DNA from: Streptomyces barringtoniae
GTDB taxonomy: Bacteria; Actinomycetota; Actinomycetes; Streptomycetales; Streptomycetaceae
Reading direction: 5' to 3'
Assembly (NCBI RefSeq): GCF_020819595.1
Contig: NZ_JAJHNP010000015.1
Location: 1 to 64,000, forward strand
DNA: 64,000 bases
In this document: piece by piece, positions 1 to 64,000 of the stretch
Position numbering within the stretch: position 1 is the stretch's first letter
Layout: every line of letters starts with the position of its first letter
Notes under the pieces: model-generated
Database searches by the model: none
What the model was told of the DNA's origin: nothing
What the model saw: only the letters and a program-made list of their open reading frames with translations
Position numbers and translations under genes: made by a program

Positions 1-964
1 TCCGGACGTGGTCAAGGCGGTCACGGGTGAGGAGATCACCCAGAACGGGCTCGGCGGCGCCGACGTCCACGCGGAGACCTCCGGTGTCTGCCACTTCGCG
101 TACGACGACGAGGAGACCTGCATCGCCGAGGTGCGGTACCTGCTGTCGCTCCTGCCGCAGAACAACCGCGAGAACCCGCCCCGGGTGGACTCCTCCGACC
201 CTGCCGACCGCCGCAGCGACGTCCTGCTCGACCTGGTCCCGGCCGACGGCAACCGGCCGTACGACATGGCCAAGGTCATCGAGGAGATCGTCGACGACGG
301 CGACTACCTGGAGGTCCACGAGCGCTGGGCGCGGAACATCATCTGCGCGCTGGGGCGCCTGGACGGCCAGGTGGTCGGCATCGTCGCCAACCAGCCGCAG
401 GTCCTCGCCGGCGTCCTGGACATCGAGGCGAGTGAAAAAGCTGCGCGCTTTGTCCAGATGTGTGACGCTTTCAATATCCCGATCGTCACCTTCCTGGACG
501 TGCCGGGGTTCCTCCCCGGTGTCGACCAGGAGCACGGCGGAATCATCCGCCACGGCGCGAAGCTGCTGTACGCCTACTGCAACGCGACCGTGCCGAGGAT
601 TTCGCTGATCCTGCGCAAGGCGTACGGAGGTGCCTACATCGTCATGGACTCCCAGTCGATCGGCGCCGACCTCACCTACGCCTGGCCGACCAACGAGATC
701 GCCGTGATGGGCGCGGAAGGCGCCGCGAACGTCATCTTCCGCCGCCAGATCAGCGGCGCGGAAGACCCCGAGGCCATGCGCCAGAAGATGGTCAAGGAGT
801 ACAAGGCCGAGCTGATGCACCCGTACTACGCGGCCGAGCGCGGCCTCGTGGACGACGTCATCGACCCCGCCGAGACCCGCGAGGTCCTGGTCAAGTCCCT
901 GGCCATGCTGCAGTCCAAGCACGCCGACCTGCCCTCCCGCAAGCACGGCAACCCCCCGCAGTAA
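1..964 (+). CDS. pccB: Acyl-CoA (propionyl/acetyl-CoA) carboxylase beta subunit, 3' part only
   Basis: Carboxyltransferase beta subunit of a biotin-dependent acyl-CoA carboxylase. It transfers CO2 from carboxybiotin to propionyl- or acetyl-CoA, giving methylmalonyl- or malonyl-CoA for lipid and polyketide synthesis. The reading frame is already open at base 2, so the N-terminal part lies outside the window; about 320 residues remain, ending in TAA. Visible family features are the GADVHAETSGVCHF stretch, the second carboxyltransferase lobe with VTFLDVPGFLPGVDQEHGGI, the Gly-rich RKAYGGAYIVMDSQ segment and the end ASKHADLP-like tail KHADLPSRKHGNPPQ. The tiny epsilon-subunit gene follows 57 bases later, the usual actinomycete arrangement. 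Substrate choice (acetyl versus propionyl) cannot be decided from this fragment. Confidence 0.93.
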   Translation, partial: PDVVKAVTGEEITQNGLGGADVHAETSGVCHFAYDDEETCIAEVRYLLSLLPQNNRENPPRVDSSDPADRRSDVLLDLVPADGNRPYDMAKVIEEIVDDGDYLEVHERWARNIICALGRLDGQVVGIVANQPQVLAGVLDIEASEKAARFVQMCDAFNIPIVTFLDVPGFLPGVDQEHGGIIRHGAKLLYAYCNATVPRISLILRKAYGGAYIVMDSQSIGADLTYAWPTNEIAVMGAEGAANVIFRRQISGAEDPEAMRQKMVKEYKAELMHPYYAAERGLVDDVIDPAETREVLVKSLAMLQSKHADLPSRKHGNPPQ

Positions 965-1021
965 CCCAGCGGACCCGCCGCGGCAACCCCGCGGACCTCT
1001 CTCTCACGGAGACTGACACCC

Positions 1022-1219
1022 ATGAGCACTCCTGACATCCGCGTCGAGAAGGGCCACGCCGAGCCCGAGGAGGTCGCCGCCATCACGGCCGTACTCCTGG
1101 CCCGTGCGGCCGCCCAGCCGGCGCCCACGGCCCACACCCACCGAGGCCGTGCCAAGGCCGCCTGGCGCCGCCTGGAGCGCGAGGGCGGCTTCCGTGCCCC
1201 GCACAGCTGGCACGGCTAG
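1022..1219 (+). CDS. pccE: Acyl-CoA carboxylase epsilon subunit
   Basis: A 65-residue protein of the actinobacterial acyl-CoA carboxylase epsilon family, which binds the beta subunit and raises activity of the complex. It opens with IRVEKGHAEPEEVAAITAVL, the family's hallmark, and ends WRRLEREGGFRAPHSWHG, where the Trp-rich tail is also typical. The ATG is preceded by a weak purine-rich stretch (ACGGAGA). It directly follows the beta subunit gene and is closed by a strong hairpin, so the two probably form one transcript. Confidence 0.9.
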   Translation: MSTPDIRVEKGHAEPEEVAAITAVLLARAAAQPAPTAHTHRGRAKAAWRRLEREGGFRAPHSWHG

Positions 1220-1242
1220 GCTGCGCCGCTCCACCGGTTCTT

Positions 1243-1273
1243 GAAGGGCCCCTCCATTGCGGAGGGGCCCTTC
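1243..1273 (+). terminator. Hairpin terminator after the carboxylase operon
   Basis: Perfect 13-bp inverted repeat GAAGGGCCCCTCC / GGAGGGGCCCTTC with loop ATTGC, 23 bases after the pccE stop. There is no T-tract, as is common in Streptomyces. Confidence 0.8.
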
Positions 1274-1304
1274 TCGCTGTGTACGCAGCCGGGCGAAAAA
1301 GAAT

Positions 1305-1330
1305 CCCCGCGCCCCGTAAGGGGCGCGGGG
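1305..1330. repeat. Streptomyces dispersed repeat hairpin, likely terminator of the cvn operon
   Basis: Perfect 11-bp inverted repeat CCCCGCGCCCC / GGGGCGCGGGG around GTAA, followed by AACTGCGCGCGAGCAACC. From memory this composition matches a very common intergenic repeat of Streptomyces chromosomes. It lies just past the stop of the minus-strand GTPase gene (1399), so it can end that transcript too. Confidence 0.6.
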
Positions 1331-1398
1331 AACTGCGCGCGAGCAACCAGGAACCACCCGCAGACGGCGTACGACCTGCCGGCAGCCCAGTGGCCGAA

Positions 1399-1980
1399 CT
1401 ACCGAAGCCGGGCCATCAGAGCGTGCTCCACCAGCGTGATCAGCGTCGACTTGGCGTCAGCCCTGTGGCGGGCGTCGGTCGTGATGATCGGGGTGTCGGG
1501 GCCGATCTGCAGCGCCTCGCGGACCTCGTCGGGGTTGTACGGCTGGTTGCCGTCGAAGCCGTTGAGGGCGATGACGAAGGGCAGGCCGCTGTTCTCGAAG
1601 TAGTCGACGGCCGGGAAGCAGTCGGCGAGGCGCCGGGTGTCCACGAGCACCACCGCGCCGATCGCACCGCGTACCAGGTCGTCCCACATGAACCAGAACC
1701 GGTCCTGACCCGGGGTACCGAAGAGGTAGAGGATCAGGTCCTGGTCCAGGGTGATGCGGCCGAAGTCCATGGCGACGGTGGTCGTCGTCTTGTCTCCGGT
1801 GTGGGTGAGGTCGTCGATGCCGGCCGAAGCGGACGTCATGACGGCCTCTGTGCGCAGCGGGTTGATCTCCGAGACGGCGCCGACGAACGTGGTCTTGCCC
1901 ACGCCGAAGCCGCCCGCCACCACGATCTTCGCGGAGGTGGTGGAGCGGGAAGGACCGCCGCTAGAGCTTGCGAAGTCCAC
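1399..1980 (-). CDS. cvnD: Conservon GTPase CvnD (first copy)
   Basis: Small Ras-like (MglA/Ran-type) GTPase of 193 residues, last gene of a conservon. Conservon proteins form a membrane-associated complex that resembles eukaryotic G-protein signalling. Visible are the P-loop GGFGVGKTT, the DTRR and GTPGQDRF segment (G3 region) and NGFDG in place of NKxD. The GTG start overlaps the end of the DUF742 gene by 20 bases, implying translational coupling. The P-loop half of the gene is identical in DNA to the second copy at 6674-7249 over 148 bases. A dispersed-repeat hairpin lies downstream. Confidence 0.93.
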   Translation of the reverse strand: MDFASSSGGPSRSTTSAKIVVAGGFGVGKTTFVGAVSEINPLRTEAVMTSASAGIDDLTHTGDKTTTTVAMDFGRITLDQDLILYLFGTPGQDRFWFMWDDLVRGAIGAVVLVDTRRLADCFPAVDYFENSGLPFVIALNGFDGNQPYNPDEVREALQIGPDTPIITTDARHRADAKSTLITLVEHALMARLR

Positions 1981-2536
1981 TGAGCACCCTTTCGAGCAGT
2001 GTCACGTCTGGCTGGCCACCGGCGTTCTCGTCGCCGCCGGGCTGATGGATGGCGACCAGGCCCGCCTCCGCCAAGTCGGCGACGAGGATCCTGGCCACGC
2101 CGAGGGGGATTGTCAGGAGCGCGGAGATTTCGGCTACCGACTTGATCTCACGGCAGAGGTTGCAGATCCGCTGATGCTCGGGCAGTTGACCCTGCATCTG
2201 GTGCGGAGCGGCGGTGGTGTGCACCAGCGCCTCGATGGCGAGCTGGTAGCGCGGGCGGGTCCGGCCGCCGGTCATGGCGTACGGACGCACCAAGGGGTTG
2301 TTGGATGCCGTGGCCGGCGCCGGCTCGGGGCGGCGCTGGGGCTGCACCGGCTGGATGCGCGGGGCCGGGGGCTGGTCGTACGGCGAGGGGCCGGGGCCCT
2401 GCGGTGCGTACGGCTGCCTGTGGGTCGGTGCGGAGGGGAAGTTGTAACGGTTCGGGTTCTGGGAACCGTCGCCCCGGCCCTGGCCGGGGCCGTACGACCA
2501 GTTTCCCGAATTCGAACCGCCTGGGGGTGTTGCCAC
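1961..2536 (-). CDS. cvnC: Conservon DUF742 protein CvnC (first copy)
   Basis: DUF742 family protein of 191 residues. The first ~75 residues are Gly/Pro/Gln-rich and probably disordered (NPNRYNFPSAPTHRQPYAPQ). The conserved domain starts at LVRPYAMTGGRTRP and runs through LPEHQRICNLCREIKSVAEI and GVARILVADLAEAGLVAIHQ. DUF742 has a winged-helix-like fold and in conservons is thought to bind the GTPase and roadblock partners. GTG start at 2536 follows a strong GGAGGAG ribosome binding site. It overlaps the GTPase gene downstream. Confidence 0.9.
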   Translation of the reverse strand: MATPPGGSNSGNWSYGPGQGRGDGSQNPNRYNFPSAPTHRQPYAPQGPGPSPYDQPPAPRIQPVQPQRRPEPAPATASNNPLVRPYAMTGGRTRPRYQLAIEALVHTTAAPHQMQGQLPEHQRICNLCREIKSVAEISALLTIPLGVARILVADLAEAGLVAIHQPGGDENAGGQPDVTLLERVLSGLRKL

Positions 2537-2633
2537 TCTCTTCTCCTCCTCCGACTGCGTCGGGCACCCATCCGTGTGGAGCCGCGTCCCGAAACCTTAC
2601 GGCCACGGGACGCGAATACGCATCGTCCCTTAA

Positions 2634-3056
2634 TTAGTTGAGAAGGCTTCCCTGGAGCTCCGCACGGAGATCCGGGGTGAGGACCGTGCCCGCGCGGTCC
2701 ACCAGAAGGGCCATCTCGTACCCGATGAGGCCGATGTCCGCTTCCGGGTGGGCCAGGACCGCGAGGGAGGAACCGTCGGAGATGGACATGATGAAGAGGA
2801 ATCCCCGCTCCATCTCCACAACCGTCTGATTCACGCTGCCCCCCTCGAAGATCCGGGAGGCGCCTGCCGTCAGAGACGTCAGACCGGAGGCGACGGCCGC
2901 GAGCTGGTCGGCGCGGTCGCGGGGGAAGCCTTCGGACATCGCCAGAAGGAGTCCGTCGGCGGAGACCACCACCGTGTGGGACACCCCCGGGGTGTTGTCC
3001 ACGAAGTTGGTGATCAACCAGTTCAGGTTCTGTGCCGCCTGGCTCATCGGGCTCAC
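2634..3056 (-). CDS. cvnB: Conservon roadblock/LC7 protein CvnB (first copy)
   Basis: Roadblock/LC7 (longin-like) protein of 140 residues, the likely GTPase-regulating partner of CvnD. Core motifs: NWLITNFVDNTPGVSHTVVV, DGLLLAMSEG, LTAGASRIFEGG and LVDRAGTVLTPDLRAELQ. I chose the GTG at 3056 because AGGAGC sits 7 bases before it and the upstream kinase stop TAG ends one base away. An ATG three codons inside (3047) gives the form beginning MSQAAQNLNW and is the alternative. Nearly the same protein is encoded at 7739-8161. Confidence 0.92.
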   Translation of the reverse strand: MSPMSQAAQNLNWLITNFVDNTPGVSHTVVVSADGLLLAMSEGFPRDRADQLAAVASGLTSLTAGASRIFEGGSVNQTVVEMERGFLFIMSISDGSSLAVLAHPEADIGLIGYEMALLVDRAGTVLTPDLRAELQGSLLN

Positions 3057-3057
3057 A

Positions 3058-6000
3058 CTAACGCTCCTGGTTGTAGGTGCTGTCAGGACCGAAGCCCTGG
3101 CCGTTCGTTTCACTGCCTGCGCTGCGTCCGCGCTGGACGCCCCGACGCAGGTTGCTCAGCCTGCCCCGGACGTCCTCCGGGGCGCGGGAGACCTGTGGGC
3201 CCCCCTGGGGGGTGGTTTCGGCGGCACCCGAGACCAGATTGGCCTTGGGTACCCGCCGCGGCAGGCCCGAGGCGGTGACCCCGCCTGCCTTGGGCTTCCG
3301 GAGCTGCGCCGCCTGCTGCCACCGCTCGTCGTTCTGCGAGCGCCAGCCGCTGTCGCCGTTCGTCCCCGGAGTGTTGCCCGGTGCGGGAGCCGACGCTTCC
3401 TGCTGCCCGCGCGCCGCGCCACCCGAGGTACCCGAGCCGTTGGAACCGCTCGCGACGGATCCGCGGCGGGGCAGCCCGGCGTCGGTCAGCTCGTGGGCGG
3501 CGGGAGAGGCCGGTCCCGGACGGTCGAAGCCTACGCGGTTCCGCTCACTTGCGTCAGCGGCCTGCGAGGATTCCGTTTCCGGAGCGTAATGAGCCGGATA
3601 GCCGTTCTGGTAGCCGTCCTGCTGGGGCTGCTGCGGCCAGTCGTCCTGGTACGACGGGCTCGCGGCCGGCTCCGCGTACGCGGGGTCGGGGTAGCCGCCG
3701 TTGGAGGGGTAGTACTGCTCGTCGTACGGCTTGTCGTACGACTGCTCCTCGAACGAAGCCTGCTGCGGCTCCGCGTAGGCCTGCTCCTCGTACGTCTGCT
3801 GCGGCTGCTCCTGGTAGGAGCGCTCCTCGTACGACGGCTGCGGGCGCTCCTGGTACGCCGACTGTTCGTCGAACAGCGGGTCGGAGTAGCCGGTGGGGGC
3901 TTCCGCCGCCTCCTGCTGAGGCTGCCCGGGCTGCGGGCCGTGCGTCTGGGCCTCCAGGGCCGCCCGGCGCTCCTCGCGCATCAGGGAGCGGCCGACGGGG
4001 TCCAGATCGCGGATGTCGTCGGGGACGTCCACGTACTGGCTGTCGTCGAAGCCGAGTTCGGCGGCGGTGCGCATCGGCTGCACCTGGTTGAAGCTCTCAC
4101 CCTGGAAGTGCTGCTCCGGGATGATCTGCGAGACGGTGAACTCCTCGCGGTCCAGCGGGGTCTCGCCACCACCGCCGTGCGTGATCGCGTCCGGCAGCAT
4201 GACCAGCGAGGTCGTACCGGCCTGCTCGCCCGAGGGGCGCAGCTGGACGCGGATGCCGTGCCGGTCGGACAGCCGGCCGACCACGAACAGGCCCATGCGC
4301 TGCGAGATCGCGGCGTCCACGGTCGGCGGGTTGGCCAGCTTGTGGTTGATGTCCGCGAAGTCCTCGGCGGTCAGGCCGATGCCCTTGTCGTGGATCTCGA
4401 TCATGATGCGGCCGTCGGGCAGACGGGTCGCGGTGACGCGGACCTTGGTCTGCGGGGAGGAGAACGTGGTGGCGTTCTCCAGCAGCTCGGCCAGCAGGTG
4501 CACGAGGTCGGTGACCGCGCGGCCGTGGATCTCGGCCTCCGGCACGCCGGACAGCTCGATGCGCTCGTACTGCTCCACCTCGGAGGAGGCGGCGCGCAGC
4601 ACGTCGACCAGCGGGACCGGCTGGTCCCAGCGGCGGCCGGGCTCCTCGCCGGCGAGGACCAGGAGGTTCTCGCCGTTGCGGCGCATACGGGTGGCCAGGT
4701 GGTCCAGCTTGAAGAGGTTCTCCAGCTGGTCCGGGTCGGCCTCGTTGTTCTCCAGGTCGGTGATCAGGGTCAGCTGGCCCTCGATCAGCGACTGGTTGCG
4801 GCGCGAGAGGTTGGTGAAGATCGCGTTGATGTTGCCCCGCAGCAGGGCCTGCTCGGAGGCGAGCCGGACCGCCTCGCGGTGGACCTGGTCGAAGGCGCGG
4901 GCGACCTCGCCGATCTCGTCCTTGGTGGTGATCGGGATCGGGGCGACCCGGGTGTCGACCCGGCCGGGGTCGGTGCGGGAGAGCTGGTCGACCAGCATCG
5001 GCAGCCGCTGCTCGGCGATGCCGAAGGCGGCGTTGCGCAGCTGGCGCATCGAGCGGCTCATCTGGCGGGCCACGGCACCGGCCAGGATGAAGGCGAGCAG
5101 CAGGGCGATCACGACGACGGCGCCGGTGATGAACGCGGAGTTCTTGGCGTCGTCGGCGATGCCGGAGGCCTCGTTCACCGCCTTGTCGGCCATGTCCGAC
5201 TCGATCTTGCGGTACGCGTCGAACTTGAGGGTGTTGACCGCCCACCAGTTCTCGGCCGTGATGCCCCTGAGCGCGAGCTGCTGGCGCGCGAGGGTGCTGG
5301 TGGAGTCCAGCGTGGCGAGGCCCGTGACCATGTACTTCGGGTCGGACGGCGGCGGGACGTAGTTCGGGTTCTTGGCCTTGGCCTGCTGGGCCATCGTCAC
5401 GGCCTTGGCCTGGATGTCCTTCTTCGCCGTGTCCAGCTTCGCCGCGTCGGCCTCGGTGCCGCCGCCGATGTACTCCTCGACGGCGATGCCCTCGAGGTAG
5501 GCGTAGGAGGAGAGGGCCACGCGCTGGCTCGCCAGGTTGGGGGCGTCGGGACCCGGCTTGAACAGCATGTGCATGCCGATCGAGCGGTCCAGCGACAGCG
5601 CCGCCTTGGTGAGCGACATGGCGTAGACGGTACGGCCGTAGGAGGTGATGTTGCCGGTGCCCAGGCCGAGCTCGTTGGCGAACTCCATCAGCGGGTGGGC
5701 GACCTTGACGTAGCCCTCCTCGGTCTGGACGCCGGGGAACTTGGAGGTGTACGCGCCGGCGCGCAGCGTCTGCAGGAAGGGCTCGGCCTCGCGGAACAGC
5801 TTCAGCCGTCGCTCCAGGCCGGCCTCGTGCGGCATGTTCTGCGCGGCCTGGTCGAAGCCGTCGGCGGCCTGGTCGGTGGCGTTGCGGGCCGCCGTGATGG
5901 TCGCCTTGTCCTGGGCGGTCGCCAGCTTGCCCTTCAGCAGCGGGGCCGCGGTGATGTCGCGCTCGTTCTCGAGCGCGTTGGCGTACGACAGCGAGGCGCG

Positions 6001-6282
6001 CACCAGGCGGGCGGTGTTCTCGGCGTCGCGGGCCTGCTGCCAGGTGTCGATCGAGGTCTTCACCTGGAAGCCGCCCATGACGAGACCGACCGCCACGGGT
6101 ATCAGCAGGATCGCGTTCAGTCTGGTCGGCACGCGCCAGTTGCGCGGGGAGAACCGGCCGCCACTCGGCGCGGGAGCTGCCGCCGGCTCCGCACCGGTCA
6201 CAGGGGTGGGCGCCGCAGCGCGCGGCGGCGGGGTGAAGTTGCCCCGCGCCGACGGCTCGGGACCGTTCTTGCTTCGCCTCAC
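3058..6282 (-). CDS. cvnA: Conservon membrane sensor kinase-like protein CvnA (first copy)
   Basis: Large (1074 residues) histidine-kinase-like membrane protein heading the conservon. Order: short cytoplasmic N-terminus; membrane helix near residue 57 (AILLIPVAVGLVMGGF); extracellular nitrate/nitrite-sensor-like helical domain; second membrane helix near 390; HAMP-like linker; a helix with LFKLDHLATRMRRNGENLL in the phosphoacceptor position; then a HATPase_c domain with N-box LLAELLENAT (~600) and G-box DKGIGL (~632). The last ~330 residues are low-complexity, rich in Gln, Tyr, Glu and Pro (repeated YEEQ). Such CvnA proteins are thought to signal through the linked roadblock and GTPase, not through a response regulator; none is encoded nearby. 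GTG start chosen at the ORF's first in-frame start. Confidence 0.9.
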   Translation of the reverse strand: MRRSKNGPEPSARGNFTPPPRAAAPTPVTGAEPAAAPAPSGGRFSPRNWRVPTRLNAILLIPVAVGLVMGGFQVKTSIDTWQQARDAENTARLVRASLSYANALENERDITAAPLLKGKLATAQDKATITAARNATDQAADGFDQAAQNMPHEAGLERRLKLFREAEPFLQTLRAGAYTSKFPGVQTEEGYVKVAHPLMEFANELGLGTGNITSYGRTVYAMSLTKAALSLDRSIGMHMLFKPGPDAPNLASQRVALSSYAYLEGIAVEEYIGGGTEADAAKLDTAKKDIQAKAVTMAQQAKAKNPNYVPPPSDPKYMVTGLATLDSTSTLARQQLALRGITAENWWAVNTLKFDAYRKIESDMADKAVNEASGIADDAKNSAFITGAVVVIALLLAFILAGAVARQMSRSMRQLRNAAFGIAEQRLPMLVDQLSRTDPGRVDTRVAPIPITTKDEIGEVARAFDQVHREAVRLASEQALLRGNINAIFTNLSRRNQSLIEGQLTLITDLENNEADPDQLENLFKLDHLATRMRRNGENLLVLAGEEPGRRWDQPVPLVDVLRAASSEVEQYERIELSGVPEAEIHGRAVTDLVHLLAELLENATTFSSPQTKVRVTATRLPDGRIMIEIHDKGIGLTAEDFADINHKLANPPTVDAAISQRMGLFVVGRLSDRHGIRVQLRPSGEQAGTTSLVMLPDAITHGGGGETPLDREEFTVSQIIPEQHFQGESFNQVQPMRTAAELGFDDSQYVDVPDDIRDLDPVGRSLMREERRAALEAQTHGPQPGQPQQEAAEAPTGYSDPLFDEQSAYQERPQPSYEERSYQEQPQQTYEEQAYAEPQQASFEEQSYDKPYDEQYYPSNGGYPDPAYAEPAASPSYQDDWPQQPQQDGYQNGYPAHYAPETESSQAADASERNRVGFDRPGPASPAAHELTDAGLPRRGSVASGSNGSGTSGGAARGQQEASAPAPGNTPGTNGDSGWRSQNDERWQQAAQLRKPKAGGVTASGLPRRVPKANLVSGAAETTPQGGPQVSRAPEDVRGRLSNLRRGVQRGRSAGSETNGQGFGPDSTYNQER

Positions 6283-6579
6283 TCGACCAACAACCTCTCG
6301 GCGGTCGGCACCTACGTCGTGCCGCAGTCTCTCAGAGCCCGGTTCGTCATCGACTAGTGAGTACGTCTTTGACTATTGGGCAGTTCAGGCATTCCAGCAC
6401 GTGGACCAGTGCTCTTCCAAACAGCGGAAACCCTTGAGTGACGCTCTTGTAAGGCCCAGATAAAACGGTCATAAAGAGCGAGCCCCGGCAAAAGGCGGGG
6501 CGATTGTGAGCACAGCGGTACTGCGCGACCGCGTCGCGTGGTGATACCGGGGGATTCCTCTGCCGAACTGTTATGAACA
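6283..6579. other. Intergenic region upstream of the first cvnA
   Basis: About 300 bases between the start of the first conservon and the terminator of the second. It is AT-richer than its surroundings and must hold the promoter of the first conservon. An imperfect hairpin GCCCCGGC-AAAA-GGCGGGGC lies near 6481-6500. I see no coding frame with Streptomyces codon bias. Confidence 0.5.
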
Positions 6580-6617
6580 CCGGAGCCGACCGTGTCAAAG
6601 GCCACAGTCGGCTCCGG
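6580..6617 (-). terminator. Hairpin terminator of the second conservon
   Basis: Perfect 11-bp inverted repeat CCGGAGCCGAC / GTCGGCTCCGG, 57 bases past the stop of the second cvnD. It separates the two conservons into different transcription units. Confidence 0.75.
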
Positions 6618-6673
6618 CGTCCCGTCACGACAACTGCCGTACGCGACGTCGCACTTGAGTGCGTACGTGTGTA

Positions 6674-7249
6674 CTACTTGAGCCGCGCCATCAGGGCGTG
6701 CTCGACCAGCGTGATCAGCGCACTCTTGGCGTCCGCGCGGTGGCGGGCGTCGGTCGTGATGATCGGGGTGTCGGGGCCGATCTGCAGCGCCTCCCGCACT
6801 TCCTCGGGGGCGTAGGGCTGCTGGCCGTCGAAGCCGTTGAGGGCGATGACGAAGGGCAGGCCGCTGTTCTCGAAGTAGTCGACCGCGGGGAAGCAGTCGG
6901 CGAGGCGCCGGGTGTCCACGAGGACCACCGCGCCGATCGCACCGCGCACCAGGTCGTCCCACATGAACCAGAACCGGTCCTGACCCGGGGTGCCGAACAG
7001 GTACAGGATCAGGTCCTGGTCGAGGGTGATACGGCCGAAGTCCATCGCCACCGTGGTGGTGGTCTTGTCCCCGGTGTGGGTGAGGTCGTCGATGCCGGCC
7101 GAAGCGGACGTCATGACGGCCTCTGTGCGCAGCGGGTTGATCTCCGAGACGGCGCCGACGAACGTGGTCTTGCCCACGCCGAAGCCGCCCGCCACCACGA
7201 TCTTCGCGGAGGTGGTGGCCCGGCCCGCGTCAGAGCTTGCGAAGTCCAC
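6674..7249 (-). CDS. cvnD: Conservon GTPase CvnD (second copy)
   Basis: Ras-like GTPase of 191 residues, almost the same protein as the product of 1399-1980. P-loop GGFGVGKTT, GTPGQDRF and NGFDG are conserved. Differences cluster at the N-terminus and in the last third (DGQQPYAPEE versus DGNQPYNPDE). It overlaps the upstream DUF742 gene by 20 bases, as in the first conservon. The shared 148-base block suggests recent gene conversion between the two loci. Confidence 0.93.
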   Translation of the reverse strand: MDFASSDAGRATTSAKIVVAGGFGVGKTTFVGAVSEINPLRTEAVMTSASAGIDDLTHTGDKTTTTVAMDFGRITLDQDLILYLFGTPGQDRFWFMWDDLVRGAIGAVVLVDTRRLADCFPAVDYFENSGLPFVIALNGFDGQQPYAPEEVREALQIGPDTPIITTDARHRADAKSALITLVEHALMARLK

Positions 7250-7628
7250 TGAGCACCCTTTCGAGCAGCGTCACGTCAGGTGCGCCGCCGTTGTTCTCGT
7301 CGCCACCCGGCTGGTGGATGGCGACCAGGCCGGCCTCGGCGAGGTCGGCCACCAGGATCCGGGCCACTCCGAGCGGCATGGCCAGCAGCGCGGAGACCTC
7401 CGCGACCGACTTGACCTCACGGCACAGGTGGCAGATCCGCTGGTGCTCCGGGAGCAGTCCCATGAGCGCTGCCGGATCGGCAGTGGTGCTGATCAGCGCC
7501 TCGATCGCGAGCTGATACCGCGGCCGGGTCCGGCCACCGGTCATCGCGTACGGCCGTACCAGTGGCTGGTCGCCCTCGTCCCCGTACGGTTCCGCGTACG
7601 GATCGTGATGAGCGGTGGGCGGGGTCAT
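7230..7628 (-). CDS. cvnC: Conservon DUF742 protein CvnC (second copy)
   Basis: DUF742 family protein of 132 residues. The domain LVRPYAMTGGRTRP through ILVADLAEAGLVAIHQ is nearly identical to the first copy, but the disordered N-terminal tail is only ~25 residues here. I start it at ATG 7628, preceded by GGAGG four bases away; the open frame reaches back to 7847, but that part would overlap the roadblock gene. It is translationally coupled to the GTPase gene downstream. Confidence 0.88.
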   Translation of the reverse strand: MTPPTAHHDPYAEPYGDEGDQPLVRPYAMTGGRTRPRYQLAIEALISTTADPAALMGLLPEHQRICHLCREVKSVAEVSALLAMPLGVARILVADLAEAGLVAIHQPGGDENNGGAPDVTLLERVLSGLRKL

Positions 7629-7738
7629 GAATCCTCCGGGCGGGACAGCAAGTCGGTCAGTCAAGCCGTCGGACGGGGCCGGTGGGGGGATTGTGGCGGC
7701 CGGACGGTGTTTTCGTGAGGTGGGTGGTGCCGGGGCGG

Positions 7739-8161
7739 TCAGTGAAGCAGACTGCCTTGGAGTTCGGCGCGCAGGTCCGGCGTAAGTACCGCCCCCGCGC
7801 GGTCGACGAGCAGTGCCATCTCGTAGCCGACGAGACCGATGTCGCACTCCGGGTGGGCCAGTACCGCGAGGGACGACCCGTCCGAGACGGACATCAGGAA
7901 GAGGAACCCGCGCTCCATCTCGACGACCGTCTGCGCCACGGTGCCGCCCTCGAAGATCCGGGAGGCCCCGGCCGTGAGGGAGGTCAGTCCGGACGCGACG
8001 GCCGCCAGCTGGTCGGCGCGGTCCCGCGGGAAGCCTTCGGACATCGCCAGCAGAAGGCCGTCGGCGGAGACCACCACTGTGTGGGACACCCCAGGGGTGT
8101 TGTCCACGAAGTTGGTGATCAACCAGTTCAGGTTCTGTGCCGCCTGGCTCATCGGACTCAA
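7739..8161 (-). CDS. cvnB: Conservon roadblock/LC7 protein CvnB (second copy)
   Basis: Roadblock/LC7 protein of 140 residues, very close to the first CvnB; differences include VAQTVVEM for VNQTVVEM and PECDIGLVGY for PEADIGLIGY. I use a TTG start at 8161, which abuts the TAG stop of the kinase gene directly and has AGGAGC at proper spacing. An ATG at 8152 is the alternative and lacks a well-placed ribosome binding site. Confidence 0.9.
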   Translation of the reverse strand: MSPMSQAAQNLNWLITNFVDNTPGVSHTVVVSADGLLLAMSEGFPRDRADQLAAVASGLTSLTAGASRIFEGGTVAQTVVEMERGFLFLMSVSDGSSLAVLAHPECDIGLVGYEMALLVDRAGAVLTPDLRAELQGSLLH

Positions 8162-11100
8162 CTAACGCTCCTGCTGGTGAGTGGGGCTCGGGAAGCTGCC
8201 GGTCTGGCCGCTGCCGGCCTGACGGCCCTGAGCGATGCCCCGACGGAGGTTGGTCAGCCGTCCGCGTACGTCGTCAGGCGCACGCGAGACCTGCGGACCG
8301 GCTTGGTGCTGTTGCTGCTGAGCCGTGCCCGGGACGAGGTTCGCCCGGGGCACCCGGCGCGGCAGGCCGGAGGTGGTGACGCCGCCCGCCGCGGGCTGCC
8401 GGACGCGCTCTGCCTGGCGGACGATCTCGTCGTTCGGCGAAGTGCGCCAGGAACCGGTGGCGGAGCCGTTGCCGGCCGCCTGCGCGCCCGCGGGACGCTG
8501 CGGAGCCGGGGCGGGCGCCTGCTGCGGCGCGGGCTGCTGCTGCGGACCGCCGTGGAACCAGTTGGTCTCCAGCGTGTCGTACAGCGGGGTGCGGCCGTCG
8601 AGCGGACCGCTGGCCGGCGGCAGCGCCTCCGGCTCGCGCTGCGCCGGACGCTGCTGCTGCGGGGCCTGCGGACGCGGGGCGCCGAAGTCGTCCCGGCCGG
8701 CCGGCTGCGGGCGCTCGAACTGACCGGTGTGCGCCGGGTTCTGGCGCCCGGGCAGGGCGTGCTGGCCGGTGGAGCCGCCGTCGTAGCCGCCGTCGAAGCC
8801 CTGCGGGGCCGCGAACTGGCCGGTGTTCCGGCCCGCGTTCCGGGCGCTGTCGTCCCGCTGCGGCGCCGGCGTGCCGAAGACGTCGGAGCGGACGAACTGA
8901 CCCGAGCCGTCCCCGGCGCCGGAACCGTCGAAGCGGCCGGGCAGCTGGTCGGCGTCGGGACGCTCGAACTGGCCGGTCTGCTGCGGGCTTTCGGGGCGTG
9001 CGAACTGGCCGGTCTGCTGCGGGCTTTCGGGGCGTGCGAACTGGCCGGTCTGCTGCGGGTTCTCGGGGCGTGCGAACTGGCCGGTCTGCTGCGGGTTCTC
9101 GGGGCGTGCGAACTGGCCGGTGTTCTGGGGGCCGCCCAGGCCGTTGAGGTCCGGGCGCGGGAACTCGCCCGTGGCCGCCGGACCCTGTGCGTCGTACCGG
9201 GGAATCGCCGGTATCTCGGCGGTCGAGCCCGGACCCTGCCGGTCGTCGACCCGCGGCATGCGCGCGGTGTGCGCCGGACCCTGCTCGTCGTGGCCGCGCG
9301 GGGCGTCCAGCGAGGCGCGCGACAGCGGGGCCTGGGTGTCGCTCCAGTCCGGGGTGCGCGGCTGGTCACCGCCGGGCAGCTCGGCCCGCGGGCCGCCGCG
9401 CGGCGGCAGCTGGGGCTGGCGGCCCTGGTCGGAGCCGGCACCGGACCGCTGCGGGCCCCGGCCGCCGTAGGCGTCGGTGCCGAAGGGGTCCTGCTGCTGG
9501 CCGCCCGGGTTCGCGGCCCGCAGGCCCTGCGGGGCGCCGGGCGCCTGACCGCCGAAGCCGCCCGCATCGGCACCCGCGGGCACCTGCCGGCCCTGCTGGC
9601 CACCGAGACCGGGACCGCCGGGAGCACCGAGGCCGCCCTGGGGACCGCGCGCACCGCCCGGCGCACCGGGACGGCCGCCCTGGCCGGCGCCGGGCAGCGC
9701 GGCCCGGGGACCCTGGCCCGCACCGACCTGGCCGCGCGGAGCGGGACCCGCACCGAGCAGACCGCCACCGGACGGGGCGCCGCCGAGGGCACCGCCGCTC
9801 GCGTTGCCGGCCTGGCGCCGGGCCGCGGCCGCACCGGCGGCGGCCTGCGCGGCGGCGGGGCCGCCGGGCGCGCCCGGCTTGCCCGGAGCGGGCTTCTTGC
9901 CGCCCTGGGCCACGTCCACGGGCAGCATGACCAGCGCGGTCGTACCACCGGAGTCGGACGGGCGCAGCTGGATGCGGATGCCGTGCCGCTGGGACAGCCG
10001 GCCGACCACGAAGAGGCCCATGCGGCGGGAGACGGAGACGTCCACGGTGGGCGGCGAGGCGAGCCGCTCGTTGATCGCCGCGAGGTCCTCGGGGGACAGG
10101 CCGATACCGGTGTCGTGGATCTCGATCAGCACGCGGCCGTCGGGCAGCGCGTGACCGGTGACCTTGACCTTGGTCTGCGGCGATGAGAACGAGGTGGCGT
10201 TCTCCAGCAGCTCGGCGAGCAGGTGCACGAGGTCGTTGACCACACGGCCGGCGACCTCGGTCGTCGGCACGGAGGCCAGCTCGATGCGCTCGTACTGCTC
10301 CACCTCGGACGCGGCGGCGCGGAGCACGTCGACCAGCGGGACCGGGCGGGTCCAGCGGCGGCCGGGTTCCTCACCCGCGAGGACGAGGAGGTTCTCGCCG
10401 TTACGGCGCATACGCGTGGCGAGGTGGTCGAGCTTGAACAGCGAGGACAGCTGGTCCGGGTCGGCCTCGCGGGACTCCAGTTCGGAGATCAGCGACAGCT
10501 GGCGCTGGATCAGACCCTGGGAGCGGCGCGAGAGGTTGGTGAACATCGCGTTGACGTTGCCCCGCAGCAGGGCCTGCTCGGCGGCGAGGCGGACCGCCTC
10601 GCGGTGCACGTCGTCGAAGGCCGCGGCCACCTGGCCGATCTCGTCCCGGGAGTGCACACCGACCGACTCCACGGAGGTGTCGACGTCCTGCGGGTCGGAC
10701 TCCGACAGCTGCTTGACCAGCTCGGGCAGGCGGTCCTGGGCGACCTTGGTCGCGGTCTCCTGCAGGCGGCGCAGCGAGCGGATCATGGAGCGGGCCACGA
10801 TGAACGCGCCGACCAGCGAGACACCGAGCACGAGCAGGATCAGCGCACCGGAGATGATGGCGTCCTGCTGGGTGGCGCTCTTCAGCTCGCGGGCCTTCTG
10901 CTCCATCTCCTCGAGCAGCGTGTGCTCGATCTTCTTCATCTGCTCGATCTTGGTCGAGCTGTCGTCCACCCAGTCGCGGTAGGAGCGGGCGTTCAGGCTC
11001 TGCAGACCGTCGGGGGAGTCGAAGACGCGCTTGGCGTAGGTGTCCGCGGACTCGATCGTCGGGTTGCCCTCGTCGATCGGCTTGAGGAGTTCCTCGGCGT

Positions 11101-12079
11101 TGTTGTTCGCGTAGATCTTCCGGAAGATCGCGATCTCGGAGTTCTCGCTCTGGTACGCCGACTGGCCGTAGAGGCGGTCGTTCGTCGACAGGTCGCCCTT
11201 GGTCGACGTGGTCGCGGGCAGCGCGGCGGCGATCGTGGCGCGCTGCACGGAGGCGTACTCCTTGGCGGTGGAGAAGGCCGCCAGGGCGCGGGTGCGCGAG
11301 ATCATCTCCGGGTTGCTGGACGCCTGGGCCATGTCCTGGGACAGGTCGATCAGCTGGCTGATGAGCCGGTGGTAGGACTCGATCGTCTGGGTCGAGTTGC
11401 CCTTCGAGGAGTAGGCGCCCTTGCGGATCTTGGCCAGCTGGTCGAGCTGGTTGAAGATGCCGACCAGGTTGTCGCGCACGCCCTGGAGCTGGCCGCCCTT
11501 GCTGGCGGCGTCGATCTCCTGGGTGGAGTTCTCGAAGTTCGCCAGGGCCCGGTCGGTCTTGTCCCGGTAGCCCTTGACCGTGTAGTCGCTCGCGTTCAGG
11601 CCGTGCGCCAGGGGACCGGCGGACTGGTCGCGCTCCTCCTGGAGCGCGGCGGCCAGCTCGGTGGCCTGCTTGGTCATGTCCGTCAGCAGCTTCATGTTGT
11701 CGAGCTGCTGGATGTCGGTGATGTTCTGGTCGATGCGCAGCGCGCCCAGCGAGGTCGCCGCGACCACGGGCAGCGCGAGCAGCGACACCAGGCGCGTGGA
11801 GATGCGCCAGTTGCGCAGGGCCATGCGGGAGCCGGGGCCGCTGGGGCCCTTGGCGGGCTTGATGGCCGGCGCGGGGGTGGCGCCGGAGTTGCCGGTCCCG
11901 GTGGAGGCCGACGAGGCCGACACGCCGGGGCGTCCGCCGCGCTCACCGCCGTCCGCCGACGGGGCCGGGCCCGGGTTCTGGGCGTGCTGGGGCGAGGAGC
12001 TGCCCTTCATGGGGCCAGTCCCGTCGTGCGACTCCGGCTCCGCCGAAGCGCTGCCATCCCTCTTGAAACGTCCCTGCAC
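8162..12079 (-). CDS. cvnA: Conservon membrane sensor kinase-like protein CvnA (second copy)
   Basis: CvnA paralogue of 1305 residues. It has membrane helices near residues 103 and 416 flanking a helical extracellular sensor domain, a HAMP-like linker, LFKLDHLATRMRRNGENLL, then HATPase_c with N-box LLAELLENAT (~620) and G-box DTGIGL (~656). The C-terminal ~580 residues are low-complexity: first Gly/Pro/Ala/Gln-rich, then a 12-residue tandem repeat (TGQFARPENPQQ type), then a conserved end RGRLTNLRRGIAQGRQ shared with the first CvnA. GTG at 12079 (MQGRFKRDG) was chosen over the upstream GTG at 12130 because GAGG precedes it and the family begins this way as I recall. The extra upstream 17 codons span a hairpin. 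Confidence 0.88.
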   Translation of the reverse strand: MQGRFKRDGSASAEPESHDGTGPMKGSSSPQHAQNPGPAPSADGGERGGRPGVSASSASTGTGNSGATPAPAIKPAKGPSGPGSRMALRNWRISTRLVSLLALPVVAATSLGALRIDQNITDIQQLDNMKLLTDMTKQATELAAALQEERDQSAGPLAHGLNASDYTVKGYRDKTDRALANFENSTQEIDAASKGGQLQGVRDNLVGIFNQLDQLAKIRKGAYSSKGNSTQTIESYHRLISQLIDLSQDMAQASSNPEMISRTRALAAFSTAKEYASVQRATIAAALPATTSTKGDLSTNDRLYGQSAYQSENSEIAIFRKIYANNNAEELLKPIDEGNPTIESADTYAKRVFDSPDGLQSLNARSYRDWVDDSSTKIEQMKKIEHTLLEEMEQKARELKSATQQDAIISGALILLVLGVSLVGAFIVARSMIRSLRRLQETATKVAQDRLPELVKQLSESDPQDVDTSVESVGVHSRDEIGQVAAAFDDVHREAVRLAAEQALLRGNVNAMFTNLSRRSQGLIQRQLSLISELESREADPDQLSSLFKLDHLATRMRRNGENLLVLAGEEPGRRWTRPVPLVDVLRAAASEVEQYERIELASVPTTEVAGRVVNDLVHLLAELLENATSFSSPQTKVKVTGHALPDGRVLIEIHDTGIGLSPEDLAAINERLASPPTVDVSVSRRMGLFVVGRLSQRHGIRIQLRPSDSGGTTALVMLPVDVAQGGKKPAPGKPGAPGGPAAAQAAAGAAAARRQAGNASGGALGGAPSGGGLLGAGPAPRGQVGAGQGPRAALPGAGQGGRPGAPGGARGPQGGLGAPGGPGLGGQQGRQVPAGADAGGFGGQAPGAPQGLRAANPGGQQQDPFGTDAYGGRGPQRSGAGSDQGRQPQLPPRGGPRAELPGGDQPRTPDWSDTQAPLSRASLDAPRGHDEQGPAHTARMPRVDDRQGPGSTAEIPAIPRYDAQGPAATGEFPRPDLNGLGGPQNTGQFARPENPQQTGQFARPENPQQTGQFARPESPQQTGQFARPESPQQTGQFERPDADQLPGRFDGSGAGDGSGQFVRSDVFGTPAPQRDDSARNAGRNTGQFAAPQGFDGGYDGGSTGQHALPGRQNPAHTGQFERPQPAGRDDFGAPRPQAPQQQRPAQREPEALPPASGPLDGRTPLYDTLETNWFHGGPQQQPAPQQAPAPAPQRPAGAQAAGNGSATGSWRTSPNDEIVRQAERVRQPAAGGVTTSGLPRRVPRANLVPGTAQQQQHQAGPQVSRAPDDVRGRLTNLRRGIAQGRQAGSGQTGSFPSPTHQQER
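8965..9120. repeat. 36-bp tandem repeat inside the second cvnA
   Basis: Four complete 36-bp units begin at 8965, 9001, 9037 and 9073, followed by a partial unit. Units start CGAACTGGCCGGTCTGCTGC and differ by few bases. In frame they encode a 12-residue unit TGQFARPE(N/S)PQQ. Confidence 0.95.
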
Positions 12080-12650
12080 TAGCGTCGCAACCTCTGGACC
12101 AGGCACCCCTCCGCGCGAACGGAGGGACACGGTGTCGGCGTTTTGGAGAGCGCCCTGAATACGCCCCCCGGTGGTCTTGAGTGACCGGCGCTGGTTCCCC
12201 CCTGTCTCGGCCGCCGCTCGGCGCTGCTTCGCGCCCCTTGCGCCGGCTCGATTCCCGCGGCGGTCCGTGGAATTCCAGCACAGTGCCGGATCTCCAACAA
12301 GGGCCGTGTCCCGAGCTGTGACCTACGTGACGGGCTGTGAGTGCCGCGTCACCAGCCGTGGAGGCCGATCCCGAACATATCGGACGTATCCCTGCGAGTC
12401 AGCGGTCGGTGCCTGGTGTCTGAGTCGCCATGATCAGGAGCGGAATGATGGCTTCAGGTGGCCAATGTCCGTTTCGAGGGGGCGTGTTGCCGGTCAGATT
12501 TGACCGAATTGTCCGCGAGGTCGTGAGCAAACTCACACGGATCTCGTGGGCAGTTGGCGCCTTGGGCAGGGAATTGGATGTTTAGCCTGACGCTTTACAT
12601 CAGGGACGTATCTGTAACCCCGCCGACACAGGACTAGGACGCCCACAACC
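12080..12650. other. Intergenic region between the second conservon and a small divergent gene
   Basis: About 570 bases holding the promoters of the second conservon (minus) and the small gene at 12651 (plus). A short hairpin CCCTCCG/CGGAGGG lies near 12107-12126 in the cvnA leader, and GGTCA/TGACC flank a short spacer near 12493. Neither strand shows coding bias. Confidence 0.5.
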
Positions 12651-12842
12651 GTGAAGACGACGATGATGTTCCACAGGATCGCCAACCCGCGACGCACCAC
12701 CCTGGCGCACCTGAAGGACGCCGGCGAACTGCAGACGCCCGAGCAGGAGCACTCCGTCGACCTGCCCGCCCAGACGGCCAACCCCCGGCGCACGGTGCTG
12801 GTGGACGTCCCGGTCGGCGCGGCCGCCTCGGCCGGAGAGTAG
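12651..12842 (+). CDS. Small conserved-looking protein with repeated ANPRRT motif
   Basis: A 63-residue protein I do not recognise functionally. Third codon positions are nearly all G or C, which supports a real gene, and the GTG start has AGGAC about ten bases upstream. It contains the motif twice: IANPRRTTL near residue 10 and TANPRRTVL near residue 42, separated by an acidic, Gln-containing stretch (HLKDAGELQTPEQEHSVD). There is no membrane segment or signal peptide. It is a single-gene unit with its own downstream hairpin. A short regulatory or peptide-precursor role is possible, but nothing decides it. Confidence 0.7.
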   Translation: MKTTMMFHRIANPRRTTLAHLKDAGELQTPEQEHSVDLPAQTANPRRTVLVDVPVGAAASAGE

Positions 12843-12871
12843 CGGACGGGCGCCCACCCGATGCGCCGAGC

Positions 12872-12903
12872 CGCCGGCGGCCGTGCTCCCGCGGCCGCCG
12901 GCG
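12872..12903 (+). terminator. Hairpin terminator after the small gene
   Basis: Perfect 12-bp inverted repeat CGCCGGCGGCCG / CGGCCGCCGGCG with an 8-base loop, 30 bases after the stop. Confidence 0.7.
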
Positions 12904-13020
12904 TCCGTACGGCCCACGGCATGGCCCCGTAGGGGCACGCCGGACACCGCGAACCTGGATCACCACCGGTTAACCTGGGTCGTCAGTACGCCGGTTCTCA
13001 GTAAGGGGCGCAAGGATCCC

Positions 13021-13798
<778 letters not shown>

Positions 13799-13806
<8 letters not shown>

Positions 13807-15283
13807 CGCACCCGGCTCACCCGTACGCGTCCGTTTCTGTCCCTCGCCCACCGGTAACCCGCACGTGGGCCTGGTCCGCACCGCCCTGTTCAACTGGGCG
13901 TTCGCCCGGCACCACCAGGGCACCCTGGTCTTCCGCATCGAGGACACCGACGCCGCCCGCGACTCCGAGGAGTCCTACCACCAGCTGCTCGACGCGATGC
14001 GCTGGCTCGGCTTCGACTGGGACGAGGGCCCCGAGGTCGGCGGCCCGCACGCGCCGTACCGCCAGTCGCAGCGCATGGACGTCTACCAGGACGTCGCCCA
14101 GAAGCTCCTGGACGCCGGCCACGCCTACCACTGCTACTGCTCCCAGGAGGAGCTGGACACCCGCCGCGAGGCCGCCCGCGCCGCCGGCAAGCCCTCCGGC
14201 TACGACGGCCACTGCCGCGACCTGACCGAGGCGCAGGTCGAGGAGTACCAGGCCCAGGGCCGCACCCCGATCGTCCGCTTCCGGATGCCGGACGAGACGA
14301 TCACCTTCAACGACCTGGTCCGCGGCGAGCTGACCTTCACCCCGGAGAACGTGCCGGACTACGGCATCGTCCGCGCGAACGGCGCCCCGCTGTACACGCT
14401 GGTCAACCCGGTCGACGACGCCCTGATGGAGATCACCCACGTCCTGCGCGGCGAGGACCTGCTCTCCTCCACCCCGCGCCAGATCGCGCTGTACAAGGCG
14501 CTGACGGAGCTGGGCATCGCGAAGCGCGTCCCCGAGTTCGGCCACCTGCCGTACGTGATGGGCGAGGGCAACAAGAAGCTCTCCAAGCGCGACCCGCAGG
14601 CGTCGCTGAACCTGTACCGCGAGCGGGGCTTCCTGCCGGAGGGGCTGCTCAACTACCTGTCCCTGCTGGGCTGGTCGCTCTCCGCGGACAAGGACGTCTT
14701 CTCGATCGAGGAGATGGTCGCCGCCTTCGACATCTCCGACGTGAACCCGAACCCCGCGCGCTTCGACCTGAAGAAGTGCGAGGCGATCAACGGCGACCAC
14801 ATCCGCATGCTGGATGTGAAGGAGTTCACCGAGCGCTGCCGTCCCTGGCTGAAGGCCCCGTTCGCGCCCTGGGCGCCCGAGGCCTTCGACGAGGCCAAGT
14901 GGCAGGCGATCGCCCCGCACGCCCAGACCCGCCTGAAGGTGCTGTCGGAGATCACCGACAACGTCGACTTCCTCTTCCTGCCGGAGCCGGTCGAGGACGA
15001 GGCTTCCTGGACCAAGGCGATGAAGGAGGGCAGCGACGCCCTGCTCCGCACGGCCCGCGAGAAGCTGGAGTCGGCCGACTGGACCTCCCCAGAGTCCCTG
15101 AAGGAGGCCGTCCTGGCCGCCGGCGAGGTGTACGGCCTCAAGCTCGGCAAGGCCCAGGCCCCGCTCCGCGTCGCCGTCACCGGCCGCACCGTCGGCCTGC
15201 CGCTCTTCGAGTCCCTGGAAGTCCTGGGCAGGGAGAAGACGCTGGCCCGCATCGACGCGGCACTGGTGAAGCTGGGCGCGTAG
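13799..15283 (+). CDS. gltX: Glutamyl-tRNA synthetase
   Basis: Class I aminoacyl-tRNA synthetase of 494 residues charging tRNA-Glu; in actinomycetes it normally also mischarges tRNA-Gln for later amidation. The HIGH-type motif is [10 protein letters not shown] (residues 15-24) and the KMSKS-type motif is KLSKRD near 260. The FRIEDTD segment and the zinc-binding-like CYCSQEEL region are present. GTG at 13799 overlaps the FAH gene. Five tRNA genes for Gln and Glu lie about 1.2 kb downstream, all potential substrates. A strong hairpin follows the stop. Confidence 0.97.
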
Positions 15284-15295
15284 CCGGCCCATGCG

Positions 15296-15333
15296 TCAGG
15301 GGCGGCATCCGGAGGGTTCCGGGTGCCGCCCCT
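15296..15333. terminator. Bidirectional hairpin terminator between gltX and the RelE/ParE-like gene
   Basis: Perfect 11-bp inverted repeat CAGGGGCGGCA / TGCCGCCCCTG, between two convergent genes and 13 bases after the gltX stop. Confidence 0.8.
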
Positions 15334-15343
15334 GTTGCGTTGG

Positions 15344-15628
15344 TCACTGTGCGTCGGCTTCGTCGATCAGATAGGCGCTCTCGTCGAAGATCTCCAGCAC
15401 GACGACGACCATGATCGCGCCGGCCAGCATGTACTCCAGCACGACGCCGGGGGCCACGTATGCCTTGCGCAGGTTCTCGTCCGGACCGAGCGGCGCGGTC
15501 GAGGTCTTCCGGAATGGATCGCGGGCCAGGATGCGCACGGCCTTCTCCAGCTGGGCCCGGCGCTCGGCGGGCAGGGCGTCGAACGTCGCACGGGCCTCGA
15601 CGGTGAACTGGACGCGGTACTCGCTCAT
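15344..15628 (-). CDS. RelE/ParE-like fold small protein, no partner antitoxin
   Basis: A 94-residue protein with the pattern of the RelE/ParE toxin superfamily: YRVQFTVEARATFDALPAERR (helix-loop with the typical A...L spacing), then LGPDENLRKAYVAPGVVLEY and a hydrophobic strand MVVVVLEIFDE. The family's members cleave mRNA on the ribosome or poison gyrase, but many chromosomal orphans are inactive. No antitoxin-type gene lies beside it: gltX converges and the HAD gene diverges. Assignment as an active toxin is therefore unsupported. Confidence 0.65.
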   Translation of the reverse strand: MSEYRVQFTVEARATFDALPAERRAQLEKAVRILARDPFRKTSTAPLGPDENLRKAYVAPGVVLEYMLAGAIMVVVVLEIFDESAYLIDEADAQ

Positions 15629-15669
15629 GCCGACCAGTCTGCCAGCCGTTCGGCGGTACGGTCGGTGTC

Positions 15670-16401
15670 ATGACGATCAGAGCCGTGGTCTGGGACGTGG
15701 ACGACACCCTGTTCGACTACACGACCGCCGACCGCGCGGGGATGCGGGCGCATCTGGCGGCGGAAGGGCTGCTCGCCGGGTACGACGGCCCGGAGCAGGC
15801 CCTCGCCCGGTGGCGGGAGATCACCGACAGCCAGTGGGCGCGGTTCTCGGCGGGGGAGGTCAGCTTCGAGGGGCAGCGGCGGGACCGCGTGCGGGTCTTC
15901 CTGGACACGGAGCTGACCGACGCCGAGTGTGACGCCTGGTTCCAGCGGTACATAGGGCACTACGAGGCCGCCTGGAGCCTCTTCCCGGACGTCCTGCCCG
16001 CCCTGGAGGCCCTCTCCGCCAGCCACCGGCACGCGGTGCTGTCCAACTCCAGCCTCACGGTCCAGGAGCACAAGCTGCGCACCCTCGGCCTCCTCGACCG
16101 CTTCGAGGTCGTGCTGTGCGCCGCCGAGATGGGCGTCTCCAAGCCGGAGGCCGGCGCCTTCCTGGCCGTCTGCGAGGCGCTGCGGCTGCCTCCGCACGAG
16201 GTGGCGTACGTCGGCGACCACCCGGAGATCGACGGGCGGGGCGCCGCCGAGGCCGGGCTGCTGTCCGTGTGGATCGATCGCGGGACGGGCTCGGCGCAGG
16301 GGGCCGGGGAGGTCGTCTGCCGCCGGATCTCGACCCTCGCCGAACTCCCCGCGCTCGTCCGCGCGGATACCCGTTTTGGAGCCCCGTCCACCTTCGGGTA
16401 A
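15670..16401 (+). CDS. HAD-family hydrolase
   Basis: Haloacid-dehalogenase superfamily phosphatase of 243 residues. Motif I is VVWDVDDTLFDY with the nucleophile Asp near residue 10, motif II is AVLSNSSL, the conserved Lys is in MGVSKPEAGAF, and motif IV is VAYVGDHPEIDGRGA. An alpha-helical cap lies between motifs I and II (subclass I). The substrate is unknown. It starts 42 bases from the divergent RelE/ParE-like gene. The tRNA cluster follows. Confidence 0.87.
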   Translation: MTIRAVVWDVDDTLFDYTTADRAGMRAHLAAEGLLAGYDGPEQALARWREITDSQWARFSAGEVSFEGQRRDRVRVFLDTELTDAECDAWFQRYIGHYEAAWSLFPDVLPALEALSASHRHAVLSNSSLTVQEHKLRTLGLLDRFEVVLCAAEMGVSKPEAGAFLAVCEALRLPPHEVAYVGDHPEIDGRGAAEAGLLSVWIDRGTGSAQGAGEVVCRRISTLAELPALVRADTRFGAPSTFG

Positions 16402-16491
16402 TGTTCTTCCTGCGCCGAGGGGAGCGGGCCGGAAGGCCGGAGCCCCGAGGAGCAAGCTAGAACGAGGACCCCGCAGGGGCTTGAGTTCCAG

Positions 16492-16563
16492 TGGCCTATG
16501 GTGTAATTGGCAGCACGACTGATTCTGGTTCAGTTAGTCTTGGTTCGAGTCCAGGTAGGCCAG
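16492..16563 (+). tRNA. tRNA-Gln(CTG)
   Basis: 72-base cloverleaf. Acceptor arms TGGCCTA / TAGGCCA with discriminator G, anticodon stem ACTGA/TCAGT around loop TTCTGGT (anticodon CTG), T-loop GGTTCGAGTCC. CCA is not encoded. Confidence 0.95.
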
Positions 16564-16584
16564 CTCGCAGAGCTTATCTGCAAA

Positions 16585-16657
16585 GCCCCCGTTGTGTAGC
16601 GGCCTAGCACGCTGCCCTCTCAAGGCAGTAGCGCCGGTTCGAATCCGGTCGGGGGTA
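16585..16657 (+). tRNA. tRNA-Glu(CTC), first copy
   Basis: 73-base cloverleaf. Acceptor GCCCCCG / CGGGGGT plus A, anticodon stem CTGCC/GGCAG around CTCTCAA (anticodon CTC), T-loop GGTTCGAATCC. The anticodon stem differs from the other two copies (CTGCC instead of CCGCC, with the compensating change). Confidence 0.95.
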
Positions 16658-16686
16658 CTGATCCTGATCCTGTCGGGATCGCTAGG

Positions 16687-16759
16687 GCCCCCGTTGTGTA
16701 GCGGCCTAGCACGCCGCCCTCTCAAGGCGGTAGCGCCGGTTCGAATCCGGTCGGGGGTA
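16687..16759 (+). tRNA. tRNA-Glu(CTC), second copy
   Basis: 73-base cloverleaf with acceptor GCCCCCG / CGGGGGT plus A and anticodon stem CCGCC/GGCGG around CTCTCAA. Identical to the third copy at 16881. Confidence 0.95.
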
Positions 16760-16780
16760 CTGACTGGTCTAAACCATCAT

Positions 16781-16852
16781 TGGTCTATGGTGTAATTGGC
16801 AGCACGACTGATTCTGGTTCAGTTAGTCTTGGTTCGAGTCCAGGTAGACCAG
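16781..16852 (+). tRNA. tRNA-Gln(CTG), second copy
   Basis: 72-base cloverleaf with acceptor TGGTCTA / TAGACCA plus G, otherwise the same as the copy at 16492. The acceptor pair change is compensated on both sides, so the gene looks functional. Confidence 0.95.
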
Positions 16853-16880
16853 CTCGGACCTGCGGAAACGCAGAGTCCAT

Positions 16881-16953
16881 GCCCCCGTTGTGTAGCGGCC
16901 TAGCACGCCGCCCTCTCAAGGCGGTAGCGCCGGTTCGAATCCGGTCGGGGGTA
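16881..16953 (+). tRNA. tRNA-Glu(CTC), third copy
   Basis: 73-base cloverleaf identical to the second Glu copy. It is last in the Gln-Glu-Glu-Gln-Glu array and is followed at once by a hairpin. Confidence 0.95.
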
Positions 16954-16961
16954 CGCACAGG

Positions 16962-16991
16962 GAAGGCCCTCCACTTCGGTGGGGGGCCTTC
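16962..16991 (+). terminator. Hairpin terminator of the tRNA cluster
   Basis: Stem GAAGGCCCTCCAC / GTGGGGGGCCTTC with loop TTCG and one G-T wobble, 9 bases past the last tRNA. It can also stop the convergent MerR gene. Confidence 0.8.
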
Positions 16992-17004
16992 GCCGTACCC
17001 GGCC

Positions 17005-17649
17005 CTACTCGAAGCCGTACCGTCGGCCCGACTCCTCCTCCTGGGCCAGCCGGCGCAGCGCCTGCAGCATCGACTCGGTCAGTACGGCACCGAGCACCGC
17101 CGTCTCCACCTTCTCCGCCTCCGACGGGTACGTCTCCACGACGTCCAGGTCGAGTTTCGCGACCTCGTGCATCAACTTGCCGTACTCCACCAGCAGTTCG
17201 GCGCCCCAGTCGTAGCCGAGCCTGCGGAACGCGGCCACCGACACCACCAGGGAGCGGTACGCGGGCGAGATGGTCGTCAGCAGCCGGGCGTTGGACCAGC
17301 CCAGCGCCTCCAGCAGCCCGTCCGCTTCCCGGTGCGCGGCCCGCACGAAGTCGTCCTCCTCGTCCGGCTCCGGCACCTGCGGAAGCGCCCACAGGGCCGC
17401 GCCCAGCCGGATCGTACGGCTGAGGGACTCGTCGTCGACGTTCCGCAGCACCTCACGGACCGCGGCCACCGGCAGCCCGCCGACCTGGATCATCGCGCGC
17501 ACCAGCCGCAGCCGGCGCAGGTGCTCCTCGTCGTACTCGGCCGTGGTCGCGTTGAGCTGGCGGCCCGGCGGCAACAGGCCTTCGCGCAGGTAGTACTTGA
17601 TCGTCGCGGTGGACACACCGCTGCGTCTGCTCAGTTCGGCTAGCCGCAT
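17005..17649 (-). CDS. MerR-family transcriptional regulator
   Basis: MerR-type DNA-binding regulator of 214 residues. The N-terminal winged helix-turn-helix reads MRLAELSRRSGVSTATIKYYLREGLLPPGR, followed by the dimerisation helix and a long helical C-terminal domain with no Cys metal-binding cluster, so a small-molecule or stress ligand is more likely than a metal. ATG at 17649 was chosen because it starts directly at the MerR fold and has an AGAGGGGG site 8 bases upstream. It diverges from the DUF4188 gene at 17730; a perfect palindrome lies between the two starts. Confidence 0.88.
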   Translation of the reverse strand: MRLAELSRRSGVSTATIKYYLREGLLPPGRQLNATTAEYDEEHLRRLRLVRAMIQVGGLPVAAVREVLRNVDDESLSRTIRLGAALWALPQVPEPDEEDDFVRAAHREADGLLEALGWSNARLLTTISPAYRSLVVSVAAFRRLGYDWGAELLVEYGKLMHEVAKLDLDVVETYPSEAEKVETAVLGAVLTESMLQALRRLAQEEESGRRYGFE

Positions 17650-17677
17650 GTCTTGCGCCCCCTCTTGGGTAACGGCA

Positions 17678-17703
17678 CTATCCAAGCATCGGCACTTGGA
17701 TAG
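17678..17703. promoter_or_regulatory. Putative MerR operator palindrome
   Basis: Perfect 9-bp inverted repeat CTATCCAAG / CTTGGATAG separated by 8 bases, in the 80-base gap between the divergent MerR and DUF4188 genes. MerR regulators bind such dyads between -35 and -10 of the target promoter, so control of both genes is inferred. Confidence 0.65.
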
Positions 17704-17729
17704 CGCAGCTCACCAACGAGGGGGAAGTC

Positions 17730-18239
17730 ATGGTGTCCCGTACGACCGCCGACGCGGAGGGCGAGGTCGTCGTCCTGCTGATCGGCATGCGCATCAACCG
17801 TTTCTGGGCCGTGCACCTGTGGCTGCCGGTGATGCTGGGAATGTTCCGCATGCTGCGGGAGCTGGAGAAGGACCCCGCGCGGGGCCTGCGCGCCAAGGTG
17901 CTGCTGACGGCGTCGCCGCGGACGTACTACGTCGTGCAGTACTGGGAGTCCAAGGACAAGCTGTACGCCTACGCGACCGCGCCGGACGCGTTCCACCACC
18001 GGGCGTGGGCCGCACTCAACCGCAAGGAGCGCAGCGGCAGGCTGCGCGGTCAGGTCGGGATCTGGCACGAGGCGTACGTCGTGCCGGAGGGCTCGTACGA
18101 GGCGATCTACGGGGACATGCCGGCCTTCGGCCTCGCGGCCGCGCACGGGCAGATCCCGCTGGAGAAGCGGGGCCGGTACGCCAAGGACCGGTTCGCCCAC
18201 CGGACGCAGAAGGCGCCGGAGGCCGAGAAGGCCGGCTGA
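17730..18239 (+). CDS. DUF4188 domain protein (monooxygenase-like)
   Basis: A 169-residue protein of the DUF4188 family. Typical stretches are VVVLLIGMRINRFWAVHLW, LPVMLGMFRMLRELEKDP, RTYYVVQYWESKDKLYAYA and FHHRAWAALNRKER, an alpha/beta barrel-like dimeric fold related to small haem-binding and monooxygenase proteins. No activity is established from sequence. ATG at 17730 follows GAGGGGGA. Sharing an operator region with the MerR gene suggests it is the regulator's inducible target. Confidence 0.8.
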   Translation: MVSRTTADAEGEVVVLLIGMRINRFWAVHLWLPVMLGMFRMLRELEKDPARGLRAKVLLTASPRTYYVVQYWESKDKLYAYATAPDAFHHRAWAALNRKERSGRLRGQVGIWHEAYVVPEGSYEAIYGDMPAFGLAAAHGQIPLEKRGRYAKDRFAHRTQKAPEAEKAG

Positions 18240-18256
18240 CCGGGATCGGGGGAGCA

Positions 18257-18292
18257 AGGAGGGCCTGCCGCGGCGTTGGGGCAGGCCCTCCT
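18257..18292. terminator. Bidirectional hairpin terminator
   Basis: Perfect 13-bp inverted repeat AGGAGGGCCTGCC / GGCAGGCCCTCCT between the convergent DUF4188 gene and ndgR. Confidence 0.8.
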
Positions 18293-18323
18293 CGGTGTTC
18301 CCGGACATTCCCGGGCGTCGGGC

Positions 18324-19040
18324 TCAGCCCGAACGGCGCAGGGCCTCCGAGAGGCGGGCGGCGGCGTCGATGACCGCCTGGGCGTGCATACGGCCCGGGT
18401 GGCGGGTCAGGCGCTCGATCGGCCCGGAGACGGACACCGCGGCCACCACGCGGTTGGAGGGGCCGCGCACCGGCGCGGAGACGGACGCGACGCCCGGCTC
18501 GCGCTCGCCGATGGACTGGGCCCAGCCGCGCCGCCGTACGCCCGACAGGGCCGTCGCCGTGAAGCGGGCACCCTGCAGACCGCGGTGCAGCCGCTCGGGC
18601 TCCTCCCACGCCATCAGGATCTGGGCCGAGGAGCCGGCCTTCATCGTGAGCGTCGAACCGACCGGGACGGTGTCCCGCAGGCCGGACAGCCGCTCCGCCG
18701 CGGCCACACAGATCCGCATGTCACCCTGGCGCCGGTAGAGCTGCGCACTCTCGCCGGTGACGTCACGGAGGTGGGTGAGCACGGGGCCCGCCGTCGCCAG
18801 CAGGCGGTCCTCGCCGGCCGCCGCCGCCAGCTCCGCGAGACGCGGGCCGAGGATGAAACGGCCCTGCATGTCGCGTGCCACCATGCGGTGGTGTTCCAAA
18901 GCCACGGCCAGGCGGTGAGCCGTGGGTCGTGCCAGTCCGGTCGCGCCGACCAGACCCGCGAGGGTGGCCGGACCGGACTCCAGAGCGCTCAGGACGAGGG
19001 CCGCCTTGTCCAGAACGCCGACGCCGCTACTGTTGTCCAT
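18324..19040 (-). CDS. ndgR: IclR-family regulator NdgR
   Basis: IclR-family regulator of 238 residues, matching NdgR, which in Streptomyces controls leucine, methionine and related amino-acid genes and nitrogen-dependent growth. The N-terminal helix-turn-helix is LAGLVGATGLARPTAHRLAVAL; the C-terminal ligand-binding domain includes ESAQLYRRQGDMRICVAAAE and SVSGPIERL. ATG at 19040 gives MDNSSGVGVLDKAAL, the known family start; the frame is open further upstream without a site. It is divergent from leuCD, its best-known target, across a 208-base region with inverted repeats. Confidence 0.93.
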   Translation of the reverse strand: MDNSSGVGVLDKAALVLSALESGPATLAGLVGATGLARPTAHRLAVALEHHRMVARDMQGRFILGPRLAELAAAAGEDRLLATAGPVLTHLRDVTGESAQLYRRQGDMRICVAAAERLSGLRDTVPVGSTLTMKAGSSAQILMAWEEPERLHRGLQGARFTATALSGVRRRGWAQSIGEREPGVASVSAPVRGPSNRVVAAVSVSGPIERLTRHPGRMHAQAVIDAAARLSEALRRSG

Positions 19041-19048
19041 GCAACGAT

Positions 19049-19077
19049 ACTTGCGTCTCACTCTGTGAAACGCAAGT
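19049..19077. promoter_or_regulatory. Inverted repeat in the ndgR-leuC control region
   Basis: Perfect 8-bp inverted repeat ACTTGCGT / ACGCAAGT with 13 bases between, nesting a second dyad TCTCAC-TCT-GTGAAA. It begins only 9 bases upstream of the ndgR start codon, so it could be an autoregulatory site; IclR proteins bind such palindromes. NdgR binding is inferred. Confidence 0.5.
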
Positions 19078-19248
19078 TCAATTTTCCGTGGAACGCGCCA
19101 CTCTGGAATCACACAACGGCCCGCAGACCAACGGGCCCGGCGGTGGACGCCCGGAATCACCACTTCATGGGGCCCTCAACAGGGCAGTCGCCGCTTCCTC
19201 AAGATCTCTAGTTGGGCCGGTGGACGTTTGCCGGCCGGAGGGAAAGCG

Positions 19249-20673
19249 ATGGGTAGGACACTCGCGGAGAAGGTCTGGGACGACCACGTCGTCCGGCGCG
19301 CCGAGGGCGAGCCCGACCTCCTCTTCATCGATCTGCACCTGCTGCACGAGGTGACCAGCCCGCAGGCCTTCGACGGGCTGCGCCAGAACGGCCGCCAGGT
19401 GCGCCGCCTCGACCTCACCATCGCCACCGAGGACCACAACACCCCGACCCTCGACATCGACAAGCCCATCGCCGACCCGGTCTCCCGCGCCCAGCTGGAG
19501 ACGCTGCGCAAGAACTGCGCCGAGTTCGGTGTGCGCCTGCACCCGCTGGGCGACGTCGAGCAGGGCGTCGTGCACGTCGTCGGCCCCCAGCTGGGCCTGA
19601 CCCAGCCCGGCACGACCGTGGTCTGCGGTGACTCCCACACCTCCACGCACGGCGCCTTCGGTGCGCTGGCGTTCGGCATCGGCACCTCCCAGGTCGAGCA
19701 CGTGCTGGCCACCCAGACGCTGCCGCTGGCCCGTCCCAGGACCATGGCCATCACCGTCGAGGGCGAGCTGCCCGAGGGCGTCACCGCCAAGGACCTGATC
19801 CTGGCGATCATCGCGAAGATCGGTACGGGCGGCGGCCAGGGCTACATCCTGGAGTACCGCGGCTCCGCCATCGAGAAGCTCTCGATGGAGGCCCGGATGA
19901 CCATCTGCAACATGTCGATCGAGGCCGGCGCCCGCGCGGGCATGATCGCCCCGGACGAGACCACCTTCGAGTACCTCAAGGGCCGCCCGCACGCCCCCGA
20001 GGGCGCCGACTGGGACGCCGCCGTCGCGTACTGGAAGACGCTGAGGACGGACGACGACGCCGAGTTCGACGCCGAGGTCGTGATCAACGCCGACGAGCTG
20101 TCGCCGTTCGTCACCTGGGGCACCAACCCCGGCCAGGGCGCGCCGCTTTCGGCGAACGTCCCCGACCCGGCTTCGTACGAAGACGCTTCGGAGCGCCTCG
20201 CCGCCGAAAAGGCCCTGGAATACATGGGGTTGGACGCCGGCCAGCCGCTGCGCTCCATCAAGGTGGACACCGTCTTCGTAGGCTCCTGCACCAACGGCCG
20301 CATCGAGGACCTGCGCGCCGCCGCCGACCTCCTCAAGGGCCGCAAAGTCGCCGACGGCGTACGGATGCTGGTCGTCCCGGGCTCCGCGCGCGTGGGTCTG
20401 CAGGCCGTCTCCGAGGGCCTGGACGTGGTCTTCAAGGAGGCCGGCGCCGAATGGCGGCACGCGGGCTGCTCGATGTGCCTCGGCATGAACCCCGACCAGC
20501 TGGCCCCGGGCGAGCGCTCCGCCTCCACCTCCAACCGCAACTTCGAGGGCCGGCAGGGCAAGGGCGGTCGTACGCACCTGGTGTCGCCGCAGGTCGCGGC
20601 CGCCACCGCCGTCCTGGGCCGCCTGGCCTCGCCCGCCGACCTGTCCGACGCCCCTGTGCCCGCTGGAGTCTGA
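19249..20673 (+). CDS. leuC: 3-isopropylmalate dehydratase large subunit
   Basis: Large subunit (474 residues) of isopropylmalate isomerase, which interconverts 2- and 3-isopropylmalate in leucine synthesis. It is an aconitase-type [4Fe-4S] enzyme: cluster cysteines are in VGSCTNGR (~347) and CSMCLGMN (~406 and 409). [26 protein letters not shown] and [17 protein letters not shown] are other family signatures. ATG at 19249 has GGAGGG seven bases upstream. leuD follows after six bases. Confidence 0.97.
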
Positions 20674-20679
20674 GAAATC

Positions 20680-21273
20680 ATGGAAGCCTTCACCACCCAC
20701 ACCGGCCGGGCCGTCCCGCTGCGCCGCAGCAACGTCGACACCGACCAGATCATCCCTGCTCACTGGCTCAAGAAGGTCACGCGGGACGGTTTCGAGGACG
20801 GGCTGTTCGAGGCCTGGCGCAAGGACGAGAACTTCATCCTCAACCGCCCCGAGCGGCAGGGCGCGACCGTCCTGGTCGCAGGCCCCGACTTCGGCACCGG
20901 CTCCTCCCGCGAGCACGCCGTCTGGGCGCTGCAGAACTACGGCTTCAAGGCCGTGATCTCCTCCCGCTTCGCGGACATCTTCCGGGGCAACTCGCTGAAG
21001 AACGGCCTGCTCACGGTGGTCCTGGACCAGAAGATCGTGGACGCCCTGTGGGAACTGACGGAACAGGATCCCACTGCTGAGGTCACTGTTGACCTTGAGA
21101 CTCGTGAGGTTCGCGCGGAGGGCATCACCGCCTCCTTCGAACTGGACGAGAACTCCCGCTGGCGGCTGCTGAACGGCCTGGACGACATCTCCATCACGCT
21201 CCAGAGCGAGGCCGACATCGCCGCGTACGAGGCCAAGCGGCCGTCCTACAAGCCGCGGACGCTCCAGATCTGA
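20680..21273 (+). CDS. leuD: 3-isopropylmalate dehydratase small subunit
   Basis: Small subunit (197 residues) that completes the isomerase active site with LeuC. Family motifs: [19 protein letters not shown] near the start and [17 protein letters not shown] with the GSSREHA substrate-binding loop, then [15 protein letters not shown]. It lies six bases after leuC and is clearly co-transcribed. A long hairpin follows. Confidence 0.97.
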
Positions 21274-21316
21274 TCCAACCCGCCGAGCGCGTCGCGTTTC
21301 GGCCACCCAACACCCC

Positions 21317-21353
21317 GGCCGTACCCCCGATCGCCACGATCGGGGGTACGGCC
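21317..21353 (+). terminator. Strong hairpin terminator of leuCD
   Basis: Perfect 16-bp inverted repeat from GGCCGTACCCCCGATC to GATCGGGGGTACGGCC with a 5-base loop, 43 bases after leuD. Confidence 0.85.
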
Positions 21354-21536
21354 GTGTCTGCACCCGAACGGCCCCGTGAGGTTCTCACTCCGCGCTCAAC
21401 TTGCCACGTTACCAAGGCCGTTGCCTGGGTACGTGAGTGCTGGGATCGCGTCCTCCGCAAGTGCCTGGAAGGCCATTTGAGGCGGCAGTTGCCCCCTGCG
21501 CAGGCGACAACTCGCCCCAGATGGCACAATCTGTGC

Positions 21537-21767
21537 ATGGGACACGACGGCCAACTCCAGCTCTATACGGCGGTCGCGAACCAACTCAAGGAAGCGCACT
21601 CAAGGGTGCGCGCACTGCAAGTCCCGGAGGGCGTACGGATGGCGCTGACCCGGAAGCTGCTGGTCATTACGGCCGCGGCCAAGCACGATCTCGCCGCTGC
21701 GGCAAGGCGGCTCGAGCGGTTCAACGCGGACCTCGACGAGGGCCGGATCCCCGGCGAGGACGACTGA
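21537..21767 (+). CDS. Small conserved hypothetical protein upstream of hupS
   Basis: A 76-residue, charged, all-helical protein: [61 protein letters not shown] do not recognise a defined domain. Codon use is normal for the genome. The ATG at 21537 has no ribosome binding site, and a -10-like CACAAT ends six bases upstream, so the transcript may be leaderless (inference). It precedes hupS in the same orientation by 136 bases. Confidence 0.75.
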
Positions 21768-21903
21768 ACAGCCCGAGGCCACCGAGTCCGTTGCGGCACA
21801 AGGGTGATAAGCCCGTTTCGTGTTTGATTTGCGGTATATATCTGCCTAACGTGCGAAAAAGCTTGAACACTTTCGTTCTGGCGATGTCTCCGAAGGGGAA
21901 GAC

Positions 21904-22551
21904 GTGAACAAGGCGCAGCTCGTAGAAGCGATTGCCGAGAAGGTGGGTGGCCGCCAGCAGGCCGCCGAGGCTGTCGATCATGTCCTGGACGCCATCGTCC
22001 GCGCGGTCGTCGCGGGCGAGCGGGTCTCGGTCACCGGCTTCGGCTCCTTCGAGAAGGTGGACCGCCCCGCCCGCTATGCCCGCAACCCTCAGACCGGCGA
22101 GCGGGTTCGGGTCAAGAAGACCTCCGTGCCGCGCTTCCGCGCCGGTCAGGGGTTCAAGGACCTGGTGAGCGGCTCGAAGAAGCTGCCGCGCGGTGGCGAG
22201 GTCTCGGTCAAGAAGGCGCCCAAGGGCAGCCTGACCGGCGGGGCCGCGGCGACGGTCAAGAAGGCCGCCGCGAAGAAGATCACCAAGGCGGCCGCGAAGA
22301 AGGTCACGGCCAAGAAGGCGGCGCCGACGAAGAAGGCGGCCGCCGCGAAGAAGACCACGGCGAAGAAGGCGCCCGCCAAGAAGACCACGGCGGCCGCCAA
22401 GACCACCGCGGCGAAGAAGACCACCGCCAAGAAGGCGGCGGCCAAGAAGGCCCCGGCGAAGAAGGTCACCGCGAAGAAGGCCCCGGCCAAGAAGTCGACG
22501 GCCCGCAAGACCACCGCCAAGAAGGCCACTGCCCGCAAGGCGACGTCGTAA
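21904..22551 (+). CDS. hupS: HU-family nucleoid protein with lysine-rich tail
   Basis: HupS-type DNA-binding protein of 215 residues, the second Streptomyces HU, linked to nucleoid compaction in spores. Residues 1-92 are a standard HU fold ([54 protein letters not shown] with the DNA-minor-groove Pro). The rest is a histone-H1-like tail of repeated KKA, KKT and AKK units. GTG start follows GAAGGGGA. The upstream region is AT-rich with TATATA near 21835, but I cannot define the promoter. Confidence 0.95.
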
Positions 22552-22574
22552 GGACGCCAGGGCACTCACGCGCC

Positions 22575-22602
22575 GGGCCGGACTCCCCAGGGAGCCCGGC
22601 CC
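22575..22602. terminator. Hairpin terminator between hupS and a convergent small gene
   Basis: Inverted repeat GGGCCGGACTCCC / GGGAGCCCGGCCC with one mismatch and a tight loop, between convergent genes. Confidence 0.65.
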
Positions 22603-22621
22603 GCGGCGTGTGTAAGGGCAG

Positions 22622-22825
22622 TTACAGCGTTTGAAGGGTTACGAGGGTGATGCGCAGGGCGTCACCGGTTCCCTCCGTCTCGATCCGCACCCGCTGCCCG
22701 GGGCGCAGCAGCAACAGGCCCCCGGCGGTGAACGCGGCGGCGTCGAACGGCACCGGGGTGCCGTCGTCGAGGAGCACCTGTCCGCTGCGGGTTTCGGGGT
22801 CGTACGTGTATGCGGTGGCCTGCAT
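22622..22825 (-). CDS. Small conserved hypothetical protein (beta-rich)
   Basis: A 67-residue protein: [60 protein letters not shown]. The strand pattern and the GQV...DG.PVPF...GQRVRIE order resemble an OB or cold-shock-like beta barrel, without the aromatic RNA-binding motifs of true cold-shock proteins. ATG at 22825 chosen; the upstream frame is unsupported. Function unknown. Confidence 0.7.
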
Positions 22826-22898
22826 GACGGCCAGCCTAGTGTTCGCCGGTGCGGGATGTGCCGCGGGGCTGCGGCCGTTTGCGGGCTGCGGGCCCGTC

Positions 22899-22929
22899 GT
22901 GGCCGGTCGCGCCCACGCGGCGGAGCCGC
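22899..22929 (-). repeat. Dispersed 31-bp repeat, copy A
   Basis: Core starting GTGGCCGGTCGCGCCCACGC and ending GGCGGAGCCGC, in the 221-base gap between two minus-strand genes. The same core occurs reversed at 40978-41009 and 51839-51869. Its flank (CAGCCCCGCGCCCC...GGGG) resembles the hairpin at 1305. Confidence 0.8.
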
Positions 22930-23046
22930 ACATCGACACAGCCCCGCGCCCCCCAGGGGTTGCGGCCGCCGCACCCGCGTTCGCGCCGTGGCTGCGGCAC
23001 CTCTGGGCGAGCAGCGCCCCCAGCCCTGCCCGGCCCCGGCCTGCGT

Positions 23047-23685
23047 TCAGAATCCGGGGATCAGCAAACCCGCCGAAACCGCGGCCGTATACGGGCCGAC
23101 GCCCAAGGCCAGCGCCGCCCGCAGATCGTCCCCGGTGTCCACGTCCTGCCGTACTGAATCCACGCCCGCCAGCCGGAGTTCCTCTGCCCCCGAGCCCCGG
23201 TGCCGGGAACGGGAATCAATGCCGAACTCCGGCTGCAATTCCCCGTCGGGCAGCGCGGCCAGCAACGTCGTGCCCAGCCCCGCCGCATCCGCGAGAAACG
23301 CCCGGGAGAACTCCGCCGCCGCGCCCAGGACGACGGCCAGTTCCGCCGGGCGCAACGCCGGCAGATCGGCGTTCAGGGCGGCAACAGGTGTGCGCGGGCG
23401 CATTTCCCGTACGACCGCCGCGCCGTGCGCCAGCGCGGCGTTCAGACCGCTTCCCGGCGTGTCCGGGACGATCCGCGCGCCCAGCGCCGCCAGCTCGCGC
23501 GCCGCCCGCTCGTCGTCCGTGACGACCGCCACATCCGCCACGGCCGTACAGGACAGCGCCGCGGCCACCGTGTCCTGCGCGAACGCGAGCGCCAGCCCCG
23601 GGCGCACCCCGTCCCCGGCGGTGTCCGAGAGCCTGCTCTTGGCCCGCGACAGGGGCTTCAGGGGGATGACCAAGGTCCACTGCAC
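23047..23685 (-). CDS. cofC: 2-phospho-L-lactate / phosphoenolpyruvate guanylyltransferase
   Basis: CofC/FbiD-type nucleotidyltransferase of 212 residues, which activates 2-phospholactate or PEP with GTP in coenzyme F420 synthesis. Nucleotidyltransferase motifs: VIPLKPLSRAKSRLSD at the start (KxLxxAKSRL), VAVVTDDERAA, VAALNADLPALRPAEL and the C-terminal DVDTGDDLRAALALG. GTG start at 23685. Other F420 genes are not in the window, as usual in Streptomyces. Confidence 0.88.
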   Translation of the reverse strand: MQWTLVIPLKPLSRAKSRLSDTAGDGVRPGLALAFAQDTVAAALSCTAVADVAVVTDDERAARELAALGARIVPDTPGSGLNAALAHGAAVVREMRPRTPVAALNADLPALRPAELAVVLGAAAEFSRAFLADAAGLGTTLLAALPDGELQPEFGIDSRSRHRGSGAEELRLAGVDSVRQDVDTGDDLRAALALGVGPYTAAVSAGLLIPGF

Positions 23686-23839
23686 CGGCGTACCGTCCCT
23701 CTCTCGTCACGATCATTGTCCCCCGCGCCATCTGGCACTTTCGGTGGCGGGGCGTACGGTGTCCTCGACAGACCGGCGGCACGGGGCGACAATCGTGCGG
23801 CCCCCGCCGGGGTGGCAGCCCCTAGAGGAAGGTGTCCTT

Positions 23840-24628
23840 GTGCCCCGCCGCAGAATCGGCTTCTGGTACCGCTTCGCCGCGGTGATCTGCAAACCGCCGC
23901 TGGTGGTTCTGATCAAGCGGGACTGGCGCGGAATGGAGCACATTCCGGCCGAGGGCGGATTTATCACCGTGGTGAACCACAATTCCCACGTGGACCCCTT
24001 CGCGTACGCGCACTATCAGTACAACACCGGACGGGTTCCGCGATTCCTCGCGAAGAGCGGGCTTTTCAAGAAGGGATTCGTCGGCGCCGCCATGCGCGGC
24101 ACCGGACAGATCCCCGTCTACCGCGAGTCGACGGACGCGCTCAGCGCCTTCCGGGCCGCGATCGACGCCGTGGAGCGCGGCGAGTGCGTCGCCTTCTACC
24201 CCGAGGGCACCCTCACCCGCGATCCGAACGGCTGGCCCATGACCGGCAAGACAGGTGCCGCGCGCGTCGCCCTGCAGACCAAGTGCCCGGTCATCCCGGT
24301 CGCCCAGTGGGGCGCCAACGAACTGCTGCCGCCGTACGCCAAGAAGCCGAACCTCTTCCCGCGCAAGACCCATCACGTGCTCGCGGGCCCGCCCGTGGAC
24401 CTCTCGCGCTTCTACGACAAGGAGATGACCCCGGACCTGCTCAAGGAGGCCACGGAGGTCATCATGGCGGCCATCACCCGCCGGCTCGAGGAGATCCGCG
24501 GCGAGAAGGCGCCCGAGACGCCCTACGACCCCCGCCGCGAGCGGATCGAACAGCGGCGCCGCACCGAGGCGCAGACGGCGCAGACGGCGCAGGCCAAAGG
24601 CAAGGAACCGGAGGGGCAGGGCAAGTGA
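23840..24628 (+). CDS. plsC: 1-acyl-sn-glycerol-3-phosphate acyltransferase
   Basis: PlsC-family membrane-associated acyltransferase of 262 residues making phosphatidic acid. Catalytic block I is NHNSHVDPF (HX4D, His47 to Asp52), block III is AFYPEGTLTRDP and the last block is KCPVIPVAQWG. The C-terminal tail is charged and Gln/Thr-rich (EAQTAQTAQAKGKEPEGQ). GTG at 23840 follows AGAGGAAG. Its stop overlaps the gpsA start by four bases, linking glycerol-3-phosphate supply to acylation. Confidence 0.93.
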   Translation: MPRRRIGFWYRFAAVICKPPLVVLIKRDWRGMEHIPAEGGFITVVNHNSHVDPFAYAHYQYNTGRVPRFLAKSGLFKKGFVGAAMRGTGQIPVYRESTDALSAFRAAIDAVERGECVAFYPEGTLTRDPNGWPMTGKTGAARVALQTKCPVIPVAQWGANELLPPYAKKPNLFPRKTHHVLAGPPVDLSRFYDKEMTPDLLKEATEVIMAAITRRLEEIRGEKAPETPYDPRRERIEQRRRTEAQTAQTAQAKGKEPEGQGK

Positions 24629-25635
24629 GCAAGGCGGTCAAGGCGGCGGTCATGGGCACCGGCTCATGGGGCACCGCCTTCGGTATGGTGCTCGCCGACG
24701 CGGGCTGCGAGGTGACCCTGTGGGCCCGCCGCCCCGAGCTGGCCGAGGCCGTCAACTCGACGCGGACCAACCCCGACTACCTGCCCGGCGTCGAACTCCC
24801 GGAGAACCTCAGAGCCACCTCGGACCCGGCCGAGGCCCTGCGCGACGCCGACTTCACCGTCCTCGCCGTCCCCTCACAGACGCTGCGCGCCAACCTCGCC
24901 GAGTGGACCCCGCTGCTGGCCCCGGGCACCGTGCTCGTCTCCCTGATGAAGGGCGTCGAACTCGGCTCCACCATGCGGATGAGCGAGGTCGTCGACGACG
25001 TCGCCAAGGTCGGCTCCGACCGCATCGCGGTCGTCACCGGGCCCAACCTGGCCCGTGAGATCGCCGCCCGCATGCCGGCCGCCGCCGTGGTCGCCTGCAC
25101 CGACGCCTCCGTCGCCCAGCGCCTCCAGGCCGCCTGTCACACGCCGTACTTCCGGCCGTACACGGAGACCGACGTGGTGGGCTGCGAGCTGGGCGGTGCC
25201 GTGAAGAACGTCATCGGGCTCGCCGTCGGCATCGCGGACGGCATGGGGCTCGGCGACAACGCCAAGGGCTCGCTCATCACCCGGGGCCTCGCCGAGACCG
25301 CGCGGCTCGGCGTCGTGCTCGGCGCCGACCCGCTGACCTTCTCCGGACTCGCGGGCCTCGGCGACCTGGTGGCGACCTGCTCCTCGCCGCTGTCCCGCAA
25401 CCACACCTTCGGCACCAACCTCGGCAAGGGCATGACCCTGCAGGAGACCATCGCGGTCACCAAGCAGACCGCCGAGGGCGTCAAGTCCTGCGAGTCCGTG
25501 CTGGATCTGGCCCGCCGGCACGGCGTCGACATGCCCATCACCGAGACGGTCGTCGCCATCGTCCACGAGGGCAAGTCCCCGGTGGTCGCCGTCAAGGAGC
25601 TGATGTCGCGCAGCGCGAAGCCCGAACGACGCTGA
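24625..25635 (+). CDS. gpsA: NAD(P)-dependent glycerol-3-phosphate dehydrogenase
   Basis: GpsA (336 residues) reduces dihydroxyacetone phosphate to sn-glycerol-3-phosphate for phospholipids. Rossmann motif GTGSWGTAF near residues 10-18; VVTGPNLAREIA; catalytic-Lys region GGAVKNVIGLAVG; and the signature GLGDLVATCSSPLSRN. GTG start in a GTGA overlap with plsC. The gene is followed 59 bases later by ddlA. Confidence 0.96.
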   Translation: MSKAVKAAVMGTGSWGTAFGMVLADAGCEVTLWARRPELAEAVNSTRTNPDYLPGVELPENLRATSDPAEALRDADFTVLAVPSQTLRANLAEWTPLLAPGTVLVSLMKGVELGSTMRMSEVVDDVAKVGSDRIAVVTGPNLAREIAARMPAAAVVACTDASVAQRLQAACHTPYFRPYTETDVVGCELGGAVKNVIGLAVGIADGMGLGDNAKGSLITRGLAETARLGVVLGADPLTFSGLAGLGDLVATCSSPLSRNHTFGTNLGKGMTLQETIAVTKQTAEGVKSCESVLDLARRHGVDMPITETVVAIVHEGKSPVVAVKELMSRSAKPERR

Positions 25636-25694
25636 GCGAACCTTCTGAGTCGGCGCTGTATCCGGGCTCTACCAACGGGTACTCTCAACGCGAT

Positions 25695-26852
25695 ATGAGC
25701 ACCGAGAACCTCCCCCAGAGCCCTGAGCAGCCGCCTCGCAAGCCGCGCGTGGCCGTCGTGTTCGGCGGGCGCAGCTCCGAACACGGGATCTCCATGGTCA
25801 CCGCCGGGGCCGTCCTCAAGGCCATCGACCGGACCAAGTACGACGTCCTGCCGATCGGCATCACGCGGGAGGGCCGTTGGGTGCTCACCGCCGACGAGCC
25901 GGAGCGGATGGCCATCACCGACCGCCGCCTGCCCGCCGTCGAGGAGCTGGCGGAGTCGCACGAGGGCGGCGTGGTGCTCCCCGTCGACCCCGCGAACCGC
26001 GAGGTCGTCTACAGCGAGCCCGGCTCGGTGCCCAAGGCGCTCGGCGAGGTCGACGTGGTCTTCCCGGTGCTGCACGGCCCCTACGGCGAGGACGGCACCC
26101 TGCAGGGCCTCCTGGAGCTGTCCGGGGTGCCGTACGTGGGCGCCGGTGTGCTCGCCTCGGCCGTCGGCCAGGACAAGGAGTACATGAAGCGGATCTTCAC
26201 GTCCTACGGGCTCAAGGTCGGCCCGTACGTGGTGATCCGGCCCCGCGAGTGGCAGCAGGACGAGTCCGCCGCCCGCAAGAAGATCATCGACTTCGCGGGC
26301 GAGCACGGCTGGCCGCTGTTCGTGAAGCCCGCGCGCGCGGGCTCGTCCATCGGCATCACCAAGGTCGACGACCTGTCCGGACTGGACGAGGCGATCGCCA
26401 CCGCGCAGGCCCACGACCCGAAGATCCTCGTCGAGGCCGCCGTACGCGGCCGGGAGATCGAGTGCGGCGTCCTGGAGTTCGAGGACGGCCCGCGCGCCTC
26501 CGTCCCGGCCGAGATCCCGCCGCCGGACGCGCACGCGTACTACGACTTCGAGGCCAAGTACATCGACTCCACGCCCGGAATCGTCCCCGCGCCGCTCACC
26601 GGGGAGCAGACCGCCGAGGTGCAGCGGCTCGCGGTCGAGGCGTTCGAGGCGGTCTCCTGCGAGGGCCTGGTCCGCGCGGACTTCTTCCTCACCGAGGACG
26701 GCGAGTTCGTGATCAACGAGATCAACACCCTGCCCGGCTTCACGCCGATCTCGATGTACCCGCAGATGTGGCAGGCCAGCGGCGTCGGCTACCCGGAGCT
26801 GATCGACCGCCTGGTGCGGGCGGCGCTGCGCCGCTCGACCGGACTGCGCTGA
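25695..26852 (+). CDS. ddlA: D-alanine--D-alanine ligase
   Basis: Ddl of 385 residues joins two D-Ala with ATP for peptidoglycan. Motifs: VVFGGRSSEHGISMVTA, LHGPYGEDGTLQGLLEL, the ATP-grasp loop KPARAGSSIGITKV and the metal site INEINTLPGFTPIS. There is an extra Pro-rich N-terminus (ENLPQSPEQPPRKP). The ATG lies about ten bases after a possible -10 (TACTCT), so the leader may be very short. The gene's terminator lies inside the end of the convergent lipoprotein gene. Confidence 0.96.
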   Translation: MSTENLPQSPEQPPRKPRVAVVFGGRSSEHGISMVTAGAVLKAIDRTKYDVLPIGITREGRWVLTADEPERMAITDRRLPAVEELAESHEGGVVLPVDPANREVVYSEPGSVPKALGEVDVVFPVLHGPYGEDGTLQGLLELSGVPYVGAGVLASAVGQDKEYMKRIFTSYGLKVGPYVVIRPREWQQDESAARKKIIDFAGEHGWPLFVKPARAGSSIGITKVDDLSGLDEAIATAQAHDPKILVEAAVRGREIECGVLEFEDGPRASVPAEIPPPDAHAYYDFEAKYIDSTPGIVPAPLTGEQTAEVQRLAVEAFEAVSCEGLVRADFFLTEDGEFVINEINTLPGFTPISMYPQMWQASGVGYPELIDRLVRAALRRSTGLR

Positions 26853-26864
26853 GCGGCCCGCGAG

Positions 26865-27386
26865 TCACCCGCGCATGGAGGCGATCCCCTTGGGGATCGC
26901 CTTCTTCACGGCCGCCGCGAGATCCGTGAGCACGGCCGTGCCCTCCTCCTGCGCGGACATGCCCTTGGGCAGGCCGATCTGCACGTACGCCGCACGGCCC
27001 GCGGTGGTGAACCGCCAGGTGCCGTCGGCCTGCTTCTCCATCAGCCAGTCGACGCCGTTCACCCCGCCCGCGATGGCGTCGGGGTCACCTCCCTCGGCCA
27101 CCTTGGGGTCGATCATCTTCGGCGGCCGTACGACACCGCAGCGCAGTATGATCGCCGGGTTTCCCCAGCCCGCCGTGTAGGCGGACCGGGGTTCGGGGTC
27201 GTTGCGGCTTCGCCCGTCGAGCTTCTGGGGCAGCACCCGGTGCAGCGCCCGGCACACCGGCGCCGTCTTCGCGTCGGGGCTGGGAACCGCCACGGCGGCG
27301 CTGTCGTCTGCCGAGGAGCAGCCCGCGACCGCGATCAGCAGCGCGGGCGCGAGCAGACCGAGGGGCCGGTGACGGAAGATGTTCAC
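26865..27386 (-). CDS. DUF3515 family lipoprotein
   Basis: Predicted lipoprotein of 173 residues with a basic start, a hydrophobic helix and the lipobox IAVAGCSS (Cys near residue 23). The mature part matches DUF3515: VCRALHRVLPQKLDG, GNPAIILRCGVVRP, VDWLMEKQADGTWRFTTAGR. Two remaining Cys may form a disulphide. The family is actinobacterial, outward facing, and of unknown role, often next to ddl and thiL. Its last 13 codons overlap a hairpin that can terminate ddlA. Confidence 0.85.
   Translation of the reverse strand: MNIFRHRPLGLLAPALLIAVAGCSSADDSAAVAVPSPDAKTAPVCRALHRVLPQKLDGRSRNDPEPRSAYTAGWGNPAIILRCGVVRPPKMIDPKVAEGGDPDAIAGGVNGVDWLMEKQADGTWRFTTAGRAAYVQIGLPKGMSAQEEGTAVLTDLAAAVKKAIPKGIASMRG
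26878..26903 (+). terminator. ddlA terminator embedded in the convergent lipoprotein gene
   Basis: AGGCGATCCCC / GGGGATCGCCT perfect hairpin with TT loop, followed by TCTTC, 26 bases after ddlA. On the other strand the same bases encode the lipoprotein's C-terminal residues (AIPKGIAS). Confidence 0.7.
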
Positions 27387-27406
27387 CGGCCAAGCGTAGA
27401 CGGGGG

Positions 27407-27640
27407 CTACAGATGCACGACCGGACAGGTCAGGGTGCGGGTGATGCCGTCCACTTGCTGGACCTTGGCGACCACCATGCGACCGAGGTCGTCGACCGTG
27501 TCGGCCTGGGCGCGCACGATGACGTCGTACGGTCCCGTCACGTCCTCGGCCTGGATCACTCCAGGGATCTTGCTGATCGTCTCGGCGACGGTCGACGCCT
27601 TGCCGACCTCCGTCTGGATCAGGATGTACGCCTGTACCAC
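27407..27640 (-). CDS. Stand-alone Lrp/AsnC ligand-binding domain protein
   Basis: A 77-residue RAM/ligand-binding domain of the Lrp/AsnC family without a DNA-binding domain: VVQAYILIQTEVGKASTVAE, TISKIPGVIQAEDVTGPYDV, VRAQADTVDDLGRMVVAKVQ, TRTLTCPVV. GTG at 27640 follows a strong GGAGGTTCC. Such single-domain forms are common in actinomycetes and may sense amino acids or co-assemble with full Lrp proteins. It diverges from thiL across a region with 21-bp tandem repeats. Confidence 0.88.
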   Translation of the reverse strand: MVQAYILIQTEVGKASTVAETISKIPGVIQAEDVTGPYDVIVRAQADTVDDLGRMVVAKVQQVDGITRTLTCPVVHL

Positions 27641-27779
27641 GGAACCTCCAGGGCGGCCACGAGGATCATGTGGGGAAAAGGAACGCCACGGTATCGCGTT
27701 GCCGCTCCCCGCGGGGAGACCTGCGGGAACCGGGCTTGCGCGCCAGGGTGCAGGCACGACGGAAGTTGACGGTCGCAAG

Positions 27780-27842
27780 GACCGTTCCGACGGTCTTCCG
27801 GACCGTATCGACAGTCACCTCGACCGTATCGGGGACACTGAT
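27780..27842. repeat. Three imperfect 21-bp tandem repeats upstream of thiL
   Basis: Units begin GACCGT at 27780, 27801 and 27822, exactly two helical turns apart: GACCGTTCCGACGGTC..., GACCGTATCGACAGTC..., GACCGTATCGGGGACA.... The first contains the dyad GACCGT/ACGGTC. A weaker similar stretch precedes them at 27758. They lie 46-108 bases before the thiL start. Confidence 0.75.
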
Positions 27843-27887
27843 GACGCGCGACTGGGCACGGCATGGCAGAGAAGGGGAGCAAGGGCA

Positions 27888-28853
27888 ATGAAGGGCACTG
27901 TTGGTGAGCTCGGGGAGTTCGGGCTCATCAGGGAGCTCACCTCCCGTCTCACCACCACCCCGGCGGTCCGGATCGGCCCCGGCGACGACGCCGCGGTGGT
28001 CGCCGCGCCCGACCGGCGGGTGGTGGCGAGCACCGACATCCTGCTGGAGGGGCGGCACTTCCGCCGCGACTGGTCCACGGCCTACGACGTCGGCCGCAAG
28101 GCGGCGGCGCAGAACCTCGCCGACATCGCCGCGATGGGCGCCGTACCGACCGCCCTGCTGCTCGGCCTGGTCGTCCCGGCCGAACTCCCGGTGACCTGGC
28201 CCAGCGAGCTGATGGACGGCCTGCGCGACGAGTGCCAGGTGGCGGGCGCCTCCGTGGTCGGCGGTGACGTCGTACGCGGTGACACGATCATGGTGTCGAT
28301 CACCGCGCTCGGCGATCTGCGCAACCAGGAGCCCGTCACACGGGCCGGTGCCCAGCCCGGCGACCTGGTGGCCGTCACGGGCTGGCTGGGCTGGTCCGCG
28401 GCCGGTTACGCGGTCCTCTCCCGGGGTTTCCGCTCCCCGCGCGCCTTCGTGGAGGCCCACCGCCGCCCCGAGCCGCCGTACCACGCGGGCCCGGCGGCCG
28501 CCGCGCTCGGCGCGACCGCGATGTGCGACGTGAGCGACGGGCTGATCGCCGACCTCGGGCACATCGCCGAGGCCAGCAAGGTCCGCATCGACATCCGCTC
28601 GGGCGCGATCGACATCCCGACCCAGATGAACGACATCGGGCAGGCCGTCGGCGTCGACCCGCTGCAGTGGGTGCTGACCGGGGGAGAGGACCACGCGATC
28701 GTCGCGACCTTCCCGTCGGACACCAAGCTCCCGGCCCGCTGGAAGGTCATCGGCGAGGTCCTCAACCCCTCCGCGCTGCCCCAGGTGACCGTCGACGGGG
28801 CGCCCTGGACCAGCAAGGGCGGCTGGGACCACTTCGGGGACATCGAGTCATGA
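27888..28853 (+). CDS. thiL: Thiamine-monophosphate kinase
   Basis: ThiL (321 residues) phosphorylates thiamine monophosphate to the diphosphate cofactor. Metal and ATP motifs: [48 protein letters not shown] and [15 protein letters not shown]. Start at ATG 27888, preceded by GGGGAGCAAGGG. The end of the gene overlaps thiD by four bases (ATGA). Confidence 0.95.
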
Positions 28854-29659
28854 TCCCGCGCGTACTGACCGTGGCGGGCTCGGACTCCGGCGGCGGGGCC
28901 GGCATCCAGGCCGACCTGAAGACCATGCTGGCGCTGGGCGTGCACGGGATGAGCGTGATCACGGCGGTGACCGCACAGAACTCCCTGGGCGTGCAGGGCG
29001 CCTGGGAGCTGCCCGTGGAGGCGGTACGGGCCCAGTACCGCAGCGTCGTGGACGACATCGGCGTCCAGGCCGTCAAGACCGGCATGCTGGCCTCCGCGGA
29101 ACTGGTCGGGACGGTCGCCGAGTTGATCTCCGGTACGGACGCTCCGGCCGTCGTGGACCCGGTGGGCGTCTCCAAGCACGGCGACCCGCTGCTGGCCGCG
29201 TCCGCGCTGGACACCGTACGCACGCAGCTGCTCCCGGCGGCGACCGTGGCGACCCCGAACCTCGACGAGGTGGCACAACTCACCGGGGTGCGGGTCGAGT
29301 CCGAGGACGACCTGCGACCGGCCGCGGCGGCCGTGCTGGAGTACGGGCCGCGCTGGGTGCTGATCAAGGGCGGGCACCTGTCCGCAGACGCAGGGCGGGC
29401 GGGCGGGAACCAGGCGGTCGACCTGCTGACCGACGGCTCGGCCGAGCACTGGCTGCGGGCGCCGCGCCACGACAACCGGCACACGCACGGCACGGGCTGC
29501 ACACTGGCTTCCGCCATCGCGTCGGGGCTGGCCAAGGGGCTCTCCGTGCCGGAGGCGGTCACGGCGGCCAAGGAGTACGTCACGGGGGCGATCGCCGCCG
29601 GATTCACGCTCGGCGCGGGGATCGGGCCGGTGGATCACGGCTGGCGGCTGCGGGGGTGA
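28850..29659 (+). CDS. thiD: Hydroxymethylpyrimidine/phosphomethylpyrimidine kinase
   Basis: ThiD (269 residues), a ribokinase-like enzyme phosphorylating HMP and HMP-P in thiamine synthesis. Motifs: [18 protein letters not shown] at the start, [23 protein letters not shown] and the anion-hole end [19 protein letters not shown]. It is translationally coupled to thiL. A hairpin follows after about 70 bases. Confidence 0.95.
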
Positions 29660-29730
29660 CCCGGGCCGGGGACGGCAAAGAGCCCCGGGTACGGCAGAGG
29701 GACGACGGCCGGGCTCCGGGTACGGCAAAA

Positions 29731-29758
29731 AGCCGGTCCACCCTCGGGTGGACCGGCT
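29731..29758. terminator. Bidirectional hairpin terminator between thiD and rpmB
   Basis: Perfect 12-bp inverted repeat AGCCGGTCCACC / GGTGGACCGGCT with loop CTCG, preceded by AAAA, so a U-run follows on the minus strand. Confidence 0.85.
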
Positions 29759-29801
29759 CAGTGCAGCGAACCAGGCAGTGGCCGCGCGCTCAGCTGTAGC
29801 G

Positions 29802-29987
29802 TCAGCGCGAGACCTTGCCGGCCTTGATGCACGAGGTGCAAGCGTTCACGCGCTTCGGCGTCCCGCCGACCACGGTACGCACACGCTGGATGTTCGGGTT
29901 CCAGCGACGGGACGTACGGCGGTGCGAAAACGAGATGTTGTTGCCGAAGCCCGGCCCCTTGCCGCAGACGTCGCAGTTGGCAGCCAC
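29802..29987 (-). CDS. rpmB: 50S ribosomal protein bL28, zinc-binding type
   Basis: bL28 of 61 residues: [52 protein letters not shown]. Both CxxC pairs are kept, so this is the zinc-containing (C+) paralogue, probably the main housekeeping copy; Streptomyces usually has a second, Zur-controlled C- copy elsewhere. It is a single-gene unit. Confidence 0.96.
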
Positions 29988-30247
29988 GGGTCACTCCAAA
30001 GACTTCAGATGCACTTACGGTTAATCCCGGCATGCCGGGATCGAGATCTTAAGACCTGAGATCTTGAGTGGCGTTGCCAGGGGAACGGCCCGATCGGATC
30101 GGGCAACCGGAGCAGCATACAACGGCTGCGCCCGTACAACGAAACTACCATGGCAGCTCAGGGCCCCGCTCCCGGCCCTCTTCCGGTGGACAGGGTTCCT
30201 GGGTCTACGCTGCGACCACGTTCAGCCAGCAGGTCAGGGAGGCGCAG

Positions 30248-32020
30248 GTGGCGCAGGTGCCGCAGACATTCCTCGATGCTCTCGCGGTGCGCACCTGGTG
30301 CGGTCTGGCGCTCGGAGCGCTCGGTCGCGCGCGTGAGGAGATCGACGCGATCAATGTCTATCCGGTGGCCGACGGCGACACCGGAACCAATCTCTACCTC
30401 ACCCTGGAATCGGCGGCCACGGCCGTGGAGGCGGTGTTCGCCGGGTACGGGACGGGCGCGGGGGAGCCCTCCCTGGCGGACGCCGTGCACGCGATGGCCC
30501 ACGGGGCGCTCATCGGGGCCCGCGGCAACTCCGGGACGATCCTGGCGCAGCTGCTGCGCGGCATGGCGCAGGTGCTCGCCGACGACACCGGGCGCGAGGC
30601 GCCCCGGATCGAGGGCGCGGCGCTGCGGCGGGCGCTGCGGCGGGCTGCCGACTCCGCCCGGCAGGCCGTGGCCCACCCCGTCGAGGGCACGGTGCTGACC
30701 GTCGCCTCGGCCGCCGCCGAGGCCGCCGAGGAGGCCGAGGGCGACTGCGGCGCGGTCGCGCGGGCGGCCTACGAGGGTGCGCGTACGGCACTCGCGGCCA
30801 CTCCGGGCCAGCTGCCCGTGCTCGGCCGGGCCGGGGTGGTCGACGCCGGCGGACGTGGGCTCGTGGCGGTGCTGGGGGCGCTGGTGGAGGCGTTCACGGG
30901 GGAGGCGGTGCGGGAGCCTCCGGCGGCCTGGGAGAGCCCGGCGGTGCCGGAGAGCCCGGAGACCTCGGCGGTAGGGCGGAGCCCGCAGGCCCTGGCCGCC
31001 GGTGAGGACGCGGACGCGGTTCCCGGCGCTCGCGCGCGCGTGGGCGGGCCCGCGCGCGGGGAGGGCATGTCCGACGCCGGCCGGTGCGCCGACGCCGACG
31101 GGCCCGCCTACGAGGTGATCTATCTGCTGGAGGCGGGCGACACGGCCGTGGCCCGGCTCCGGGAACGCCTCGACGCGCTCGGCGACTCCCTGGTCGTGGT
31201 CGGCGGCGACGGGCTGTGGAACGTCCATGTGCACGCCGACGACGCGGGCGCCGCCGTGGAGGCGGGCGTGGAGGCCGGACGGCCGTACCGGATCCGGATC
31301 ACCCACTTCGGGCTCGGGGACGTGCACACCGGCGGTGAGCGGCCCCCGCGCGAGCGCGCCCAGCGGGCCGTCGTCGCCGTCGTACCGGGCGAGGGCCTGG
31401 CCGGGCTGTACACCGAGGCGGGCGCCACGACCGTGCTCGCGCGTCCCGGGGAGCCGCCCGCCAGCGGGGAGCTGGTGCAGGCCGTACGGCGGGCCCACGC
31501 GCGCGAGGTGGTCCTGCTGCCCAACGACGCCGAGCTGCGCCACACGGCCGCGGCGGCCGCCGAGCAGGCCCGCGCCGACGGCATCCGGGTGGCCCTGATC
31601 CCGACCCGCTCGGCGGTCCAGGGCATCGCCGCGCTCGCCGTGCACGAGCCGGAGCGCCGGTTCGACGAGGACGTGGTCCAGATGACCGCGGCGGCGGGCG
31701 CCACCCGGTACGCCGAGGTCGTCGTCGCCGAACACCAGTCCTGGACGACGGCCGGCATCTGCCAGGCCGGGGACGTGCTCGGGCTGATCGACGGCGACGT
31801 GGCCGTGATCGGCGCCGACGTCACCACCACCGCCGCGACCGTCCTGGACCGCATGCTCCAGGCCGGCGGCGAACTCGTCACCCTCGTCGTCGGCGACGAG
31901 GCCCCCGAGACCGTCGCCGAACACCTCGAGGCCCGCGTACGGGAGTCCTACCTCGCCGTGGACACGGTCGTGTACCGGGGCGGCCGGCAGGGGACCCTGC
32001 TGCTCATCGGCGTGGAGTGA
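30248..32020 (+). CDS. DAK2/DegV-type kinase, FakA-like
   Basis: A 590-residue protein of the YloV/FakA family. The N-terminal DAK2 (DhaL) nucleotide-binding domain has INVYPVADGDTGTNLY (Asp42, Asp44) and AHGALIGARGNSGTILAQLL; the C-terminal half is the FakA-type domain, with VHVHADDAGAAVE and LLPNDAELRHTAAAAAEQA. In Firmicutes FakA phosphorylates fatty acids held by FakB; that role here is inferred. An Ala/Pro/Glu linker (~215-280) separates the domains. GTG at 30248 follows AGGGAGG; the frame is open upstream but unsupported. It converges on the TPR gene with a 9-base gap. Confidence 0.87.
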   Translation: MAQVPQTFLDALAVRTWCGLALGALGRAREEIDAINVYPVADGDTGTNLYLTLESAATAVEAVFAGYGTGAGEPSLADAVHAMAHGALIGARGNSGTILAQLLRGMAQVLADDTGREAPRIEGAALRRALRRAADSARQAVAHPVEGTVLTVASAAAEAAEEAEGDCGAVARAAYEGARTALAATPGQLPVLGRAGVVDAGGRGLVAVLGALVEAFTGEAVREPPAAWESPAVPESPETSAVGRSPQALAAGEDADAVPGARARVGGPARGEGMSDAGRCADADGPAYEVIYLLEAGDTAVARLRERLDALGDSLVVVGGDGLWNVHVHADDAGAAVEAGVEAGRPYRIRITHFGLGDVHTGGERPPRERAQRAVVAVVPGEGLAGLYTEAGATTVLARPGEPPASGELVQAVRRAHAREVVLLPNDAELRHTAAAAAEQARADGIRVALIPTRSAVQGIAALAVHEPERRFDEDVVQMTAAAGATRYAEVVVAEHQSWTTAGICQAGDVLGLIDGDVAVIGADVTTTAATVLDRMLQAGGELVTLVVGDEAPETVAEHLEARVRESYLAVDTVVYRGGRQGTLLLIGVE

Positions 32021-32029
32021 CCCCGCGCC

Positions 32030-35000
32030 TCACTCTTGCGGCCCGAGCATCCCGGTGGCCTCCGCCCGCCGCGCCCGGACCGTCCCGTCCTCGTCGTCGG
32101 CACCCGCGTAGGCCGCGAGCACGGCACGCGCGCGTGCCGCCGCCTCCGCGGGCCGGCCGAGGCCGGCCGCCAGCCGGCCGGCGGCCAGTTCGGCACCGGT
32201 ACGGTCGTGCAGCCCGTCCGCGCCCAGCGTGCCGAACAGATCGGCCGCCCGGTCCATCTGGACCAGCGCTGCCTCGAACAGACCCTGGATCACGCCGCCT
32301 TCGGCCTCCTCGTCCTGCCCGTCGTCCTCCGCGTCCTCCGCGTCCTCCTGGTCCCGCTCGATCGCCGAGCGGGTCAGCAGGTCGCCGAACTGGTGGTGGG
32401 TGTGGGCGAGTTCGCCCGTGAGCTGTTCCCGGGACACCGGGTCGGCCGCGGCCTCCCGCGCCCGCTCGCACTCGCGCACCGCCTCCGCCATCAGCTCCCG
32501 TGCGCTCTCCGATCCGCCGTCCCCGCGCAGGGCCAGCCAGCCGCGGGCGCGCAGCGAACGGACGAGGAAGGCCGGGTTGCCCAGTGCGCGCCACAGTTCA
32601 CCCGCCCGCGCGTAGGCCCGGTCGGCTTCCTCCGGCAGACCGGCCTTGCCCAGCGACTCGGCGGCGAGGTGGGCGAGCGTGGCGTGATCCTGCTGCTCGG
32701 GCCAGTGCCGGGCGGTCTCCGCCGCCCGCAGCCGGTGTTCGGCCGCCGCCCGGTGCTCGCCGAGCTCGCCCAGACAGTCCCCGAGCCACCACCGCGCCTG
32801 TACGACGGCCCCGTCCCCGTGCGTCTCGGCGGTCAGGTCGGCCAGCGCCGACTCCAGCACCTCGGCGGCCTCGGCGAATCGACCCTGCCGCAGCAGGAAC
32901 CCGCCCAGCTGCTGCCGCGCCCAGGCACCCAGCGTGCCGCTCTCGCCCGCCTCGTCGGCCCAGTGCGCGGCCTCCAGCGCGTGCTCGGCGGCCTCGGCGA
33001 TCCCACCCCGGGCGCCGACGACCTCGGCGAGCTGCAGATGCAGCTGGGCCCGCCCGACCGGCTCCACGTACGGCCCGCCGTGCTCCAGCGCGACCCGCAG
33101 AGCCCGCTCGGCCCCGGCCGGGTCACCGGCCTGGTGGGCGAGCGCGGCGACCTGCACCTCGTACTCCACGGCGAACCACGGCAGTCCGGCGCTCACGTAC
33201 GCGTCGGCGGCCCGCCGGAACAGCTCCGCGGCTCTCCCGGCGTCCCCGCGCAGCCCGGCGAGCTCGGCCAGCATGCCCCGCGCCTCCGCGGCCCGAGCGG
33301 CCAGCCGCACATCGTCCGCGCCCCGCCCGCCGACCAGCGCCAGCACCTCACCCACGGCCTTCTCGACCCGCACGAGCCGCTCCTCCACGGCCCCACCGGA
33401 GACCGGCTCACCGGGCCCGCTGTCCCCGACCCCTGGCCGATGGGCGGCTGCGTCACCGGAGGCCGGTTCGCCGGACCTGTTGTGCCCCGGTCCTGGCCTG
33501 TGGGCGGCTGGTTCGCCGGCGGCCGGCTCGCGGGAGGCCGGGCCGCCGGGCAAGCTGTCCTCGGGCCCTGGCCTACGGTCGGCTGGTTCGGAGGCCGGCT
33601 CGCCGGGCGCGCTGTCCGGGGGGCTTGGCCGGTGAGCGGCTGTCTCGCCGGAGCCCTGCTCGCGGAAGGCTGGCCCGCCGGGCAAGCTGCTCTCGGGGCC
33701 TGGCCGGGGGGCGGCTGGTTCGCCGGGTGCCCTGTACTGGGGCGCCGGCCGATAGGCGTCCGGCTCGCGGGAGGTGGGCCCGCCGGGTGCACTGTCCTGG
33801 GGTTCCGGCCGATGGGCGCCAGGCTCGCCGGATGCGCCCCCGGGCCCCACCTGATGGACGGTGGCCTCGCCGGAGGCAGGTTCGCCGGGCCCGTTGTCCC
33901 CGGGGCTTGGCCGGGGGGCGGCTGCCTCTGCGGTGATGGGCGCGCCGGGCACGGCCTCGTCGGGCTTCGGCTGAAGGGATGCCGCTCCGCCGGAGGTCGC
34001 TCCGCCCGGCAGCAGGCCCTCGCGCTCCGGCTCGTCCGAGGCCGGCGCCTGGACCGTGGACCGAGGGGCGGGACCGGTCGTGTTCGGGGCCGGGTCCTCC
34101 AGCACCGGGGTTCCCTCGTGGGCGTACCGCATCAGGATCCGGGCCCGGCTCATCAGCACCGACGCCGTCTGCCGTACGCCGGTGGCCTCCTCGGCGTACA
34201 GGGCCAGCGCCTCGTCGTACAGACCGTTGACCGTCGCCAGTGCCGTGTCCACATCGCCCGTCAGCGCGCGGACGTACGCTCCACGCGCGCGTGCCGCCAG
34301 GGCCTCGCCGAGGTCGCCCGCCTCCGCGTACAGGGCCGCTGCCCGCTCGAACAGCTCGAGGCCCGCAGGGCCGCGGGACATCGCCTCGTGGTCGGCGAGC
34401 TCCGCGCGGTCGCGCGGCTCCAGCTCCCTGCCCTGCGCGGCCAGCGCGACCGCCGCCCACGCCTGGAGCGCGTGCGGCTGCAGGGTGTCCGACAGCCGCC
34501 GTGCCTCGGCGAGCAGGGCCGCCAGGTCGGGCTCGCCGGGCCCCTCCGGCGGCGGGGGCGCGGCCACCGGTGCCGGCACGGGGCGCACCGTACGCACGCC
34601 CAGCGGCAGCCGGTCCACCAGTGGCCGCTGGGTCATACGCGCGCGTGCCCGGTCGCCGACGCTCGACGTGCCGTTGCGCCGGTCGAACCGCTCGGCCAGT
34701 TCCCGCGTCTCCACGCGCGCATGGGCGGCGAGTTCGCCCGCCGTCCAGGTCCGCCCGGCCGGCCCCGGCACCCGCTGATCGCCGAGGCCCAGCTCGGTCA
34801 GCCGGTCCATCAGCAGCGTCACCACCGACGTGAACTCCAGCCGGCTGCGCGGATGCCCGGTGTCCGTGAAGTAGGCGGGCCGCTCGGCGAGCAGTTCCAG
34901 TGCGCGCGCCTCGTTCCCGGTCAGCGCGCAGAACTCCACATGGTCGGCGTACGCGCCGCGCATCGACTCCATCGGGCGTACGAGGCGCAGGCCCCGCAGA

Positions 35001-35698
35001 TGGTTCGCGCGTGCCTCGTCCACGCGTCCCAGTCGCAGCAACGGGGCCAGCGAGGAGGCGAGCACGGTGTGCGGTTCGTGCGCGCACGCGAACTCGCCCT
35101 CCAGCACCGGCCGCCACAGCTCGAGCGCCTCCTCGTCCCGCCCGCGCTCGACCTGCCAGACGCCCTGCCCGTGCAGCTCGCAGGCGTGACAGTCGGCCAT
35201 CTCGTCGCGGTCCGCGGCGAGCCACGCCGCGTACGCCCGCTCCGCCCGCGTCACGTCGCCGATGTGCGCGGCCACGCTGAACTCGGCGCCGCGCACGGCC
35301 CGTTCGGAGTACCCGGCGAGCCGGTAGCGGTGCTCCATCTCGCCGAGCCACTGCTCGATCGAGGCGAGCGGGATGTGCGGCTGGCCCAGCATGCCCGCCG
35401 ACATCCACTTGAAGACCCAGTGCAGCGAGTGCGCCTCGTACGCGTCGAAGTCCTCGGGTCGTTCGTCCCACATGCGCAGCAGCCGCGCGAACGGGACGAA
35501 CATCTTGTCCTCCTCGGAGCTGTAGTTGTAGACCTTCAGCTGGTGCCCGAGCGCCTCGATGACGGCCAGCGGGATGCCGAGGCCCTCCGCCGCGGCCAGC
35601 AGCTGCTCCGCGCGCGCGTTGCGGGCCGGGCCCTCCGGCTGCTCGGAGTTCTCCGCCATCGCCCGGCGCAGCGCGTCGAAGTCCGTGATCGCGCTCAT
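32030..35698 (-). CDS. Large TPR protein paired with an HSP90-like gene
   Basis: A 1222-residue helical-repeat protein. The N-terminal ~370 residues form TPR-like helices (LHWVFKWMSAGMLGQPHIPL, CHACELHGQGVWQVERGRDE, LWRPVLEGEFACAHEPHTVL). A second helical block follows (~390-550). Residues ~598-768 are a low-complexity linker made of imperfect ~20-24 residue Pro/Gly/Glu repeats. The C-terminal ~430 residues are again TPR-like (AELFRRAADAYVSAGLPWFA, LHLQLAEVVGARGGIAEAAE). No signal peptide, membrane helix or enzymatic motif is seen. Its ATG overlaps the stop of the HSP90-like gene by four bases (ATGA), so the two are translated together. In eukaryotes TPR proteins are HSP90 co-chaperones; a similar partnership here is inference. 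Confidence 0.85.
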   Translation of the reverse strand: MSAITDFDALRRAMAENSEQPEGPARNARAEQLLAAAEGLGIPLAVIEALGHQLKVYNYSSEEDKMFVPFARLLRMWDERPEDFDAYEAHSLHWVFKWMSAGMLGQPHIPLASIEQWLGEMEHRYRLAGYSERAVRGAEFSVAAHIGDVTRAERAYAAWLAADRDEMADCHACELHGQGVWQVERGRDEEALELWRPVLEGEFACAHEPHTVLASSLAPLLRLGRVDEARANHLRGLRLVRPMESMRGAYADHVEFCALTGNEARALELLAERPAYFTDTGHPRSRLEFTSVVTLLMDRLTELGLGDQRVPGPAGRTWTAGELAAHARVETRELAERFDRRNGTSSVGDRARARMTQRPLVDRLPLGVRTVRPVPAPVAAPPPPEGPGEPDLAALLAEARRLSDTLQPHALQAWAAVALAAQGRELEPRDRAELADHEAMSRGPAGLELFERAAALYAEAGDLGEALAARARGAYVRALTGDVDTALATVNGLYDEALALYAEEATGVRQTASVLMSRARILMRYAHEGTPVLEDPAPNTTGPAPRSTVQAPASDEPEREGLLPGGATSGGAASLQPKPDEAVPGAPITAEAAAPRPSPGDNGPGEPASGEATVHQVGPGGASGEPGAHRPEPQDSAPGGPTSREPDAYRPAPQYRAPGEPAAPRPGPESSLPGGPAFREQGSGETAAHRPSPPDSAPGEPASEPADRRPGPEDSLPGGPASREPAAGEPAAHRPGPGHNRSGEPASGDAAAHRPGVGDSGPGEPVSGGAVEERLVRVEKAVGEVLALVGGRGADDVRLAARAAEARGMLAELAGLRGDAGRAAELFRRAADAYVSAGLPWFAVEYEVQVAALAHQAGDPAGAERALRVALEHGGPYVEPVGRAQLHLQLAEVVGARGGIAEAAEHALEAAHWADEAGESGTLGAWARQQLGGFLLRQGRFAEAAEVLESALADLTAETHGDGAVVQARWWLGDCLGELGEHRAAAEHRLRAAETARHWPEQQDHATLAHLAAESLGKAGLPEEADRAYARAGELWRALGNPAFLVRSLRARGWLALRGDGGSESARELMAEAVRECERAREAAADPVSREQLTGELAHTHHQFGDLLTRSAIERDQEDAEDAEDDGQDEEAEGGVIQGLFEAALVQMDRAADLFGTLGADGLHDRTGAELAAGRLAAGLGRPAEAAARARAVLAAYAGADDEDGTVRARRAEATGMLGPQE
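33395..33990. repeat. Degenerate ~60-72 bp repeats coding the Pro/Gly/Glu linker
   Basis: Nine or so imperfect in-frame units of the type AHRPGPxDSxPGGPASxEP, read on the minus strand. Copies are diverged (DSAPGEPAS, SSLPGGPAF, DSAPGGPTS, HNRSGEPAS), pointing to old unequal crossing-over. Expected to be length-variable between strains. Confidence 0.8.
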
Positions 35699-37542
35699 CG
35701 CCCGTCACCCTCCCCATGGGTCGCCCACTCCAGCAGGCCGATGAACGCCCGGTTCAGCAGCGCCGAGTCGGCCGGCCTGAGCGGGCGCTGCGCCATCAGC
35801 AGGGCCTGCCCGTACAGCGACTCGGTGGCGGTGCCGATCAGTTCCGGGTCCTTCAGCGAACCGATGCGCCGCACCAGCGGGTTGAGATGGTTGAGCACCA
35901 GACGCGCGCGTGGTGCGCTGCCGCGCAGCGAGCCGAGGATGCCCGCCCACAGGTCGTCGGCCTGCTCCTCGGCCGCCGCGCGCGCCTGCTCGTGCCGTGC
36001 GGCCCGGTCGTCCAGGTGCAGCGCGGGCACGGACAGGGGGTGGAAGGCCCGTAGGACGACGTCACAGCCCAGCGGGTCCAGCTTCGCCCGCGCGGCCGCC
36101 AGGAAGCCGGACAGGGCCAGCTCCTCTCCGGGGTCGATCGAGTCCAGGTGCGCGGTCACGGTGTCCGCGTCCAGCTCGGCGACCACGGTCCCCGGCCGCA
36201 CCGACGGCAGCGCCTCGACCAGCTCGCCGTCGTACGTGTAGCCGCCGTTGACCACGCCGACGCCCTGTGCGGAGGCGATCGGCGCGACCTGACGGTACTC
36301 CTCGACGGTCCGCGTGAAGTGCACCACCGGGTGCCGCTGCGCGAACTCCTCCAGGGACAGCTGCCCGTCGGTCGTCTCGAACGGCAGCCAGGGCAGCATG
36401 GTGCGCAGCATCTCGCGGTCGTGCCGGGCGAGGGACTTCACACCCAGGTGGTGTACGGCGAGGAAGGCCGCGAGCCGCTCCGGATCACCGGCGGCGAGCC
36501 CCGTGAGCCAGGAGCGGATCCTTTCCCCGAGCGCCTCGCGCACCGCGGCCAGCGTCTCGTCCTCGTACAGCGACTCGCGCGAGGCCGTCGGCCGCAGGCT
36601 GTCGGTGTCCAGCACGCAGCGCACGAAGAACGCCCAGTCGGGGAGCAGCTGTTCGGCCCGCTCGGTCAGCAGCATGCCCTTCAGGTGCACTCGGTGGCCC
36701 GCCCGCTGGGCGGGGCTCACGGCCGCCGGCAGTACGTACGCGACCCCGCGGATCCCGGCCAGCGGCACGTCCAGGTCGATCGAGTCCAGCGGGGTGAACC
36801 CGAACAGCTCGTGACAGTGCCGGGCCAGCGCGACCCGTCTGCGCGCAGGGCTCGGATAGGGCCGGTCCCAGGGCGCGGGCAGATCGGTGACCGGCTCCTC
36901 GCCCACCCGGACGTCGTAGGGCAGCAGCGCGCCGAAGTCGCGGGCCAGGGTCAGCACCCGCTCCGGCGCCAGCCACTCGGCCGCCCCGGGCCGCGCGGTC
37001 AGGTGGACGGTCGTGCCGGGCTCGGGCCGCGCGGAGGCGGGCAGCGTCCGCACGGTGTACGAGCCGTCGTCGCGCGCCGTCCACTCCACCGGCGGCGCGC
37101 CGGGCGTACGGGCGCTGCGGCTGACCACCCGGATCCGCTCGGCGACCACGAAACAGGCCAGCAGACCGATGCCGAACTGGCCGAGGAAGTCCGAACGGGC
37201 CTCCTGCAGGCCCTCGGCCCGCTTGGAACTGCGCCCGATGGTGGCCAGCAGGTCGTGCACGTCGGCCTCGGTGAGCCCGATCCCGCTGTCCTCCACCCGC
37301 AGGCCGCCCTCCGCCGGGTGCAGCCGGACCAGCGCCGGCGCGTCCGGCTCCGCGGCCCGCCGGGCGGTGACCGCGTCCACCGCGTTCTGCAGCAGCTCGC
37401 GCAGGTAGACCTTGGGACTCGAGTAGAGGTGGTGGGAGAGCAGGTCCACCAGGCCGCGCAGGTCGACCTGGAACATGTGAGGTGGGGGAGGTGTATGAGG
37501 TGACTGGGATGCCTGGGATGACTTCGGGGTCTGGGAGTCCAT
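35695..37542 (-). CDS. HSP90 (HtpG)-family ATPase
   Basis: HSP90-family protein of 615 residues. The N-terminal GHKL ATPase has YLRELLQNAVDA (Glu49, Asn53, Asp56), RVEDSGIGLTEADV and the lid end GQFGIGLLACFVVA. The middle domain keeps LKGMLLTERAEQLLPDWAFF and the catalytic-Arg loop TASRESLYEDETL; the C-terminus retains the dimerisation-type LNPLVRRIGSL...LYGQALLMA. An unusual Ser/Pro/Gln-rich 22-residue leader precedes the fold. ATG 37542 was chosen from family memory; ATG 37476 (MFQVDL) is the alternative. It is smaller and more diverged than classical HtpG and overlaps the TPR gene. From memory S. coelicolor lacks this pair at this site, which would make it accessory. Confidence 0.88.
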   Translation of the reverse strand: MDSQTPKSSQASQSPHTPPPPHMFQVDLRGLVDLLSHHLYSSPKVYLRELLQNAVDAVTARRAAEPDAPALVRLHPAEGGLRVEDSGIGLTEADVHDLLATIGRSSKRAEGLQEARSDFLGQFGIGLLACFVVAERIRVVSRSARTPGAPPVEWTARDDGSYTVRTLPASARPEPGTTVHLTARPGAAEWLAPERVLTLARDFGALLPYDVRVGEEPVTDLPAPWDRPYPSPARRRVALARHCHELFGFTPLDSIDLDVPLAGIRGVAYVLPAAVSPAQRAGHRVHLKGMLLTERAEQLLPDWAFFVRCVLDTDSLRPTASRESLYEDETLAAVREALGERIRSWLTGLAAGDPERLAAFLAVHHLGVKSLARHDREMLRTMLPWLPFETTDGQLSLEEFAQRHPVVHFTRTVEEYRQVAPIASAQGVGVVNGGYTYDGELVEALPSVRPGTVVAELDADTVTAHLDSIDPGEELALSGFLAAARAKLDPLGCDVVLRAFHPLSVPALHLDDRAARHEQARAAAEEQADDLWAGILGSLRGSAPRARLVLNHLNPLVRRIGSLKDPELIGTATESLYGQALLMAQRPLRPADSALLNRAFIGLLEWATHGEGDGR

Positions 37543-37695
37543 CGTCACTGCGCCGCAGGGGGAGTGCGTGCGGCGCGGGGTCGGGCGGTCCCGGCGGGGC
37601 GGTGACCGCGGGGGATGGCCGGAGCGCGCCATCCTAGAGCCGGAACAGTCCGGCCGACCAGGGGTTTCCCCGCATTGTCAGTGCCGTGGTGTGCA

Positions 37696-40600
37696 ATGGA
37701 TCTCGTGCCCGCACTGCAAGAACCACTGAAGCAGCCGCTGAAGTCGGTGCTCGGCCCCGCCACCGCGAAGGTGATGGCCGAGCACCTCGGCCTGCACACC
37801 GTCGGCGACCTCCTCCACCACTACCCGCGCAGATACGAGGAGCGCGGCCAGCTCACCCGACTCGCCGACCTCCCCATGGACGAGCACGTCACGGTGGTCG
37901 CCCAGGTCGCCGACGCGCGCCTGCACAGCTTCGCCTCCGCCAAGGCCCCCCGCGGCAAGGGCCAGCGCCTGGAGGTCACGATCACCGACGGCAGCGGCCG
38001 GCTCCAGCTGGTCTTCTTCGGCAACGGCGTCCACAAGCCCCACAAGGAGCTGCTGCCGGGCACCCGCGCGATGTTCGCCGGAAAGGTCTCGGTCTTCAAC
38101 CGCCGTCTCCAACTGGCCCACCCGGCCTACGAGTTGCTGCGGGGCGACAGTGACGAGACGGTGGAGAGCTGGGCCGGCGCCCTGATCCCCATCTACCCGG
38201 CCACCGCCAAACTGGAGTCCTGGAAGATCGGCAAGGCGGTGCAGACGGTGCTGCCCACCGCCCAGGAAGCCCTGGACCCCCTCCCGCCGTCCCTGCGCGA
38301 GGGCCGTGGCCTGATCCCGCTCCCCGAGGCCCTGCTCAAGATCCACCGCCCGCACACCAAGGCGGACATCGGCGACGCCCGCGCCCGCCTGAAGTGGGAC
38401 GAGGCCTTCGTCCTGCAGGTCGCCCTGGCCCGCCGCCGCCACGCGGACACCCAGCTCCCGGCCGTCCCCCGCCGGCCGAGGCCCGACGGCCTCCTCGCGG
38501 CCTTCGACGACCGCCTGCCCTTCACCCTCACCGACGGCCAGCAGAAGGTCTCCAAGGAGATCTTCGACGACCTCGCCACGGAACACCCGATGCACCGCCT
38601 GCTCCAGGGCGAGGTGGGATCGGGCAAGGCTCAGCCACTGGACTCGCTCGTCCTCACACCCGCCGGTTTCCGTTGCATGGGCGACTTGAAGGCAGGGGAC
38701 GAGGTCATCGTGCCGGACGGGGAGGTGGCCCTGATCGACGGTGTCTTTCCGCAAGGAGAACGCGACGTCTGGCGTTTGGTCCTTTCCGATGGAAGTTCCG
38801 TGGAGTGCGACGACGAACATCTCTGGATCGTCGGCACGAGCTGCGGGTGGCATCGGGGTGAGAAGCCCAAGGTCATGACGACCCGGGACATTCGCCTGGA
38901 CATGTTCGAGGCAAACGGATCCTCGAAGTGGTACATCCCCGCAGCAGCCCCCGTCGACCTCGGAGGCGACTCCGGTCTGCCGATGGATCCCTACCTGTTC
39001 GGCCTTCTCCTCGGAGACGGCTCGTTCCGCCACAACCTGCGTCTCTCCACGATCGACGACGAGATCCGAGATGCCGTGGAGGCCGCCGTGGCGCCGGGAT
39101 GCCGACTGGTGCCTGTGAAGGACTCCCGCTGCGACTACACGATCCAGCTCACACAACGCGTCGGCGGGGTCCGCAATCCGGTGATCCAAACACTGCGAGA
39201 CCTGAACCTGTGGGGCAAGACGTCGCATGGGAAATTCGTTCCCGACGACTTCAAGAACACGTCGATCAAGAACCGTCATGCATTGCTGCAAGGGCTTCTG
39301 GACACCGATGGAACTGTTCACGCCGATGGCATGAGTGTTTCGCTCTGTTCCGCTTCGCGCAGGCTCGCTGACGACGTCGCCTGGCTCGTACGTTCGCTCG
39401 GCGGCCGTGCGCGCGTCCTGCCGAAGCGCGATGCCTTCGACGTGTCAGTGGCGCTGCCCGACGAATACGCTCCATTCCGTCTGCCCCGTAAGGCCGCCCG
39501 TGTCCGACCCCGGCCGAACTACGACACGTTCCGACGCGGAATTCGCGCGGTCGAGTACGTGGGGCGAAAGCCGGTCCAGTGCATCAGTGTTGTCCACCCG
39601 AGCCACGCCTACGTCACCGACAACTTCACGGTGACCCACAACACGATGGTCGCCCTGCGCGCCATGCTCGCCGTGGTCGACGCGGGCGGTCAGGCGGCCA
39701 TGCTGGCGCCCACCGAGGTGCTCGCCCAGCAGCACCACCGCTCGGTCACCGAGATGATGGGCGAGCTGGCCGAGGGAGGCATGCTGGGCGGCGCGGAGCA
39801 CGCCACCAAGGTCGTCCTGCTCACCGGCTCCATGGGCGCCGCCGCCCGCCGCCAGGCCCTGCTCGACCTGGTCACCGGCGAGGCCGGCATCGTCATCGGC
39901 ACCCACGCCCTGATCGAGGACAAGGTCCAGTTCCACGACCTCGGCCTGGTCGTCGTCGACGAGCAGCACCGCTTCGGCGTCGAACAGCGCGACGCCCTGC
40001 GCGGCAAGGGCAAGCAGCCCCCGCACCTTCTGGTCATGACGGCCACCCCGATTCCGCGCACGGTCGCCATGACGGTCTTCGGCGACCTGGAGACCTCCGT
40101 CCTCGACCAGCTCCCCGCCGGCCGCTCCCCGATCGCCAGCCACGTGGTCCCGGCCGCCGACAAGCCCCACTTCCTCGCCCGCGCCTGGGAGCGGGTCCGC
40201 GAGGAGGTCGCAGGCGGCCACCAGGCGTACGTCGTCTGCCCCCGCATCGGCGACGACGTCGACGAGGCGGCCGACCGGAAGAAGGCCCAGCAGAAGTCCC
40301 CCGAGGACGAGGCGGAGAAGCGCCCGCCGCTCGCGGTCCTGGACGTCGCCGACCAACTGGGCCGCGGCCCCCTGCAGGGCCTGAAGGTGGAGGTCCTCCA
40401 CGGCCGTATGAACCCGGACGACAAGGACGCGGTGATGCGCCGCTTCGCGGCCGGCGAGACGGACGTCCTGGTCGCCACCACGGTCATCGAGGTCGGTGTG
40501 AACGTCCCCAACGCCACGGCGATGGTCATCATGGACGCCGACCGCTTCGGCGTCTCCCAGCTCCACCAGCTCCGCGGCCGCGTCGGCCGGGGATCGGCCC

Positions 40601-40935
40601 CCGGCCTGTGCCTCCTGGTCACCGAGATGCCCGAGGCCAGCCCGGCCCGCCAGCGCCTGAACGCCGTCGCCGCCACCCTCGACGGCTTCGAGCTCTCCCG
40701 CATCGACCTCGAACAGCGCCGCGAGGGCGACGTCCTCGGCCAGGCCCAGTCCGGCGCCCGATCCTCCTTGCGCGTCCTCGCGGTCATCGAGGACGAGGAG
40801 GTCATCGCGGAGGCGAGGGAGGAGGCGACGGCCCTCGTGACCGCCGATCCCGAGCTGGAGCGGCTGCCGGGTCTCCGTACGGCGCTGGACGCCCTGCTGG
40901 ACGAGGAAAGGGAGCAGTACCTGGAAAAGGGCTGA
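37696..40935 (+). CDS. recG: ATP-dependent DNA helicase RecG, interrupted by an intein
   Basis: RecG remodels stalled replication forks and Holliday junctions. The precursor is 1079 residues; removing the 338-residue intein leaves 741, the normal actinobacterial RecG length. Extein order: N-terminal wedge/OB domain (RYEERGQLTRLADLPMDEHV, LQLVFFGNGVHKPHKELLPG); helicase motif I GEVGSGK followed after the intein by TMVALRAML; APTEVLAQQHH; Walker B VVVDEQHRFGVEQR; MTATPIPRT; and motif VI QLHQLRGRVGRG. The intein sits exactly inside Walker A, between Lys311 and Thr. ATG 37696 gives MDLVPALQEPLKQ; no clear ribosome binding site is present, and the frame is open 27 codons upstream. Splicing must occur to restore ATP binding. 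Confidence 0.95.
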   Translation: MDLVPALQEPLKQPLKSVLGPATAKVMAEHLGLHTVGDLLHHYPRRYEERGQLTRLADLPMDEHVTVVAQVADARLHSFASAKAPRGKGQRLEVTITDGSGRLQLVFFGNGVHKPHKELLPGTRAMFAGKVSVFNRRLQLAHPAYELLRGDSDETVESWAGALIPIYPATAKLESWKIGKAVQTVLPTAQEALDPLPPSLREGRGLIPLPEALLKIHRPHTKADIGDARARLKWDEAFVLQVALARRRHADTQLPAVPRRPRPDGLLAAFDDRLPFTLTDGQQKVSKEIFDDLATEHPMHRLLQGEVGSGKAQPLDSLVLTPAGFRCMGDLKAGDEVIVPDGEVALIDGVFPQGERDVWRLVLSDGSSVECDDEHLWIVGTSCGWHRGEKPKVMTTRDIRLDMFEANGSSKWYIPAAAPVDLGGDSGLPMDPYLFGLLLGDGSFRHNLRLSTIDDEIRDAVEAAVAPGCRLVPVKDSRCDYTIQLTQRVGGVRNPVIQTLRDLNLWGKTSHGKFVPDDFKNTSIKNRHALLQGLLDTDGTVHADGMSVSLCSASRRLADDVAWLVRSLGGRARVLPKRDAFDVSVALPDEYAPFRLPRKAARVRPRPNYDTFRRGIRAVEYVGRKPVQCISVVHPSHAYVTDNFTVTHNTMVALRAMLAVVDAGGQAAMLAPTEVLAQQHHRSVTEMMGELAEGGMLGGAEHATKVVLLTGSMGAAARRQALLDLVTGEAGIVIGTHALIEDKVQFHDLGLVVVDEQHRFGVEQRDALRGKGKQPPHLLVMTATPIPRTVAMTVFGDLETSVLDQLPAGRSPIASHVVPAADKPHFLARAWERVREEVAGGHQAYVVCPRIGDDVDEAADRKKAQQKSPEDEAEKRPPLAVLDVADQLGRGPLQGLKVEVLHGRMNPDDKDAVMRRFAAGETDVLVATTVIEVGVNVPNATAMVIMDADRFGVSQLHQLRGRVGRGSAPGLCLLVTEMPEASPARQRLNAVAATLDGFELSRIDLEQRREGDVLGQAQSGARSSLRVLAVIEDEEVIAEAREEATALVTADPELERLPGLRTALDALLDEEREQYLEKG
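38629..39642 (+). mobile_element. Class 3-type intein with LAGLIDADG homing endonuclease domain in RecG
   Basis: In-frame 338-residue insert between GSGK and T of the RecG P-loop. It starts with Ala (AQPLDSLVLTPAGF), where most inteins have Cys or Ser, and ends VTHN before extein Thr. Block B reads DGSSVECDDEHLWIV, with Trp66 in the B:12 position; block F reads VQCISV, with Cys318 at F:4; block G has Thr336 at G:5 before His337-Asn338. This Trp-Cys-Thr set defines class 3 inteins, in which the block F Cys starts splicing. Two endonuclease motifs are present: LFGLLLGDGS (123-132) and LQGLLDTDGT (220-229). Codon use is less GC-biased than in the flanking helicase (GTT, GGA, AAA, TCT, CGA), which fits horizontal entry. 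Confidence 0.93.
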
Positions 40936-40977
40936 GGCGGCGGCGCCCCGAGTCAGGCGCGGGGCCGTGCTCCGCCT

Positions 40978-41009
40978 GCGGCTACCGCCGCGTGGGCGCG
41001 ACCGGCCAC
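40978..41009 (+). repeat. Dispersed repeat, copy B
   Basis: Reverse-orientation copy of the 31-bp core seen at 22899 (GCGGCTACCGCCGCGTGGGC...CCGGCCAC), with one inserted A, in the short recG-rsmD gap. Confidence 0.8.
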
Positions 41010-41045
41010 AATGAACGTAAATCCGCCCACGAAGAAGGACCCCAC

Positions 41046-42139
<1,094 letters not shown>

Positions 42140-42205
42140 TGGGACCGATGGGACTACAGTCGTCCCGTCCGTCTCCATCCCGGCTGTAGAGAGTGGCGAG
42201 CACAG

Positions 42206-43291
42206 GTGGACGTGCAGAAGAAGCTCGACGAGATCGTCTCCGCGGTCTCCGGCGCCCGGTCCATGCCCATGTCGGCGTCCTGCGTGATCAACCGCGCCGA
42301 GCTGCTCGCGATGCTGGAGGAGGTGCGCCAGGCCCTGCCCGGCTCCCTCGCGCAGGCGCAGGAGCTGATCGGCGACCGTGAGCAGATGGTCGAGCAGGCC
42401 CGTCAGGAGGCCGAGCGGATCATCTCGAACGCGCATGCCGAGCGCGGCTCGCTGATCTCCGACACCGAGATCGCCCGCCGCTCCCAGGCCGAGGCCGACC
42501 GGATCCTCGCCGAGGCCCGCAAGGAGGCCGAGGAGGTCCGCGCCGAGGCCGACGACTACGTCGACTCCAAGCTCGCCAACTTCGAGGTCGTCCTCACCAA
42601 GACCCTCGGCTCGGTGGGCAGGGGCCGGGAGAAACTGCTCGGCACGGGCCCCGGCCTGGACGAGAACGGCTACGAGGACGAGGACGCCCCCGAGCGCAGC
42701 CACGACCCGGAGACCCTGCGCCACAACGCCGACCAGTACGTCGACGTCAAGCTGGGCGCCTTCGAGGCGGTCCTCGCCAAGACCCTGGAGGCCGTCGGCC
42801 GCGGCCGGCAGAAGCTGCACGGCCGGATCGCCACGGACGACCTCGGCGCCCTCGCCGACGACACCACGACCTTCCAGCACTCCAGCGACGCCGACTACCT
42901 CGCCGACCTCGCCGCCCTCGCCGAGCAGGACACCCCGGCCGAGCGCCCGGACCGGCAGCAGCAGCCGCAGCAGCCGCAGCAGCCGTCGTACGACCCGCAG
43001 CCGGCCTACGCGTCGTACGAGCAGCAGCAGCAGCCCGACCCCTACGGGGGCTTCCCGCAGCAGCCCGCCTACGGCCAGCAGGACCCGTACGGCTACCAGC
43101 AGGCCGACCCGTACGCGGCCTACCAGGGCTCCTACGACCCCCAGCAGGCCGCCTACGACCACCAGCACGCCCAGCAGCCCCAGCACGCCCAGCAGCAGGG
43201 GTACGCCCTGGACGAGACCAGCCTCTTCGACACGGGCATGATCAGCGCGGAGCAGCTGCGGGCGTACGAGCAGGGGCGCGGGCTGCAGTGA
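42206..43291 (+). CDS. DivIVA/SepIVA-like coiled-coil cell-division protein
   Basis: A 361-residue protein. Residues ~1-110 are a DivIVA-type coiled coil (MDVQKKLDEIVSAVSGAR, INRAELLAMLEEVRQALPGS, ARKEAEEVRAEADDYVDSKL). Two related segments follow, YVDSKLANFEVVLTKTLGSV and YVDVKLGAFEAVLAKTLEAV, each ending VGRGR, an internal duplication of ~75-80 residues. The C-terminal third is Gln/Pro/Tyr-rich and disordered, ending in a conserved acidic patch (LDETSLFDTGMISAEQLRAY). Its relative in mycobacteria, SepIVA, sits at the same place beside coaD and acts in septation. GTG start. Confidence 0.85.
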   Translation: MDVQKKLDEIVSAVSGARSMPMSASCVINRAELLAMLEEVRQALPGSLAQAQELIGDREQMVEQARQEAERIISNAHAERGSLISDTEIARRSQAEADRILAEARKEAEEVRAEADDYVDSKLANFEVVLTKTLGSVGRGREKLLGTGPGLDENGYEDEDAPERSHDPETLRHNADQYVDVKLGAFEAVLAKTLEAVGRGRQKLHGRIATDDLGALADDTTTFQHSSDADYLADLAALAEQDTPAERPDRQQQPQQPQQPSYDPQPAYASYEQQQQPDPYGGFPQQPAYGQQDPYGYQQADPYAAYQGSYDPQQAAYDHQHAQQPQHAQQQGYALDETSLFDTGMISAEQLRAYEQGRGLQ

Positions 43292-43419
43292 GGCACCGGA
43301 TTGGGCCCTGAGCGAAAGGTCCAGTATCCTGGCTCTTCGGTCGCGCGTACGTCCGCGATCACCGCTGCCCTCGACATCGACGGGCGGCGGCCCTCCGAGC
43401 TCGAAGATCGAAAGCAGGA

Positions 43420-44064
43420 ATGGCCTCCAACGCCCGCCTCGACCACCGCAACCCCCTCGTGTTCGACACGCACGAGCTGGGTCGGCGTCCTGGCGCGCTG
43501 CAGCGCCTGACCCGCACGATCGACGCTCCCGCCGATCTCGGCATCCAGGGAGTGATCGGAGTGCCGGAAGGCGCCCCGGTGGAGCTCGAACTCCGGCTCG
43601 AGTCGGTCATGGAAGGGGTGCTCGTCACAGGCACCGCCCGTGCACAGGCCGAGGGGGAGTGCGTAAGGTGTCTGGAGCCGGTCGGGCTGGAGCTCGAAGC
43701 GGACTTCCAGGAACTGTTCTCGTACCCTGACGCCGACGACCGGGGCCGCGTGATCGCGGAACCGGGCGACGACGCCGAGGACGACGAGGACAGGTTCTTC
43801 CTCGAGGACGGACTCTTCGACCTCGAACCTCTGCTGCGCGATGCGGTGGTGCTCGCACTGCCGATGCAGCCGGTGTGCCAGGAAGACTGCCCGGGCCTGT
43901 GCTCCGAGTGCGGAGCGCGGCTCGCGGACGACCCGGACCACCACCACGACGCCGTCGACATCCGTTGGGCGGCATTGCAGGGACTCGCCGGTTCACTCGA
44001 AGACGGCGAGAAGGACGAGATGAGCGGCGCCGAAGCGGGCGTCGACGAGAAGCAGGAGAAGTAG
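43420..44064 (+). CDS. DUF177 (YceD-like) protein
   Basis: YceD/DUF177 family protein of 214 residues, linked to 23S rRNA metabolism in other organisms. Family features are [36 protein letters not shown] and the Cys cluster [16 protein letters not shown] near residue 155. The C-terminus is acidic and Gly/Glu-rich. It is followed two bases later by rpmF, the near-universal arrangement, and then rnc. Confidence 0.92.
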
Positions 44065-44066
44065 CC

Positions 44067-44240
44067 GTGGCTGTTCCGAAGCGGAAGATGTCGCGCAGCA
44101 ACACGCGCCACCGCCGGTCGCAGTGGAAGGCTGCGGTCCCCACCCTGGTTGCGTGCGAGCGCTGCCACGAGCCCAAGCAGCAGCACATCGCGTGCCCGTC
44201 TTGCGGCACCTACAACAAGCGCCAGGTCCTCGAAGTCTGA
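44067..44240 (+). CDS. rpmF: 50S ribosomal protein bL32
   Basis: bL32 of 57 residues: [20 protein letters not shown], then a four-Cys zinc ribbon [17 protein letters not shown] and [12 protein letters not shown] start with GGAG in the end of the DUF177 gene, two bases after its stop. Confidence 0.97.
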
Positions 44241-44260
44241 GTGGGCTGGTGAGAGGCACT

Positions 44261-45157
44261 GTGTCCAGTCCCAAGAAGGCGGAAGACGCCAAGGCGGACG
44301 CACCCGCCAAGAAGAAGGCGGACAACCAGGCCTCGTCCCACACGCTTCTGGAAGGGCGGCTCGGCTACAAGGTCGAGTCCGCCCTTCTGGTGCGCGCGCT
44401 GACCCACCGTTCCTACGCGTACGAGAACGGCGGTCTGCCGACGAACGAGCGGCTGGAGTTCCTCGGTGACTCCGTCCTCGGACTCGTCGTCACGGACACG
44501 CTGTACCGCACCCACCCCGACCTGCCCGAAGGCCAGCTGGCCAAGCTGCGGGCCGCGGTGGTCAACTCGCGTGCGCTGGCGGAGGTCGGCCGCGGCCTCG
44601 ACCTGGGCTCCTTCATCCGGCTCGGCCGCGGTGAAGAGGGCACGGGCGGCCGGGACAAGGCGTCCATCCTCGCCGACACCCTGGAAGCGGTGATCGGCGC
44701 GGTCTATCTCGATCAGGGCCTCGACTCGGCGTCCGAGCTGGTGCACCGGCTCTTCGACCCGCTGATCGAGAAGTCCTCGAACCTCGGTGCCGGCCTGGAC
44801 TGGAAGACCAGTCTCCAGGAGCTCACCGCGATCGAGGGGCTCGGCGTGCCCGAGTACCTCGTCACGGAGACCGGTCCCGACCACGAGAAGACCTTCACTG
44901 CTGCTGCCCGCGTCGGAGGCGTCTCGTACGGCACCGGCACCGGCCGCAGCAAGAAGGAGGCGGAGCAGCAGGCCGCCGAGTCCGCCTGGCGGGCCATCAA
45001 GGCCGCCGCGGACGAGCGCGCCAAGGCGGCCAAGGAAGCGGCCGCCGCGGACGCCGAGGCGGTCAGGGCGGCCAAGGAGGCCGCTGCCGAGGGCGGTGAT
45101 CCGGCAGCCGGACAAGCCGCCGCCAAGGACGGCGACCCGTCGTCCGCTCCCGCCTGA
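44261..45157 (+). CDS. rnc: Ribonuclease III (AbsB)
   Basis: Double-strand RNase that processes rRNA and mRNA; in Streptomyces it is AbsB, needed for normal antibiotic production. The catalytic domain has [29 protein letters not shown] and [16 protein letters not shown]; the dsRNA-binding domain has [11 protein letters not shown] and [18 protein letters not shown]. An Ala/Lys-rich N-terminus and an Ala/Glu-rich C-terminal tail are extra. GTG at 44261 has GAGAGG just before it; GTG 44249 would add four residues. A strong terminator follows. Confidence 0.95.
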
Positions 45158-45171
45158 CCCACAGCAGTACC

Positions 45172-45209
45172 GAGCGCCCGCCCCGCCGTTCCCGACGGGG
45201 CGGGCGCTC
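45172..45209 (+). terminator. Hairpin terminator of the rpmF-rnc operon
   Basis: Perfect 14-bp inverted repeat GAGCGCCCGCCCCG / CGGGGCGGGCGCTC with 10-base loop, 15 bases after rnc and before mutM. Confidence 0.85.
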
Positions 45210-45241
45210 CGCTCGTCCACCGCTTCGTACGGGGGGTCCCG

Positions 45242-46102
45242 ATGCCCGAGTTGCCCGAGGTCGAGGTCGTACGGCGCGGTCTCGCGCGCTGGGTCGCCCA
45301 CCGCACCGTCGCCGAGGTCGAGGTGCTGCATCCGCGCGCCGTGCGCCGGCACATCGCGGGCGCCGACGACTTCGCGCACCGGCTCAAGGGACACCACATC
45401 GGCATGCCCAGCCGCCGAGGCAAGTACCTGTGGCTGCCGTTGGAGGAGACGAACCAGTCCGTGCTCGCCCACCTCGGCATGAGCGGCCAGCTGCTGGTGC
45501 AGCCGCACGAGGCACCCGACGAGAAGCACCTGCGCATCCGGATCCGGTTCGCCGACTCCCTCGGCACCGAACTCCGCTTCGTCGACCAACGCACCTTCGG
45601 CGGGCTGTCGTTGCACGACAACACCCCCGGCGGCCTGCCCGACGTCATCGCGCACATCGCCCGTGACCCCCTCGACGAGCTGTTCGAGGACGAGGCGTTC
45701 CACCTGGCGCTGCGCCGCAAGCGGACCACCATCAAGCGGGCCCTGCTGGACCAGTCGCTGATCAGCGGCGTCGGCAACATCTACGCGGACGAGGCGCTGT
45801 GGCGCGCCCGCATCCACTACGAGCGCCCGACGGCGAACTTCACCCGTCCCGTCACGACCGAACTCCTCGGTCACATCCGGGACGTGATGAACGCCGCCCT
45901 CGCCGTGGGCGGCACCAGCTTCGACAGCCTGTACGTCAACGTCAACGGCGAGTCGGGCTACTTCGACCGGTCCCTGGACGCGTACGGCCGCGAGGGCGAG
46001 CCCTGCAGGCGGTGCGGCACCCCGATCCGCCGCCGTCCCTGGATGAACCGTTCCAGCTACTTCTGCCCGAAGTGTCAGAGGGCGCCGCGCGTCTCGTCGT
46101 AA
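45242..46102 (+). CDS. mutM: Formamidopyrimidine-DNA glycosylase
   Basis: Fpg/MutM (286 residues) removes 8-oxoguanine and nicks abasic sites. The catalytic N-terminus [14 protein letters not shown] (Pro1, Glu2), [10 protein letters not shown], the H2TH segment [20 protein letters not shown], and the zinc finger [24 protein letters not shown] are all intact. Its last 28 bases overlap the convergent HxlR gene. Confidence 0.96.
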
Positions 46103-46482
46103 CGCTCCCGTGCCGCGAGGACGTCGTCCATGGCGTCCTCCACGCAGTGGATGAGCGCCAGCAGCCGCTCGGCCACCTGCCGGCCCAGGGGAGTCAGCCG
46201 GTAGTCCACGCGCGGCGGGTTGGTCGGCTGCGCCTCGCGGTGCACCAGGCCGTCGCGCTCCAGCGCGTGCAGCGTCTGGGACAGCATCTTCTCGCTCACG
46301 CCGTCCACGCGGCGGCGCAGCTCGTTGAAGCGCAGCGAGCCCTCGTACAGCGCGCCCAGCGTCAGTCCGCCCCAGCGGCCCGTGACGTGCTCCAGCGTGC
46401 CGCGCGACGGGCAGGCCTTGGCGAAGACGTCGTAGGCGAGGTCGTCGTGGTCCTGGGTGGTGGCACTCGTACCGGCGGTCAT
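46075..46482 (-). CDS. HxlR-family transcriptional regulator
   Basis: Winged-helix HxlR-type regulator of 135 residues: [77 protein letters not shown] single Cys in the N-terminal CPSR is where redox-sensing members (HypR, QorR type) carry their sensing residue. ATG 46482 chosen over an upstream start. It diverges from a flavodoxin-family oxidoreductase and shares an operator with it. Confidence 0.9.
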
Positions 46483-46521
46483 GGCACAAGGATACGCCCG
46501 CACAGCGCTAACCACCAGGTT

Positions 46522-46542
46522 GCACTAACTGATGGTTAGTGC
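46522..46542. promoter_or_regulatory. Putative HxlR operator
   Basis: Perfect 8-bp inverted repeat GCACTAAC / GTTAGTGC with 5-base spacer between the divergent regulator and flavodoxin genes, plus a related half-site GCGCTAAC at 46506. QorR/HxlR-type control of both genes is inferred. Confidence 0.7.
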
Positions 46543-46587
46543 TTTCCTTGGGTCACTGCTTCCGAGCTGCCCATTCGAGGAGTCTTT

Positions 46588-47169
46588 GTGACCACCCCTG
46601 TCGTTTCCATCGCCTACCACTCCGGCTTCGGCCACACCGCCGTCCTCGCCGAGGCCGTCCGTGCCGGTGCCGCCGGCGCGGGTGCCGAGGTGCACCTGAT
46701 CAAGGTCGACGAGATCACCGACGAGCAGTGGGAGACGCTGGACCGCTCCGACGCGATCGTCTTCGGCTCGCCCACCTACATGGGCACCGCCTCCGGTGCC
46801 TTCCACGTCTTCGCCGAGGCGACCTCCAAGCGCTGGTTCGGCCAGGACTGGAAGGACAAGCTGGCCGCCGGCTTCACCAACTCGGCGTCCAAGAGCGGCG
46901 ACAAGCTGCACACCCTGCAGTTCTTCCAGACGCTCGCCGCCCAGCACGGCATGACCTGGGTCAACCTCGGCCTGCACCCGGGCTGGAACGCCAGTACCGC
47001 TTCCGAGAACGACCTCAACCGCCTCGGCTTCTTCTCCGGCGCCGCCGCCCAGAGCAACAACGACGAGGGTCCCGAGGGCGTCCACAAGGCCGACATAGCC
47101 ACGGCCGAGCACCTGGGACGCCGGATCGCCCGGACGGCCGACGTGTTCACGCGGGGGCGCGCGGCCTGA
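46588..47169 (+). CDS. WrbA-like flavodoxin-family NAD(P)H oxidoreductase
   Basis: Flavodoxin-fold FMN protein of 193 residues, probably a quinone or FMN reductase. FMN-phosphate loop SIAYHSGFGHTAVLAEAV, DAIVFGSPTYMGTASGAF, and a helical end. Its divergence from an HxlR regulator fits induction by quinones or diamide, as for QorA-type systems. GTG start with GAGGAG upstream. Confidence 0.88.
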   Translation: MTTPVVSIAYHSGFGHTAVLAEAVRAGAAGAGAEVHLIKVDEITDEQWETLDRSDAIVFGSPTYMGTASGAFHVFAEATSKRWFGQDWKDKLAAGFTNSASKSGDKLHTLQFFQTLAAQHGMTWVNLGLHPGWNASTASENDLNRLGFFSGAAAQSNNDEGPEGVHKADIATAEHLGRRIARTADVFTRGRAA

Positions 47170-47257
47170 GGGCTCGGTGACGGTTCAGGGCGGAGGACCG
47201 CCGACCGCCGGCGGGCGCGAGGGCATCGCCGTACGCGGCACCTTCGCCCGGACCGTC

Positions 47258-48796
47258 TCAGTACCCGAAGTCCTGCGTCCACCAAGGCCCGCCCGGCCCG
47301 AAGTGGACGCCGACGCCGAGGGTCTTGAAGTCGCAGTTCAGGATGTTGGCGCGGTGGCCGGGGCTGTCCATCCAGGCCTGCATCACAGCCGCCGCGTCGG
47401 CCTGGCCGCGCGCGATGTTCTCGCCGCCGAGGCCGGTTATCCCCGCCGCCGCGGCCCGGTCCCACGGCGTCTTGCCGTCCGGGTCGGTGTGGTCGAAGAA
47501 GTCCCGCGCCGCCATGTCGTCGCTGAACGACTCGGCCAGCCTGGTCAGCGAGGAGTTCACGGTCAGCGCGCTGCAGCCGACCTTCGCCCGCTCCTCGTTG
47601 ACGAGCTTCAGCACCTCCGCCTCGGTGGCGTTGGCCGTGGCCACCGCCGCCGGTGCGGCACTCGTCCTCGGCGCCTTGGACGCCGTGCTCGACGGGGTGC
47701 TCGTCGGCTTGCCGTCCGGCGTCGCCTGCGGGGTCGGCGTCGCGGTCGCCGACTTCGACGGGGTGGGCGTGGAGGCAGTGGGCGTGGGGGAGGCCGACGC
47801 CGACGCCGGTTGCGACGCGGAGGCGGACGGGCTCGGGGGCTGCGAAGGCCCGGAGCCCGGGCCGGCGCCGCCCACGGGGCTGTCGGCGCTGCCCCAGGTG
47901 CCGCCCTGCTCGGCGGCCGTGTTGCTCGGCGTGTCCACCACCTGCACCCGGTCGGCGCCGGTGGTGTGCGTGACGCCCCCGAGCCGGAAGTTCTGCAGAC
48001 CCGGCACCACACCGGTGGCCACGGCGGCCGTACCGAGGGCCACGGCCACGGACACCCCGAGCAGGCCCGCGCGCACCGGCCTCGCGCCCTTCTTCCGGCG
48101 CCGGTGGCCGGGGGAGGAGTCGCCGGCCAGGGTGAAGCCGCCGCCCCCCGGGCCGCCCGGGCCGTCGTCCTCGGCCGAGAACAGATAGGCGTGCGCCTTG
48201 GCGGTCGCCTCGGCATAGGCCAGTGGCTGCAGACCGGTCGCCGGGGTGTGGGCCTCGGGGTTCAGGTACGGCGCGATGCCCCGGGGCGCCTGTTCACGCC
48301 GGACGAGCTCCGTCCGCTCGCGCCGGACGATCTCACCCGGGTACGACTCCCGCCGGCCGCCACCCGGATACGGGTCCTGCCGGGCCCAACCTGGATACGA
48401 GTCCTGTCGGCCGCCTGGATACGAGTTCCGCAGGGCGCCGCCTGGGTACGAGGCCTGCCGGGCGCCACCCGGGTACGGCTCCCGGGCGCCACCCGGGTAC
48501 GGATCCTGCCGGAGGCCGGTCGTGTACGGGTCCTGCCCGAGGCCACCGGTGTACGGGTCCTGCCGGCCGCCACCCGGGTACGAGTTCCGCAGGCTGCCGC
48601 CTGGGTACGAGCCCTGCCAGGCGCCACCCGGGTACGAGCCCTGCCGGGTGCCCACGGTGTCCAAGTCCTGCCAGGCCTCACCCGCGAACGAGTCCTGCGG
48701 GGTGCCGCTCCCGGGGAGGGAGCGCTGCGTGTGTGTGACCCCCGTGGCGCGGCCCTTGGCGGCGCGGCCGGCGGCGGAGCGTCGGTGGCGGCCCAT
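47258..48796 (-). CDS. CAP-domain (SCP-like) membrane protein with YPGG repeats
   Basis: A 512-residue protein. The cytoplasmic N-terminus (~1-230) is a low-complexity series of ~8-11 residue repeats such as QGSYPGG and RQDPYPGG. A membrane helix (AGLLGVSVAVALGTAAVATG, ~245-270) follows after RRRKKGARPVR, then a Ser/Thr/Pro-rich wall-spanning linker. The C-terminal ~130 residues are a CAP/SCP domain: LKLVNEERAKVGCSAL, DFFDHTDPDGKTPWDRA, GENIARGQ and SPGHRANILNCDFKTLGVG. Actinomycete members are secreted or wall-exposed and of unclear activity. ATG 48796 has a purine-rich site; the frame is open to 48874. Confidence 0.88.
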   Translation of the reverse strand: MGRHRRSAAGRAAKGRATGVTHTQRSLPGSGTPQDSFAGEAWQDLDTVGTRQGSYPGGAWQGSYPGGSLRNSYPGGGRQDPYTGGLGQDPYTTGLRQDPYPGGAREPYPGGARQASYPGGALRNSYPGGRQDSYPGWARQDPYPGGGRRESYPGEIVRRERTELVRREQAPRGIAPYLNPEAHTPATGLQPLAYAEATAKAHAYLFSAEDDGPGGPGGGGFTLAGDSSPGHRRRKKGARPVRAGLLGVSVAVALGTAAVATGVVPGLQNFRLGGVTHTTGADRVQVVDTPSNTAAEQGGTWGSADSPVGGAGPGSGPSQPPSPSASASQPASASASPTPTASTPTPSKSATATPTPQATPDGKPTSTPSSTASKAPRTSAAPAAVATANATEAEVLKLVNEERAKVGCSALTVNSSLTRLAESFSDDMAARDFFDHTDPDGKTPWDRAAAAGITGLGGENIARGQADAAAVMQAWMDSPGHRANILNCDFKTLGVGVHFGPGGPWWTQDFGY

Positions 48797-48977
48797 GCCC
48801 TTGCCCTCTTCCTCGTCCTCGCGGTCGGCCGGTGCCTGCGCGGCGAGTGACTCTCCATGGCCAACCCGACTCACCCGATCGAGTGAGTTTCATATGAGAT
48901 GCATTGGCTCGGGACGGTACCGCATGCCGCCGACGGGCGATGTGTCCCGCGCGACACCGGCCGGTTAGGTTGCACCC

Positions 48978-49259
48978 ATGAGCGAGGATGTACGGCTGGT
49001 CGCCTGGGTGCGTGGACGCGTGCAGGGCGTGGGTTTCCGCTGGTTCACGCGTGCCAAGGCGCTGGAGATCGGGGGCCTGAGTGGTTTTGCTCTCAATTTG
49101 GCCGACGGTCGCGTCCAGGTCGTCGCGGAGGGGGCGCGCGAGGGCTGCGAGGGACTGCTGGAGTGGCTCCAGGGCGACGACACGCCCGGACATGTGGACG
49201 GAGTCACCGAGATCTGGGACACACCCCGCGGCGGCTACGACGGCTTCGCCATTCGCTGA
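48978..49259 (+). CDS. acyP: Acylphosphatase
   Basis: Acylphosphatase (93 residues) hydrolysing carboxyl-phosphates. Family signature [18 protein letters not shown] with the catalytic Arg in GFRWF, and [17 protein letters not shown] with catalytic Asn. A -10-like TAGGTT lies six bases before the ATG and no ribosome binding site is seen, so the message may be leaderless (inference). In actinomycetes this gene often lies just upstream of smc, as here. Confidence 0.94.
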
Positions 49260-49640
49260 GCCGGTTCTGTAAAGGCGCGCAGGCAGGCGCACGGGGAGCT
49301 GCCGGGGGCACATGCGCACAGCAGAAACGACCTGGTGGTTGCCAAGAACGGCCCGGCATGGCAGGCTCCGCAGGAACAGCTGATCGTCACGCCCTGAAGG
49401 CCCCGGATGACTCGCTGCGCCGCCGTTTTTCCGGCCGCGCGCCCCGGTTTGCCCGCCAATACAGGGCGTGATCGTGTTGACCGTCAAACTTTTTGGTGAG
49501 ACGCTGAAAGCCCCGCGCACCTTAGCTGTTTGGCATGGAGCAGCAGCAGAGCAACACCCGGATGTGCCAAGCACCGCGGGTGCAATCCCTCACGACCCAC
49601 ACCGCATCGGTCGGTCACTCATTGTGGAGGACCATCCATC
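49260..49640 (+). promoter_or_regulatory. Long leader/promoter region before the small coiled-coil gene
   Basis: About 380 bases without a supported gene. At 49477 the perfect palindrome TTGACCGTCAA also reads as a -35-like TTGACC, but no good -10 follows at normal distance. The stretch 49480-49530 is AT-richer than average. Nothing else recognised. Confidence 0.4.
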
Positions 49641-49844
49641 ATGGCAAAGGCGCTTCTCGGTTACGTCGGCGGCTCCGACCCTCGACTCCTCGCCGAGATG
49701 CGACGGCTGCAGCAGCGTGTCCAGGACCTGGAGTCCGAGCTCGTTAGGATCCAGGCGGAGAACGAAGCGCTGGCGGCTGCCGCCTCTCAGGACAGGATCA
49801 TGGAGAGCATCGACGCACACCAGGCGGAGCCTGCGCTCACCTGA
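49641..49844 (+). CDS. Small coiled-coil protein upstream of smc
   Basis: A 67-residue protein: MAKALLGYVGGSDPRLLAEM, RRLQQRVQDLESELVRIQAE, NEALAAAASQDRIMESID. Residues ~18-50 form a clear heptad coiled coil. I do not recognise a named domain. ATG has TGGAGG ten bases upstream and a strong terminator follows, so it is an independent, probably well-expressed unit next to smc. Function unknown. Confidence 0.8.
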   Translation: MAKALLGYVGGSDPRLLAEMRRLQQRVQDLESELVRIQAENEALAAAASQDRIMESIDAHQAEPALT

Positions 49845-49939
49845 TCACTGCATCGCTCCACGACAGCAGTCGCAGCGATCTGGCTGCCGTATCAACCGCT
49901 CAGTTGATCGGACGACCGTAACCCGGCCGTCAGAGTTGC

Positions 49940-49970
49940 AAGGGACGCTTCGGCGTCCCTTCTTTCTTTG
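49940..49970 (+). terminator. Intrinsic terminator with T-rich tail
   Basis: Perfect 9-bp stem AAGGGACGC / GCGTCCCTT with loop TTCG, followed by TCTTTCTTTG. One of the few classical terminators with a T-run in the window. Confidence 0.9.
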
Positions 49971-50087
49971 CCCCCGCATCCTTTCACCTTCTTTAACGTA
50001 CGGTCTGCCCTGCATGTTCAATGGCGAAACCGTGGGGTTGCGAGTGTTCGTGGAGTGAGATAGCGGCGCCCGGTAGAGTCCAGCGGC

Positions 50088-53000
50088 GTGCACCTCAAGG
50101 CCCTGACCCTCCGCGGGTTCAAGTCGTTCGCCTCGGCGACCACGCTCCGGTTCGAGCCGGGCATCACGTGTGTCGTCGGCCCGAACGGCTCGGGCAAGTC
50201 CAATGTCGTGGACGCGCTCAGCTGGGTCATGGGCGAACAGGGCGCCAAGTCGCTGCGCGGCGGCAAGATGGAGGACGTCATCTTCGCCGGCACCACCGGC
50301 CGCCCCCCGCTGGGCCGCGCCGAGGTGTCCCTGACCATCGACAACTCCGACGGCGCGCTGCCCATCGAGTACGCCGAGGTCACCATCACGCGGATCATGT
50401 TCCGCAACGGCGGCAGCGAGTACCAGATCAACGGCGACACCTGCCGCCTCCTGGACATCCAGGAACTCCTCTCCGACTCCGGCATCGGCCGGGAGATGCA
50501 CGTCATCGTCGGCCAGGGCCAGCTCGACTCCGTCCTGCACGCCGATCCGATGGGCCGCCGCGCCTTCATCGAAGAGGCGGCCGGTGTCCTCAAGCACCGC
50601 AAGCGCAAGGAGAAGGCCCTGCGCAAGCTGGACGCGATGCAGGCCAACCTCGCGCGCGTGCAGGACCTGACCGACGAACTGCGCCGCCAGTTGAAGCCGC
50701 TGGGCCGCCAGGCGGCGGTGGCGAGACGGGCCGCCGTGATCCAGGCGGACCTGCGCGACGCACGCCTGCGACTCCTCGCCGACGACCTCGTACGCCTGCG
50801 CCAGGCGCTGAAGGCCGAGATCGCGGACGAGGCGGCCCTGAAGGAGCGCAAGGAGGCGGCCGAGCGGGAACTGAAGAAGGCCCTGCACCGCGAGGGGCTC
50901 CTGGAGGACGAGGTACGGCAGCTCACGCCGCGCCTCCAGCGCGCCCAGCAGACCTGGTACGAGCTCTCCCAGCTGGCCGAGCGCGTCCGCGGCACCGTCT
51001 CGCTCGCCGACGCCCGGGTGAAGAGCGCCACCTCCGCGCCCCCCGAGGAGCGGCGCGGCCGCGACCCCGAGGACATGGAGCGCGAGGCCGCCCGGATCCG
51101 TGAGCAGGAGGCCGAGCTGGAGGCGGCCCTGGAGGCGGCCCAGCGTGCCCTCGACGACACGGTCGCCCACCGCGCCGAACTGGAGCGGGAGCTCGCGCTG
51201 GAGGAACGCCGGCTGAAGGACGTCGCCCGCGCCATCGCCGACCGCCGCGAGGGCCTGGCCCGGCTGTCCGGCCAGGTCAACGCGGCCCGCTCCCGAGCGG
51301 CCTCGGCCCAGGCCGAGATCGACCGCCTGGCCACCGCCCGAGACGAGGCACAGGACCGCGCGGTGCGCGCCCAGGAGGAGTACGAGGCCCTGAAGGCCGA
51401 GGTGGACGGCCTCGACGCCGACGACGCGGACCTGGCCGAACAGCACGAATCCGCCAGGCGCCGGCTCACCGCGTCCGAGGCCGCCCTGAGCGCGGCCCGC
51501 GAGGCACTCACCACCGCCGAGCGCACCCGTGCCGCGACCCAGGCCCGCCACGAGGCGCTGGCGCTGGGCCTGCGCCGCAAGGACGGCACCGGCATACTCC
51601 TCGGCGCTCGCGACCGCCTCACCGGGGTCCTGGGCCCGGCGGCGCAATTGCTGACGGTCACCCCCGGCTACGAGGTGCCGCTCGCCGCGGCCTTCGGCGC
51701 GGCGGCGGACGCGATCGCCGTGACGACCCCGGCAGCGGCAGCCGAGGCGATCCGCCTGCTGCGCAAACAGGACGGCGGCCGAGCGGCACTGTTGCTGGCG
51801 GGGGAAGCGCCCGGAAGGGACGCGGGGCGGGACATCACGCGGCTCCGCCGCGTGGGCGCGCCCGGCCACGTTGAACCCGCGGACACCCCAGGGCCCGGCG
51901 CCCCCCTCCTCGCCGCCGAACTCGTCCGCGGCCCCGCCGACCTCATGCCCGCCGTCCACCGCCTCCTGCAGGGAATCGTCGTCGTCGGCACCCTGGAGGA
52001 CGCCGAGGACCTCGTCTACGCGCACCCGGAACTCACCGCCGTCACCGCCGAGGGCGACCTCCTCGGTGCCCACTTCGCCCACGGCGGCTCGGCCGGCGCC
52101 CCCAGCCTGCTGGAGGTACAGGCCTCCGTGGACGAGGCCGCGGCCGAGCTGGCCGACCTGGCGGTGCGCTGCGAGGCGCTGGCCCAGGAGCAGCGGGCGG
52201 CAGCCGAACGGCGCACCGAGGCCGCCACCCTGGTGGAGGAACTCGCGGAGCGGCGTCGCGCGGCAGACCGGGAGAAGTCGGCCGTCGCCCAGCAGCTCGG
52301 CCGGCTCGCCGGGCAGGCGCGGGGGGCGGCGGGCGAGGCCGAACGGTCCGCCGCGGCCGCCGCACGCGCGCAGGAGGCGCTGGAGAAGGCCGTACAGGAG
52401 GCCGAGGAGCTGGCCGAGCGGCTCGCCGTGGCCGAGGAGATGCCGGTCGAGGACGAGCCGGACACCTCCGTACGCGACCGGCTCGCCGCCGACGGCGCCA
52501 ACGCCCGGCAGACCGAGATGGAGGCCCGGCTCCAGGTCCGTACCCACGAGGAGCGGGTCAAGGGGCTCGCCGGGCGGGCCGACTCGCTCGACCGGGCCGC
52601 CCGCGCGGAACGCGAGGCACGCGCGCGTGCCGAGCAGCGCCGCGCCCGGCTGCGGCACGAGGCGGCCGTGGCGGAAGCGGTCGCCTCCGGCACCCGGCAG
52701 CTGCTCGCACACATCGAGGTCTCCCTCGCCCGCGCCGAGCAGGAGCGCGCCGCCGCCGAGGCCGCCAAGGCGCAGCGCGAGCAGGAGCTGACCGCCGCGC
52801 GCACCGCCGGACGCGAACTGAAGGCCGAACTCGACAAGTTGACGGATTCGGTGCACCGCGGCGAGGTACTCGGCGCCGAGAAGCGGCTGCGGATAGAGCA
52901 GCTGGAGGCCAAGGCGCTGGAGGAGCTGGGTGTCGAGCCGGAGGGGCTGGTGGCCGAGTACGGCCCGCACCAGCCCGTGCCGCCCTCGCCCCCCGCCGAC

Positions 53001-53702
53001 GGCGAGGTGCTGCCCGAGGACCCCGAGCATCCGCGCAACCAGCCCAGGCCCTTCCACCGCGCCGAACAGGAGCGGCGGCTCAAGGCCGCCGAGCGGGCGT
53101 ACCAGCAGCTCGGCAAGGTCAACCCGCTGGCGCTCGAGGAGTTCGCGGCGCTGGAGGAGCGCCACAAGTTCCTCAGCGAGCAGCTGGAGGACCTGAAGAA
53201 GACCCGCGCCGACCTGCTGCAGGTGGTGAAGGAGGTCGACGAGCGCGTCGAGCAGGTCTTCACCGAGGCCTACCGGGACACCGCCCGCGAGTTCGAGGGC
53301 GTCTTCAGCAGGCTCTTCCCCGGCGGTGAGGGCCGTCTGGTGCTGACCGATCCCGACAACATGCTCACCACGGGCGTGGACGTCGAGGCGCGCCCGCCGG
53401 GCAAGAAGGTCAAGCGGCTGTCCCTGCTGTCGGGCGGCGAGCGCTCGCTGACGGCGGTGGCCCTGCTGGTGTCGATCTTCAAGGCACGCCCGAGCCCCTT
53501 CTACGTCATGGACGAGGTCGAGGCGGCGCTGGACGACACCAACCTCCAGCGGCTGATCCGGATCATGCAGGAGCTGCAGGAGGCCTCGCAGCTGATCGTG
53601 ATCACGCACCAGAAGCGCACCATGGAGGTCGCCGACGCGCTCTACGGCGTGTCGATGCAGGGTGATGGCGTCTCGAAGGTCATTTCCCAGCGCCTTCGTT
53701 GA
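50088..53702 (+). CDS. smc: Chromosome segregation ATPase SMC
   Basis: SMC (1204 residues) organises and condenses the chromosome with ScpA and ScpB. Walker A GPNGSGKS (31-38), coiled coil with heptads to ~510, hinge ~510-690, returning coiled coil, then signature LSGGERSLTAVALL (~1114) and Walker B/D-loop FYVMDEVEAALDD. The GTG start has no ribosome binding site; a -10-like TAGAGT lies about nine bases upstream, so translation may be nearly leaderless. Within the hinge, residues ~575-610 (RDITRLRRVGAPGHVEP) use atypical codons and correspond to an inserted dispersed repeat. Confidence 0.96.
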   Translation: MHLKALTLRGFKSFASATTLRFEPGITCVVGPNGSGKSNVVDALSWVMGEQGAKSLRGGKMEDVIFAGTTGRPPLGRAEVSLTIDNSDGALPIEYAEVTITRIMFRNGGSEYQINGDTCRLLDIQELLSDSGIGREMHVIVGQGQLDSVLHADPMGRRAFIEEAAGVLKHRKRKEKALRKLDAMQANLARVQDLTDELRRQLKPLGRQAAVARRAAVIQADLRDARLRLLADDLVRLRQALKAEIADEAALKERKEAAERELKKALHREGLLEDEVRQLTPRLQRAQQTWYELSQLAERVRGTVSLADARVKSATSAPPEERRGRDPEDMEREAARIREQEAELEAALEAAQRALDDTVAHRAELERELALEERRLKDVARAIADRREGLARLSGQVNAARSRAASAQAEIDRLATARDEAQDRAVRAQEEYEALKAEVDGLDADDADLAEQHESARRRLTASEAALSAAREALTTAERTRAATQARHEALALGLRRKDGTGILLGARDRLTGVLGPAAQLLTVTPGYEVPLAAAFGAAADAIAVTTPAAAAEAIRLLRKQDGGRAALLLAGEAPGRDAGRDITRLRRVGAPGHVEPADTPGPGAPLLAAELVRGPADLMPAVHRLLQGIVVVGTLEDAEDLVYAHPELTAVTAEGDLLGAHFAHGGSAGAPSLLEVQASVDEAAAELADLAVRCEALAQEQRAAAERRTEAATLVEELAERRRAADREKSAVAQQLGRLAGQARGAAGEAERSAAAAARAQEALEKAVQEAEELAERLAVAEEMPVEDEPDTSVRDRLAADGANARQTEMEARLQVRTHEERVKGLAGRADSLDRAARAEREARARAEQRRARLRHEAAVAEAVASGTRQLLAHIEVSLARAEQERAAAEAAKAQREQELTAARTAGRELKAELDKLTDSVHRGEVLGAEKRLRIEQLEAKALEELGVEPEGLVAEYGPHQPVPPSPPADGEVLPEDPEHPRNQPRPFHRAEQERRLKAAERAYQQLGKVNPLALEEFAALEERHKFLSEQLEDLKKTRADLLQVVKEVDERVEQVFTEAYRDTAREFEGVFSRLFPGGEGRLVLTDPDNMLTTGVDVEARPPGKKVKRLSLLSGGERSLTAVALLVSIFKARPSPFYVMDEVEAALDDTNLQRLIRIMQELQEASQLIVITHQKRTMEVADALYGVSMQGDGVSKVISQRLR
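51839..51869 (+). repeat. Dispersed repeat, copy C, inside smc
   Basis: Core GCGGCTCCGCCGCGTGGGCG...CCGGCCAC, the reverse complement of copy A with one base different, here translated in frame as part of the SMC hinge. Confidence 0.8.
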
Positions 53703-53790
53703 GCGCAGTCATCAAGATCAACTCACTCTGTGTTCAAGAAGTGAACATAGAGTCCTCGGGTGCATCGAAAAACTCACAGCCGTTGAAGTA

Positions 53791-53818
53791 TTGACTTCGA
53801 AACTTGAAGGCATAGTCT
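53791..53818 (+). promoter_or_regulatory. Likely glcP promoter
   Basis: TTGACT, a 16-base spacer and TAGTCT, in an unusually AT-rich 200-base region. Repeats of TTGAAG and CTTCGAA overlap the -35 and spacer and could bind a regulator. Start codon of glcP lies 88 bases downstream. Confidence 0.5.
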
Positions 53819-53905
53819 CTGCAACGTTGCTTTTACCTTCAGGTCTCACCTGTAAGGGCTCGCCCCCACCCGCGGCAGCGTTGCCGTGGCCCGAGGAGAT
53901 ACCCC

Positions 53906-55324
53906 GTGACCAGCACAGCGCAGGCACCTCAGTCAGGAGCCAGGACGGCTCAGCCCGAGCATCTCGGGCACGTCATCTTCATCGCGGCGGCTGCCGCCAT
54001 GGGCGGCTTCCTCTTCGGTTACGACAGCTCCGTGATCAACGGCGCGGTCGAGGCCATCCGCACCAAGTACGACATCGGTTCCGCGGCCCTCGCCCAGGTC
54101 ATCGCCGTCGCCCTGATCGGGTGCGCCGTCGGCGCCGCGACCGCCGGCCGCATAGCCGACCGGATCGGCCGCATCCGGGTCATGCAGATCGCCGCGCTCC
54201 TCTTCGTCGTCAGTGCTGTCGGCTCCGCGCTGCCCTTCTCCCTGTGGGACTTCGCCTTCTGGCGCATCGTCGGCGGCTTCGCCATCGGCATGGCCTCCGT
54301 CATCGGCCCCGCCTACATCGCCGAGGTCGCCCCGCCCGCCTACCGCGGCCGGCTCGGTTCCTTCCAGCAGGCCGCGATCGTGGTCGGCATCGCCGTCTCC
54401 CAGCTGGTCAACTGGGGTCTGCTGAACGCCGCCGGCGGCAACCAGCGCGGTCACCTGATGGGCCTGGAGGCCTGGCAGGTCATGCTCGGCGTCATGGTCG
54501 TCCCGGCCGTCCTCTACGGCATGCTGTCCTTCGCGATCCCCGAGTCCCCGCGCTTCCTGCTCTCCGTCGGCAAGCGTGAGCGTGCCAAGGAGATCCTCGC
54601 CGAGGTCGAGGGCAAGGACGTCGACATGGACGCCCGCGTCGCCGAGATCGAGCACGCGATGAAGAGCGAGCACAAGTCCACGTTCAAGGACCTGCTCGGC
54701 GGCGGCTTCTTCTTCAAGCCGATCGTCTGGATCGGTATCGGCCTGTCGGTCTTCCAGCAGTTCGTCGGCATCAACGTCGCGTTCTACTACTCCTCCACCC
54801 TCTGGCAGTCGGTGGGCGTCGACCCGACGGACTCGTTCTTCTACTCCTTCACGACGTCGATCATCAACATCATCGGCACCGTGATCGCGATGATCTTCGT
54901 GGACCGCGTCGGCCGCAAGCCGCTCGCGCTCATCGGCTCGGTCGGCATGGCCGTCGGTCTCGCGCTGGAGGCCTGGGCGTTCTCGTACCACCTCGTCGAC
55001 GGCAAGCTCCCGAGCACCCAGGGCTGGGTCGCCCTGATCGCCGCCCACGTCTTCGTCCTCTTCTTCGCCCTGTCGTGGGGTGTGGTGGTCTGGGTCTTCC
55101 TCGGCGAGATGTTCCCGAACAAGATCCGCGCCGCCGCCCTGGGCGTGGCCGCCTCGGCACAGTGGATCGCCAACTGGGCCATCACCGCGAGCTTCCCGTC
55201 GCTGGCCGACTGGAACCTCTCCGGCACCTACATCATCTACACGGTCTTCGCCGCGCTCTCGATCCCGTTCGTCCTGAAGTTCGTCAAGGAGACGAAGGGC
55301 AAGACGCTGGAGGAGATGGGCTGA
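53906..55324 (+). CDS. glcP: Glucose permease GlcP (MFS sugar:H+ symporter)
   Basis: Major facilitator sugar transporter of 472 residues with twelve membrane helices, matching GlcP, the main glucose uptake system of Streptomyces, which feeds glucose kinase. Sugar-porter motifs: GGFLFGYDSSVINGA (helix 1), ADRIGRIRVM (loop 2-3), RGRLGSFQQ, PESPRFLLSVGKRERAKEIL, QQFVGINVAFYYSSTLWQ and DRVGRKPLAL. GTG start after GAGGAGATACCCC. A long GC-rich hairpin follows. Confidence 0.95.
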   Translation: MTSTAQAPQSGARTAQPEHLGHVIFIAAAAAMGGFLFGYDSSVINGAVEAIRTKYDIGSAALAQVIAVALIGCAVGAATAGRIADRIGRIRVMQIAALLFVVSAVGSALPFSLWDFAFWRIVGGFAIGMASVIGPAYIAEVAPPAYRGRLGSFQQAAIVVGIAVSQLVNWGLLNAAGGNQRGHLMGLEAWQVMLGVMVVPAVLYGMLSFAIPESPRFLLSVGKRERAKEILAEVEGKDVDMDARVAEIEHAMKSEHKSTFKDLLGGGFFFKPIVWIGIGLSVFQQFVGINVAFYYSSTLWQSVGVDPTDSFFYSFTTSIINIIGTVIAMIFVDRVGRKPLALIGSVGMAVGLALEAWAFSYHLVDGKLPSTQGWVALIAAHVFVLFFALSWGVVVWVFLGEMFPNKIRAAALGVAASAQWIANWAITASFPSLADWNLSGTYIIYTVFAALSIPFVLKFVKETKGKTLEEMG

Positions 55325-55383
55325 CCAGCCCCGTGAACTCGGGGAGAAGGGCCAAGTCCCCGCTGCCCCTCTCCTCGTACCTT

Positions 55384-55425
55384 CCGCCGCCCCCGGCCCG
55401 GCACTGCCCGGTCCGGGGGCGGCGG
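55384..55425. terminator. Hairpin terminator after glcP
   Basis: Perfect 13-bp inverted repeat CCGCCGCCCCCGG / CCGGGGGCGGCGG with a 16-base GC-rich loop between convergent genes. Confidence 0.8.
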
Positions 55426-55440
55426 TGTCGTACGCGCCGG

Positions 55441-55729
55441 TCACCAGACGAGAATGCGGGCTCCGAGTCGCTGGGCCCGTGGCGTCGCCGCCTCGATGGT
55501 GTCCAGGCGGCTCTCGATCCCGTACGGACGCTCCCCGAGCGCCGCGCAGATCGTGTCCCGATGGGTGCGCAACAGGGCGATCTCCCTCAAGGAACCGGGG
55601 AAGCTCCTCGGCCGGGACCTCCATCCAGTCGCCGTCGAGCAGGGGAAGGTAAGGGGCGCCCAGTGAGCGCACCACCTCCGATCCCACACCTTCCACCGCC
55701 AGGACTCGAACCCCGCCGAGTCGTTGCAT
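55441..55729 (-). pseudogene. Frameshifted small conserved gene
   Basis: Two overlapping frames on the minus strand join into one 95-residue protein if a single extra base near 55589-55592 is removed. The 5' part (from ATG 55729) reads MQRLGGVRVLAVEGVGSEVV...PAEELPRFL and the 3' part reads REIALLRTHRDTICAALGER...LGARILVW. At the junction CGGTTCCTTGAGG would read on as RFLRE if one base were missing. This is either a recent inactivating insertion or a sequencing error. Function unknown. Confidence 0.7.
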
Positions 55730-55762
55730 GACCCGCCCGGACCACCGGATGGACGCCGCAGG

Positions 55763-56734
55763 TCAGTCGCCCAGTGCCGGAATCACCCGCTCCGCGAACA
55801 GCCGCAGGCTCCGCCACCCCTCCTCCAGCGGCATACCGCCCACCAGCGGATGCAGTACGAGGCTGTCGGCGCCCAGTGCCACGCACTCCTCCGGGGTGAG
55901 GACGCGGTACACACCCTCCTCGCGCAACTCCTCCGCCGTCGTGGCCGCCGACTTCACCGCCGAGCGGATCCCACCCGACTGCCACGAGGCGTAGGTCCGC
56001 GCCTCGTGCAGGAAGTGCTCGCCGTACTTGGCCCACGCCCGGTCCGGGTCCTCCGCGATGTGCAGCAGGGGAGTTTCGGCCGCCGGCATCATGACCCAGC
56101 CCTCGGTGCCGTACTCGGTGAGCCTCTCCTTGTAGTACGACTCCAGCTCCGGCAGATGGGCGCTCGGGAAGAACGGCAGACCGAGGCGGGCGGCACGGCG
56201 GGCGGCGGCCTTGGAGGAGCCGCCGACCAGCAGGAGCGGGTGCGGGTCGGTGTACGGGCGCGGGGTGAGCCGTACCGTGCGGCCCCGGTAGGTGAACTCC
56301 TCGCCGGACCACGCCTCGAGCAGGGTCTGAAGCAACTCGTCCTGGAGCCGGCCCCGGCGTCCGAAGTCGACGTCGAACAGGGCGTACTCCTCGGGCCGGT
56401 AGCCGATCCCGGCCACCGTCACCAGCCGTCCGCCGCTCAGCAGGTCCAGTACGGCGATCTCCTCGGCCAGCCGCAGCGGGTCGTGCAGCGGGCCGATCAC
56501 CGCCGACACGGTCACCGCGATCCGGCGGGTCGCCCCGAACACCGCGCCCGCGAAGGCGAACGGCGACGGCAGCCAGTTGTTTTCCGCGCCGTGGTGCTCC
56601 TCGGTCTGCACGGTGCTGATCCCGTGCTCGTCCGCGTACGCGGCCATCTCCAGGGCGGCCCGGTAGCGGGCGGAGAGGGCGGCCGGGGTGGCGCCGGGAG
56701 CGACGAGGTTGAAACGGACGACCGTGACGGGCAT
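55763..56734 (-). CDS. LLM-class (luciferase-like) flavin-dependent oxidoreductase
   Basis: TIM-barrel luciferase-like monooxygenase of 323 residues, likely FMN- or F420-dependent. Features: VQTEEHHGAENNWLPSP, VSAVIGPLHDPLRLAEEIAV, LDLLSGGRLVTVAGIGYRPE, LLLVGGSSKAAARRAARLGL. The substrate is not predictable. ATG preceded by CGGAGGGGG. Confidence 0.88.
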   Translation of the reverse strand: MPVTVVRFNLVAPGATPAALSARYRAALEMAAYADEHGISTVQTEEHHGAENNWLPSPFAFAGAVFGATRRIAVTVSAVIGPLHDPLRLAEEIAVLDLLSGGRLVTVAGIGYRPEEYALFDVDFGRRGRLQDELLQTLLEAWSGEEFTYRGRTVRLTPRPYTDPHPLLLVGGSSKAAARRAARLGLPFFPSAHLPELESYYKERLTEYGTEGWVMMPAAETPLLHIAEDPDRAWAKYGEHFLHEARTYASWQSGGIRSAVKSAATTAEELREEGVYRVLTPEECVALGADSLVLHPLVGGMPLEEGWRSLRLFAERVIPALGD

Positions 56735-56826
56735 GGGAAGTCCCCCTCCGGTGCGATGCGGTGGAGGGGGACGGTAGCTGACGTAGCGTCAGATGGCCAT
56801 GGAGAGGCGGGAGGTAGAGACGCGGG

Positions 56827-57027
56827 ATGACCGATGCCGTACCCACCGATCCACGGGCGGAGGCCGGCCGGAGCCGGGTCGCGCTGTGGCTCGACCCTGC
56901 CGACCTGCGGTGGTCGGCCGGCCACTGCTGCTGCCCCGACGACGCGGACCAGGACACCCGGGACCGCTGCGGCCGCCTCCGATTCCGCGCGAGTGCCGCC
57001 CTGCACAAGAGCGGCCTGCCCGGCTGA
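56827..57027 (+). CDS. Small Cys-containing hypothetical protein
   Basis: A 66-residue ORF with normal Streptomyces codon bias: RSRVALWLDPADLRWSAGHC, CCPDDADQDTRDRCGRLRFR. Four Cys (HCCCP plus a later RC) could bind metal. It lies between the minus-strand oxidoreductase and permease genes, overlapping neither. No domain recognised; moderate confidence that it is a gene. Confidence 0.55.
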   Translation: MTDAVPTDPRAEAGRSRVALWLDPADLRWSAGHCCCPDDADQDTRDRCGRLRFRASAALHKSGLPG

Positions 57028-57033
57028 GGCCCG

Positions 57034-58485
57034 TCACACGGAGGCGGTCGCGCGCTCCTCGGCCGGCTCGGTGACCTCGGCCGGCCTCGTCACCGCCGGC
57101 TTGGGCAGGGCCAGGTACAGCAGGCCCGAGATCACGATCGTGGCGACCCAGCCGAGGCCGTACTCGCCGATGACGTTGTTCTTCGCGAGCGGGCCGGTGA
57201 ACCAGTCCGAGGTCGTGAACATCAGGCCCGACACCAGGCCGATCGCCCAGGAGGCCACGGCCGCGGGGGAGAAGCCGCCCTTGTACCAGTAGGCGCTGGT
57301 GCGGGTGGTGTCCGTCATGGCGCGGCCGTCGTACTCGGTGCGGCGCAGCATGTCCGCGCCGAAGACGCCCACCCAGGCGGAGAAGGCGACCGCCAGCAGC
57401 GACAGGAAGGCGATGAACGAGCCCATGAAGCTCGTCGCCACCAGCATCAGCACACCGCCGAAGACCAGCGAGATCACGGCGTTGACCGAGACCGCCCAGT
57501 GCCGCGGCACCTTGAAACCCAGGGTCTGCGCGGTGAAGCCCGCCGAGTACATCGACATCGAGTTGATCAGCAGCATGCCGATCAGCGCGATGAACAGGTA
57601 CGGCACCGCGATCCACGTCGGCAGGATCTCGCCGAGGAAGGACACCGGGTCGGTGGCCGAGGCCAGGTCCGGCGTGGACACCGCCATCACCGCGCCCATC
57701 AGGACCATGGGCAGGACGACGATGCCGGCACCGCCCACCGCCGTACCGACGATCGCCTTCGAGGACGCCGTGCGGGGGAGGTAGCGGGTGAAGTCCGGCG
57801 CGGACGGGATCCAGCTGACACCGCCGGCCGCGATCATGCCGACGCCGGTGATCACCGCGGCCGTCGAGCCCCCGCCGTGGTGCATCACCTTCGACCAGTC
57901 GGTGTTCGCCGCCAGGTAGACCAGGACCAGCACCGAGAAGACGCCGAAGAGGTACGTGGCGTACTTGTTGCACTTCTGCACGGCGTTGATGCCGAGGCCC
58001 GAGATCGCGAAGGTCGCGACGACGAACACCAGCAGCATCACCATGTCCAGCACGCTGTTGGCCTTCAGCCCGAACACGATGTCCAGGATGGTCAGCATCG
58101 CGTAGGCGCCGGTGACCGCGTTGATCGTCTCCCAGCCCCAGCGCGCGACCCAGATCAGCGAACCGGGCAGCAGGTTGCCGCGCTGGCCGAAGACCGCACG
58201 CGAGAGCGCCATGCCGGGCGCGCCACCGCGCTTGCCCGCGATACCGATCAGACCGACCAGGCCGTACGACACGAGCGGCGCCGCCGCCGCGACGACGAGC
58301 GCCTGCCAGATGTTCAGGTGGTACGCCACGACGAGGCTCGCGCCCATCGTCAGCAGCAGCACGCTGATGTTGGCGCCGACCCAGGTGGGGAACAGCTCAC
58401 GGGTCTTGGCGGTGCGCTCGTGATCCGGGACCTGCTCGATACCTCGGGTCTCGAGAGCGCCTTCGGTCTCGACGGTTTTGCTCAT
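57034..58485 (-). CDS. codB: NCS1-family nucleobase permease (cytosine permease-like)
   Basis: NCS1 symporter of 483 residues with about twelve membrane helices, CodB-like. Features: LFPTWVGANISVLLLTMGAS, GWETINAVTGAYAMLTI, WIPSAPDFTRYLPRTASSKA, SMSMYSAGFTAQTLGFKVPR. Substrate is probably cytosine or a related purine or pyrimidine, but hydantoin-type substrates cannot be excluded. The gene symbol is a family guess. Single gene. Confidence 0.83.
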   Translation of the reverse strand: MSKTVETEGALETRGIEQVPDHERTAKTRELFPTWVGANISVLLLTMGASLVVAYHLNIWQALVVAAAAPLVSYGLVGLIGIAGKRGGAPGMALSRAVFGQRGNLLPGSLIWVARWGWETINAVTGAYAMLTILDIVFGLKANSVLDMVMLLVFVVATFAISGLGINAVQKCNKYATYLFGVFSVLVLVYLAANTDWSKVMHHGGGSTAAVITGVGMIAAGGVSWIPSAPDFTRYLPRTASSKAIVGTAVGGAGIVVLPMVLMGAVMAVSTPDLASATDPVSFLGEILPTWIAVPYLFIALIGMLLINSMSMYSAGFTAQTLGFKVPRHWAVSVNAVISLVFGGVLMLVATSFMGSFIAFLSLLAVAFSAWVGVFGADMLRRTEYDGRAMTDTTRTSAYWYKGGFSPAAVASWAIGLVSGLMFTTSDWFTGPLAKNNVIGEYGLGWVATIVISGLLYLALPKPAVTRPAEVTEPAEERATASV

Positions 58486-58657
58486 GAAAAAGGGGCACCA
58501 GACGTGGGGGGACAGGGGACGGTCGGGACTCTACGCGCGTCGACCGAGTCGCCACCATCGTACTTTGCTCCGAGTCCTCGTATTAAGTGGCGTTTGTCTC
58601 TCAGAGGAAGACACAAACAGCCTTCCGTGACAACCCATGGCTGATACTGGACCCGTT

Positions 58658-59860
58658 ATGGAAACCGTCATCCTTGCTGTAGTCATCGCCGTCGTCGTGC
58701 TCGCGGCGCTCGGCGGGCTGCTGGTCGGCACCCGGCGCAAGAAGCCGCTGCCTCCGCCGCCCCCGAAGACGCCCGACATCACCGCGCCCCCGGCCGAGCC
58801 GCACGTCGGCGAAGAGGCCGAGACGCCGCGCGAAGAACCGCGCCGGACCATCGAGGAGGTGGATCTCCCCGGCGGCCCCGCCCCGGTCGTCGTGGAGGAG
58901 CCTCCCGCTGTCGAGGCTCCCGAGATCGAGATCCCGGAGCCCACCGCGGGCCGGCTGGTCCGCCTGCGCGCCCGCCTGTCCCGCTCCCAGACCGCCCTCG
59001 GCAAGGGCCTGCTCACGCTGCTCTCGCGTGAGCACCTGGACGACGAGACCTGGGAGGAGATCGAGGACACGCTGCTCACCGCCGACGTCGGCGTGCAGCC
59101 CACCCAGGAGTTGGTCGAGAGCCTGCGCGAGCGCGTGAAGGTGCTCGGCACCCGCACCCCCGCGGAGCTTCGCAACCTGCTGCGCGAGGAACTGCTCAAG
59201 GTCGTCGGCACGGACTTCGACCGCACCGTCAAGACCGAGCCCGAGGACCGCAAGCCCGGCATCGTGATGGTCGTCGGTGTCAACGGCACCGGCAAGACCA
59301 CCACCACCGGCAAGCTCGCGCGCGTGCTCGTGGCCGACGGCCGCACCGTCGTCCTGGGCGCCGCCGACACCTTCCGCGCCGCCGCCGCCGACCAGCTGCA
59401 GACCTGGGGCGAGCGGGTCGGCGCCTACACCGTGCGCGGACCGGAGGCCGGGGACCCCGCCTCCGTGGCCTTCGACGCGGTCAAGGAAGGCAAGGAGATG
59501 GGGGTCGACGTCGTCCTCATCGACACCGCCGGCCGCCTGCACACCAAGACCGGCCTCATGGACGAGCTCGGCAAGGTCAAGCGGGTCGTGGAGAAGCACG
59601 CGCCGCTCGACGAGGTGCTGCTCGTCCTCGACGCGACCACCGGCCAGAACGGCCTGGTCCAGGCCCGCGTCTTCGCGGAGGTCGTGGACATCACCGGCAT
59701 CGTGCTGACCAAGCTGGACGGCACGGCCAAGGGCGGCATCGTCGTCGCGGTCCAGCGCGAGCTGGGCGTACCGGTCAAGCTGGTCGGCCTCGGCGAGGGC
59801 GCGGACGATCTGGCACCGTTCGAGCCGGAGGCGTTCGTGGACGCGCTGATCGGTGACTGA
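58658..59860 (+). CDS. ftsY: Signal recognition particle receptor FtsY
   Basis: SRP receptor GTPase (400 residues from this start). It begins with a membrane-anchoring helix METVILAVVIAVVVLAALGG, then an acidic/Pro-rich A-region and the NG domain: EDTLLTADVGVQPT, G1 GVNGTGKTTTTGKLA, LGAADTFRAAAADQL, G3 IDTAGRLHTKTGLMDEL and G4-like LTKLDGTAKGG. An in-frame ATG seven codons upstream (58637) is an alternative start. ftsY docks the SRP-ribosome complex on the membrane. Confidence 0.95.
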   Translation: METVILAVVIAVVVLAALGGLLVGTRRKKPLPPPPPKTPDITAPPAEPHVGEEAETPREEPRRTIEEVDLPGGPAPVVVEEPPAVEAPEIEIPEPTAGRLVRLRARLSRSQTALGKGLLTLLSREHLDDETWEEIEDTLLTADVGVQPTQELVESLRERVKVLGTRTPAELRNLLREELLKVVGTDFDRTVKTEPEDRKPGIVMVVGVNGTGKTTTTGKLARVLVADGRTVVLGAADTFRAAAADQLQTWGERVGAYTVRGPEAGDPASVAFDAVKEGKEMGVDVVLIDTAGRLHTKTGLMDELGKVKRVVEKHAPLDEVLLVLDATTGQNGLVQARVFAEVVDITGIVLTKLDGTAKGGIVVAVQRELGVPVKLVGLGEGADDLAPFEPEAFVDALIGD

Positions 59861-59892
59861 AGGCCCAGCAGATTTACCCAGTGCTTTCGAGG

Positions 59893-59937
59893 AGCGCCCG
59901 CCCCAAGGTCCAGTGGGGACGGGCGCTGCCTCTTTCT
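59893..59937 (+). terminator. Hairpin terminator after ftsY
   Basis: Stem AGCGCCCG...CCCC / GGGG(A)CGGGCGCT followed by GCCTCTTTCTG, 32 bases after ftsY. It is closely related in sequence to the hairpin at 60525-60565. Confidence 0.8.
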
Positions 59938-60039
59938 GCGCCCGATCCGGCCCCGCCCTCGCGGACGCGGTCGCTCGCCGTCGCGGTGCCTGAACGGATG
60001 GTTGCTGTGCCTGCCCGGTGATGGTTGCCGTGCCTGACG

Positions 60040-60110
60040 GCCCGGATCACGCCCGCGCCCGCGACCGTGCGCCACAGACGCCGATGTCCCCAGCGGCAGC
60101 CGTCGGGTGG
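60040..60110 (-). pseudogene. Fragment resembling the 3' end of the prim-pol gene
   Basis: The stretch from CGCCCGCGCCCGCGACCG to CCCCAGCGGCAGCCGT closely matches 60591-60645, the last codons of the neighbouring prim-pol gene (CGTGCCCGCGACCGGTGCGC ... CCCAGCAGCAGCCGT). Both are preceded by related hairpins (59893 and 60525). It looks like a duplicated gene end, now non-coding. Confidence 0.6.
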
Positions 60111-60240
60111 GGCGCGGGTGGGTGCGGTTGGTGGGCCGGGTCAGGTTGCGTCGGGGGTGCTGGTGGAGGCGCGGCGTGGGTGGCCGTGTCGTGGGTCGGG
60201 TGCGGCCCGGGCGCGGTCGGTGGCCGGGTTGGGGTCGGGC

Positions 60241-60480
60241 GGTAGGTGTTGGTGGGCGTGTGCCGCAGGCGGCTTTGTCGTTGGGTCGGGCGTAGGCGGT
60301 GGGTCGGGTTGGCGGCGTGCGGTGGGTGTTGGTGGGCGTGTGCCGCAGGCGGCTCTGTCTTCGCGTCGGGCGCGGCCGGTGGGTCGGATCGAGGTCGTGC
60401 CGTAGGCGTTCGTGGGCGTGCGCCGTGGGCTGTTGTGGCGTCGCGTCGGGCGTAGTCGGCGAGGTCGCGTCGGAGGCGTG
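60241..60480. repeat. 80-bp tandem repeat array
   Basis: Three imperfect units of exactly 80 bases at 60241, 60321 and 60401. Each starts (G/C)GT(A/G)GG(T/C)GTT(G/C)GTGGGCGTG and includes CGTCGGGCG. A more diverged unit may precede at 60161. The array is G/T-rich on the plus strand and shows no convincing coding frame. Confidence 0.85.
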
Positions 60481-60524
60481 GGCGGACGTGTGGCTGGGCG
60501 GTTACCGGATTCGGTGGCCCGCAA

Positions 60525-60565
60525 GAAGCGCCCGGCCCCAAGGTGCAGTTGGGGTCGGGCGCTTC
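60525..60565 (-). terminator. Hairpin terminator of the prim-pol gene
   Basis: Perfect 10-bp GAAGCGCCCG / CGGGCGCTTC, with inner CCCCAA/TTGGGG pairs, 25 bases past the stop of the minus-strand gene. Confidence 0.75.
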
Positions 60566-60590
60566 GCCCTGCCGGTGCGCGTGCGGCCGA

Positions 60591-61253
60591 TTACGTCCGT
60601 GCCCGCGACCGGTGCGCCACATATGCCAGTGTCCCCAGCAGCAGCCGTGCCGCCGGAGGCCGGGTCGCCGAGTCCAGCGCGGGCGGGCGCAGCCAGCGTG
60701 CCGGGCCCAGGCCGCCGCGGTCGGAGGGCGGGGCGGTGATGTGCGTACCGGGGCCGAGGCCGCGCAGGTCCAGGGCCGAGGGGTCGTCCCAGCCCATGCG
60801 GTAGAGCAGCCGGGGCAGCTCGACGGCGGCGCCGGGCGCGACGAAGAAGTGGGCGCGGCCGTCCGGGGTCGCGGTCACCGGACCGAGGGGGAGTCCCATC
60901 CGCTCCAGGCGGGCCAGGGCGCGGCGGCCGGCGGCCTCGGAGACCTCGATCACGTCGAACGCCCGGCCCACCGGCAGCATCACCGCGGCGCCCGGGAACT
61001 CCGACCAGGCCTTGCTCGCCTCGTCCAGCGTGGCCCCGGCCGGCACGGGGGGCGCGAAGTCCAGCGGATGCGCGCCCGGCGCCGGGCAGTCGGCGTGTCC
61101 GCACGAGCAGACGCCCGCCGCGGCCCGCGCTCCGGGCACCACGTCCCAGCCCCAGAGCCCGGTGAACTCGGCGACGGCGGTGCAATCCGACGAACGGCCG
61201 CGCCGGCGCGTGCCGGAGCGGATCTCGCGAATGCCGCCGATCGTGAAGCCCAT
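60591..61253 (-). CDS. Bifunctional primase/polymerase (prim-pol) N-terminal-like protein
   Basis: A 220-residue protein matching the prim-pol (AEP) N-terminal domain family found in many actinomycetes as a stand-alone gene. Visible features are FTGLWGWDVVPGARAAAGVC, CSCGHADCPAPGAHPLDF (Cys/His cluster), AFDVIEVSEAAGRRAL, ATPDGRAHFFVAPGA and GLGPGTHITAPPSDRGGLGP. The usual catalytic DxD of active AEPs appears only as FDVIEV, so polymerase activity is doubtful. ATG at 61253 follows GGAGGGGG. It diverges from nsdA. Confidence 0.82.
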   Translation of the reverse strand: MGFTIGGIREIRSGTRRRGRSSDCTAVAEFTGLWGWDVVPGARAAAGVCSCGHADCPAPGAHPLDFAPPVPAGATLDEASKAWSEFPGAAVMLPVGRAFDVIEVSEAAGRRALARLERMGLPLGPVTATPDGRAHFFVAPGAAVELPRLLYRMGWDDPSALDLRGLGPGTHITAPPSDRGGLGPARWLRPPALDSATRPPAARLLLGTLAYVAHRSRART

Positions 61254-61710
61254 GCCCCCTCCAACGGGTCCAGCGCGCCGGTGGTTACGACACGGAACGA
61301 GACGGAAGCGGAACGTAACGCTACGGCTCCGCCTTCCCCGTTCGGTGCGAGGCGAAGGCGGCGCCTTGAGGTGCAACGGGTGGCGCATCGGGGTGTTCGC
61401 GCCCCCGTGCGCATCACTCCGCCCACTTCCGGCCGTCCTATGTCAAGTGAATCGCGTACGGCCGACCGTGAGTTCATTCGAAGGGGTGGCGAATGGTGGC
61501 GTTTCCGGGATCCCCGTGGCTGGACGGGTGATCGTAGGATTACTGTGAGTGTGCGAGTCCGGGCGGCATATGCATGGTTGGGTATGCCGGAGGCGAGTCG
61601 TCAGCTCGTTCGAAGAGTGAGAACCGGCGGACAGGAAGCCGTATTTACCGGCATTCTGATAAGGCTTGGCGCACTCGACGACAAGTGGTCTCAGGGATGG
61701 GGGCGTTCCA
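61254..61710. other. Divergent control region between prim-pol gene and nsdA
   Basis: About 457 bases, with AT content higher than average in the nsdA-proximal half (61440-61680). A -10-like TAGGAT lies near 61536, but I see no -35 at normal spacing. An in-frame ATG at 61666 extends the nsdA frame but has no site. No small gene is supported. Confidence 0.45.
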
Positions 61711-63189
61711 GTGAGCGGCAACGGCGGTAGCGTGACGAACGCTGACAAGCGCCCCAATGAGCTGCTCGGCTCGTGGTTCGTGCGCAGCGGCTGGTCCAAG
61801 GGCGAGCTGGCCCGCCAAGTGAACCGCCGGGCACGCCAGTTGGGCGCCAACCACATCTCCACCGACACCTCGCGCGTGCGCCGCTGGCTGGACGGGGAGA
61901 ATCCGCGCGAGCCGATCCCGCGCATCCTCTCGGAGCTGTTCTCCGAGCGCTTCGGCTGTGTGGTCTCCATCGAGGACCTCGGCCTGCGCGCCGCCCGCCA
62001 GTCACCCTCCGCGTCCGGTGTCGACCTGCCCTGGACGGCACCCCAGACGGTCGCCCTGCTCAGCGAGTTCTCGCGCAGCGACCTGATGCTGGCCCGGCGC
62101 GGCTTCCTCGGCACCTCCCTGGCGCTGTCCGCGGGTCCCTCCCTCATCGAGCCCATGCAGCGCTGGCTCGTCCCGAGCCCCACCTCCCCCCTCCCGCCGG
62201 AGCCGGACCCCCTCCTCGACTCCCGCAGGCCGGGCCGCCTCTCCAAGCCCGAGCTGGACCTCCTGGAGTCCACCACGCGGATGTTCCGGCAGTGGGACGC
62301 CCAGTGCGGTGGCGGCCTGCGCCGCAAGGCGGTCGTCGGCCAGCTGCACGAGGTCACCGACCTGCTCCAGGAACCCCAGCCCGAGGCCACCACCCGCAAG
62401 CTCTTCAAGGTCGCCGCCGAGCTGGCCGAACTGGCGGGCTGGATGTCGTACGACGTGGGCCTGCAGCCCACCGCGCAGAAGTACTTCGTCCTCGCCCTGC
62501 ACGCGGCCAAGGAGGCCGGCGACAAGCCCCTCGGCTCGTACATCCTCTCCAGCATGAGCCGCCAGATGATCCACCTCGGCCGGCCCGACGACGCCCTGGA
62601 GCTGATCCACCTCGCCCAGTACGGCAGCCGCGACTGTGCGAGCCCGCGCACCCAGTCCATGCTGTATGCGATGGAGGCCCGTGCCTACGCCAACATGGGC
62701 CAGCCCGGCAAGACCAAGCGCGCGGTCCGCATGGCCGAGGACACCTTCGCCGAGGCCGACGAGTGGGACGAGCCGGACCCCGACTGGATCCGCTTCTTCT
62801 CCGAGGCCGAGCTGTACGGCGAGAACTCCCACTCCTTCCGCGACCTCGCCTACGTCGCCGGACGCAGCCCCGCCTACGCCTCCCTCGCCGAGCCGCTGAT
62901 GCGGAAGGCGGTGGAGAAGTTCGCCGACGACGGCGAGCACCAGCGGTCGTACGCGCTGAACCTGATCGGCATGGCCACCGTGCACCTGCTCCAGCGCGAG
63001 CCCGAGCAGAGCACGGTGTATGCCTCCCAGGCCATGGACATCGCCAAGAAGGTCCGCTCCGAGCGTGTGAACACTCGTATTCGAAAGACGGTCGACACGG
63101 CCGTACGGGACTACGGCGACCTCACCGCCGTGGCCGACCTCATCGATCAGCTCTCCGTCGAACTGCCGGAGACCGCCGAAGCGGTCTGA
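61711..63189 (+). CDS. nsdA: NsdA, negative regulator of differentiation and antibiotic production
   Basis: A 492-residue protein matching NsdA, whose loss in S. coelicolor increases sporulation and actinorhodin. The N-terminus has a helix-turn-helix-like conserved block (ELLGSWFVRSGWSKGELARQ, DTSRVRRWLDGENPREPIPR); the remainder is TPR-like (KLFKVAAELAELAGWMSYDV, YFVLALHAAKEAGDKPLGSY, YAMEARAYANMGQPGKTKRA). GTG at 61711 with a GGGGGC stretch upstream gives the family start MSGNGGS. It is transcribed toward amtB. Confidence 0.93.
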   Translation: MSGNGGSVTNADKRPNELLGSWFVRSGWSKGELARQVNRRARQLGANHISTDTSRVRRWLDGENPREPIPRILSELFSERFGCVVSIEDLGLRAARQSPSASGVDLPWTAPQTVALLSEFSRSDLMLARRGFLGTSLALSAGPSLIEPMQRWLVPSPTSPLPPEPDPLLDSRRPGRLSKPELDLLESTTRMFRQWDAQCGGGLRRKAVVGQLHEVTDLLQEPQPEATTRKLFKVAAELAELAGWMSYDVGLQPTAQKYFVLALHAAKEAGDKPLGSYILSSMSRQMIHLGRPDDALELIHLAQYGSRDCASPRTQSMLYAMEARAYANMGQPGKTKRAVRMAEDTFAEADEWDEPDPDWIRFFSEAELYGENSHSFRDLAYVAGRSPAYASLAEPLMRKAVEKFADDGEHQRSYALNLIGMATVHLLQREPEQSTVYASQAMDIAKKVRSERVNTRIRKTVDTAVRDYGDLTAVADLIDQLSVELPETAEAV

Positions 63190-63372
63190 CGCACCCGGCT
63201 CCCCCCGCCCCGGCCGCGGCCGGTCCTCTCGAACTGCCCGACTCGGCTCCCCCACGCCAGGTCATCGGGAGGCCCGCCGCGGCCGGCCTGTGTCACCGCG
63301 GGGATGATCTTCCGGCGATGGTTGCGTCACGATAACGATCGCCGAGCCGCGAATCCGGTGGTTCATCCAGGC
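63190..63372. other. Spacer between nsdA and the amtB control region
   Basis: GC-rich first half with self-complementary GGCCGCGGCC-type stretches that may terminate nsdA, then a less GC-rich half leading to the GlnR-type site. No gene seen. Confidence 0.4.
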
Positions 63373-63408
63373 GTAACAAGCAGGGTGCCTTCGTCACCCC
63401 GGCGAAAC
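63373..63408 (+). promoter_or_regulatory. GlnR-type binding site upstream of amtB
   Basis: GTCAC-6-GAAAC (63393-63408) matches the gTnAC-n6-GaAAC GlnR half-box exactly. A second GTAAC at 63373 with GGTGC 11 bases on forms a weaker partner, spaced two bases short of the ideal. GlnR activation of amtB under nitrogen limitation is established in S. coelicolor. Confidence 0.75.
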
Positions 63409-63535
63409 AACGAGGGGCTTCCACCGAAACCGCGCTGCGTCAATCTCGTGGCGCATAACCGGCCCACACCCCACACCCGCCGGACCGCTCAGGCACCGCC
63501 CGCACGGGGCCGTACCAACCGACGAGGAGACGCCG

Positions 63536-64000
63536 ATGGCACCAGCCATCACGCTTGCCGCGGAGGCACCCAAGCTGTCGTCCGCGAACACAGGCTTCAT
63601 GCTCATTGCTTCCGCCCTGGTGCTGATCATGACGCCGGGTCTCGCCTTCTTCTACGGGGGCATGGTCCGCGTCAAGAGCACCCTGAACATGCTGATGATG
63701 AGCTTCATCAGCATGGGGATCGTCACCATTCTGTGGGTGCTCTACGGCTTCTCCCTCGCCTTCGGCACGAACAACGGCCTCATCGGCTGGGACTCCGACT
63801 GGTTCGGCCTCCGCAAGATCGGTCTGACCGAGCTCTGGCCCGGTTACACCATCCCGATCTTCGTGTTCATGGTCTTCCAGATGATGTTCGCGATCATCAC
63901 CCCGGCCCTGATAAGCGGCGCCCTCGCGGACCGCGTCAAGTTCTCGGCCTGGTCGCTGTTCATCGCCCTGTGGCTCACGCTCGTCTACGTTCCGGTCGCC
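63536..64000 (+). CDS. amtB: Ammonium transporter AmtB, 5' part only
   Basis: First 155 residues of an Amt/Rh ammonium channel, cut by the window end. It begins with a short leader (MAPAITLAAEAPKLSSANTG) and the family helix LIASALVLIMTPGLAFFYGGMVRVKSTLN, followed by MMSFISMGIVTILWVLYGFS and FQMMFAIITPALISGALADR, where the pore-gate Phe lies. GAGGAG precedes the ATG. It normally heads amtB-glnK-glnD. Confidence 0.95.
   Translation, partial: MAPAITLAAEAPKLSSANTGFMLIASALVLIMTPGLAFFYGGMVRVKSTLNMLMMSFISMGIVTILWVLYGFSLAFGTNNGLIGWDSDWFGLRKIGLTELWPGYTIPIFVFMVFQMMFAIITPALISGALADRVKFSAWSLFIALWLTLVYVPVA

Follow-up and report, generated by a model that had tools for sequence, protein, structure and literature searches.

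The question raised by this locus of Streptomyces barringtoniae is what an insert of 338 codons is doing in the middle of the ATP binding motif of the helicase RecG, how it came to be there and what follows from it for the host protein. The DNA analysed, a stretch of 64,000 nucleotides, is called the window in the following. The insert is very probably a class 3 intein which is able to splice and belongs to an actinobacterial family that homes into the P-loop codons of recG, a reading drawn from sequence comparison and structure prediction. Published work is given by PMC number and is cited for excerpts of the respective papers.

The insert, its host gene and its class 3 signature

The recG frame runs on the forward strand from 37615 to 40935 as a single uninterrupted open reading frame which spans the insert, and the NCBIfam model NF008167 identifies the host protein as RecG (1126 bits, cut-off 995). 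The insert of 1014 nt lies in frame between ...GEVGSGK and TMVALRAM... of RecG, i.e. between the lysine and the threonine of the Walker A motif, GSGK/T (here and below the slash marks the insertion point or the bond concerned). The first-pass annotation had the position (38629-39642), the length of 338 residues and the splitting of the P-loop right to the base. Its figure of 741 residues for RecG without the insert holds when counted from the second methionine (Met28, 37696), which is likely the true start; from the first ATG (37615) the protein of spliced length has 768 residues. The insertion is beyond chance: 109 distinct homologues occupy this very position in further recG genes, and 81 RecG genes free of an intein run uninterrupted through GSGK/T. 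Insertion into a P-loop between lysine and threonine has been termed classic (PMC5050341).

Table 1. Positions in the window of the intein, its presumed functional residues and the adjoining parts of recG
Feature	Position	Strand	Basis
RecG N-extein, ends ...LLQGEVGSGK	37615..38628	+	ORF, junction reading, NCBIfam match
Footprint, left part: TCG GGC AAG, Ser codon at -9 to -7	38620..38628	+	occupancy association
Class 3 intein with LAGLIDADG homing endonuclease domain (probable), 338 aa	38629..39642	+	sequence, Pfam, family alignment, predicted fold
Ala1, i.e. no Cys/Ser/Thr at intein position 1	38629..38631	+	109/109 RecG inteins
Block B D61-x-x-H64-L-W66 (His B:10, Trp B:12; numbering of PMC5222942)	38809..38826	+	
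LAGLIDADG motif 1, residues 122-133 (YLFGLLLGDGSF), presumed catalytic acid D130	38992..39027	+	
LAGLIDADG motif 2, residues 219-230 (LLQGLLDTDGTV), presumed catalytic acid D227	39283..39318	+	
Cys318 (VQCIS), block F nucleophile (F:4)	39580..39582	+	109/109 RecG inteins
Thr336-His337-Asn338, block G (Thr G:5, terminal Asn)	39634..39642	+	109/109 RecG inteins
RecG C-extein with helicase motifs and stop	39643..40935	+	ORF, Pfam/NCBIfam, motif check
Thr +1, also the RecG Walker A Thr	39643..39645	+	109/109 occupied genes
Footprint, right part: ACG ATG, A at +3	39643..39648	+	occupancy association

The signature of class 3 inteins consists of a tryptophan at B:12, a cysteine at F:4 and a threonine at G:5 (WCT), with serine or threonine at +1 in all known cases but one (PMC5222942). 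A DxxH in block B has been described for the class in a paper which displays mycobacterial DnaB and PhoH inteins as class 3 (PMC6195587), and a Cys-His-Thr triad in another (PMC7664689). The window intein has all these marks of the literature: WCT, DxxH, His B:10, the penultimate histidine, the terminal asparagine and threonine at +1. Seven splicing residues (A1, H64, W66, C318, T336, H337 and N338) are invariant in the 109 distinct RecG inteins, which represent 141 loci after merging of duplicates; D61 is kept in all 40 that were aligned. W66, C318 and T336 are also the same in all 16 sequences of a diverse family alignment which spans RecG, PhoH, phage DnaB, phage and archaeal-virus terminases, a T2SS ATPase and a SNF2-like helicase. 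With the predicted fold in agreement as well, the class 3 assignment of the first-pass annotation is supported, and the WCT residues are conserved in relatives.

The window intein is predicted to have a HINT fold. An AlphaFold2 model built from 40 RecG inteins reached a mean pLDDT of 87.2 and a pTM of 0.80, and a Foldseek search with it returned PI-SceI, the yeast VMA intein, in first place (E 2.2e-16), I-DmoI from rank 18 onwards and, between ranks 33 and 47 with E values of about 4e-5 to 7e-5, the class 3 inteins 6bs8, 6riy and 6rix, with 29% identity between 6bs8_C and the window intein over 90 aligned columns. PI-SceI, the best fold match, shares the architecture of HINT plus LAGLIDADG; it splices via Cys1 as a class 1 intein and has another host and target. 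A sequence search of the PDB gave 6bs8 (a class 3 DnaB intein), gp41-1 variants and 6rix/6riy as the best matches, and with a profile of the 16 family members 6riz, a gp41-1 intein engineered with the WCT motif, came first, followed by gp41-1, class 3 DnaB inteins and PI-SceI, the latter for the endonuclease part. The link to biochemically proven class 3 inteins is made by these sequence and fold matches, none of the proven sequences being in the trees.

The LAGLIDADG domain seen in the first reading of the sequence was found again: besides the fold matches to PI-SceI and I-DmoI, the insert scores 34.4 bits with Pfam LAGLIDADG_3 (cut-off 22.5; a single matched stretch which covers the second motif) and 22.8 bits with Pfam Hom_end (cut-off 21.1). 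D130 and D227 are the residues which we take to be the catalytic acids of the two motifs. The mycobacterial class 3 DnaB inteins (Msm DnaB-1, Mle DnaB and MchDnaB1; 6bs8, 6rix and 6riy) resemble the RecG intein in WCT, DxxH and insertion in the P-loop (PMC6195587, PMC5222942), but they reside in DnaB and, according to the excerpts of these papers, are devoid of an endonuclease domain or called mini-inteins.

Inteins of class 3 type in PhoH of Actinomycetes belong to the same family, with about 39-44% identity to the RecG intein, mostly an AQ start, a THN end and threonine at +1 in nearly all that were read. They differ in their site, which is YMRGR/TLN ahead of the DEAQN motif rather than the P-loop, and branch as a group of their own. 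In a family tree computed quickly from 47 rows, which holds one presumed Cys1 outgroup, no biochemically proven class 3 sequence and long branches that meet, the window intein falls with WCT-bearing relatives, and 12 RecG inteins form one group (SH-aLRT 100). This group adjoins a SNF2-like P-loop intein (SH-aLRT 94), the deeper order being unsure at these long branches. One of the 12 comes from a Rhodococcus plasmid (locus L243): it occupies the same GSGK/T site and is 50.7% identical to the window intein, but it differs in its plasmid-borne host, its length of 353 aa and a lysine rather than methionine at +2. The plasmid's own RecG homologue with intein (L243:1603-5280) stays under the cut-offs of the curated RecG models (for TIGR00643 it scores 550, with 659 needed), and the next gene encodes a tyrosine-type integrase.

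Members of the family were seen in further settings. PhoH-site inteins in Streptomyces and other Actinomycetes are represented by L114-L124, L130 and, in part, L254-L276. A related intein lies at QGN/TSN in frames of 1711-1715 aa (L125, L126 and L129), and the Pfam matches T4SS-DNA_transf and TraG-D_C mark the L125 frame as a type IV coupling protein. Another, with a THN end, sits in a UvrD-like helicase at GAGCGK followed by serine (L113). Relatives of about 38-39% identity lie on enterobacterial plasmid records (H44-H48 and H67), H44 being annotated traD, and a viral contig match of 31% identity covers residues 20-295 only.

Distribution, descent and exchange

In a scan of genome contigs the best 80 of 137 relatives all lie in frame in the P-loop of Streptomyces RecG. 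At least 71 of 392 genomes of the genus Streptomyces were read, by identity, frame length and position, as bearers of an intein at the RecG site (45 with an alignment over the whole length and 26 with one broken into pieces; 125 of the 392 have some match), and the RecG intein is present in roughly one sixth of the sampled Streptomyces genomes. The remark in the first-pass annotation that a class 3 intein is unusual in RecG is therefore not supported, and RecG already stands in the list of intein hosts in Table 1 of a review (PMC5874633). Of the 71 genomes, 53 were read as loci (L001, L084-L112, L117 and L131-L152) and three more as L158, L165 and L251, while for the remaining 15 the judgement came only from row data (identity, frame length and, in some cases, the coordinates of the adjacent RecG). 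For 26 other hosts/genera the examination covered fetched loci only.

In a subset of 150 genomes a RecG match (E up to 1e-100) was obtained for 147, of which 24 are occupied. Among the 123 unoccupied RecG genes 82 were read, namely the 81 which continue straight through GSGK/T and L201, in which the frame breaks right after the insertion site and which was excluded from the counts. The other 41, with unread junctions, have open frames of at most 871 aa, which leaves no room for RecG together with an intein of the observed sizes. Extra residues, about 26-31 in number, split the C-extein match near query position 212-225 in three of the empty RecG genes (L186, L196 and L199). Within the family, 24 of 150 genomes gave any match (E up to 1e-20), and a RecG intein was found in two of other genus codes: in G870 both junctions were read, in G779 the N-junction was read and the C-junction was unmatched by the search pattern. 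Among the fetched loci from 394 genomes of the class, which represent a minority of the 99 matching genomes, no RecG intein was found outside the window genus; the loci there are PhoH-type, plus one SNF2-like. A second copy of the intein in the window genome was not found, apart from one weak match (E 0.27).

Among 50,697 phage records 785 contain relatives. A phage or plasmid as recent vehicle was considered, but none was found in the phage and plasmid collections searched, the closest relatives among the matches listed being 38.7% identical for phages and 50.7% for plasmids.

Intein presence is clustered yet very patchy. On a FastTree phylogeny of 190 RecG genes (110 occupied and 80 empty, the occupied ones over-represented by design; RecG with fewer than 250 N-terminal or 380 C-terminal residues and C-extein duplicates left out) it needs 45 changes, 35 of them forced by starred branches, compared to 61 with shuffled labels, and none of 500 label shuffles came as low as 45. 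The nearest RecG to that of the window (L155, 6.7% apart) is intein-free. The nearest occupied RecG (L059) is 7.4% apart, but its intein is 21.5% apart, and the nearest intein (L052, 16.1% apart) resides in a RecG 12.0% apart. L002 and L016 have inteins which differ by 2%, but their RecG sequences differ by 10%. The first-pass annotation had suggested a recent arrival from codon use. This argument is weak: third-position GC is 0.77 in the insert and 0.92 and 0.96 in its flanks, but a low value is common to the family (median 0.82, range 0.72-0.98, n=109) and was discarded as a sign of recent arrival. Horizontal arrival is supported by other evidence, namely the intein-free L155 and the more distant intein of L059.

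The trees of intein and host disagree. In AU tests with 40 genes (10 chosen and 30 random, trees by fast search) the RecG topology is rejected for the intein (delta lnL 847, p 7e-5) and the intein topology for RecG (delta lnL 907, p 1e-5). As a control, the N part of RecG rejects the tree of the C part by 290, and the C part that of the N part by 114; the intein tree is worse by 630 for the N part and by 236 for the C part. Because the two halves of RecG conflict as well, part of the disagreement comes from recombination of the ordinary kind, or from noise, within recG. The distances between inteins are correlated with those between their RecG hosts (r 0.75, 0/999 permutations as high), which points to much vertical inheritance. 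The comparisons thus indicate descent with frequent exchange, part of the exchange being ordinary recG recombination.

A literature search, with subscription papers and InBase outside its scope, found no paper which joins a class 3 intein and RecG; one in which intein, RecG and Streptomyces occur together (PMC1193525) does not discuss such an intein in the excerpts concerned. An earlier description of the genus-wide RecG intein series or of the DNA footprint treated below was not found.

A DNA footprint at the insertion site

By homology the LAGLIDADG domain would cut intein-free recG at the GSGK/T codons, and repair of the cut allele would copy the intein in; the patchy distribution, the conflict of the trees and the footprint lend this indirect support. 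When occupancy was compared with each of 848 variable nucleotide columns of RecG in 109 occupied and 80 empty genes, the four columns with the strongest association were +3, -9, -8 and -19, all within 20 nt of the site, with Fisher p-values of 1.4e-8 to 2.2e-7 which are descriptive as they ignore kinship. In phylogenetically independent pairs, columns within 20 nt take ranks 1, 2, 3, 8 and 22 of the 848, and -19 is outside the top 20. Column +3 has on average 8.1 pairs with and 0.0 against the association, -9 and -8 have 12.8 with and 2.2 against. As a group the 14 columns within 20 nt exceed the rest (Mann-Whitney p 1.5e-4, linkage ignored). Since the leading columns are +3 and the three bases of one serine codon, they amount to two codons and not to four independent sites. 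TCN at the P-loop serine combined with ATG at +2 is present in 104 of 109 occupied and 38 of 80 empty genes, or in 55/57 and 38/81 with the genome-draw loci alone.

The difference between occupied and empty genes at the P-loop serine codon is synonymous. Of 14 conserved serine codons in RecG, it reaches p 8e-8 and the next lowest p 0.07, a small control in which only about four codons vary; of eight Met/Leu sites, +2 is the strongest (1.4e-8) and two others reach 2e-4. Intein presence goes, then, with a DNA footprint of about -9 to +3. In the mcm intein of Haloferacales occupied and empty sites likewise differ beside the insertion point (PMC10643990). There the empty alleles have a proline after the site which is thought to block splicing (PMC10643990), whereas in recG the strongest difference on the left-hand side is a synonymous serine codon: splicing chemistry could bear on the Met/Leu change at +2, not on the synonymous serine change.

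The footprint can be explained by target choice of the endonuclease, with AGC and CTG-type alleles being resistant, or by very short co-conversion. Following the former, we tentatively propose that recG alleles may escape the intein by recoding its target at little or no protein cost, with serine TCN changed to AGC (synonymous) or ATG at +2 changed to CTG, TTG or CTC (methionine to leucine), and that about half of the sampled empty alleles (42/80) may be naturally resistant to homing. Target alleles of lower homing susceptibility have been modelled (PMC3229294).

Short co-conversion of the flanks with the incoming intein, in place of target choice or resistance of empty alleles, has a reasonable but less than even chance of being the right explanation. 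When the rest of RecG is controlled for, divergence in the 60 nt that follow the site goes with intein distance (partial r 0.34, 0/999 permutations as high), and this stretch ranks 3 of 35 in a partial correlation scan, but windows far away are as high (0.42 at -180, 0.35 at +600), and the upstream 60 nt, which contain the serine codon, do not track intein distance (r -0.01, 588/999). Nor do L002 and L016 share a long identical flank: they are 97% and 93% identical in the two windows of 90 nt that follow the site and 93% identical ahead of it; long co-conversion tracts were not seen in any of the five pairs examined.

Endonuclease loss, splicing and RecG activity

The window copy is of full length and has both endonuclease acids. 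Among the 109 RecG inteins D130 is present in 79, D227 in 85 and both in 71, so that at least one is missing in 38; of the 84 inteins with at least 336 residues 66 have both. The remaining 25 are shorter than 336 residues, down to 249, with deletions mostly within residues 131-203. For 250 random pairs from 66 inteins of equal length, with an intein dS near 1, median dN/dS was 0.077 in each splicing part, 0.137 in the endonuclease part and 0.062 in the C-extein. The value for the N-extein, 0.19, is above that of the endonuclease part and is doubtful (last 150 codons, pieces unaligned beforehand). The sequences thus portray splicing residues which are kept and an endonuclease which appears less constrained and intermittently lost, matching the expectation of the homing cycle.

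Empty alleles, full-length inteins, inteins with lost acids and those in which most of the endonuclease region is deleted form a large natural series at one site. With it the homing cycle, and the target alleles of lower susceptibility which have been predicted (PMC3229294), become directly testable. The testing ground consists of tractable soil bacteria and a repair helicase whose ATP site would be rebuilt by splicing, and the short RecG inteins are candidate class 3 splicing tools.

By homology to studied class 3 inteins, Cys318 of block F, helped by His64, Trp66 and Thr336, would attack the Lys/Ala1 bond. The N-extein would then pass to Thr+1, Asn338 would cyclise, and the exteins would join with restoration of GSGKT. 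As the insert splits the P-loop, unspliced RecG should lack ATPase activity. The six RecG motifs are intact in 109/109 occupied genes and, with the exception of one motif (79/80), in 80/80 empty genes, and the 147 genomes, out of 150, which gave a match at E up to 1e-100 have a single recG each, a gene that appears as two pieces in three of them; splicing is therefore needed if RecG is to work. Over aligned codons, median dN/dS of RecG was 0.18 for occupied and 0.24 for empty pairs, and equal in more distant pairs.

Gating of RecG activity by splicing, as raised in the first-pass annotation, follows logically from the site and is in this sense predicted, but regulation is not favoured over a mobile element which does little harm. 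That the intein is a domesticated splicing switch, kept for delaying or conditioning RecG, e.g. by oxidation of Cys318, perhaps together with the conserved Cys60, appears unlikely. The position in the P-loop would suit such a switch, C60 is found in 107/109 and C318 in 109/109 RecG inteins, and the class 3 DnaB intein of M. smegmatis is inhibited by oxidation via a Cys48-Cys118 disulfide (PMC6195587). The window intein, however, has no cysteine between residues 17 and 59 and hence no obvious counterpart of Cys48, and C60 also occurs in six of nine aligned members from outside Streptomyces RecG, which argues against a RecG-specific switch. The patchy distribution with its 35 forced changes and the intein-free RecG only 6.7% away suggest in addition that the intein is dispensable. 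That the insert is decaying or dead and no longer splices, in a RecG which the cell can do without, is very improbable: the loss of endonuclease acids in 38/109 relatives would agree with it, but the splicing residues are invariant and the RecG motifs intact (109/109 each), dN/dS is low in intein and C-extein, and none of the 80 best loci has a stop inside the insert. The mobile element remains the preferred reading. Across the RecG intein family dS is roughly double the value for the adjoining C-extein (median 0.85-1.02 compared to 0.44), either via exchange or by weaker codon constraint.
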